DNA of 36,037 nucleotides from Gemmatimonadota bacterium (GTDB taxonomy: Bacteria > Gemmatimonadota > Gemmatimonadetes > Longimicrobiales > Gaopeijiaceae). The position numbers and the translations under genes are program-made. Below, in pieces: positions 1-36,037 of this stretch; the first letter of the stretch is position 1, and the number at the start of each line of letters is the position of its first letter. The notes under the pieces are model-generated. The model did no database searches. It worked only from the letters and a program-made list of their open reading frames with translations, and was not told where the DNA came from. The stretch lies in assembly GCA_028873825.1 (NCBI GenBank), contig JAPPNM010000064.1:1-36037 (forward strand). The letters are read 5' to 3'.

Positions 1-53
1 CCAGCCCGGCGCCTCGCCGCTCTCGGTGCTCGGGCGGCTTTATCCACGGACTG
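1..53 (+). repeat. Right end of the ~246-bp inverted-repeat element
   Basis: The first 53 bases match the right terminus of the full element at 7686-7931 at about 51 of 53 positions and end in the same TTTATCCACGGACTG. The window edge cuts the match, so a longer copy may continue upstream. It ends about 80 bases before the chosen queG start and no Shine-Dalgarno sequence is visible between, so the element may contribute upstream signals; that is inference. Confidence 0.85.
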
Positions 54-131
54 CCCGGCGAAGGTCGCGCCATCTCCGCACCTCCTTGGATCGGCTTGCC
101 CTTCCGCGCCACCGCATCCTATCGTCACGAT

Positions 132-1220
132 ATGTTTCCCCTCGAAACCGACCGCGCCCTCGCCGAAGCCCGCGCCCTCGGTTTCGACATGGCCGGCGCG
201 GTCACCCGGGGGGAGAGCGAGCACATGCCCCACTTCCGGCGCTGGCTCGATTCGGGCCTCCATGGCCGCATGGACTACCTGTCCCGCCCGGACGCGGTGA
301 GACGCCGCGCCGATCTCGACCGCACGCTTCCGGGCTTCCGGTCCGCGCTGGTCGTCGCCCACTCTTACGCCGACGGCCGGCCCGCCGACCCGCCCGGCGA
401 CCCCTCCCGCGCCGTCATCGCGCGCTACGCCCGGGGACGCGACTACCACCGCGTCGTCGGCGACAAGCTGGACACCCTCGCCGAGCGCCTCGAAGACCTC
501 GCTGGCCGCCCCTTCCGGCGCCGCGCCTACGTCGACACGGGACCGATTCTGGAACGGGAGCTCGCCGTGCGCGCCGGCCTGGGCTGGTTCGGCAAGAACA
601 CCATGCTCATCCACCCGCGCCGGGGGTCGTACTTCTTTCTGGGCGTCCTGCTCACCGACCTGCCCCTGGAACCGTCCACGCCGTTCACCGAGGACCACTG
701 CGGAACCTGCCGGCGCTGCCTCGACGCCTGCCCCACCGGCGCCCTCCTCGGCTACGACCGGCACGGCGCCCCCGTCATGGACGCCACGCGCTGCATCTCG
801 TACCTCACCATCGAGCTCAAGGGCCCGATCCCCGCCTCGCTGCGCCCCATGATCGGCAACCGGGTGTACGGTTGCGACATCTGCCAGGAGGCGTGTCCCT
901 GGAACGACCGGTTCTCCGCGCCGTCCGCCGAGCCAGCCTATTCGCCCCGCGCCGAATTGGACAGCCCCTCCCTGGTCGGCCTCGCCGCGCGTCTGCTGGA
1001 GATGTCCGGCAAAGCCTTCCTGCGCGAGTACCGGGACTCGCCGGTGTCGCGGGCCCGCCGCAACGGGCTGCTCCGCAACGTCTGCGTCGCGCTGGGCAAC
1101 TGGGGGGCGCGGGCGGCCGTGCCGGTTCTCGAGCGAGCGGCCCGGGACCGTTCGCCGCTGGTCCGGGAGCACGCGGAGTGGGCCCTGGAAAGGATCGCCC
1201 AGCCGGCCGATTCCGGTTGA
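132..1220 (+). CDS. queG: Epoxyqueuosine reductase QueG
   Basis: Cytoplasmic cobalamin-dependent iron-sulfur enzyme that reduces epoxyqueuosine to queuosine in tRNA, the last step of queuosine synthesis. The 362-residue product has the family layout: the catalytic-acid segment DTGPILERELA (Asp about 135), then a double 4Fe-4S ferredoxin region with CxxCxxCxxxCP at about 190-200 and CDICQEACPWN at about 248-258, and a C-terminal HEAT-like stretch. The ATG at 132 is preferred to a TTG at 96 because the family begins close to the segment ETDRALAEARALGF. No clear Shine-Dalgarno precedes it. The gene stands alone, downstream of a repeat end at 1-53 and about 200 bases before a beta-barrel gene. 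The call is firm. Confidence 0.95.
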   Translation: MFPLETDRALAEARALGFDMAGAVTRGESEHMPHFRRWLDSGLHGRMDYLSRPDAVRRRADLDRTLPGFRSALVVAHSYADGRPADPPGDPSRAVIARYARGRDYHRVVGDKLDTLAERLEDLAGRPFRRRAYVDTGPILERELAVRAGLGWFGKNTMLIHPRRGSYFFLGVLLTDLPLEPSTPFTEDHCGTCRRCLDACPTGALLGYDRHGAPVMDATRCISYLTIELKGPIPASLRPMIGNRVYGCDICQEACPWNDRFSAPSAEPAYSPRAELDSPSLVGLAARLLEMSGKAFLREYRDSPVSRARRNGLLRNVCVALGNWGARAAVPVLERAARDRSPLVREHAEWALERIAQPADSG

Positions 1221-1422
1221 CACGTACGACTCGCGGCGCCTCGACGGGACGGCGTTCGTCTCTTGGATCGCCGACCGCTATGGTGGAACCCGGCCCCGCC
1301 CGATATGGTATCAGAGTCCGCGCTGGTCAACGGCCGGTTCGCGGCGGACGACGGAAGGTCGGCGAGCCCGAACCGGCCTTGACCGATATATCGAAATACA
1401 GGACACAAGGAGTAAGCTGGCA

Positions 1423-2160
1423 ATGTCGCAAGTCACAAGCATTTTCGCAAACAGAATCGTCCTCGCGGGCGCTCTGGCCCTCGGCGGCTTCGCCTTCGCC
1501 GAGCGTGGAACCGCTCAGGACGCGTTTGACAACCTCAGGGGCGAGGCCTTCGGATACCTCAACCTGGCCGTTCCGGTGGGCGAGTTCGGTAGCCATGTGG
1601 ACCTCGGGGGCGGCCTCGGTTTCGGCGGCGTGCTCTTCCTGGGAGAGAGCAGATTGGCGGGCCTGCGCGCGCAGGGGGGGTTCGTAATCTACGGAACCTC
1701 AACCGAGACACGCCCCTTGAGCAATACCGTGCGCGAGGTCCAAGTCGAGGTGCAAACGAACAACTCGATCTTCACCGGCGGGCTGGGACCCCAGGTCTAC
1801 CTGGGGACGGGACCGATCAGGCCGTACATCTACGGGACCGTCGGTTTCGCCTACTTCGTCACCTCGACGAGCGTCAGCGGCGAATCCGAAAGCGAGCCAA
1901 TCGCAACCTCGAAGAACTTCGACGACTTCCAGCTGTCCCTCACGGGCGGCGGCGGCCTCTCCGTCGAGATCCGCGGAGGACAGAATCCGATCTCGCTGGA
2001 TCTCTCCGCCTCCTACCAGCACAACGGCCTGACGGAGTACGGGGTCCGCGGCAATGACAATTTTCTCTGGACGAGAGGCGGCGACGTGCTGTACGACCCG
2101 ATCCTCAGCAACGCCAACCTCATGACCTACCGGGTCGGGGCGTCGGTCGGGCTGGGATGA
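1423..2160 (+). CDS. Outer-membrane beta-barrel protein
   Basis: The 245-residue product has a signal peptide (hydrophobic core VLAGALALGGFAFA, likely cleavage after about residue 31 near GTAQ). The mature part alternates short hydrophobic and polar stretches with many Gly and aromatic residues (for example GYLNLAVPVGEFG, RPYIYGTVGFAYFV) and ends in a strand-like YRVGASVGLG. This is the look of a small eight- to ten-stranded outer-membrane barrel. An AGGAG motif lies about 12 bases before the ATG. The next gene starts 7 bases after the stop, so the two may be co-transcribed. No substrate or specific family can be named. Confidence 0.75.
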   Translation: MSQVTSIFANRIVLAGALALGGFAFAERGTAQDAFDNLRGEAFGYLNLAVPVGEFGSHVDLGGGLGFGGVLFLGESRLAGLRAQGGFVIYGTSTETRPLSNTVREVQVEVQTNNSIFTGGLGPQVYLGTGPIRPYIYGTVGFAYFVTSTSVSGESESEPIATSKNFDDFQLSLTGGGGLSVEIRGGQNPISLDLSASYQHNGLTEYGVRGNDNFLWTRGGDVLYDPILSNANLMTYRVGASVGLG

Positions 2161-2167
2161 TCTACTA

Positions 2168-5100
2168 GTGCGGGCCGTGGAGCGCATTGTGGCCGCACCG
2201 GGCCGCATTCGTTTCTCCGGATCCGGGACGCGCCCGGCTGCGCCGCCCCGACGGTGGGCGTTTCCGACGCTGGCGGTTCTCGCGCTCGCCGCAGTAAGCG
2301 CTTCGGCCGGCGCCGCCCAGGAAAACGACGAAATACTGGCGCGCATGGAGTACGACCGGATGCGCCTCTATTCGGGGGGCGCCCGGAACCTCGCCGCCCT
2401 TCTCCAGCGGGCCTACGCCCTGAAGATGGCGATGCCGCCGAACGGGGCGGGGGCCGCGTTGCGCACCACAACCCGCTGGCGGGCGCTCGGGCCGGACCGG
2501 GTGAGGAGCGGGTCGTCGTGGACGGCCGGCCGCGTCTCCGCGGTCGCGATCCACCCGGAGGACAGCGACGTCATCTACGCGGGGGGCGCTCAGGGCGGAG
2601 TCTGGAAGTCCACCGACGCGGGCGCGAACTGGACCCCCCTGACCGACGAGGAGTGCTCGCTGGCCATGGGACACATCGCGATCGATCTGGAGGACCCCGA
2701 CATCATCTACGCGGGAACCGGCGAACAGCACTTCTCCGGCGACAGCTACTACGGCTGCGGCGTGCTGCGCACGCTCGACGGCGGCGAGACGTGGGAGCAG
2801 CTGGGAGCCGACGTCTTCGTCAGCAGGAACAGGGGCGGCGGGGCCCGCATCGCGCGGGTGGTCATCGACCGCGCGACCGCGGGCTCCAAGGACGAGACCG
2901 TCGTGCTGGCGGCGTCCACGTACGGGCTCTACCGCTCGACCGACAGCGGAGAGGACTGGAACCTGGTGCTCTCCGGCACCGCGACGGACGTGCTGGCGCA
3001 TCCGACCGCCGACTCGGTCTTCTACGCCGCGATCCACAGTACCGGAGTCTACAAGTCGACGGACACCGGCGAATCCTGGGAGGAGGCGTCCGAGGGCATG
3101 TCCTTCGACAACGCGCGGCGGATCAACCTGGCGATCGCGCCGTCGGATCCCGACGTGCTGTACGCGAGCTTCCAGACCGGGGATTCGGAGGGCTCGGGAC
3201 TGCGAATGTACCGCACCGAATACGGGGCGGAGGAATGGGAAAAGCTGGATGCCGAGGGCGCCAGCTGCCGCTTCCAGTGCTGGTACGACATGACCATCGC
3301 CGTGGACCCCGACGATCCGGATACGGTCCATTTCGGCGCCGTGGCCATGTACCGGTCAACCGACGGCGGGGAGACGTTCGCCCTGCACCACAACGGCATC
3401 TACGTCGACCAACACTACCTGGTCTTCGATACGGCGAGCGATCCCGACGCGCTGTACCTGGCGAACGACGGCGGCGTGTACCACACGACGAACGGAGGGG
3501 ACAGCTGGACCTCGCACGCTACCAACCTGGCGGTGGCTCAGTACTACCGCGGCATCGCCCTGCACCCCTCCGATCCCGGCGTGACGCTCGGGGGCACCCA
3601 GGACCAGGGCACGCAGCGGTCTTCGGCGGGGACCAGGGTGTGGCGGAAGATCCTTGGCGGGGACGGGGGATACACGGCGTTCGACGCGGAGGATCCCGCC
3701 ACCTGGTACGGCGAGGCGCAGTGGAGATGGGGCCCCGTAAGGAACGGCGTCCGGATCAACACGGGGATCGACCTCAGCGAACCGGGACTCTTCATCCCCC
3801 CGCTCGTCATGGATCCGATCGACTCCAGGCGGCTCTACTTCGGAGTCCAGAGCCTGTACCGGACCGACAACCGGGGCGACAGGTGGAATCGCATCTACCG
3901 GGCGCCGGACGGGAGGGTCGTCAGCGCCATCGGACTCACGCCTTCCGACGCGAACACGATCTACGCGGCCCTCACCCGCGGCCAAGTCGTCGTCACGCGC
4001 GACGGCGGCTCGACCTGGGACGGCCCGGGAACCGGGCTGCCCGACCGTTTCATCGGGGACGTCGCCGTCCACCCGGACAGGCCGGAAGAGGCCTACGCCG
4101 TGGCCGGGGGCTTCCTGACCGGGCACGTCTTCCACACGACCGACGGCGGCCGCAGCTGGCGCGACCGCACGGGAAACCTGCCCGACCACCCGGTGAACGC
4201 GATCATCTACGATCCGGCCGACCTGGTGGGCGTCTTCATCGGCACGGATCTGGGCGTGTTCCATTCGGCCGGCGGCGGCGGCGACTGGAGCCGGCTCGAC
4301 GACAATCTGCCGACGGTGGCGGTCTTCGACATAGCGACCCAACCGGGGACCAGCCGCCTGGTGGCGGCGACGCACGGGCGCGGCATGTTCGAGATTCCGG
4401 TCGATGTGCCGCTGACCCTTCGCACGCGGCCCGCGTCGCTCGCCGACACCGTATCGAAGGACGACTCGGCGGTCATCACGGGGGAGGTGATCGTGGCCCC
4501 GTCCGGAAAGAACGACCACGCCGCATCCTGGGAAGCCACGAGCGACGCGTCCTGGCTTACTCTGGCCGACGCCGCCGGAGAGGGGCGGGGGCGCTTCCGG
4601 TTCGAGCTGTCGGCCGAGGAGCTGAAGGCCGGGGACCATACGACGAGTATCGAGGTGGCCCTCTCCGGCATTGCCGATCCGCTCGAGATCCCGGTGTTCT
4701 TTTCGGTGTATGATCCGCTGACCTTGCCGCCGCTCCGCCACACCCTCGGCTACGGCGTGTCCGCCTGGTCCGCGACCGCGGTCGATTCCCTGCCTGCGGG
4801 ACTTGCCGGCACCGGCGCCGACACCGCCGTCTGGACCGCAACCGCCGCGGGATCGAACTGGATTACGATCGAACGGGCCAGCGGAGGCGCGGACGAACAT
4901 GTGGCGTGGAGCCGGTCGTCCGAGTCGCTGGCTCCGGGCGACTACGAGGACACGATAACGATCGTCGTCGAGGGGAACCCGGACGTTACGGGTTTGATCG
5001 TGGACCGCTTCGAAGTGGCCGGGCCGATGAGCGTGGAGGACGTGGCTCTCGACTACCTGGGAGCGGACCGCCTCACGCCGCGGCAGGTGAGGTTCCTCAT

Positions 5101-5218
5101 TTGGTTCGGCAACGACGACGAGCTGTTCGACATCGGGGACGTGCTCAGATGGTTCGACCACTGCAAGGCCCACCCCGCGGACTGCCGGGGGTCCGGGGGG
5201 ATCAACCGGGATTCCTAG
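2168..5218 (+). CDS. Secreted sortilin/BNR-type beta-propeller protein with BACON-like and dockerin-like C-terminus
   Basis: A 1016-residue secreted protein. The start is GTG at 2168; the signal core (AFPTLAVLALAAVSASAGAAQ) ends near residue 50, so a start slightly downstream is also possible. About residues 90-740 hold repeated Asp-box/BNR motifs such as KSTDAGANW, RTLDGGETW, RSTDSGEDW and HTTDGGRSW, as in VPS10/sortilin-like and sialidase-like propellers. Two modules at about 750-930 contain the W-x-A-T-S-D-A-S-W pattern of BACON-type Ig-like domains. The last 60 residues (LTPRQVRFLIWFGNDDE followed by DIGDVLRWF) resemble a half dockerin calcium loop. No catalytic residues are evident, so binding or adhesion is likelier than catalysis. 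It follows the beta-barrel gene by 7 bases and overlaps the 3' end of the convergent propeller gene by 17 bases. Confidence 0.8.
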   Translation: MRAVERIVAAPGRIRFSGSGTRPAAPPRRWAFPTLAVLALAAVSASAGAAQENDEILARMEYDRMRLYSGGARNLAALLQRAYALKMAMPPNGAGAALRTTTRWRALGPDRVRSGSSWTAGRVSAVAIHPEDSDVIYAGGAQGGVWKSTDAGANWTPLTDEECSLAMGHIAIDLEDPDIIYAGTGEQHFSGDSYYGCGVLRTLDGGETWEQLGADVFVSRNRGGGARIARVVIDRATAGSKDETVVLAASTYGLYRSTDSGEDWNLVLSGTATDVLAHPTADSVFYAAIHSTGVYKSTDTGESWEEASEGMSFDNARRINLAIAPSDPDVLYASFQTGDSEGSGLRMYRTEYGAEEWEKLDAEGASCRFQCWYDMTIAVDPDDPDTVHFGAVAMYRSTDGGETFALHHNGIYVDQHYLVFDTASDPDALYLANDGGVYHTTNGGDSWTSHATNLAVAQYYRGIALHPSDPGVTLGGTQDQGTQRSSAGTRVWRKILGGDGGYTAFDAEDPATWYGEAQWRWGPVRNGVRINTGIDLSEPGLFIPPLVMDPIDSRRLYFGVQSLYRTDNRGDRWNRIYRAPDGRVVSAIGLTPSDANTIYAALTRGQVVVTRDGGSTWDGPGTGLPDRFIGDVAVHPDRPEEAYAVAGGFLTGHVFHTTDGGRSWRDRTGNLPDHPVNAIIYDPADLVGVFIGTDLGVFHSAGGGGDWSRLDDNLPTVAVFDIATQPGTSRLVAATHGRGMFEIPVDVPLTLRTRPASLADTVSKDDSAVITGEVIVAPSGKNDHAASWEATSDASWLTLADAAGEGRGRFRFELSAEELKAGDHTTSIEVALSGIADPLEIPVFFSVYDPLTLPPLRHTLGYGVSAWSATAVDSLPAGLAGTGADTAVWTATAAGSNWITIERASGGADEHVAWSRSSESLAPGDYEDTITIVVEGNPDVTGLIVDRFEVAGPMSVEDVALDYLGADRLTPRQVRFLIWFGNDDELFDIGDVLRWFDHCKAHPADCRGSGGINRDS

Positions 5219-6422
5219 TCAGTTGGTACGTCACGACCCGTTCCACTCCCACGTCGTCGCGGTGCAGGGCGAGCAGGTAGGCGGCCCCGAATTCGAGCGG
5301 CGTCAATTCCGTACCGGGACGGAAGTGGCAGTGGAAATCGCCGTTCGCCCGGAAGGCCATCCAGGACGGTTCCCGACCGGGCCTCGCGTAGCGCTTCAGC
5401 CACAAGCGCCCGTCACGCCCTATCATGAGATCCGAAGCGGTCGGAAAAGCGTCGGCAACGGGTCGATCGTCGCTGACGGCAGCGTCGTGCCCCGCGCTCC
5501 AGCCGGGGCTTCCGGGACCGCCGTGCCGGGCGACGTAGTCCTCGCGAGCCGCCCGCACCTGTGCGCCGGTCACCTCTCGGTCCGGATCCGACCAACGTAT
5601 GATGCGGCGCAGCCGGAACGTTCCGTCCAAGATCCGAACTTCCGGTTCGCGCGCGGTGGTCATCGCGACGGTGGACGAGCGGGCGGCCACCAGCGAAGAC
5701 GCCTCGAAAAGCGGCTCGACGAAACCGGCGAATCCCGGCAGCGAACCGAGACGCTTTCCCGGCAGGGTCGCCAGCGTGTCCAGAACGCCGCCGTCGGGGC
5801 CGTGGGCGATCACCAGGTATTTCAACGGAGTGGCGAAATCGCCACCCGTTCCGCCGGTCGCCTGCGTCACGTTCACGGAGGAGCCGCCGTCCAGCACGCC
5901 GCCAGGAGGGACGAGGGTGTGCAGGGAAAAGTCCTCCGGAGCCACGGAGCGGACGAATGCCCCGTCCGCAGAGAAGATGTTGAAGCGCCAAGGCGGATAG
6001 TCGCCCACCCAGAGGGTGTCGCCCGGCAGGACCCATAGGAGCCAGGGGCTGGCGAATTCGCCGGGTCCTTCGCCGCGACCGCCCATGGAAACGAGGTGCG
6101 CACCGGTCTCGGCGAACACACGGACTTCCCGGCTGGAGCCGTCCACTACCGCGACGGAGCCGTCGGAGAGGCGGGCGGCGGCACGCACCCGAAAGAACGT
6201 GCGGGAAGCGTCGCCTTCGCGGGCGCCGATAGAAAGGACCGGCTCGTCGCCAACTGCGCAGCGAGCCTCCGCGGTCCACGGATCGCTCGTGGCGATTTGG
6301 ATGCCGGCGCTGTCGGCGGCCACAGTCGAGGAGCGGCCGGCGGGCGTGCCGTCGCCGCACGCCGCAACGGCGACGATTCCAATGCCCATGGCGCCGCGGA
6401 CGGAGTTGGGGAACGGGTTCAT
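5202..6422 (-). CDS. Six-bladed beta-propeller lipoprotein
   Basis: A 406-residue lipoprotein. The signal peptide ends in a lipobox, VAVAAC, with the acceptor Cys near residue 22. The body carries NHL/six-bladed propeller repeats of the type LSDGSVAVVDGSSREVRVF, with the hallmark GGRGEGPGEF between blades 1 and 2 and a late blade MIGRDGRLWLKRY. Such proteins are common secreted lipoproteins of Gemmatimonadota and Bacteroidota; their ligands are unknown. A TAGGAG sequence lies about 11 bases before the ATG. The 3' end overlaps the sortilin-like gene tail to tail. A second protein of this type is at 34631-35953. Confidence 0.8.
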   Translation of the reverse strand: MNPFPNSVRGAMGIGIVAVAACGDGTPAGRSSTVAADSAGIQIATSDPWTAEARCAVGDEPVLSIGAREGDASRTFFRVRAAARLSDGSVAVVDGSSREVRVFAETGAHLVSMGGRGEGPGEFASPWLLWVLPGDTLWVGDYPPWRFNIFSADGAFVRSVAPEDFSLHTLVPPGGVLDGGSSVNVTQATGGTGGDFATPLKYLVIAHGPDGGVLDTLATLPGKRLGSLPGFAGFVEPLFEASSLVAARSSTVAMTTAREPEVRILDGTFRLRRIIRWSDPDREVTGAQVRAAREDYVARHGGPGSPGWSAGHDAAVSDDRPVADAFPTASDLMIGRDGRLWLKRYARPGREPSWMAFRANGDFHCHFRPGTELTPLEFGAAYLLALHRDDVGVERVVTYQLTRNPG

Positions 6423-6504
6423 TCTTGTTGCGACTCCTACAGCGATTGGGTGAAGCGAATGAAGCGTTGCGTTTCGTGAGCCGTCCGGCGGATGGAGCGG
6501 ACTG

Positions 6505-7422
6505 CTACGCCAGCCCTCGATCCGCCAGGAAATCGCGCATCGCCCGAACGCACTCCGCCGGCTTCTCCAGCTGCAGAAAGTGCGTCGTCTCCGGTATGAA
6601 GTCGTACTCGACCGTCCGAATGTGACTTAGGTCGAATGTGGGCAGATACGCGTAGGGAAGCGTCGGGTCGGACCCGACCACCTTCGTCGGACAGGGGAGA
6701 CTGCCGAAGTCGACCAGGAAGGCGTAGGTCCTCACGTAGGCGATGATCTGCGCCTCGTATTCCCGCGGACACCGCAGCTCGTAGCCCTCGTCGCCGGAGG
6801 ACTCCCTCAGGATGGTCCTGGCCATGAGGTCCGAAGCCCCGGGCACCGCCCTGACCAGCAGCGGCAGATAGCTCAGGAGGTCGGTGAAGTGCTGCCTCTT
6901 CCGAAATCGATGCGCGCGCCGCAGCGTGATACCGGCGGACATTTCGGCCAGCGCGTCGTAGTCCGGGTCGCCCGGGCCGGGCCTGAAGAGCGGGGGATCG
7001 AAGAGGACCCACGCCGAAAGCGTGCCGGTTCGACCCGCCGACAGCATGGGCGAGAGAAGCGTCGTCAGCGCCGAGAGGGAATGGAACACTCCGACCGTCG
7101 GCCGGTCGCCGTACCGCCGGGCCACCGCGTCGATGACCTGCTCCTGGTCCCGGACCAGGTTGGGCACATTGTGCTCCTCGCGCGGGCCGACGTCGTTCCA
7201 CCCGTGATTCCTCAGGTCGTACACCAGCAGGTCGAACTCGCGCGTAAGCAGCGACCAGAAGGGGTAGTACAGGTCGATAGCGAGTCCGTTGCCGTGGCAG
7301 AGCAGGAGCCGCGGTCCCTCGGGGCAACCGTGCCTGCGAACGACCGTTACGCTACCGTCGTCGTGGCGAACCTCGCACGCCGACAGCGGTTCGGGCACTT
7401 CCCAAGCGGCTTCCGAAGTCAT
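6505..7422 (-). CDS. Alpha/beta-hydrolase fold protein
   Basis: About 305 residues from the ATG at 7422. The oxyanion segment LLCHGNGLAID, the strand LLVYDLRNHGWND, the nucleophile elbow VGVFHSLSA and the late histidine in IPETTHFLQLEKP are in the usual order for an alpha/beta hydrolase; KVVGSDPTLPYAY may carry the acid. The elbow reads H-S-L-S-A where the family usually has GxSxG, so both glycines are replaced, and activity is uncertain. An upstream in-frame ATG at 7524 would add a 34-residue Arg-rich extension that looks non-functional, although an AAGGA stands before it. The 82 bases between this gene and the propeller gene downstream hold nothing evident. Substrate unknown. Confidence 0.75.
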   Translation of the reverse strand: MTSEAAWEVPEPLSACEVRHDDGSVTVVRRHGCPEGPRLLLCHGNGLAIDLYYPFWSLLTREFDLLVYDLRNHGWNDVGPREEHNVPNLVRDQEQVIDAVARRYGDRPTVGVFHSLSALTTLLSPMLSAGRTGTLSAWVLFDPPLFRPGPGDPDYDALAEMSAGITLRRAHRFRKRQHFTDLLSYLPLLVRAVPGASDLMARTILRESSGDEGYELRCPREYEAQIIAYVRTYAFLVDFGSLPCPTKVVGSDPTLPYAYLPTFDLSHIRTVEYDFIPETTHFLQLEKPAECVRAMRDFLADRGLA

Positions 7423-7685
7423 CGGTGAGCGCCTTCGGTCATTCTCCGGGCCCGCGCCAGCCTCGCGGCCGCGCCCCGGGCGTTCGGCCGCAAGCGCTCT
7501 CACGCGGCTTTCGGTTGCGGTCATCGGTGCCGGTCCTTCGCGGTCGGGCAGGGTTCGCTGCGGGGCTGGCCGGACGCATAGTGTACCGCCCGCCCGCCCT
7601 TGTCAAGCGGCTGTCCCAAGGCGAAATCGGCGCTACATTGCGGGATCCGCAGCTCGCCGAGCGGCGGCCGCGGCCCGAGCCCAAG

Positions 7686-7931
7686 CAGTCCGTGGACAAA
7701 ATCCCCCCGGCATTCGAGCGGCGACGCATCCGCGCTGGCCGCTTCGCCTCCACCTGTCCACGCTGTAAAGCTTACTTTACACTATGTAATGCCTGCTATA
7801 CATATTACCACTCCGAGGCTGCGCTCTGCGTTGCTCCTCGGGCGAATAGCGCTGCTATTCTCCCTTCGTCGCGCCTTGCCAGCCCGGCGCCTCGCCGCTC
7901 TCGGTGCTCGCGGGGCTTTATCCACGGACTG
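7686..7931 (+). mobile_element. Full copy 1 of a ~246-bp MITE-like inverted-repeat element
   Basis: The element opens with CAGTCCGTGGACAAA and closes with TTTATCCACGGACTG, inverted repeats of each other apart from one base and extending inward into CCCC/GGGG. It aligns end to end with the copy at 33523-33767: the right 117 bases differ at about 8 positions, while an AT-rich core of about 60 bases is diverged. Inside are a palindrome TGTAAAG-N4-CTTTACA (7764-7781) and a hairpin GAATAGC-gct-GCTATTC (7844-7860). Flanks are CAAG and CTAA, so the target duplication is imperfect here. It occupies most of the 523-base gene-free gap 7423-7945; 7423-7685 shows nothing else. There is no transposase, so it would be non-autonomous. 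Confidence 0.85.
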
Positions 7932-7945
7932 CTAATAGACCGAGC

Positions 7946-9697
7946 ATGACCTCCAAGCCGACTTCGGAACCCGGCGGCGGTCCCCCGATCCGCTACCAGC
8001 CCGACGAACAGCCCCCGCCCGCGCTCGCGGTGGGGACGGGGCTGCAGCTCGCGACACTGAACATCGCCGCCATCATGCTGATTCCGCTGGTCGTCATGAG
8101 GGCCGCCGGGACGACGGACGCCTACCTCGCCTGGACCGTGCTCGCATCGGTGACCATCTGCGGTCTGACCACGGGGTTGCAGGCGTTCCGCGCCGGGCGC
8201 ATCGGGGCCGGGCACGTCATGGTCATGGGAACCTCCGGGGCCTTCATCCCCGCCTCCATCATGGCGCTCCGAGAAGGCGGCCCGGCGCTGCTGGCCACCC
8301 TGGTCGCCGTATCGGCGCTGGTTCCGCTCGTGCTCTCGTGGCGGCTGGCGCTCTTCCAGCGGATCCTGACGCCCGCCGTTTCGGGAACCGTGATAATGCT
8401 CATCCCGGTCACCGTGATGCCTTTCGTCTCGGGACTGATTTCGGGCGCCGACGGCGCGAGCGTCCCGCCGGGAACCGCGCTCAGCTTCCTCGCGACGGTG
8501 CTCGTCATCGGCGGTCTGGCGCTCAAGGCCACCGGGGGGCTCCGCGTCTGGGCCCCCGTCATCGGCGTGCTCGCGGGATCGGGGATGGCGGCGGGCTACG
8601 GCCTGTACGACCTGGAACGAGTCGTTGCGGCTCCGTGGGTCGCCCTGCCCCGCCCCCTCCCGCCCGGTTTCGACCTCGGTTTCGGCCCGGCCTTCTGGAC
8701 GCTTCTGCCCTCGTTCCTGCTCGTGGCCGTGGTCGCCGCCGTCCGCACGATGAGCAGCACCTTCGCCATCCAGCGGGTCTCTTGGCGCAACAGGAGCCGC
8801 CCCGTCGACTTCCGCGCCGTGCAGGGAGCCATGGCCGTCGACGGCGCGGGCAACCTCCTGGCCGGGCTGGCCGGAACGGTGCCGGGGAGCGCCACGACCA
8901 CCAGCGTGTCGCTGACCCAGCTCACCGGAGTGGCGGCGCGGGTCGTCGGCGTCGTGACCGGCGCGGCGTTCGTCGCATTCGCCTTCCTCCCGAAGGCCTT
9001 CGCGGCCGTCCTGGCCGTCCCGGACCCGGTCTTCGCCGGCTACCTGGCCGTCCTGCTGGCCATGCTCTTCGCGATCGGGATGAAGATCGTCGTGCAGGAC
9101 GGTCTGGGCTTCCGCGAAGGAATGGTCGTGGGCATCGCCTTCCTGGCCGGCGTGAGCTTCCAGCAGGGACTGATCTTCCCCGACCTCGTCTCCAGTTTCG
9201 CGGGCGGCCTGTTCGCGAACGGCATGAACGCCGGCGGCTTCGCGGCCATCCTCATGACGCTCCTGCTGCGCCTCACGGCCCCGCGCCGCAGCCGGATCGA
9301 GACCCGGTTCGACCCGTCGGCGCTGCCGGAGATCCGGGACTTTCTGGACGACTTCGCTTCGCGCGGCGGATGGGGTGCGGAGATGACCGACCGGCTCGCG
9401 GCCGCGTTCGAAGAGGCGCTCCTGACCCTGATCCGGGACGAGGCGCGGCAGCACGCCCGGCGGCGCCTGCTTCTGGTCGCCCGCAGAGAAGGGAACAGCG
9501 CGGTGCTGGAGCTCTTCGTCAGCCCGCAGGACGACAACCTCCAGGACAGGATCTCCCTCCTCGGCGAGCAGACGGAGGACGCCTCCCCCGAGCGCGAGGT
9601 CTCGCTTCGTCTCCTCCGGCACCTGGCCTCTTCCGTCCGGCACCGGCAATACCACGACACGGACATCGTTACCGTGCGCGTGGAAGGCCCGGACTGA
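7946..9697 (+). CDS. NCS2 (xanthine/uracil-type) permease fused to a C-terminal HATPase-like domain
   Basis: A 583-residue inner-membrane protein. About residues 20-440 contain a dozen or more hydrophobic segments with NCS2 features: the loop VMVMGTSGAFIPAS and the substrate-region sequence GTVPGSATTTSVSLTQLTG, which matches the position of the family's signature. Family members import purines or pyrimidines with protons or sodium. After the last membrane segment, about 140 soluble residues (starting RFDPSALPEIRDFLDDFA, with AAAFEEALLTL at the N-box position) resemble an RsbW/anti-sigma GHKL ATPase domain, though the usual N-box Asn is not obvious. The ATG at 7946 is preferred to an upstream in-frame start at 7904 that would lie inside the repeat element. 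It starts 14 bases after the element ends, with no clear Shine-Dalgarno. Confidence 0.8.
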   Translation: MTSKPTSEPGGGPPIRYQPDEQPPPALAVGTGLQLATLNIAAIMLIPLVVMRAAGTTDAYLAWTVLASVTICGLTTGLQAFRAGRIGAGHVMVMGTSGAFIPASIMALREGGPALLATLVAVSALVPLVLSWRLALFQRILTPAVSGTVIMLIPVTVMPFVSGLISGADGASVPPGTALSFLATVLVIGGLALKATGGLRVWAPVIGVLAGSGMAAGYGLYDLERVVAAPWVALPRPLPPGFDLGFGPAFWTLLPSFLLVAVVAAVRTMSSTFAIQRVSWRNRSRPVDFRAVQGAMAVDGAGNLLAGLAGTVPGSATTTSVSLTQLTGVAARVVGVVTGAAFVAFAFLPKAFAAVLAVPDPVFAGYLAVLLAMLFAIGMKIVVQDGLGFREGMVVGIAFLAGVSFQQGLIFPDLVSSFAGGLFANGMNAGGFAAILMTLLLRLTAPRRSRIETRFDPSALPEIRDFLDDFASRGGWGAEMTDRLAAAFEEALLTLIRDEARQHARRRLLLVARREGNSAVLELFVSPQDDNLQDRISLLGEQTEDASPEREVSLRLLRHLASSVRHRQYHDTDIVTVRVEGPD

Positions 9698-9823
9698 CGG
9701 GACGGCTCCGGCGCCGGGAGGACGGCGCCGAACGCTCGATCACCCTGTCTCGCAGCCCGCGATGCCATTAGCTTACCGCGTTGCGAGCCAACGGAACCGG
9801 GAAGCGACGCTCGCAACCCCCGG

Positions 9824-9856
9824 CAGTCCGTGGATATAGCCGCCCGAGCACCGAGA
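9824..9856 (-). repeat. Solo element end before the first LRR gene
   Basis: 33 bases beginning CAGTCCGTGGATATAGCC match the reverse complement of the terminus at 1-53 at 32 of 33 positions. The match stops 3 bases before the ATG of the LRR lipoprotein gene. No partner end is visible nearby, so this is a solo terminus or a decayed copy. Confidence 0.8.
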
Positions 9857-9859
9857 CCC

Positions 9860-12610
9860 ATGGTACGCCGCAACCCGCTCCTGACCGCCCTGATCCTCGG
9901 ATTCTCCGCCGGGTGCGGAGACTCGGGCGCCCCGCCCGCGCCACCCGTGCCCACGACTCTGGAACTCTCGCCGGAGTCGCTCGGCCTCGAGGCCCTAGCC
10001 GCCACCGCGAAGTTCACGGCCGCGGTGTACGACCAGGACGGGAATGCGATGACGGGCGTGCCGGTTTCCTGGCGGTCGTCGAGTCCTTCGGTCGCCGCCG
10101 TCAACCAGGCGGGGCTCGTTACCGCCGCGGGCAACGGATCGGCCTACGTGGCGGCGACGGCGGGAGAGGCGCTGGACTCGGCCCGCGTCGTCGTGAAGCA
10201 GCGCCCGGCGTCGCTGTGGATCCGGCCGGGTCATCCCCTGCGCATGGAAGCGCTCGGGGACACCGCGAAGCTCGCCGCCGAGGTGCTCGATCCGAATGGC
10301 CGCGCGATCGTCGAAGCGGTCGCGATCTGGTCCGTCGGCGACGCGAAGGTGGCGACGGTTACCCAGGAGGGACTGGTGACCGCCGCCGCCAACGGCGGCA
10401 CGACCGTCAAGGCCGCCTTCGGCGACCTGGCGGACTTCGTCTCCGTCTCGGTGAGGCAGGTGCCGGCGGTGGTTCGGATCTCCCCCGCCGACGACACCCT
10501 GAGGTTCGAGACGCTCGGAGACACCATCCGGCTCTTCGCCGAGGTGTTCGACGCGAACGGCCACGAGGTCGAGGGCGTGCAGGTGGCGTGGGGCACCAGC
10601 GACCCGGGTGTAGCGACCATCGACCGGGACGGGCTCGTCACCGCCAGGGGAAACGGCGCTTCGACCATTTCCGCGTCCGCGCACACCGCGAACGCCTCGG
10701 CCCATGTCGAGGTGGACCAGGCGCCGACGATCATCGAGTTGCTTTCCCCAAGCGACCTGCTCGCCGTCGGCGATTCGGTCCGGATGACCGCACGGGCCTT
10801 CGATGCGGGAGGTTCTCCCATCGTGGACGCCGACTTCGCCTGGACTTCCAGCGACACCGGCGTCGCGAAGGTGAACCGGCGGGGATGGGTCCACGCCGTT
10901 GCCGAGGGGGAAGCCGAGATCACCGTGGCGCTGAAGGGCCTGAGCGCATCGGCAACGCTGGTCGTTGCCAGCCGGGACGAGATCGCGCTGCTGGCCTTCT
11001 TCCGGTCGACCAACGGCCCGATGTGGACCGCAAACGCCAACTGGGCCACCGATGCGCCGCTGGCCGAGTGGCACGGGGTCGAAGTCGACGAAGCGGCGAG
11101 GGTCGTGTCGCTGAGACTGCCCGAGAACAACCTGGCCGGAACCGTGCCGCCGGAAATCGGCATGCTCGCCGCCCTGAAACTGCTGCACCTGGAGGAAAAC
11201 CTCCTCGAAGGACGGCTCCCCGGCGAGATCGGCGAGCTTCGGAGCCTGAAATCGCTCTTGCTGTTCGACAACTCCCTGTCGGGCCCGCTTCCGCCGGAGA
11301 TCGGAAGGATGGAGCGGCTCGAGGTCCTGGATCTCGCCAGGAATGATTTCACCGGGCCGGTTCCCCCGGAAATCGGCGAGCTTCCGCACCTGTGGTTTCT
11401 GGGTCTCTTCATGAACGAGCTCACCGGATCGATACCCCCGGAAATCGGCGGCCTCAACAGTCTTCGCGTGCTTGACCTCTGCTTCAACCGGCTGACGGGG
11501 CCGATTCCGCCGGAGATCGGCCGGCTGAAGCGGCTGGAGACCCTGTCGCTATGCGGCAACGACCAGAACCCCGGAACCCGCAACCGGCTGACCGGCAGGA
11601 TGCCTCCCGAGATCGGCAACCTGACCAGTCTCAGGCGGCTCGACCTCGGCGCGAACCGGCTGACGGGACCGATCCCCCCGGAGATCGGCAAGCTGGAGAG
11701 ACTCGAGACGCTCAGGCTGTACAGCAACCTCCTGACGGAGATTCCGGAGGAGATCGGCCAACTCGAGAACCTCCGATCGCTGTTCCTCTACGGAAACCGT
11801 CTGACGGGCTCGATCCCCCCGGAAATGGGAAACCTCGTCGCCCTGGACTCGCTGCTTCTGGGGCCGGGATGGACCAGCGGAAACAACTCCCTGACCGGCA
11901 CAATCCCGCCCGAGCTGGGCGATCTGGCCGGGTTGCTCAAGCTCGACCTGGGCCACAACGACCTGTCCGGGACCATCCCGAGCGAGCTCGGGAGTCTCAC
12001 GAGGCTGGTATTCCTGCAACTCGACTACAACCGGCTCACGGGCGAGATCCCTTCGGAGCTCGGGAAACTGGCTCGCCTGGAATGGCTGGTGGCGTGTTCC
12101 AACAAGTTTTCCGGGCCGATTCCTCCGGAGCTCGGCCAGCTCCGGGCCCTGGAGCGCGTGTACCTCTGCTCAAACAAGCTGGAAAGCACATTGCCGAAGG
12201 AGATCGGCAAACTGACCGAACTGGTGCATCTGTACCTCGGCGGCAATCGCCTGAGCGGCGAATTCCCGGAGTCCATGCTATCCCTGACGCGCCTGACAGA
12301 GCTGTTCTGGCGAGTAAACCGCGGACTTTGCGCGCCGCGGACCGACGAGTTCGAGGAGTGGCTCGAGAACATCCCGAAGTCCTCCGAAATCTACTGCGAA
12401 CCCCAGGAGAGGAAGGGGCGGCGGGGGGAACCCGAAGCGGCGTTCCCGGGGATCTGCTCGGTGACCGTGGTCGCGCCCGAGTCCGCCTCCTCGAGCGGCT
12501 CGCGGACTCCCGGAGCGAACCGCGAGGGCGCGCGAAGGGGCGTCGTACCGGGCCGGGCGGTTCCGGAGCGTCCCGGGACGTGGGGCGTGTCGTGCGGGCG
12601 GGGCCGCTGA
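9860..12610 (+). CDS. Ig-like (BIG2) and plant-type leucine-rich repeat lipoprotein, paralog A
   Basis: A 916-residue lipoprotein. The signal peptide ends in lipobox GFSAGC (Cys about 19). Four bacterial Ig-like BIG2 modules fill about residues 30-375, each with a pattern like VAWxTSDPGVATIDxDGLVTARGNG. An LRR N-cap (IALLAFFRSTNGPMW) follows. About 16 leucine-rich repeats of 24 residues then run from about 420 to 815, of the plant/receptor-like consensus RLTGPIPPEIGxLxxLxxLDL. The tail past about residue 850 is low-complexity and has no sorting signal. The ATG at 9860 directly precedes the signal core. Such proteins probably bind other proteins or glycans at the surface; the ligand is unknown. 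It is followed after about 90 bases by a close paralog. Confidence 0.88.
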   Translation: MVRRNPLLTALILGFSAGCGDSGAPPAPPVPTTLELSPESLGLEALAATAKFTAAVYDQDGNAMTGVPVSWRSSSPSVAAVNQAGLVTAAGNGSAYVAATAGEALDSARVVVKQRPASLWIRPGHPLRMEALGDTAKLAAEVLDPNGRAIVEAVAIWSVGDAKVATVTQEGLVTAAANGGTTVKAAFGDLADFVSVSVRQVPAVVRISPADDTLRFETLGDTIRLFAEVFDANGHEVEGVQVAWGTSDPGVATIDRDGLVTARGNGASTISASAHTANASAHVEVDQAPTIIELLSPSDLLAVGDSVRMTARAFDAGGSPIVDADFAWTSSDTGVAKVNRRGWVHAVAEGEAEITVALKGLSASATLVVASRDEIALLAFFRSTNGPMWTANANWATDAPLAEWHGVEVDEAARVVSLRLPENNLAGTVPPEIGMLAALKLLHLEENLLEGRLPGEIGELRSLKSLLLFDNSLSGPLPPEIGRMERLEVLDLARNDFTGPVPPEIGELPHLWFLGLFMNELTGSIPPEIGGLNSLRVLDLCFNRLTGPIPPEIGRLKRLETLSLCGNDQNPGTRNRLTGRMPPEIGNLTSLRRLDLGANRLTGPIPPEIGKLERLETLRLYSNLLTEIPEEIGQLENLRSLFLYGNRLTGSIPPEMGNLVALDSLLLGPGWTSGNNSLTGTIPPELGDLAGLLKLDLGHNDLSGTIPSELGSLTRLVFLQLDYNRLTGEIPSELGKLARLEWLVACSNKFSGPIPPELGQLRALERVYLCSNKLESTLPKEIGKLTELVHLYLGGNRLSGEFPESMLSLTRLTELFWRVNRGLCAPRTDEFEEWLENIPKSSEIYCEPQERKGRRGEPEAAFPGICSVTVVAPESASSSGSRTPGANREGARRGVVPGRAVPERPGTWGVSCGRGR

Positions 12611-12626
12611 CCCGGAGGGGATGCCG

Positions 12627-12666
12627 CGCCGCTCTCGGCGCTCGGCCGGGCCTTGTCCACGGACCG
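12627..12666 (+). repeat. Diverged solo element end before the second LRR gene
   Basis: About 40 bases reading CGCCGCTCTCGG and ending in CTTGTCCACGGACCG align with the terminus at 1-53 at roughly 80 percent with one indel. It lies 30 bases before the ATG of LRR paralog B, in the same orientation relative to the gene as the copy before queG. The match is weaker than the others. Confidence 0.6.
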
Positions 12667-12696
12667 CCGGGCGAGGGTCTCGCCCGCGGGCTGCCG

Positions 12697-15183
12697 ATGG
12701 CGCGCCGCTTCGCGATTCCCGTCATCCTGCTCCCCGGGCTCCTCTCCGCCTGCGGAGACCCGGGCACGGACCCCCTCGTTCCGACGACGCTCACCGTCTC
12801 GCCCGACTCGCTGAACTTCGGGGCGCTCGCCGCCACGGACGGCCTCGCCGCCACGGTCCGCGACCAGCACGGAGGGGTGATGAAGGAGGCGGTCGTCTCG
12901 TGGCGGTCCTCCGAACCCGGGGTCGCCGCCGTCGACCAGGCCGGGCTGGTGACCGCCGCCGGAAACGGAACCGCGACCGTCCGCGCGACTTCGGGGAACC
13001 TCGCCGACTCCGTAGCGGTCACGGTGGAGCAGGTGCCGGCGGAGGTGCGGATCTCCCACGGCGACGAGCCCCTTGTATTCGAGACGCTCGGCGACACCGT
13101 CCGTCTCTCCGCCGAGGCGCTGGACGCGAACGGGCACGCCGTCGCGGGAGTCCCGCTGGCCTGGTCCGTCGACGATACGAGCGTGGCCGCCGTCGACCGG
13201 GACGGCCTGGTCACCGCGAGGGGCAACGGCACCGCCGCCGTGTCCGCGTCCGCGGAGGGGGCGACCGGATCGCGCACGGTCGAAGTGGACCAGGTGCCGG
13301 CGACCGTCGAGGTCATGTCCCCAACGGACGTGCTGGCCGTGGGCGACTCGGTCCGGATGACGGCGCGGGCCTTCGACGCGGGGGGCTCCCCGATCGAAGA
13401 CGCGGACTTCGCCTGGACTTCGAGCGACACGACCGTCGCCACCGCGAACCCGGAAGGATGGGTACGCGCCCTGGCCGAAGGGTCGGTCGAGATCACGGCG
13501 ACGCTGAATGGCCTGAGCGCATCGGTCGAGCTGGTCGCCGTGTCCCCCGACAGGATCGCGCTTCTGGCCCTCTTCGAGTCGGCCAACGGCAAGTCGTGGA
13601 ACAACAGCGACAACTGGGGGACGGACGCGCCCCTGAGCGAGTGGTACGGCGTCGAACTCGACAGCCTGGGACGGGTCCGGTCCGTGAACCTGTCCGCGAA
13701 CAACCTGGCCGGGAGCATTCCTTCCGAGATCGGCGGGCTCGTCGAGCTCATTGAGCTGCACCTGGAGGCGAACCTGCTCGAGGGGGCGCTGCCGCCCGAA
13801 ATCGGGCGGCTCGAGAACCTGCGGTGGCTCGGTCTGTCCGGGAACCGACTGACCGGCTCGCTCCCGCCCGAGACCGGGGATCTCGCGGACCTCCTAATAC
13901 TGGACCTGAGTTTCAACGAGTTCACCGGCTCGCTCCCCCCGGAAGTCGCCCGGCTGACCCGCCTGCAGTACCTGGGTCTCTTCTCCAACGGCCTGACCGG
14001 CGCGATTCCGCCGGAAATCGGCGGCCTGGAAAGCCTGAGGTTTCTGGACCTGGCCTACAACCGGCTGACGGGACCGATTCCGCCGGAAATCGGCGACATC
14101 CGGGAACTGGAGAGCCTGCTGCTCTACGGCAACGACTCGAAACCGGAGGAAGGCAACCGCCTCACCGGCGCGATCCCGCCCCAGATCGGAAACCTGGCCA
14201 ACCTGAGGTCGCTCAACCTGGGCGCAAACCGGCTCGAGGGGCCCATCCCGCCGGAGCTCGGCAAGCTGGCCGAGCTGGATTCGCTGTCGCTGTACAGCAA
14301 CCTGCTCACGAGCATCCCCCCCGAACTCGGCGAGCTGGCCGGCCTTCGGCACCTGTCGCTCTACGGCAACCGTCTCGCCGGATCGATACCCCCCGAACTC
14401 GGCGATCTGGCGAATCTGCGCGCCCTGCTGCTCGGAAGAGGATACACCAGCGGCAACAACATGCTCACAGGTTCGATCCCGAGCGAACTGGGCGAGCTCG
14501 CGCGTCTGGAAAAACTCGACCTGGGCGGAAACGACCTGACGGGTTCGATCCCGGGCGAACTGGGCAAGCTGGCCAGGCTGGAATTCCTCGAACTCGGCTC
14601 GAATCGCCTGACCGGCGGGATTCCCGCGGAGCTGGGCGGACTCACCCGCCTTACGCGCCTGGCCGCCTGTCCCAACGAGCTCTCGGGGACGATTCCCGGG
14701 GAGCTGGGGGAACTGCGGGAGCTCCGCCGCCTGTTTCTCTGCTCCAACGACCTGACCGGGAAGCTGCCCCCGGAAATGGGCGGCCTGACGAAGCTGCGGC
14801 TCCTGCGCCTCGAGGCCAACCGGCTGACCGGCCAGATCCCCGATTCCATGCTGGCGGTCAGAGACCTCCTGGAGTTCCGGTGGGAGGAAAACGACGGGCT
14901 CTGCGCCCCCGCCACCGAGGAGTTCGAAGAGTGGCTCGACGGTATTCCGTCGTCTTCGGACATCTACTGCGAGAGCGCTTCGCCGAACCCGGAGCGGACG
15001 GAGACCGGGGCGGCGGGTCCGGGCAGCTGTTCGGTGACGGCGGTCGCGGCGGCGCCCGCCGCGGGGCGCCGGTTGCGGGGCCGCGAGACCGGCGCGGGCG
15101 TCGCGCGGGGGAGGCTGCCGGGCCGCGCGGGGGCGGGAGCGGCGGGGACCTTCCGGATGGAGAGGACCGTGCGCGCCTGTTGA
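12697..15183 (+). CDS. Ig-like (BIG2) and plant-type leucine-rich repeat lipoprotein, paralog B
   Basis: An 828-residue lipoprotein closely related along its length to the preceding gene. The ATG at 12697 begins MARRFAIPVILLPGLLSAC, a signal peptide with lipobox LLSAC. It has three BIG2-like modules where paralog A has four, an LRR N-cap (IALLALFESANGKSW), and about 16 repeats of the LTGxIPPELGxLxxL type with irregular spacers at matching places (such as TSGNN). The C-terminal sequence EFEEWLDGIPSSSDIYCE matches the paralog and is followed by a low-complexity Ala/Gly/Arg tail. A much longer upstream reading frame is an antiphase shadow of paralog A. Probably made by tandem duplication followed by loss or gain of one Ig module. 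Confidence 0.88.
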   Translation: MARRFAIPVILLPGLLSACGDPGTDPLVPTTLTVSPDSLNFGALAATDGLAATVRDQHGGVMKEAVVSWRSSEPGVAAVDQAGLVTAAGNGTATVRATSGNLADSVAVTVEQVPAEVRISHGDEPLVFETLGDTVRLSAEALDANGHAVAGVPLAWSVDDTSVAAVDRDGLVTARGNGTAAVSASAEGATGSRTVEVDQVPATVEVMSPTDVLAVGDSVRMTARAFDAGGSPIEDADFAWTSSDTTVATANPEGWVRALAEGSVEITATLNGLSASVELVAVSPDRIALLALFESANGKSWNNSDNWGTDAPLSEWYGVELDSLGRVRSVNLSANNLAGSIPSEIGGLVELIELHLEANLLEGALPPEIGRLENLRWLGLSGNRLTGSLPPETGDLADLLILDLSFNEFTGSLPPEVARLTRLQYLGLFSNGLTGAIPPEIGGLESLRFLDLAYNRLTGPIPPEIGDIRELESLLLYGNDSKPEEGNRLTGAIPPQIGNLANLRSLNLGANRLEGPIPPELGKLAELDSLSLYSNLLTSIPPELGELAGLRHLSLYGNRLAGSIPPELGDLANLRALLLGRGYTSGNNMLTGSIPSELGELARLEKLDLGGNDLTGSIPGELGKLARLEFLELGSNRLTGGIPAELGGLTRLTRLAACPNELSGTIPGELGELRELRRLFLCSNDLTGKLPPEMGGLTKLRLLRLEANRLTGQIPDSMLAVRDLLEFRWEENDGLCAPATEEFEEWLDGIPSSSDIYCESASPNPERTETGAAGPGSCSVTAVAAAPAAGRRLRGRETGAGVARGRLPGRAGAGAAGTFRMERTVRAC

Positions 15184-15263
15184 CGCGCCGCGCCGACGCC
15201 GACGATCCTTGCGGGACGTGCGCCGGCCCCGGAGCATCCAATAGACAACCGAAGGACGACACC

Positions 15264-15488
15264 ATGAGAGTCCCCCGCTCCCACTACCTCCCCCGCACCC
15301 GGGCCGGCCGGATAGCCACCGCCGCCTTCCTCGCGGCCATGGCGCTGGCCCAGCCTCCGATCGTCCACGGCCTCATGAACCGCACCGAACCGTGGATCCT
15401 GGGCACGCCCTTCCTCTTCGCCTACCTCTTCGGCGCGTACTGCCTGATGATCGCCGTGCTCGTGTGGGCGCTCCGCAGGAGAATCTGA
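15264..15488 (+). CDS. DUF3311-family small membrane protein
   Basis: A 74-residue protein with two hydrophobic segments (IATAAFLAAMALAQPPIV and FLFAYLFGAYCLMIAVLVWAL) and a basic end. Small DUF3311 proteins typically sit directly before a sodium:solute symporter gene, which is the case here: the stop codon overlaps the symporter start as TGATG. They may be accessory subunits of the transporter. A GAAGGA motif precedes the ATG by about 8 bases. The family call rests on size, topology and neighbour. Confidence 0.75.
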   Translation: MRVPRSHYLPRTRAGRIATAAFLAAMALAQPPIVHGLMNRTEPWILGTPFLFAYLFGAYCLMIAVLVWALRRRI

Positions 15489-16973
15489 TGGAGCCCTGGG
15501 TCGTCTCCACCTCGCTGATCTTCGTCTACCTGCTCGCGACGATCGTCATCGGGATCCTCGCCAACCGGAAGGGCGCCGCCAACCTGGAGGACTTCTTCCT
15601 CTACGGGCGCCAGGCCGGGGTCGTCGTCCTCTACCTGACCGTGGTCGCGACCTTCCACTCCGCCTTCGCCTTCCTGGGCTCCGGGGGGTTCTTCTTCACG
15701 CACGGAATCGGGTTCTGGATGGCGGGTACCTGGACGGTGCTGGTCGGTGCCGTCACGTACACGCTGGGAACGCGGATCTGGGCGCTCGGCAAGAAGTTCG
15801 GCTACATCACCCCGGCTGACATGATCGCCGACTTCTACGAAAGCGAGACGGTGCGGGTCGTCGTGGCGCTGGTGTCGGTTCTCTTCACGCTGCTCTACAT
15901 CCAGGTGCAGGCCCAGGGGCTCGGGTACATCCTCTCGGTCGCGACGGGCGACCGCATCTCGTTCTGAAGCCGCCTCGCTCGTCCTGCTGGCTGTCGCGGC
16001 GGGCTATCTCATCGTCGGGGGACTGCGCGCGGTGTACTGGACGGACGTGATCCAGGGGATCTGGATGTACGTCGCCGTGTGGGCGGGAAGCCTGGTGCTC
16101 GTCTACAAGCTGTTCGGCGGCCCCGGCGAGCTCTGGCGCCGCCTCTCCGCCGAACGCCCCGACCTGCTGGCGCTGCCCGGCCCGGAGGGCTTCTTCACCC
16201 CGGGCATGTGGGTGGGGATGACGATCGCGCTTTCCTTCGGGATCATCCTCCAGCCCCACATGATGATCCGCTACTTCACGGCCGCCTCCGACCGCACCCT
16301 CAAGATCCTCGGCGCCACCACGCCGATCTACCTGATGACGCTGTTCATCCCCGCGGCGCTCGTGGGGCTCGGCGGCGCGCTCGTCCTGCCCGAGCTGGCG
16401 TCGCCCGACCGCGTCTTCCCCGAGCTGCTCTTCCGCTACGCGCCCCCGTGGCTGACCGGGCTGATCCTGGCAGGCGCCACCGCCGCCGCCATGTCCACGC
16501 TGGACTCGATCCTGCACTCCAACATGACCGTGCTGACCCGGGACGTGTACCAGCGCTACGTCGCGCGCGACCGCAGCGAGCGCCACTACCTGGCCTTCGG
16601 GCGCGGGGTGGTGGCGGTGCTCCTCGCGGTGGGATGGTCCCTCACGGTCCACAACCTCGACTTCCTCGTCACGCTGGTGACCCTCTCCGGCGCGGGCGCG
16701 CTTCAGCTGCTGCCGGCCGTGCTGGGCGTCTGCTACCCGGGACGGCGGCCCGGCACGAGAGCGGGCGTCGTGGCGGGAATCTGCGCCGGCCTGCTCGTCC
16801 TCTATCTGACCCGGGTCGAGTTCCCGCGGCCGCTCGGCGTCCACGAGGCGCTTTGGTCGCTCGCGGGCAACTTCGCGATCGCGATCATCGTGTCGCGGTT
16901 CACGCGGCCGCCCTCGGCGGAAACCGTCGAACGCATCCACGGAGAGGTGGAGCGGTTCGTGTACGGCCGGTAG
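15488..16973 (+). pseudogene. Sodium:solute symporter (SSS family), frameshifted
   Basis: The first 159 codons (15488-15967) encode the N-terminal SSS membrane segments (EPWVVSTSLIFVYLLATIVIG, then LEDFFLYGRQAG and YITPADMIADFYESETVR) and stop at a TGA at 15965. The rest continues without a stop in the next frame to 16973, with the family's AVYWTDVIQGIWMY segment and further membrane spans. Reading TTC-GAA instead of TTC-TGA joins the halves as ISF-EAASLVLLAVAAGYL, so one extra T at 15964-15965 explains the break. The combined product would be about 495 residues, near family size. It is either a sequencing error or a recent inactivating mutation. The substrate cannot be told from sequence. 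Confidence 0.8.
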
Positions 16974-17239
16974 CGATCCTGCCCGCGCAACGGCGATTCC
17001 CGGCGCTCGCCGCCGGCCGGACGGGTTCGCTCTCGCACGTCGCGCTGTCGCGCGCGCCGCCGGCCGAGGGTCCCGACTCGCCGATTTGGGGGTGTTCCCG
17101 CGGGTGTCGCGGCACGCAGTACGCCCGCCGGGGGCCGATTCGCACACTTTTCCGCGTTCCCCCCTTGCGCGGACCGCACGTTTTCCCCACGTTCGCCCCG
17201 CTCATCCGCACCCGTCCACTCCAAAAAGGGAGAACCAAC

Positions 17240-17632
17240 GTGGACATGAAGAAACTCGCGACAGCCTCCGTCGCCGCAGCAGTTGCGTTGCTGGTGGTCG
17301 ACTACCTCGTCGACATGGTCCCCTTTATCGGCGGCCACCACCCGCACGGGCACCACGAGCACAACGATTTCTCCGTCTGGGGCATTCTCGGAGCCCTCGG
17401 TCACGGCGTCGTGCTTGCGGTGGTGCTCGGGTGGAGGGGCGTGTCCGACATGATGGACGGAGCCAAGGGCGGGGCAACCTACGGCTTGCTGCTTAGCGTG
17501 GCGCACAGCCTCGAGGGCTGGGAGGGGCACTCCGGCGCCGGCGAGCTCGTCGGCGCGGGCATCGGAAGCGCGCTCGTCGTGGGTATCGCCGGGGCGGTCG
17601 TGGCCATGGCCGCCGGAGGATCCGACGACTAG
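17240..17632 (+). CDS. Small membrane protein with a histidine-rich loop
   Basis: About 130 residues. A first hydrophobic segment (TASVAAAVALLVVDYLVDMV) is followed by a His cluster, GGHHPHGHHEHND, then hydrophobic stretches (WGILGALGHGVVLAVVLGW, YGLLLSVAH and SALVVGIAGAVVAMAA). An AGGGAG motif is 7 bases before GTG at 17240 and 13 before ATG at 17246, which favours the GTG. The His-rich loop suggests metal binding, and the efflux cassette lies nearby, but the genes are convergent. No family recognised. The 266 bases between this gene and the symporter hold no other evident feature. Confidence 0.65.
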   Translation: MDMKKLATASVAAAVALLVVDYLVDMVPFIGGHHPHGHHEHNDFSVWGILGALGHGVVLAVVLGWRGVSDMMDGAKGGATYGLLLSVAHSLEGWEGHSGAGELVGAGIGSALVVGIAGAVVAMAAGGSDD

Positions 17633-17650
17633 AACTTCTCCCGCGGGCGT

Positions 17651-18631
17651 CTACCGATCCAGGCGGCCGTCGATGTCGTAGTCGGCGGCCGCCCACCGCG
17701 ACGCCCGTCCCGCCACGTCGAAGGCGACATCGATCCGTCCCAGTCGCATTCCGCCCCAGCCCACCTGGTTGACCAGGGTGAAGCCGCTTCGCCCCCGCTT
17801 GAAGACTTCGGCCGCGTCCATGAAGGTGTGGGTGTGGCCGCCCAGAATCAGGTCGATGTCGGGGACGGCGGCGGCGAGCGCGAGGTCGCTCGGGCGGGCG
17901 GGGTCGTCGTAGCGGTAGCCCAGATGTGACAGGCAGATGACCAGGGAGCACCCCTGGATCCGCAGTTCCCGGCACGCCGTGCGCGCCGCCGCCACCGGAT
18001 CGGTATGGACGACGCCCTCGTGAAGGCTGGCGAGCACCAGCTTCTCGAAGGCGATGCCCAGGCCGAAGATTCCCACCCTCACGCCGCCGAACTCGCGGAT
18101 CGCGTAGGGTTCGACGTGCCCGGCCAGCGCCGACCCGCTCACGTCGTAGTTGGCCGACACGAACTCGAAGCCGGCCTCCGGCAGCACGGCCACCAGCCCG
18201 TCCACGCCGTTGTCGAAGTCGTGGTTGCCGAGCGTGGCCACATCGTAGCCCATCGAGGTCATGGCCCGAAACTCCAGCTCCCCGCCGAAGAAGTTGAAGT
18301 ACGGCGTCCCCTGGAAGATGTCCCCGGAATCGAGGAGCAGGACGTGCTCGGTGGCCTCGCGCACGCGACGGATCAGAGTCGCGCGCCGGGCCGCTCCCCC
18401 CAGTCCCTGGAAGCGCCCGCCGTCCATGGGGAAGGGGTCCATCCGCGAGTGCGTGTCGTTGGTGTGCAGCACGACCAGGCTGACGCCGTCTTCGGAGAGG
18501 AGAGGGCCGTAGGAGAGGTCTCGTCCACGAATTCGGTCACGGGACGCGGTCCCCGCCCGCAGCGGTTCGACCCCGGCCAGCCCCGCCATCCCCCCAAGGC
18601 CCAGCACGCGCATGAATTCGCGCCGCTTCAT
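17651..18631 (-). CDS. Metallophosphoesterase, catalytic half of a 5'-nucleotidase (UshA-like)
   Basis: A 326-residue exported calcineurin-like phosphoesterase. The N-terminus MKRREFMRVLGLGG is a twin-arginine-type signal. The metal-binding motifs are in order: LHTNDTHS, DSGDIFQGTP, LGNHDFDNG, LSHLGY and GGHTHTF, all as in the N-terminal domain of periplasmic 5'-nucleotidases. The substrate-binding 5_nucleotid_C domain is absent; it is encoded alone at 25956-26798. A GGAGG motif is 7 bases before the ATG. The expected role is periplasmic hydrolysis of nucleotides to nucleoside and phosphate, probably with the separate C-terminal protein. Confidence 0.88.
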   Translation of the reverse strand: MKRREFMRVLGLGGMAGLAGVEPLRAGTASRDRIRGRDLSYGPLLSEDGVSLVVLHTNDTHSRMDPFPMDGGRFQGLGGAARRATLIRRVREATEHVLLLDSGDIFQGTPYFNFFGGELEFRAMTSMGYDVATLGNHDFDNGVDGLVAVLPEAGFEFVSANYDVSGSALAGHVEPYAIREFGGVRVGIFGLGIAFEKLVLASLHEGVVHTDPVAAARTACRELRIQGCSLVICLSHLGYRYDDPARPSDLALAAAVPDIDLILGGHTHTFMDAAEVFKRGRSGFTLVNQVGWGGMRLGRIDVAFDVAGRASRWAAADYDIDGRLDR

Positions 18632-18697
18632 TCTTCGCCCTCCGCTTCTGCGCTTCCAGCGCTTCGGATGCGCCCGTGGTGAGGGATCGGCACGCCC

Positions 18698-21600
18698 TCA
18701 CGACCGACCCGGCTGAGCGCCTTCCCCAACCGGGATGTTGCCCCAGCGCATGAAGAGCGCCGGAACGACCACCATGTTGAGCAGCGTCGAGGTCAGCAGT
18801 CCGCCCAGAACCACGACGGCGAGCGGCGCCTGGATTTCCTTTCCGGGCTCGCCGATCCCCATTGCCAGGGGGATCAGCGCCAGTCCCGCGGTCAGGGCGG
18901 TCATCAATATCGGACTCAGCCGCTCCACCGAGCCGCGCCGGATGGCGTCCGGAAGCGACATTCCACCCGCGCACAGGTCCTGATATCGGCTCACGAGGAG
19001 CATGCCGTTTCGCACCGCGATCCCGAAGAGCGTGATGAAGCCCACGAGCGTCGCGACGTTCACCGTGCCGCCGATGAGGAGCACGGCGATCACTCCCCCG
19101 GTCAGGGCCAGCGGCAGGTTCACCATGAGGAAGGCGGCCGTGCTGAAGTTGCCGAACGCCCGGAACATGATCAGGAAGATCGCGCCGATCGAGAAGAGCG
19201 AAAGGACGGTGATGCGCCGCGTCGCGCTCTGCCCGCTCTCGAACTGTCCCCCGTACTGCAGGTGGTACTCGGGCGGCAGGTCCAGGTCGTCGGCGATGTG
19301 TCCCTGCAGCTCGGTCACGGCGCCGATCACGTCCCGCCCGGCCACGTTGGCGCTCACGACGATCTTCCGCGACACGTTCTCCCGCGTGATCATGTTCGGC
19401 CCGCGGGCCTGCACGATCGAGCCGAGCTGCGAAAGCGGCACGATCGGGCCGGCGGGGGTCGCCACCAGCGCTCCCCCGATGGCGTCGGGATCGCTCCGGT
19501 AACGGTCCGCGTAGCGCACGACCAGGTCGAAGGTCCGCTCGCCCTCGCGCACCATGGACACGACTTCGCCCTGCATGGCGATGTGGACGGCACCGGCCAG
19601 CGCCCCGGGGCTGACCCCGTGGCGTGCCATGGCCCGGCGGTTGGCGCGCACCTGCAGCTGGGGCACCTCGGCCTGCTGCTCCATCGATACGTCAACCAGG
19701 CCGTCGACCTCGTGTGCGATGGCCTCGATCTGTCCGGCGATCTCGCGCAGTTCGCGAAGATCGGGTCCGAACACGCTGATCGCGATCGCCGCCCGCGTGC
19801 CGGACAGCATGTGGTCGATGCGGTGCCCGATCGGCTGCCCCACCGTGATGCTGGTGCCCGCGATCCCCGCAAGCTCCGCGCGCACCTCGGCCATCACTTC
19901 CGCGAGCTCGCGGCCGGACAGGTCAAGCCGCGCTTCGACATGCGACACGTTGACGCCCTGCGCTTCCTCGTCCAGCGCGGCGCGGCCCGTGCGCCGTGCG
20001 GTCGAGATCACCCCCGGCACCCCCAGCAACCGCCGCTCCACGCGATTGCCGATCTCGCCGGATTCCGCCAGCGACGTGCCCGGCACGCTGATGATCGCGA
20101 TCGTCAGCGACCCCTCCTGGAACTCCGGCAGGAACTCCCGTCCCAGGACGGGCACCACGGCCAGGGTGCCCGCGAGCAGCAGCGCCGCCCCGACCAAGAC
20201 TCTCCCCGAACGCTGCAGCGCGCGGGTCAGCACCCGTTGGTAGACGAACTCGAGTCCCCGGACCAGCCAGGGCTCGCGTCGCCGCCTGATCGAGCGGTCG
20301 CCCGGCAGCAGCAGGTAGGAGAGCGCAGGTGTAACCGTTACCGCGACGACGAGCGACGACAGGATACTGATGATATAGGCGTACCCCAGCGGCTTGAGCA
20401 TGCGGCCCTCGACCCCGGTCAGGAAGAACAGGGGGACGAAGACGATGGTGATGATCAGCGTCGCGTTGAGGATCGGATCCCTGATTTCGCTCGCCGCGCC
20501 GCGAATCAGGGGCAGCGTCGCCAGGCGCTCGCCGGGTGGCCGGCGAAGGTTGTCGCGGAGTCGCCGGTGGACGTTCTCGACAAAGATGATCGCGTCGTCG
20601 ACGAGGGCTCCGATCGCGATGGCCATCCCGCCCAGCGTCATGGTGTTCACCGTGCCTCCCAGGGCACGCATGGTGATGACCGCCAGCGCCAGCGACAGGG
20701 GGATGGCCACCACGGAGATCAGCGTGGTGCGCACGTTCCACAGGAAGAGCAGCAGGATGGCGATCACGAAGAACGCGCCGTCGCGGAGCGCGATGATGAC
20801 GTTCTCGACGGCGAGCGAAATGAAATCGGCCTGGCGAAAGATGTCGCGCTCGAAGGTGATTCCCTCGGGCAGCTCGGCTTCGATCAGGTCCAGCTCGGCA
20901 TCGACCCGTTCCGTGAGTTCCAGCGTGTTGGCGCCCGCCTGTTTCTGGACCGACAGGATGACTGCCGGCTTCGCGTTCACGGATCCGGACCCGTATGTGA
21001 TCTTGGGACCGATGCGGACTTCGGCCACGTCGTCGATCAGGACCGGAACTCCTTCCCGGGTCGCCACCACGGTCACCCCGATGTCTTCCACGCTCGAGGG
21101 GCGCACGATCCCCCGGACCAAGATTTCGCGTCCACTCGACCAGTAGAGACCTCCCGCCACGTTCTCGCTCGACCCCTCGATAGCGGCGAGCACGTCTTCA
21201 AGTCCCACCTTGTAGGCCAGGAGCCGTTGCGGATCGACCAGCACCTGGTATTCGCGCACATCGCCGCCCTGCGTCACCACCTGCGATACTCCCGGCACCG
21301 CCAGCAGCCTACGCCGCACGATCCAGTCCGCCGTGGTGCGCGCTTCCATGAGCCGCGACTCGGGTGCGACAACGCCCACCAGCATGATCTCGCCCATGAT
21401 GGAGCTGATGGGCGCGAGAACCGGAGGACTCACGCCTTCCGGAAGGTCGAGCGCCTGGGCCTGGAGCCGCGCACCCACGATCTGCCTCGCGAGGTAGATG
21501 TCGGTTCCCCATTCGAAATCCGCCCAGACGACGCTGATTCCCTGCGCTGACTTGGAGCGCACCCGCCGAACCCCAAGCGCGCCGTTCAGAGCCGTCTCGA

Positions 21601-21841
21601 TCGGGAAGGTGATCGATGTCTCCACGTCTTCGGGCGCGAGCCCGTGGGCGTCCGTCACCACCGTGACCGTGGGAGCGGTCAGGTCGGGAAAGACATCGAC
21701 CGGGAAGGTGGCCGCCACCCAGCTGCCGCCCACGAAGAGCCCCATGGCGAAGATGAGCGCAAGGAAGGGATTCGCGAGGGATGTGCCCACTACGAGGTCG
21801 AGAAAACCGCGCCGCTCGCGTGCCGGGGGGGTGTTTTCCAC
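18698..21841 (-). CDS. CusA/CzcA-family RND heavy-metal efflux pump
   Basis: A 1047-residue inner-membrane RND transporter with the family's length and layout: a first membrane helix (PFLALIFAMGLFVGGSWVA), the porter start FPVDVFPDLTAPTVTVVTDA, two large periplasmic loops and a C-terminal helix cluster. The proton-relay helix reads IAIGALVDDAIIFVEN (Asp 415, Asp 416, Glu 422), closer to CusA than to the DFGxxxDG of CzcA. Of the three CusA metal methionines, one is plausible near RIDHML and another near AEVMAEV, but the first is not seen, so the metal is uncertain. The start is GTG at 21841, 10 bases after the adaptor stop. Its N-terminal MENTPPARERR overlaps a repeat-element end and has no clear Shine-Dalgarno. 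Last gene of a TolC-adaptor-pump operon. Confidence 0.9.
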   Translation of the reverse strand: MENTPPARERRGFLDLVVGTSLANPFLALIFAMGLFVGGSWVAATFPVDVFPDLTAPTVTVVTDAHGLAPEDVETSITFPIETALNGALGVRRVRSKSAQGISVVWADFEWGTDIYLARQIVGARLQAQALDLPEGVSPPVLAPISSIMGEIMLVGVVAPESRLMEARTTADWIVRRRLLAVPGVSQVVTQGGDVREYQVLVDPQRLLAYKVGLEDVLAAIEGSSENVAGGLYWSSGREILVRGIVRPSSVEDIGVTVVATREGVPVLIDDVAEVRIGPKITYGSGSVNAKPAVILSVQKQAGANTLELTERVDAELDLIEAELPEGITFERDIFRQADFISLAVENVIIALRDGAFFVIAILLLFLWNVRTTLISVVAIPLSLALAVITMRALGGTVNTMTLGGMAIAIGALVDDAIIFVENVHRRLRDNLRRPPGERLATLPLIRGAASEIRDPILNATLIITIVFVPLFFLTGVEGRMLKPLGYAYIISILSSLVVAVTVTPALSYLLLPGDRSIRRRREPWLVRGLEFVYQRVLTRALQRSGRVLVGAALLLAGTLAVVPVLGREFLPEFQEGSLTIAIISVPGTSLAESGEIGNRVERRLLGVPGVISTARRTGRAALDEEAQGVNVSHVEARLDLSGRELAEVMAEVRAELAGIAGTSITVGQPIGHRIDHMLSGTRAAIAISVFGPDLRELREIAGQIEAIAHEVDGLVDVSMEQQAEVPQLQVRANRRAMARHGVSPGALAGAVHIAMQGEVVSMVREGERTFDLVVRYADRYRSDPDAIGGALVATPAGPIVPLSQLGSIVQARGPNMITRENVSRKIVVSANVAGRDVIGAVTELQGHIADDLDLPPEYHLQYGGQFESGQSATRRITVLSLFSIGAIFLIMFRAFGNFSTAAFLMVNLPLALTGGVIAVLLIGGTVNVATLVGFITLFGIAVRNGMLLVSRYQDLCAGGMSLPDAIRRGSVERLSPILMTALTAGLALIPLAMGIGEPGKEIQAPLAVVVLGGLLTSTLLNMVVVPALFMRWGNIPVGEGAQPGRS

Positions 21842-21847
21842 GGGCTA
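21810..21847 (-). repeat. Element left end forming the RND pump start
   Basis: 38 bases align without gaps to the left terminus of the copy at 33523-33767 at about 32 positions, including CGCCGCTCG, TGCCGGGGGG and CCACGGGCT. The pump's GTG start is the GTG of the inverted repeat, and the first 11 codons (MENTPPARERR) parallel the VDKIPPAFERR frame of the full element. No matching right end was seen. Confidence 0.75.
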
Positions 21848-21851
21848 GTAG

Positions 21852-23573
21852 CTAGTGGGCGTGGTCGTGCGCCGGCGCGACGACCCCGAGCGCGGCGAGG
21901 TTGACCTGGTACGCGCCTACGGTGACGACGTGCTCACCGGAGGCGAGCCCGGACGAAACGATGGTCCAGGATCCGTCCGAAGGACCTGTTTCGACGACTC
22001 GGCGTTCGAAGGTGTCCCCGGTGAGCATGACGTAGATGACGGAGAGGTCGTTCTCGTCCTGGATCGCCGAGGCCGGAACCGCGACTCCGGGCACCCGGTC
22101 GCCGATGAGGATGTGGCCTTCTGCCAGCATTCCCACCTTGAGGGCGCCGCTGGAGTTCGGAACCCCGAAACGGACCGCGAGAGTGCGGCTCGCGGGATCG
22201 ATCATGTTACCGATGGAAAGGACCCTGCTCGAAGTGTAGGTGGTCGCGCCGCCCTCGACGGTGAACCACGCACCCCGGATCCGGTGCGCCTCCGAGGCGT
22301 AGCGGGCGGGAACCCGCGCCACGAACCAGAGTGAGGACGCGTTCACGATCGTGAACGCGTGCTCTCCAATCTCGATCTGGGCGCCCAGCGCCACATCACG
22401 CACCGCGACCACCCCGTTGATCGGGCTGCGCAGGCGGTACAGGTCGGGGTCTTCCTCGCCGACGCCATCCAGCGTGCCGCCGATCGCTTCGAATGCGGCC
22501 ACCGCCACATTGAGGTTTCGCCGCGCCTCCAGCACCCGACGTTCCGGGATGGCACCGGCGGCGAAGAGGCGTTCGGCCCGGTCGGCTTCGAGTTGGGCCT
22601 CCACGACGTCGGCCCGCGTGCGCACGTATGAATTGTCCGGGCTCGTGGGCGCGATCAGCGCCAGCGTCTGCCCGGCAGCCACCCGGTCGCCGGGTCCGAT
22701 CGAGGGGCCGTCCACCGCAACGCGCCCCGCAACGGGCGATGAAACGTGAACCAGACCTCCGGGAGGGGCCACCAATTCGCCGGGGGCCGGGATCGACGCC
22801 GGAATCTCGCGCTCCGCCGCCGCGGCGATCGCGAAGGGGAACGACCACTGCTCCTGCTTCGGAAGCATGATGATTCCCGAGGCCACCTCGTCCTCCGAGT
22901 GGCCGTGGCCCGCGTGCGGGTCCAGTTGGTCGTCCGCGTGGTCGTGCCCCGCGTGGGCATGGGCCATGTCCCCCGAGTGGTCGTGCCCCGCGTGCATGTC
23001 GGCCATGTCCCCCGAGTGGTCGTGCCCCGCGTGGGCATCCGACTCGCCGCCCGCATGGTCGTGCCCCGCGTGCGCGTGGGCCTCGTCTCCCGCGTGGCCG
23101 TGCCCCGCGTGAACATGAACGTCCCCCTCGCTCTCGAAGACCTCGAACTCGCCCGCCCCGATCACGTAGTCGCTTCCCTCCAGCGACACCGCGACCTCGG
23201 CGTGCCAGTGGCCCTCCGACGGTATCGTGGGCGACACCATGTACAAGCCCGGAGTCTCCGGCACGGCTTCGATCTCCTGGCGGCCTGCGGGAGGCCCGTA
23301 GACGATCAGCGCGACGCCGGCATCCGTCACCGGTCGCCAACCCTCCACCCGGGTGAGGTAGATCTGCCAGGGCTCCTCGCTCTCGACACCCATGATCTGG
23401 TGCGGGTATTCGACGAAGAGCTCGATGTCGCCGGACAGCCTGGTGAACACGCCTCCACCGCGGTGAGGATCGTGGGCCGCGTCGGCCCCTCCGTGGTCCG
23501 GCGTGTCCCCGCATCCCCATATGGCGATGCCCGCGACGCCCATCAGCCACGGCCCGGCCTCTCTCGTTTTCAT
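21852..23573 (-). CDS. RND efflux periplasmic adaptor (CusB-like) with His-rich repeat domain
   Basis: A 573-residue lipoprotein adaptor joining the pump to TolC. The lipobox is AIWGC (Cys about 21). Residues 40-150 form an extra beta-rich N-terminal domain. Residues 155-232 are six 13-residue units of the form HAGHDHxGDxxxx. The membrane-fusion body follows: a barrel/lipoyl half (GLVHVSSPVAGRVAVDGPSIGPGD), a helical hairpin (about 335-375), the second lipoyl half (LRSPINGVVAVRDVALGAQIEIGE) and the C-terminal barrel (VPGVAVPASAIQ). The protein ends in AHDHAH. His clusters suggest capture of periplasmic metal. The start overlaps the TolC stop (ATGA), with GGAGG 7 bases upstream, so translation is coupled. 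Confidence 0.92.
   Translation of the reverse strand: MKTREAGPWLMGVAGIAIWGCGDTPDHGGADAAHDPHRGGGVFTRLSGDIELFVEYPHQIMGVESEEPWQIYLTRVEGWRPVTDAGVALIVYGPPAGRQEIEAVPETPGLYMVSPTIPSEGHWHAEVAVSLEGSDYVIGAGEFEVFESEGDVHVHAGHGHAGDEAHAHAGHDHAGGESDAHAGHDHSGDMADMHAGHDHSGDMAHAHAGHDHADDQLDPHAGHGHSEDEVASGIIMLPKQEQWSFPFAIAAAAEREIPASIPAPGELVAPPGGLVHVSSPVAGRVAVDGPSIGPGDRVAAGQTLALIAPTSPDNSYVRTRADVVEAQLEADRAERLFAAGAIPERRVLEARRNLNVAVAAFEAIGGTLDGVGEEDPDLYRLRSPINGVVAVRDVALGAQIEIGEHAFTIVNASSLWFVARVPARYASEAHRIRGAWFTVEGGATTYTSSRVLSIGNMIDPASRTLAVRFGVPNSSGALKVGMLAEGHILIGDRVPGVAVPASAIQDENDLSVIYVMLTGDTFERRVVETGPSDGSWTIVSSGLASGEHVVTVGAYQVNLAALGVVAPAHDHAH
22878..23111 (-). repeat. Six 39-bp tandem repeats encoding HAGHDH units
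   Basis: In-frame minisatellite inside the adaptor gene. Six 39-base units each encode 13 residues starting HAGHDH or HAGHGH followed by an acidic spacer such as SGDMADM. Exact multiples of three keep the frame, so the unit number can change without loss of the protein. Confidence 0.9.
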
Positions 23574-24826
23574 CGTTTGTCCTCCGGAGCGCTTCCCGTG
23601 GCGCGAAGCAGGTCGTAGTACGAGACCCAGGCTTCGGTCGCCAGCGAAAGCGCGCTCAGCTGGGCTCCCTGAAAGGCACCCGCCGCGTCCAGGAGTTCCA
23701 GCAGGGTCATCTCGTGTTCGCCGTAGGCAGCGGTCGCCGAGGCAAGAAGCGCCTCGCCATCGTCCCGGAGACCCTGCGCCGCGGCCTCGAGCCGTGCCCG
23801 GTTGGACGCATATCCGTCCGCGGCGGCCAGCACGTCGTACCGCGCGATCTCCCTCCGAAGTTGGAGACGGTACGCGGCGGCGGCGCTGTTGGCGGCAGCC
23901 TCCTCCCTGGTCCCGACGCCCCGGTCGAAGAGCGGCAGCGGGACATCGAGCCCGATGCTGGCGCCTCCGAATCCGTCATCGTGGTGCCGGTATCCAACCC
24001 CGAGACTCGGGGCGGGCACCCAACCGGTCCGGGCCACGTCCGCACCGGCCCGGGCCGCGTCCAGCTCGCTTGCCGCCGCTTGCACGTCCGGACGGCCGTC
24101 GAGGGCGGTCATCGCGGCCGCGCGGCTCATCATGGGCGGCACTCCTTCCAACCCCGCCGACGGACCGATCTCCTTCGCTTCGGATCCCGGTTCAATGAGC
24201 ACGGCGAGATGCCTCCTCGCCGCCCGGGTGCGCAACATCGCTTCCTCCAACTCCTGTTCGGCCTCCACCCGCGCGAGTCGCAGCCGACGGGCTTCGTAGG
24301 CGGAAATGTCACCCTCCTCAAAACGGACCTCGGCATCCTCCGCCACCGATTGAATCACCGAAGCGGTTCGCCGCACGACCGACTCCGCCTCTTCCGCAAA
24401 CCATGCCCGCACATACGCCTCCCGCACCTCGAAGGCCAACTCGATCGAGTCGGCGCGCAGGCGTGCGGCCCCGGCACGGATCGTGTTCGCGGCGGAGCGG
24501 GCCCGGGCGGTGGTCCGGCCGGGCCACTCCACCTGCTGGATGACCTTGAAGGTCTCTTCCCAGGCCTTCTCGTCGTTGTGACTCAGGTCGTCCCGCTCCA
24601 ACGAGAATTCCGGATTGAAGTAGGCGCGCGACTGTCGGGCCCATCCCGTCAGCCCGGCGGCCTCGGATCTTGCGATCCTCAGCGCGAGGCTGTTCCCGGC
24701 GAACGCCTCCAGCGCCTCGGCGAGCGAGACCCGGCGCACCGTTTCCTGCCCGATGGCAGCCCTCGGCGCCAACAGTACGCCGCAGAGGACCAGAACGGGC
24801 CACGGCCGTGTTCGCGATTCTCGCAA
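23570..24826 (-). CDS. TolC-family outer-membrane efflux protein (CusC/CzcC-like)
   Basis: A 418-residue outer-membrane channel. A signal peptide (WPVLVLCGVLLAPRAAIGQ) precedes the family start RRVSLAEALEAFAGNSLALRIA. Long amphipathic helices rich in Ala, Glu and Arg follow, in two similar halves (for example VIQQVEWPGRTTARARSAA and SLGVGYRHHDDGFGGASIGL), as in TolC. The start is TTG at 24826: GGAG lies 6 bases upstream and the signal sequence begins at once. First gene of the minus-strand efflux operon; its stop overlaps the adaptor start. It forms the exit duct for the tripartite metal pump. Confidence 0.88.
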   Translation of the reverse strand: MRESRTRPWPVLVLCGVLLAPRAAIGQETVRRVSLAEALEAFAGNSLALRIARSEAAGLTGWARQSRAYFNPEFSLERDDLSHNDEKAWEETFKVIQQVEWPGRTTARARSAANTIRAGAARLRADSIELAFEVREAYVRAWFAEEAESVVRRTASVIQSVAEDAEVRFEEGDISAYEARRLRLARVEAEQELEEAMLRTRAARRHLAVLIEPGSEAKEIGPSAGLEGVPPMMSRAAAMTALDGRPDVQAAASELDAARAGADVARTGWVPAPSLGVGYRHHDDGFGGASIGLDVPLPLFDRGVGTREEAAANSAAAAYRLQLRREIARYDVLAAADGYASNRARLEAAAQGLRDDGEALLASATAAYGEHEMTLLELLDAAGAFQGAQLSALSLATEAWVSYYDLLRATGSAPEDKR

Positions 24827-24869
24827 TGGAAACTCCAGGCTAAAGTGCTCCCGGCAACTACATTACTGC

Positions 24870-24885
24870 CCATCCGCGCGGATGG
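24870..24885. promoter_or_regulatory. Perfect 16-bp palindrome in the divergent efflux promoter region
   Basis: CCATCCGCGCGGATGG is a perfect inverted repeat; three further bases pair on each side beyond one mismatch. It lies 44 bases before the TolC start and about 140 before the CDF exporter start, in the only gap between the two divergent metal genes. This is a candidate operator for a metal sensor, but no regulator gene is in the window. A hairpin in the TolC leader is an alternative. Confidence 0.4.
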
Positions 24886-25023
24886 ACAGGCAAGGGGGTC
24901 GTTTCCAGTCCGGGACCCGGGCTGCGCCGCTCCGGGTCAGAACCGGTTGTCGTTGCCAATTCCGTTGCGCCCTCCATATGATGATGCATCGACCTCTCCA
25001 CGATCCACGCGCCAGAACGAGCG

Positions 25024-25989
25024 ATGACCACCGTCACCACCCTCGGCCAGGGCCACCAGCCCGCCGACACTCCCGATCCCTCCGCGGCGGGCAGGCAAGG
25101 CGTCGTAGCAGCCCTGGTGCTCATCGGCGGATACACGATCGTCGAGGTCGTCGCCGGCTTCATGTCGGGCAGTCTGGCCCTCCTCGCCCACGCCGGCCAC
25201 ATGCTCACCGACGCCGTGTTCCTGGTGCTCGCGCTGGTCACCATGCGTCTGTCGGGCCGCTCCACGGCCGAGCACACCTACGGCTACCACCGCACCGAGG
25301 TCATCGCGGCGCTGATCAACGCGTTGGTACTCTGGGGCATTTCCGTGTGGGTGCTCATCGAGGCATACCGCCGCCTGTCGGCGACGCCGGAAGTCGATGG
25401 CCGGATCCTCCTGATCGTGGCCTCGGTCGGACTGGTGGTGAACATCGCGGCCGTGTGGACGATCCACGGCGCGGCTCAGAAGAACGCAACGCTCGAAGGC
25501 TCTTTCCAGCACATGATCACCGACCTGCTGGGGTCGGTGGCCGTCGTCGTCGCGGCCGTGCTGGTGTGGGCGTTCGGCTGGCAGGTGGCCGACCCGGTCA
25601 CGAGCATGCTGATCGGCGTTCTGATCCTGACGAGCACCTGGCGCCTGCTGTCCCGGGTGATGGACGTGCTGCTCGAAGGCACGCCGGAGCACATCGACCT
25701 CTACGCGCTCTGCCACAAGCTGGAGGAGCTCGACGGGGTGACCGTCATCCACGACGTGCACTGCTGGACGCTGGCACCGGGGTACGTCGCCCTGACCGCG
25801 CACATGCTGGTGGATCCCGCGTACGCGGCCGACGGGGGCCACGAGATCCTGCTGGACCGGGTGCGTGACATCGCCTACGACGAGTTCGACATCCAGCACA
25901 TCACGGTGCAGCTGGAGACCACCGCGGGTCGCTGTGTCGAAGCGCACCACGTCGATCACCTGCTCGCCACCGCGCGAGCTCCGCTGTAG
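25024..25989 (+). CDS. Cation diffusion facilitator (CzcD/ZnT-like) metal exporter
   Basis: A 321-residue inner-membrane exporter of divalent metal, most likely zinc. It has six hydrophobic segments and both metal-site motifs: HMLTD (His59, Asp63) in helix 2 and HMITD (His163, Asp167) in helix 5, the His/Asp pattern of zinc-transporting ZnT/CzcD proteins. The cytoplasmic C-terminal domain (from about 215) has HDVHCWTLAPGYVALTAH and DIQHITVQLE. It is divergent from the tripartite efflux operon, and together they would move metal from cytoplasm to periplasm and out. The 3' end overlaps the convergent 5'-nucleotidase C-domain gene by 34 bases. Confidence 0.92.
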   Translation: MTTVTTLGQGHQPADTPDPSAAGRQGVVAALVLIGGYTIVEVVAGFMSGSLALLAHAGHMLTDAVFLVLALVTMRLSGRSTAEHTYGYHRTEVIAALINALVLWGISVWVLIEAYRRLSATPEVDGRILLIVASVGLVVNIAAVWTIHGAAQKNATLEGSFQHMITDLLGSVAVVVAAVLVWAFGWQVADPVTSMLIGVLILTSTWRLLSRVMDVLLEGTPEHIDLYALCHKLEELDGVTVIHDVHCWTLAPGYVALTAHMLVDPAYAADGGHEILLDRVRDIAYDEFDIQHITVQLETTAGRCVEAHHVDHLLATARAPL

Positions 25990-26798
25990 CGAGAAGATCC
26001 GCCGTTCGGCGGCGCCCGGGGAGGGCGACGCCGTATCCGGCCGTCCAGAGCCGGGGTCACCGTGCCGCGCTCGCGCAGGTACTCCACGAACGCCGCGCGG
26101 ATCAGTATGCCGAGGTCCTCGCGCGCCCCGGCCCCGACGTCCCACAGCACGCTCCACTCCCCCCCGCCGTTGACCAGGTAGTCGACCGTGGCGAGGCGGT
26201 AGGCGCGGTCCGGGTCGACCGGCTCCCCGTTTATGCGGACGCCGACGGCGTCGTCCCCGTCCAGCTCCATCGTCCATCCCGCGATGGGCTCCCCGGTCGT
26301 GCGCGCGATCTGGTCGGCCAGCTCCTCCAGCTGCGCGCCCGAGAGGGTGAGCACGACGACGAAGTTCTCGAACGGCAGCAGTTCGTAGGCGTGCCGCATG
26401 AGGATCGGCCCCGCCGCCAGGGGCACCCTGATGCCCCCCTCGTTGACCAGGGAGACGTGTACGGTGTCGCGGGCGTAACGGCGGGCTGCGTGCAGGAGCG
26501 CCTCCGCGACCAGGTTGTCGAGCGTACCTTCCGGGTCGGCCTTGACGAAGTCGCCGGACGCGTGGCCGAGCACCTCGGCGAGCTGCTCGCCGAGCCGCTC
26601 CCGGTACGGCGCGATCAGCGCCTCGATGTCGCGCGCCGCGTCGAGGCTGTCCGTTATCCGGACGAAGCCGGCCGCCGGCGCGCGGACGGCGACGGCGGCG
26701 GGGGGCGGCTCCGGCGGCGGCGCGTTGGCGCAGGCGGCCGGGAAGAGTGCGGCGGCGGGCGCGCCGAAAACGAACCGGGTCTTCATCTTCGCGAACAT
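25956..26798 (-). CDS. Lipoprotein with only the 5'-nucleotidase C-terminal domain
   Basis: About 280 residues. The N-terminus has a signal peptide and lipobox LFPAAC, followed by a Pro/Ala-rich linker. The rest is a 5_nucleotid_C domain: FVKADPEGTLDNLVAEALLHA, LVNEGGIRVPLAAGPI, the substrate loop YELLPFENFVVVLTLSGAQL and YRLATVDYLVNGGGEW. It has no metallophosphoesterase motifs; those are in the separate gene at 17651-18631. Starts at 26798 or 26786 are both possible. The last 25 or so codons read Arg/Pro-rich sequence overlapping the CDF gene, which suggests a decayed 3' end. Confidence 0.82.
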   Translation of the reverse strand: MFAKMKTRFVFGAPAAALFPAACANAPPPEPPPAAVAVRAPAAGFVRITDSLDAARDIEALIAPYRERLGEQLAEVLGHASGDFVKADPEGTLDNLVAEALLHAARRYARDTVHVSLVNEGGIRVPLAAGPILMRHAYELLPFENFVVVLTLSGAQLEELADQIARTTGEPIAGWTMELDGDDAVGVRINGEPVDPDRAYRLATVDYLVNGGGEWSVLWDVGAGAREDLGILIRAAFVEYLRERGTVTPALDGRIRRRPPRAPPNGGSSRYSGARAVASR

Positions 26799-26946
26799 CG
26801 TGCCGATAATCCTGGCCCTCCGGGCGCGACCGCGCCATGGCACGCCGGCGCCATTCGTCCAATGAGCAACCCGGAGCGAAGCCGCCGGTCGGGCCGCTAA
26901 ATTGCACACCCGAACCGTGACCCGAGCGCAATGAGGCAGCCCACCC

Positions 26947-27693
26947 ATGAGAGAGCCGATCGCTATGTGCTTCAGCGGGGGAAAGGACAGCGCGCTCGCC
27001 CTGCAGGCCATCCGGCAGGCGGGCGAGTACCGCGTGCGGACGCTGATCACCACCGTCACCGGCGGCTACGACCGCGTCAGCATGCACGGCGTGCGGCGGT
27101 CGCTGGTGCGCGCCCAGGCCGCGTCGCTCGGCATCCCGCTGGCCGAGGTCGCGGTGCCGCCCGAGCCGTCCAACGAGGCCTACGAACGTGCCATGGGGCG
27201 CGAGTTCGACCGCCAGCGCACCGCCGGAATTAGCCGGATCGGGTTCGGCGACATCTTCCTCGAGGACCTCCGGGAGTACCGCGAGCGGCAGCTGGCGGAG
27301 CGGGGCCTCGAGGCGGTCTTCCCGCTCTGGCGGCGGTCCACCGCGCGGCTGGCGCGATCATTCATCCGGGACGGCTTCGAGGCGACGGCCGTGTGCGTCA
27401 GCCTAGCCGCGCTGGACGCCTCCTTCGCCGGACGCCCCTTCGACGCCGCCTTCCTCGCCGACCTCCCCGAGTCCGCCGACCCCTGCGGCGAGAACGGCGA
27501 ATTCCACACCTTCGTCAGCGCCGGACCCGTCTTCGCCCGGCCCGTCCCGGTAGCGCGCGGCGAGGTTGTGGAGCGGGACGGTTTAGCCTTCTGCGATCTG
27601 GTCGCGGCCGGGCGGTCCGCGAGCGAGCCCCCGGCGCCGCGCCGGGCGGTGAGGCGCCGGGACGGGCGGGCGCGACAAACGACGAAAAAGTAA
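26947..27693 (+). CDS. Dph6-type PP-loop ATPase (adenine nucleotide alpha hydrolase family)
   Basis: A 248-residue cytoplasmic protein with the PP-loop SGGKDS at residues 10-15 and the family's C-terminal signature DPCGENGEFHTFV. Archaeal and eukaryotic relatives are diphthine-ammonia ligases; bacteria lack diphthamide, so the bacterial role is unknown, perhaps ATP-dependent amidation or adenylation of another substrate. The last 20 or so codons (PRRAVRRRDGRARQTTKK) fall in sequence related to the repeat element and are probably acquired. It is followed after 56 bases by a CoA-transferase family gene. Confidence 0.85.
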   Translation: MREPIAMCFSGGKDSALALQAIRQAGEYRVRTLITTVTGGYDRVSMHGVRRSLVRAQAASLGIPLAEVAVPPEPSNEAYERAMGREFDRQRTAGISRIGFGDIFLEDLREYRERQLAERGLEAVFPLWRRSTARLARSFIRDGFEATAVCVSLAALDASFAGRPFDAAFLADLPESADPCGENGEFHTFVSAGPVFARPVPVARGEVVERDGLAFCDLVAAGRSASEPPAPRRAVRRRDGRARQTTKK

Positions 27694-27731
27694 ACCATGC
27701 ATTACATATTGTAATGTAAACATTACACTCC
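27645..27731 (-). repeat. Degenerate, internally deleted copy of the inverted-repeat element
   Basis: The GC part (27645-27680, with AGGCGCCGGG and GGCGCGAC) aligns with 33560-33590 of the copy at 33523-33767. The AT part (27699-27727) aligns with the reverse complement of the core of copy 1, at about 25 of 30 positions. The AATAGC hairpin between them and both termini are missing. It spans the end of the PP-loop ATPase gene and the leader of the next gene. Confidence 0.55.
27710..27727. promoter_or_regulatory. 18-bp palindrome before the CoA-transferase family gene
   Basis: TGTAATGTAAACATTACA has 8-base arms around AA. A third arm, CATTACA, lies just upstream at 27700-27706, so alternative hairpins can form. 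It ends 22 bases before the ATG at 27750. A weak TTACAT-N16-TACACT promoter overlaps it. It could be an operator or simply the element's core hairpin. Confidence 0.4.
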
Positions 27732-27749
27732 AAGCCAAGTAATAGCGCC

Positions 27750-28922
27750 ATGTCCCTTCCTCGTGCCCTCCGCGGCGTCAGAGTCCTCGATCTGTCCCGG
27801 CTCCTTCCCGGGCCCTTCCTGACCATGATCCTCGCCGACATCGGCGCCGATGTCGTCAAGGTGGAGGAGCCGCGCCGGGGCGACTACATGCGCGACTTCC
27901 CCCCCCGCGGCGAGGGCGCCTCGGGGCGCTACCTGGCGGTGAACCGCAACAAGCGCTCGGTCACGATCAACCTCAAGGACGAAGGCGAACGCGAGCGGTT
28001 CCTCCGCATGGCCGCCCGCGCCGACGTCGTGGTCGAGAGCTTCCGTCCCGGAGTGATGGACCGGCTGGGCGTCGGTTACGCGGCGCTTCGCGAGCGCAAC
28101 GAGCGCATCGTCCTCTGTTCCATCTCGGGATACGGGCAGACCGGTCCCTACCGCGGCCGCGCCGGGCACGACATCAACTACCTCGCGCTCGCCGGGGTGC
28201 TCGCGATGAGCGGCCAGGACCCCGACGGTCCGCCCGCCCTCGCCGGCGTGCAGATCGCCGACTTGGGCGGCGGCGCGTTGTGGGGCGCCGTCGCCATCCT
28301 TGCCGCCCTGATCGACCGGGACCGCACCGGCCGGGGCGCCCACCTGGACATTTCCATGACCGAGGGCGCCGCCGCCCTGCTGGCCGGCGAGTTCGGCATA
28401 GCGAAGGCCGAACTTTCCCCCCCGACCCGCGGGACCGGACTCCTGAACGGCGGCGCGGCCCGCTACGGGACCTACAGGACGAGCGACGGGAGGTATCTCA
28501 GCGTGGGGGCGCTCGAACCGCGGTTCCTGGCGCGGCTGGAGGCGGCGACGGGCCTCGAGCCGAAACCGGGAGCCGCCGAAGACCGAGGGTTGCGACGCCG
28601 GCTGGCGCGGATCGTCGCCAGCCGGACGCGAGACGAATGGGCGCGCATCCTGGCCGGGCACGACTGCTGCTGCGAACCCGTCCTCGAGCTCGACGAGGTG
28701 CCGGAACACCCGCTGCACCGCGAGCGCGGCCTCTTCTTCGAGATCGCCGAAGCGGACTCCGCCGGGACGCTGCAGGTGCGCACCCCGCTCGGGTTGCCGG
28801 AGGGTCGTCGTCCCGCCCCGGCCCTCGGCGAACACAACGCCGAGGTCTTCCGGGAGTACGGGGTGGAGGAGCTCTCCGGCGGACCGGGCGACGCGGCCGG
28901 CCGAGCGGGCTCCGGGGAGTGA
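27750..28922 (+). CDS. CaiB/BaiF family III CoA-transferase, alpha-methylacyl-CoA racemase-like
   Basis: A 390-residue cytoplasmic enzyme with the family start [20 protein letters not shown] and [12 protein letters not shown], then [12 protein letters not shown]. The segment [12 protein letters not shown] places a His at 140 and ADLGGG an Asp at 171. The 31-residue spacing is close to that of the His/Asp catalytic pair of alpha-methylacyl-CoA racemase, which epimerises 2-methylacyl-CoA esters in branched-chain lipid breakdown. Transferases of the family use an Asp corresponding to the one in GHD, so a transfer role is not excluded. The gene stands in the same direction as the PP-loop ATPase; the gap holds element-derived palindromes. 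Confidence 0.87.
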
Positions 28923-29043
28923 GAGTCGCGCCCCGCCGGCCAACCCGGTCAAGGAAACCGTGGGCGCGGGGGACGGGGCGAAGGCGAGCTAACGGCTGAA
29001 CTTCCGAGGGGAGGGGGGAGGGCGGGCCGACCCGGGAACGTTG

Positions 29044-29421
29044 TCATCGGAAACCCAGCGCGGCCGCGACCTTCGCCTGTCGGCGGTCTAACGTCCAGAA
29101 CGCGACCGCCCCCGGCTCAGGGGCCGCGTAAAGGGCGGTGGCGACGTGCCAGAGGTCGGCGCCGCGAAGGCTGCCGGCCTCGAGCGCGGACTTCATCTCG
29201 GGCGAGAGGGGCCGGTGGGCAAGGATCCAGCCGATGCGGGCCAGAACGTTGGCGGGCACCGGCCGGCGCTCGCGCCCGCAGGCGGCCCTCAGTTCGGCTT
29301 CAAGGAGATTCGAGGACACCAGGCGCGAATAGCCCGCCAGGCGGTCGGCCAGGGCTTCCGCGCCCGCTTCCGCAAAGGCAAGGGCCACGACAACCGAAGT
29401 GTCGACGTACGCGACGCTCAC
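29044..29421 (-). CDS. PIN-domain toxin (VapC-like)
   Basis: A 125-residue predicted ribonuclease toxin. PIN acidic residues are in place: Asp7 in AYVDTS, Glu43 in LEAELRAA, Asp89 in GADLWHVATAL and Asp112 in LDRRQ. The start is GTG, overlapping the antitoxin stop as GTGA, so the two are translationally coupled. VapC toxins cut tRNA or rRNA; the target here is unknown. The 121 bases between this gene and the CoA-transferase family gene hold no evident feature. Confidence 0.88.
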   Translation of the reverse strand: MSVAYVDTSVVVALAFAEAGAEALADRLAGYSRLVSSNLLEAELRAACGRERRPVPANVLARIGWILAHRPLSPEMKSALEAGSLRGADLWHVATALYAAPEPGAVAFWTLDRRQAKVAAALGFR

Positions 29422-29693
29422 GCGTTGCGGTCGGCGAGAAAGCGGGCGAGGCCGCCGGGATTCGGCGGACCGGGTTCGAGGGGGCTGCGGGGATCCTCGG
29501 CGGGGATCACGATCCCGCGCTTCTCGAGCCGCGCGAAATGTTCCTCGACGCTCGTGGGCTTGGGCGCCAGGGGACGGATCTCAGCCACGGGGTCGCCCCG
29601 GTAGCTGATCGTGACGGGCGTGCCCTCGCGGACCAGCCTCAGGACCTCGGAGAACTTGGCCTTGGCCTCGTAGGTGGAGTAGACGGGGTTCAT
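29418..29693 (-). CDS. Phd/YefM-type antitoxin
   Basis: A 91-residue protein with the Phd/YefM N-terminal DNA-binding fold: YSTYEAKAKFSEVLRLVREG then PVTISYRGDPVAEIRPL. The remaining 45 residues, Pro/Glu-rich, would wrap the PIN toxin. It is first in the two-gene operon; the promoter and inverted repeat directly before its ATG fit autoregulation. No ribosome-binding site is present, and the promoter position suggests a leaderless message. Confidence 0.88.
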   Translation of the reverse strand: MNPVYSTYEAKAKFSEVLRLVREGTPVTISYRGDPVAEIRPLAPKPTSVEEHFARLEKRGIVIPAEDPRSPLEPGPPNPGGLARFLADRNA

Positions 29694-29696
29694 GAG

Positions 29697-29727
29697 GTCA
29701 GTATAACTAGTCTGACTGGTTTGTCAA
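29697..29727 (-). promoter_or_regulatory. Sigma-70-like promoter and operator of the toxin-antitoxin operon
   Basis: On the minus strand TTGACA (29727-29722) and TATACT (29705-29700) are separated by 16 bases. Only 6 bases lie between the -10 box and the ATG, so transcription would start at or next to the start codon. An inverted repeat GTCAG-N10-CTGAC (29697-29716) covers the -10 box, a likely antitoxin operator. Confidence 0.65.
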
Positions 29728-29823
29728 CGAACAGGCTACCGCTGCCTTGGCACCGCCACTGCCGCCACGCCGGGATTGACCGCGATCAGTGCGGTACGGT
29801 TAACCCTCGCCGACGGGCGTGTG

Positions 29824-30528
29824 TCACGATGCGGGTCCCGCGCCTCGTCGGTTCAGCGCCCCCGACACGATCGTGGTCACGTGCAGGTTGAGCCCGTGGT
29901 TGACCCGCAGACCGAAGACCCCGTCGGTCGAGAGGGTCCCCCGGGGACAGGACCAGACCTGCTCGCCGTTGACGAAGAAGCGCAGTTCGTCGCCGTCGGC
30001 CTCCAGTGCGAGGACGTTCTTGGCCGTGGCCCGCTCCTCCGGCTTGGTGGCGAAGGACATGACGGCCGCGTGGGGGGTCCAGTCCCGCACCACGGCCGTG
30101 CCCGCGCCGGAGCGCGTCTTCACCAGGAACTCCCCGCCCTCGCGCACCAGGAAGTAGGTGTAGCGTTGGCCGGGGCCCTGCAGGTCTCCGCCGCCCACGA
30201 AGAAGCCGAAGGCCTCGCGGCGTCCCTCCGGGTCGAAGAGGTAGGTTTCGGACTCGATCCTGAAGTCGCCGGCGGCGACCGAATCGGGGTGGTAGGCGAT
30301 GAGCGCGGGACCGGTGGTGACGTGCAGGCCGGGGGGCATGGCGACCAGGTAGAGGTCGTCCATGGAAGCGCCCTCCCGGTCGAAGCGGACCTCCCAGCCT
30401 TCGGGGTATTCGAGCTCGGGGGGATCCTCCTGAGCGGTGGCGGGCGGTGTAGTGACGATGAGGGCGGCGGCGGCAGCGAGTGCGGAGGCGACGATGGGTG
30501 ACGCGAGCTTGAGGGTCGGTCCGGGCAT
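29824..30528 (-). CDS. Secreted protein, ConA/LamG-like fold suspected
   Basis: A 234-residue protein from the ATG at 30528, which has AAGGA 6 bases upstream. A signal peptide (SALAAAAALIVTTPPATAQ) precedes the mature start EDPPELEYPEGWEVRFD. The body is beta-rich, with GDFRIESETYLFDP, FGFFVGGGDLQGPGQRYTYF, NVLALEADGDELRFFVNGEQVW and the late GLRVNHGLNLHV, a pattern like LamG or family-16-type jelly rolls that bind or cut sugars. No catalytic pair is visible. The fold is inference; the function is unknown. Confidence 0.65.
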   Translation of the reverse strand: MPGPTLKLASPIVASALAAAAALIVTTPPATAQEDPPELEYPEGWEVRFDREGASMDDLYLVAMPPGLHVTTGPALIAYHPDSVAAGDFRIESETYLFDPEGRREAFGFFVGGGDLQGPGQRYTYFLVREGGEFLVKTRSGAGTAVVRDWTPHAAVMSFATKPEERATAKNVLALEADGDELRFFVNGEQVWSCPRGTLSTDGVFGLRVNHGLNLHVTTIVSGALNRRGAGPAS

Positions 30529-30845
30529 GGTATTTCCTTGGCGTGCGAGGGGTTGGGGCGGGTGGCCGGGTCGTTGTGCGGGGGTTCGTGCGGGGAGAAG
30601 AGCGCCGGATCCGCCGCACCCGGTTCTCCGCGTGCCGACGGGAGACCTTGGCGGATCCCTGGGACACGCCCAGTCTGATGGCCCGTGCGGCGCATGACAA
30701 CCCCTCACGCCCGGCTACCCTGCTCTCGCCGAGGCCGGGGAAGGACACCGGCGCGCCCCCGGCCGAAACGCCGGACTCCCTGTTCGCCTCGACGCACCGT
30801 TCCTCGGGGGCTCTCGCCGCAGCGCGGATCGGGAGGCGGAACGAC
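30529..30845. other. Gene-free interval
   Basis: 317 bases between two minus-strand genes. It would contain the promoter for the secreted protein at 29824-30528. Reading frames here run in unlikely Arg/Pro-rich composition and are not supported as genes. No repeat-element sequence or strong hairpin was recognised. Confidence 0.5.
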
Positions 30846-31697
30846 CTACCTGTTCCTCGTCACCGAGCGCTCGCGAAACCGCAGCGACCCCACGACGCCG
30901 AAACCGCCCTCGACGTTCTGGACGGGCGGGACATCGAAGGCGATCCCGCTATGGCCGGTGGTGAGAAACGCGTGCAGGTGCTCGTCGAAGGCCACGACAT
31001 CCAAAGTCATCGGGTCGGTGAAGGCATTGTCGATCGCATGCCGGGGCACCCGGATACCGACGGAGGCCGTGTCGATCTCCGCGTGCCAGGGGTCGCACCC
31101 TGAACGGCCGTCGCAGTCGCTGCGGAATGAAACGATGTAGCGGTGCGCGGCAAGGCTCGGCGTCCAGGACGCGGAGAGTGTGGCCTCGTCGTCCGCGCCC
31201 GACAATACTGCGTCCTCGATTTCGAATCCTCCCACGATGCGGGTGACTCCGGTGGCCGTCTTCCGGTCCCGGGCCCGAGCCTCCACCCTGTAGACGCCGC
31301 CGGGCTCCAGCTCCGCTTCGGGAGTGACGCAGACGTGGTCCTCAGGCTCGTGGTACAACGACATTCGGCCCAACCGGTTCTCGCAGGGTTCGTAGTCCCG
31401 AAACGGCCGTCCGGCGGCAGCCGCGCGGGCACTGTCCCACCACGCAATCAGCTCCCACTCGTCGCCCGCAGCCCCCGGGGCACGCCGGTGGATGGCGACC
31501 GAGACCTCGGAAAGCGTGCTTGCCGTGTCGGTGGCCACGAGCAGGATCGGATGCTCGGTGAAGTCTGCGTTCAGCAGGGCATACATCGCCGTCTGGTGCG
31601 TCCACCACGGCGGCTCCACAATACTGTCGCACCCGGCCATGCTCGCCAACCCGAGGCCCACCAGGGCGCAGGCGAGGTGGTTGCGGCGGGCGTCCAT
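30846..31697 (-). CDS. DUF4249-like lipoprotein
   Basis: A 283-residue lipoprotein from the ATG at 31697. The lipobox is ASMAGC (Cys about 22). Two Ig-like regions follow (ADFTEHPILLVATDTAS; EPGGVYRVEARARDRKT), and the end NVEGGFGVVGSL matches the usual C-terminus of DUF4249 proteins, found beside TonB-dependent receptors mainly in Bacteroidota and relatives. It starts 4 bases after the stop of the TonB receptor gene and is very likely its operon partner, perhaps a surface substrate-binding or lid protein. Confidence 0.72.
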   Translation of the reverse strand: MDARRNHLACALVGLGLASMAGCDSIVEPPWWTHQTAMYALLNADFTEHPILLVATDTASTLSEVSVAIHRRAPGAAGDEWELIAWWDSARAAAAGRPFRDYEPCENRLGRMSLYHEPEDHVCVTPEAELEPGGVYRVEARARDRKTATGVTRIVGGFEIEDAVLSGADDEATLSASWTPSLAAHRYIVSFRSDCDGRSGCDPWHAEIDTASVGIRVPRHAIDNAFTDPMTLDVVAFDEHLHAFLTTGHSGIAFDVPPVQNVEGGFGVVGSLRFRERSVTRNR

Positions 31698-31701
31698 GGG
31701 G

Positions 31702-34215
31702 TCAGAACTCGAAGTCCACGCCGATGAAGGGGAGGAACGGAATATGGGTGGGCTCCCTCCACCGGTTCTCTTCTCCGATGTTGTCCCGGTCGAAGAGATT
31801 CGCCACCGATAGGTAGGGCTCGACGGATACCCCACCCCATTGGAAGCGACGGCGCACCGACACGTCCATCCGCGCATACAGCGGAAACCTCCCCTGTTGT
31901 TTCGACCAGACATCGTACCACCCGCCCTCATACACCGCGCCGAAGCCCCCGCCCGTCCACCTTCCCGCGCTGTACACCCAACCCTTAAAACCCCCGGCCG
32001 GGAGCCAGAGCGGTGTCCCCGTCCCGACGGTCGTGCGCAGCGACAGATTCAGGCCCTCTCCCGGGCGAACACTGAGCGTCGCGTCGATCTCGTGCCTGCG
32101 GTCCCACCTCGGGTGATAGCGGTGATCCTCGGTGTCCGTCAGGTCCGCCCTGGCGTACTGGTATGAGAGCCATCCCCGGACAACTCCCAAGTGCCTTTGC
32201 ACAGAAACCTCCCAGCCGTACGCGTGGCCGTTCTCGAACTCCACCACCGAGCGGTCTCGCGCCGACGAGGGCCGCCAACTCGGTACATCGACGAGCCGAC
32301 GGGCCCAGCCAGTCACATTCCCGGTCCATTCCTCGCCCCGCCACCCTTCAATCGACGCGCTGACACCCTCGGCGACCGAGGCCGGCGCGCCCCGGTCGTG
32401 CAGAAACCACATCGGCGCCCCCGGTCCGGCATAACGATCGTCGCGCAGCACGGAGAGGAATTGGGATGCGCGGTCGAGGCTCACGCTCACGGCGAAATCG
32501 CGACCGTGGTAGCGGGCCGCGATGCGCGGTTCCACGAATCCGCCGGAAGCGCCCCGCACGACTCCGGCACGGACGCCGGGCGTAAGTCGCACCGGGCCCA
32601 GCCACCGCTCGAACTCTGCGTGAACTCGCATGTGCAGGTACTCGCCGGAGGCCTCGCCCTCCATGTAGGCCCCCTTGCCCGACCCTTGCAGCGTGAGCGG
32701 ACCGCCTTCAAGGACGAACCCGGCCCGGGCGCCGGTGCTATCGCCACGGATCGCAACGCTGCCGCGCACGCCGGTGAGCGCGATCCGATTGTTTGTTACC
32801 GGGGCGGGATTTCCGGCTCCGACGGTCGTCTTCGCGCGATATCCGCTGTGGAATGCGGTCGCGTCGACGGTCACCCCGTTGTCGCGGATCCAGGACCACG
32901 AGAGCGAGGAAGCCAGGTTCGCCCACTCCGAGTCGAGAGATGTCTCGTACCCCCACCTGAGGCGGTCATCCGAGCTGAACGCGGAGAATCGAATGCGATG
33001 GTCCTCCGCGGCAGACAGCTGAAGCCCCACATTCAGGTCATGGAACGAATACGGTGCCGAGAGCTTTGCCACATCCACCGAAGCCTGCCGGCCCGCGACG
33101 ATCCAGCTTCCGTCGCCCCAGGGAAGGGAGCCCTCGGCGGTGGCGCGGACGCCGAGAAGGCTCACGCCGCCGCTCATCCGCGCAACCACCCGTTTCCCGG
33201 CCCGCTGCCGGGCCGATATCATACCCGAGAGCGATCCCCCGTGCCGGGCGGGGAGCGAGCCCTTGTAGAACTCGACGGACTCGATGGCGTCGGAGTTGAA
33301 CGCGCCGAACAGCCCGAACATGTGGTGTGGTGCGAAGACCGGAGCGCCGTCCAGGCGCATTCCCACCTGGTCGGCGTTCCCTCCCCTCACATAGATCTCG
33401 GCTCCCAGATCGTGAGTGCCGGTCACCCCCGCAAACGACTGCAGACTTCGGAATACATCGGCTTCGGCGACCGCGGGCACGGCGACGATCTCCTCATGCG
33501 TGACCCCGACGGCGCCGACTAGCAGTCCGTGGATAAAGCCCCGCGAGCACCGAGAGCGGCAAGGCGCCGGGCTGGCAAGGCGCGACGAGGGGCCAATAGC
33601 AGCGCTATTGGACTGAGGAGCAACGCAGAGCGCAGCCTTGGAAGCGTAAAATGTATACTGGACATGACATAATGTAAAGTTGTCTTTACGTTGTCGAGGG
33701 GCGGGGCGAAGCGTCCAGGCCGGATGCATCGCCGCTCGAATGCCGGGGGGATTTTGTCCACGGGCTGCTAGGACCTCTCGATCGAAGATCAGACGATTCA
33801 GCTGCCGCGAACCGGTCTCGGCACGCTCCGCCTCAACCGTCAACACCGACAATTCGACGGGCGAGCGAGCGAGCGTCAGCTCCAGGAATTCTCCGGCATC
33901 GGGTACCACTACGATCGTGTCGAGCACCACATAGCCGAGAGGCGCTGCATGTATCCGAACCATTCCGTTGACGTTCGGACCGGTGACAAGCCCCGTCTCG
34001 TCCGTCGTCCGGTCGACACCGTGTTCCGGGAAGGAGACGGGCACCCCGGCGAGCGGCGCACCCGTCTCCCTGTCCGCGATTCTGAGCGACCAATCGGCTG
34101 CTCGAGTTTCCTGGCCGACGGCGTGACCACTGCCGGTTGCGCTAAGAAGCAGACCCAGCACAAGAACCGCCGGCGCATCTGCCAACCGGCCTCGGTGGGG
34201 GGTTCTCACAGCCAT
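31702..34215 (-). CDS. TonB-dependent receptor interrupted in frame by the repeat element
   Basis: An 837-residue outer-membrane transporter. The signal peptide ends near GHAVGQ (about residue 35). A carboxypeptidase-like beta-sandwich (about 40-130, DRETGAPLAGVPVSFPEHG) is followed by an 83-residue insertion encoded by the element (about 149-231). The plug then starts (VPAVAEADVFRSLQSFAGV, YVRGGNADQVGMRLDGAPV), followed by the barrel, which ends in an aromatic FIGVDFEF. Without the insertion the protein would be 754 residues and read EVLVGAVGVTHEE across the join. An AAGGTG lies about 10 bases before the ATG. It imports an unknown ligand using TonB energy. Whether the altered protein works is unknown. 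Confidence 0.87.
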   Translation of the reverse strand: MAVRTPHRGRLADAPAVLVLGLLLSATGSGHAVGQETRAADWSLRIADRETGAPLAGVPVSFPEHGVDRTTDETGLVTGPNVNGMVRIHAAPLGYVVLDTIVVVPDAGEFLELTLARSPVELSVLTVEAERAETGSRQLNRLIFDREVLAARGQNPPGIRAAMHPAWTLRPAPRQRKDNFTLCHVQYTFYASKAALCVAPQSNSAAIGPSSRLASPAPCRSRCSRGFIHGLLVGAVGVTHEEIVAVPAVAEADVFRSLQSFAGVTGTHDLGAEIYVRGGNADQVGMRLDGAPVFAPHHMFGLFGAFNSDAIESVEFYKGSLPARHGGSLSGMISARQRAGKRVVARMSGGVSLLGVRATAEGSLPWGDGSWIVAGRQASVDVAKLSAPYSFHDLNVGLQLSAAEDHRIRFSAFSSDDRLRWGYETSLDSEWANLASSLSWSWIRDNGVTVDATAFHSGYRAKTTVGAGNPAPVTNNRIALTGVRGSVAIRGDSTGARAGFVLEGGPLTLQGSGKGAYMEGEASGEYLHMRVHAEFERWLGPVRLTPGVRAGVVRGASGGFVEPRIAARYHGRDFAVSVSLDRASQFLSVLRDDRYAGPGAPMWFLHDRGAPASVAEGVSASIEGWRGEEWTGNVTGWARRLVDVPSWRPSSARDRSVVEFENGHAYGWEVSVQRHLGVVRGWLSYQYARADLTDTEDHRYHPRWDRRHEIDATLSVRPGEGLNLSLRTTVGTGTPLWLPAGGFKGWVYSAGRWTGGGFGAVYEGGWYDVWSKQQGRFPLYARMDVSVRRRFQWGGVSVEPYLSVANLFDRDNIGEENRWREPTHIPFLPFIGVDFEF
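33523..33767 (-). mobile_element. Full copy 2 of the inverted-repeat element, inside the TonB receptor gene
   Basis: A 245-base copy in the opposite direction to copy 1. The ends read CAGTCCGTGGATAAA and TTTTGTCCACGGGCTG on the plus strand. CTAG stands at both flanks (33519-33522 and 33768-33771), a 4-base target duplication; it could equally be read as a TA duplication with ends two bases longer. Element plus duplication is 249 bases, exactly 83 codons, without a stop in the receptor frame. Internal features match copy 1: palindrome GTAAAG-N4-CTTTAC (33674-33689) and hairpin CCAATAGC-agc-GCTATTGG (33593-33611). Confidence 0.88.
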
Positions 34216-34630
34216 CGCGCCGTCACCTTACCGGTTCAATTCAACAGTACTTCCCGCGGCGGTCGGCCCTTCGCGGCGAGTCACGCCATCAGCGGGATGG
34301 CTCCACCACCTGCGACGTAGTGATGTCGTCTGCCGCAGCCAGGGTCAATGTAAACCTTCGAACCGGACCCACGAACCCATCTTCGCCTGTGTGGATGCCG
34401 AGCAGCCTGGCGAACGGCCCCGGCCCCGCCGGGGGAATGAGAGTAGGAGAACAGGTACGCCATGCCGACCTCCGGGTCTCGCAGTTGCTATTGGCAATCC
34501 TCACCGCACCGCCCAATCGTAGCGACTGCCCCACACCGGGCGCAACTCGGCACCGTCTCGAAGGCGCATCGGATCTCGTAGAAGCGCCGCCGGCCGTATC
34601 CCGCGAACCGACGCAACTTTGGCTTCTCCC
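34216..34630. other. Gene-free interval
   Basis: 415 bases between the TonB receptor start and the stop of the next minus-strand gene. It should hold the receptor promoter. A minus-strand frame at about 34289-34534 (with ARLLGIHTGEDGFVGPVRR) is open but has no recognisable family or ribosome-binding site; it may be a relic. No element sequence was recognised. Confidence 0.45.
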
Positions 34631-35953
34631 TCAGCTCCCCCGTTCAAGGAGCCAGACATCCACATGGTCCAGGTCGAGGCTGTCCCGGCGGATCGTCAGC
34701 AGGTGGTCGGCAGCGCTGAAGGCCGGGGCGACGCCTCGCTTGTGGGGAGGCCGGGGAACGCTGGCTAGGAGCCGGCCGTCGGCGTCGAAGACCTCCCAGA
34801 GATCCCCGGCCGCGCGCATCACCTTGACCCAGAGCTTTCCGTCGGGCGCGATGTGGAGTCCCCCGAGGATCGGTTTTGCGGCGGGTCGGGTGGGGCCCGA
34901 AGGGTCGCATGACGCGCTCCTGTTCTCCGACCGCCACTCGTTGAAGTCCCGGTTGCCCTCCTCCCACTCGTCGTCCCCGATCGGTTCCGCCGGCAGCGGA
35001 CGCTGGATCACGCGAACGGTGTCGGCGCCGCCGTTCCGCGTAACCGCGATGCGGTAGTCGCGCTCGAATGCGGAGTAGATGACGTCGCCCGGTCCCGGGT
35101 GCTGCGTCAACCCCGGAGCGAAGGGGATCGTGAAGAACCTGAGAATGCCCTCCTCGGTCTGGCAAATGATATACGGCGCCGGAGCGTCGGACGGGGCTTC
35201 CAGCTGCACCAGCGTGTCGCCCGTTTCGCCGCGGCTGTTCAGGCCCACGTACAGCGACCGCAGCGCGGAGCCGAAACGCGTTTCGACCGCGGAACCCGTC
35301 GCATACCGGTACAACTCGTCCGGGCCCACGGCGTACAACCGGATGGCGCCGCCTCCGCCTGTCATGCTCCCCCGCGTCCTCTGCTGTCCGAGCCACTCGC
35401 CCTCCGCCGACCACGCGCCGACGCGGCCCAGCATGATGTCATAGGTCAGGAGCCGGTCACCCGCCCACGCCAGCGAAGAGAGCGTCTCGAACTCGCCCGG
35501 CCCTTCGCCCCGCCGGCCGAAGGTGCGGCGGTGCGCACCGTCGAGCCCGAAGACCCTCACCTCGAAGTTGCGAGCGTCGGCCACGTAGACCTCACCGTCC
35601 GGCCCGAGCGCCACGCTGTTCACGCCGCCGAACTCGTCCGGCGAGCCGGTGTCGGTCAGGGTTTCCGGCCCGATGGAGACCACCGGGACGAGACGCGCCG
35701 GGGGCGGAGTGCCGGTGTTGGTGACGTGGACGGTGCCGCCGATAGTGTCGAAAGTGATGGCGAAGTCGCTGGGGGGTGCCGCGGCGTCCTGTGCGCACGC
35801 TGCGGCAAGGGCGAGAGTGCCGGTGACGGTGAGAGCGGCGCCGAGCAGTCCGTGGGCAAAGCCGCCCGAGCAACTACGACGCTGGCAGCTTCCCGGCGGG
35901 TTGCTTCGCGCCGCGCCCGAAGGTTGTGCCTCCATGGGCTCCCAGTTCGCCAT
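34631..35953 (-). CDS. Six-bladed beta-propeller lipoprotein with element-derived N-region
   Basis: About 440 residues. The ATG at 35953 has GGAGG 6 bases upstream, which decides against the GTG at 36019 and the ATG at 35935. The signal core (LTVTGTLALAAAC) ends in a lipobox with Cys near residue 53, after an unusually long N-region. Residues about 20-36 (SCQRRSCSGGFAHGLL) are encoded by a repeat-element end. The propeller body has GGVNSVALGPDGEVYVADA, the family mark GRRGEGPGEF, and a late blade LHIAPDGKLWVKVM, like the protein at 5202-6422. Ligand unknown. Confidence 0.8.
   Translation of the reverse strand: MANWEPMEAQPSGAARSNPPGSCQRRSCSGGFAHGLLGAALTVTGTLALAAACAQDAAAPPSDFAITFDTIGGTVHVTNTGTPPPARLVPVVSIGPETLTDTGSPDEFGGVNSVALGPDGEVYVADARNFEVRVFGLDGAHRRTFGRRGEGPGEFETLSSLAWAGDRLLTYDIMLGRVGAWSAEGEWLGQQRTRGSMTGGGGAIRLYAVGPDELYRYATGSAVETRFGSALRSLYVGLNSRGETGDTLVQLEAPSDAPAPYIICQTEEGILRFFTIPFAPGLTQHPGPGDVIYSAFERDYRIAVTRNGGADTVRVIQRPLPAEPIGDDEWEEGNRDFNEWRSENRSASCDPSGPTRPAAKPILGGLHIAPDGKLWVKVMRAAGDLWEVFDADGRLLASVPRPPHKRGVAPAFSAADHLLTIRRDSLDLDHVDVWLLERGS
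35846..35896 (-). repeat. Element right end within the propeller signal region
   Basis: The first 27 bases (CAGTCCGTGGGCAAAGCC and on) match the reverse complement of the terminus at 1-53 at about 25 positions; the match then fades. Read on the minus strand it encodes CSGGFAHGLL, against CSRGFIHGLL at the corresponding end of the copy in the TonB receptor. Confidence 0.7.
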
Positions 35954-36037
35954 GGCTCGCCTCCATGCGGGGGGATCGAGATTTACCCCGGATCCTGCGA
36001 TCCCGGGGTAGGGCAGCACCGCCCGGGGCCTTAGATT

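Follow-up and report, generated by a model that had tools for sequence, protein, structure and literature searches.

When repeated sequences are fused to genes, they usually appear as 3′ extensions or in poorly conserved open reading frames (ORFs). In enterobacteria, the RU-1, RU-2 and RU-3 repeats are small, non-autonomous and mobile, and are found fused in frame with ORFs, including an N-terminal fusion in the acetyltransferase YP_0349 (Delihas 2007, PMC2759123). Rickettsia palindromic elements are short repeats that are read in frame inside host proteins, and are reviewed together with MITEs (PMC10969869). The ends of GTAG REP elements overlap the TAG stops of flanking ORFs and some of these repeats lie at ORF N-termini (PMC3733652). 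The Coxiella elements QMITE1 and QMITE2 are MITEs that overlap ORFs, with a C-terminal extension of EnhC as one outcome and an IS1111 copy inserted in a MITE as another (PMC5896051). In the portion of the literature covered, there is no description of a terminal repeat that, by insertion at a stop codon, comes to provide conserved genes with their start codon.

Here we describe a heavy-metal efflux pump gene from a Gemmatimonadota bacterium for which this appears to have happened. The window, which is the whole stretch of DNA analyzed, is 36,037 nucleotides long (contig JAPPNM010000064.1). We assign a probability of about 0.84 to the following reading, which is built from sequence comparison: insertion of a MITE-like element at the stop codon of the upstream adaptor gene, followed by a microhomology deletion, would have given the pump its GTG and its first eight codons.

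The pump gene and the element end at its start

The features that are needed for the argument are these:

18698–21841, minus strand: CusA/CzcA-family heavy-metal RND efflux pump, 1047 aa, GTG start (TIGR00914, ACR_tran)
21852–23573, minus strand: RND periplasmic adaptor (membrane fusion protein), the gene upstream of the pump (TIGR01730, 133.6 bits, cutoff 94.9)
23570–24826, minus strand: outer membrane efflux protein (OEP), the third component (PF02321, E=8.8e-28)
21810–21847, minus strand: solo copy of the left terminus (CAGCCCGTGGACAAAATCCCCCCGGCATTCGAGCGGCG type) of the MITE-like element, joined to the pump gene, from the element match and the orthologue comparison
21839–21841, minus strand: likely GTG start codon of the pump, from the element terminus; the only start before TM1 except GTG18
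7681–7934, plus strand: full copy of the element with ends CAGTCCGTGGACAAA...TTTATCCACGGACTG, used as the query copy for comparisons
33520–33772, minus strand: full element copy bearing CTAG at either end, 86% identical to 7681–7934

The pump belongs to its family by a TIGR00914 score of 761.8 bits over residues 14–1029, which exceeds the curated cutoff of 701.45, and it matches ACR_tran with E=6.5e-254. The adaptor gene ends in a TAG that is 10 nt before the pump GTG, and an in-frame TAG is found two codons upstream of that GTG. The adaptor gene also contains 39-bp tandem repeats (window positions 22851–23150), corresponding to units of ~13 aa. A scan of the window against Rfam gave no matches.

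The initial annotation had claimed that 21810–21847 matches the full element at 32 of 38 bases without gaps, that the pump ORF starts at a GTG within this match and that its MENTPPARERR parallels VDKIPPAFERR in the element. These claims were borne out. In a scan of the complete window without gaps, the segment matches 33730–33767 at 32/38 and the minus-strand copy at 7686 at 31/38, while the next best position scores only 24. The GTG (21841–21839) lies inside the match and is the probable start, and the pump frame reads VENTPPARERR. The 8 bp at the end of the match (21810–21817, GAGCGGCG), which encode ERR, are common to the native sequence of element-free orthologues.

The leader is free of stops and has basic residues at its end, as would suit a cytoplasmic N-terminus ahead of a membrane helix. 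The next start candidates are GTG18, which lies in a conserved pre-helix stretch, and ATG33, which is inside the first membrane helix, so that the GTG of the element is the likeliest start and a good start downstream of the match, which would have undone the original proposal, is not present. An unlikely alternative is that the terminus is merely an upstream relic and that translation begins at GTG18, leaving the leader untranslated. GTG18 is present in this pump and in several orthologues, start-site annotation is unreliable in GC-rich genomes, and a REP survey concluded that many REPs placed at ORF N-termini are really extragenic (PMC3733652). Against this, codon 18 falls within the FLDLxVGxSLxNPFLAL stretch that is conserved among orthologues, it is GTC in L005 and L007, and the alignment to CusA starts at query residue 12, upstream of it.

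Orthologous N-termini and the history of the junction

Four species have an element-type leader: L001, which is the pump of the window (VENTPPARERRG), L002 (VDNIPPAPERRG), L003 (VEQIPQAFERRG) and L043 (VEKIPPAFERRG). Their leader DNA matches the element at 27, 29, 29 and 30 of 32 bases, respectively, with no indels and no stops, and the GTG is kept in 4/4. In the MAG of L043, which has the best element match, the pump is interrupted between residues 121 and 157.

It is very improbable that this likeness arose by chance or convergence, with a native leader drifting toward the sequence of the element end. The last 8 bp, GAGCGGCG, do coincide with the element while being native. When they are left out, the 24 bases preceding the ERR codons still match at 22/24 in L043, 21/24 in both L002 and L003 and 19/24 in L001, versus 16 for the best non-element 24-mer in the window and 3–7/24 for element-free relatives over the same bases. 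Furthermore, these genomes carry the element in abundance. By these comparisons, the leader DNA is of element origin and is absent in the nearest orthologues.

The nearest element-free orthologues, the sister pair L004 and L005, have pumps that are 95% identical. These start shortly after the adaptor stop at a native ATG and read MNQPEQRG (ATG AAT CAA CCT GAG CAG CGC GGT) and MNQLERRG (ATG AAC CAA CTT GAG CGG CGC GGT), so element-free orthologues do not share the N-terminus of the carriers; had they shared it, the original proposal would have been refuted. In relatives at a greater distance the reading is MNExxRRG, and those further away still begin at approximately the equivalent of residue 13. 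The initial claim that CusA relatives need no such leader has to be corrected for the close relatives, which have a short native leader; it follows that the element replaced a leader and a start codon and was not added to a leaderless gene. Similarly, the claim that an element end became the start codon and N-terminus is supported for the GTG and only ~8 codons, as ERR is native.

As GAGCGGCG is native in the orthologues, the join between element and gene falls within an 8-bp microhomology. The preferred history, of which the deletion is inferred from the junction sequence, is as follows. The MITE-like element would have inserted at or next to the adaptor stop, before the pump gene, in the ancestor of a few species of the genus. 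A deletion across the shared octamer may then have joined the first ~38 bp of the element to the pump gene, with loss of the remaining element sequence and of the native ATG, so that the GTG of the element was left as the start. The pump would now start at a GTG located 6 nt inside the terminus, with eight codons of element DNA and native sequence from ERRG onwards. For the pump itself, insertion at the adaptor stop is deduced, while the insertion step is directly visible at two other loci, as explained below.

This single-step history is complicated by short element-like stretches directly behind the adaptor stop in other species: CAGTCCGTGGA in L006, CTAG|CAGTCTGCGGAC in L008 and CTAG|CTGTTCGTGGAC in L009. 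These relics point to insertion there too, and suggest that it may predate the four carriers. A variant, which we regard as possible but doubtful, is that an ancient insertion at the adaptor stop was present in most of the genus and was followed by lineage-specific deletions, with only the four carriers keeping a usable GTG. Consistent with this variant, the best tree puts the element-free L004 and L005 inside the carriers, so that a loss or two gains are possible. The support for that placement is only 65, and the tree test does not reject the four carriers as monophyletic (p-AU 0.33). At 7–14 bp, the relics in L006, L008 and L009 may also stem from independent insertions at this CTAG stop. 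Two other junctions show that a single stop codon is commonly hit more than once in this genus, which argues against the variant.

The MITE-like element and its insertion sites

The element exists in two size forms, of about 254 bp and ~175 bp. It has terminal inverted repeats (CAGCCCGTGGACAAA ... TTTATCCACGGACTG), and the loci fetched from the genus give a consensus left end of CAGCCCGTGGACAAAATCCCCCCGGCATTCGAGCGGCGATGCATCC (185 copies) and TTTATCCACGGACTG at the other end. Its only stop-free frame, VDKIPPAFERRCIR..., is without a transposase, and it produces a 4-bp NTAR target duplication: the flanks of many copies are mostly CTAG, CTAA or CTGG, and a CTAG duplication is also obtained by comparing a filled site in G019 with the element-free site in G016 at secY-adk. 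These features, together with a high copy number and dispersal, are those of a MITE.

The left end is present in 113 copies in the 3.3-Mb MAG that contains the window, and in 61, 33 and 20 copies in the relatives G021, G018 and G001, respectively, the last counted with a shorter pattern; reversed-pattern controls gave 0. The element is found in 23/23 genomes of the genus, which we take, from record names such as RHO, to be sponge-type Gemmatimonadota. Positions 1–54 of the window are part of another copy (right end), 96% identical to 7879–7932.

IS5-type insertion sequences use YTAR/CTAG targets with a 4-bp target duplication. The likeness of the element to the IS5 family is confined to the target motif, and no transposase with these ends was seen in the fetched loci. 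There, no autonomous partner or transposase was recognized between pairs of ends 0.4–3.5 kb apart, so that "MITE-like" is the strongest label that can be claimed. In G021, IS110/IS1111-like transposase genes occur at the same point in the right end of the element (ALST|MEW...) at L218, L222 and L254. The IS110-like transposases beside the element at these loci were considered as cognate and rejected, as they lie inside the right end and look like secondary insertions.

Copies of the element also touch other coding sequences. Three loci in G021 (L245, L261 and L262) hold head-to-tail arrays with a period of ~172–174 bp that read as long repetitive frames, and such arrays are likely sources of spurious annotated proteins. 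In the window, two paralogous LRR/Big-domain lipoprotein-like genes start a few tens of bases past a right terminus (9824–9860 and 12623–12697). A frame from the terminus GTG at 9830 enters the first of these (VDIAARAPRPMVRRNPLL), which has its native ATG at 9860.

The position of the element relative to upstream genes was evaluated using 181 distinct left ends for which the upstream sequence was long enough. In 79 of these a stop trinucleotide abuts the terminus (TAG|CAGCCCGTG...), comprising 64 TAG, 11 TAA and 4 TGA, whereas other offsets from the terminus gave 0–12. Of the 79 stops, 54 end an open frame that is 80 codons or longer, and 36 end a frame that is coding-like, judged by GC3 pattern. 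For 1,900 NTAR tetranucleotides elsewhere, which are mostly in intragenic DNA, the figures were 26% and 3.2% (45% and 12% for CTAG). Because the control is mostly intragenic and selection removes gene-breaking insertions, the bias describes the positions of surviving copies and not necessarily targeting.

The resulting geometry is TAG CAG CCC GTG, with a start codon 6 nt behind the stop. The preference of the element for NTAR targets often places it on TAG or TAA stops, which is probably why the arrangement works. A terminating ribosome could then re-initiate at the GTG of the element directly behind the stop.

Other genes and comparison with known systems

Further cases were sought among the fetched left ends and their flanks. 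Two replaced starts were found, both in G001, a single-contig, complete genome. The first is adk, encoding adenylate kinase, which lies behind a secY-like gene (L373:1483) and reads TAC GTC TAG CCC GTG GAT ACA ATC CCC CCG GCA GGC CGG GTC ATC ATT CTC CTT GGT TCG, so that the leader is followed by GRVIILLGSPG. No other ATG, GTG or TTG occurs before the Walker A motif, and the GTG of the element must therefore be the start there, which also argues against the reading of such termini as untranslated relics. In G019, GTCTAG and CTAG flank a full ~175-bp element at this junction, and the corresponding site of G016 is element-free (GTGTAGCGGTCTTCACCACATGAG). From these sequences, this is an insertion exactly on the stop codon with CTAG duplicated.

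The second case is a sigma-54-type response regulator (L392:1504), named from its receiver motif and length. It begins GTG GAC AGA ACC CCC CCG GCA TCG CGC, while its relatives start GTG GCA TCG CGC, and in G004 a full element is directly behind the same upstream TTTTAG stop. From these alignments, at least two other core genes appear to have changed their start in the same way, as a result of the element frequently inserting precisely at the stop of the preceding gene. We lean slightly toward the broader reading that a stop-seeking MITE is a recurrent supplier of start codons in this one genus, its GTG, suited to re-initiation, and its stop-free leader replacing native starts through microhomology deletion, including those of adk and regulators.

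Other candidates were set aside. A lipoprotein-like gene in G021 (L233) is a possible further case, but the N-termini of its orthologues varied. Left ends at pdxJ (L191), VapC (L306), adk (L276) and at L182 give long open frames but have an obvious native ATG downstream. L176, L240, L261 and L262 were discarded as long frames running through full elements, and L184, L247, L260 and L302 as antisense-looking frames. In the genome of the window, an amidohydrolase-like gene (L173:1484–1560, contig C53 near 30893) has ~40 bp of element end in frame in its signal peptide, absent from orthologues. It was not counted as a start replacement as this stretch sits behind a native Shine-Dalgarno sequence (AGGAGG) and ATG.

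Thus, defined operon junctions are found in full-element, remnant, element-free and fused states, and conserved proteins, of which one is essential, would have switched to a start codon from a mobile element. This offers a concrete route for the evolution of N-termini and start sites and would account for the unusual leaders with GTG that these genomes contain. Termination-reinitiation behind a transposon end thereby becomes testable. A further consequence is that disagreement among orthologues at the N-terminus in such genomes can be real biology and not annotation error.

How does this compare with the systems described at the outset? Rickettsia palindromic elements are inserts of ~150 bp that lie whole within ORFs (PMC10969869), whereas here a terminus of only ~25–38 bp is left, at the first codon. 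REPs are 20–40 bp hairpins linked to RAYT (PMC3733652); in contrast, the element here has longer inverted ends and a 4-bp duplication, and provides a start codon for the next gene. The IS1111 in Coxiella QMITE2 parallels the IS110/IS1111-like genes in the right end of the element, but the Coxiella MITEs extend the 3′ end of genes, and the available part of that paper does not describe start-codon replacement (PMC5896051). RU fusions are mostly poorly conserved or C-terminal (PMC2759123), whereas here a terminal inverted repeat would give the start codon to conserved core genes, and, beyond the RU cases, element-free orthologues and full-element and empty-site states are found. That small repeats can be joined in frame to genes is already known from these systems.
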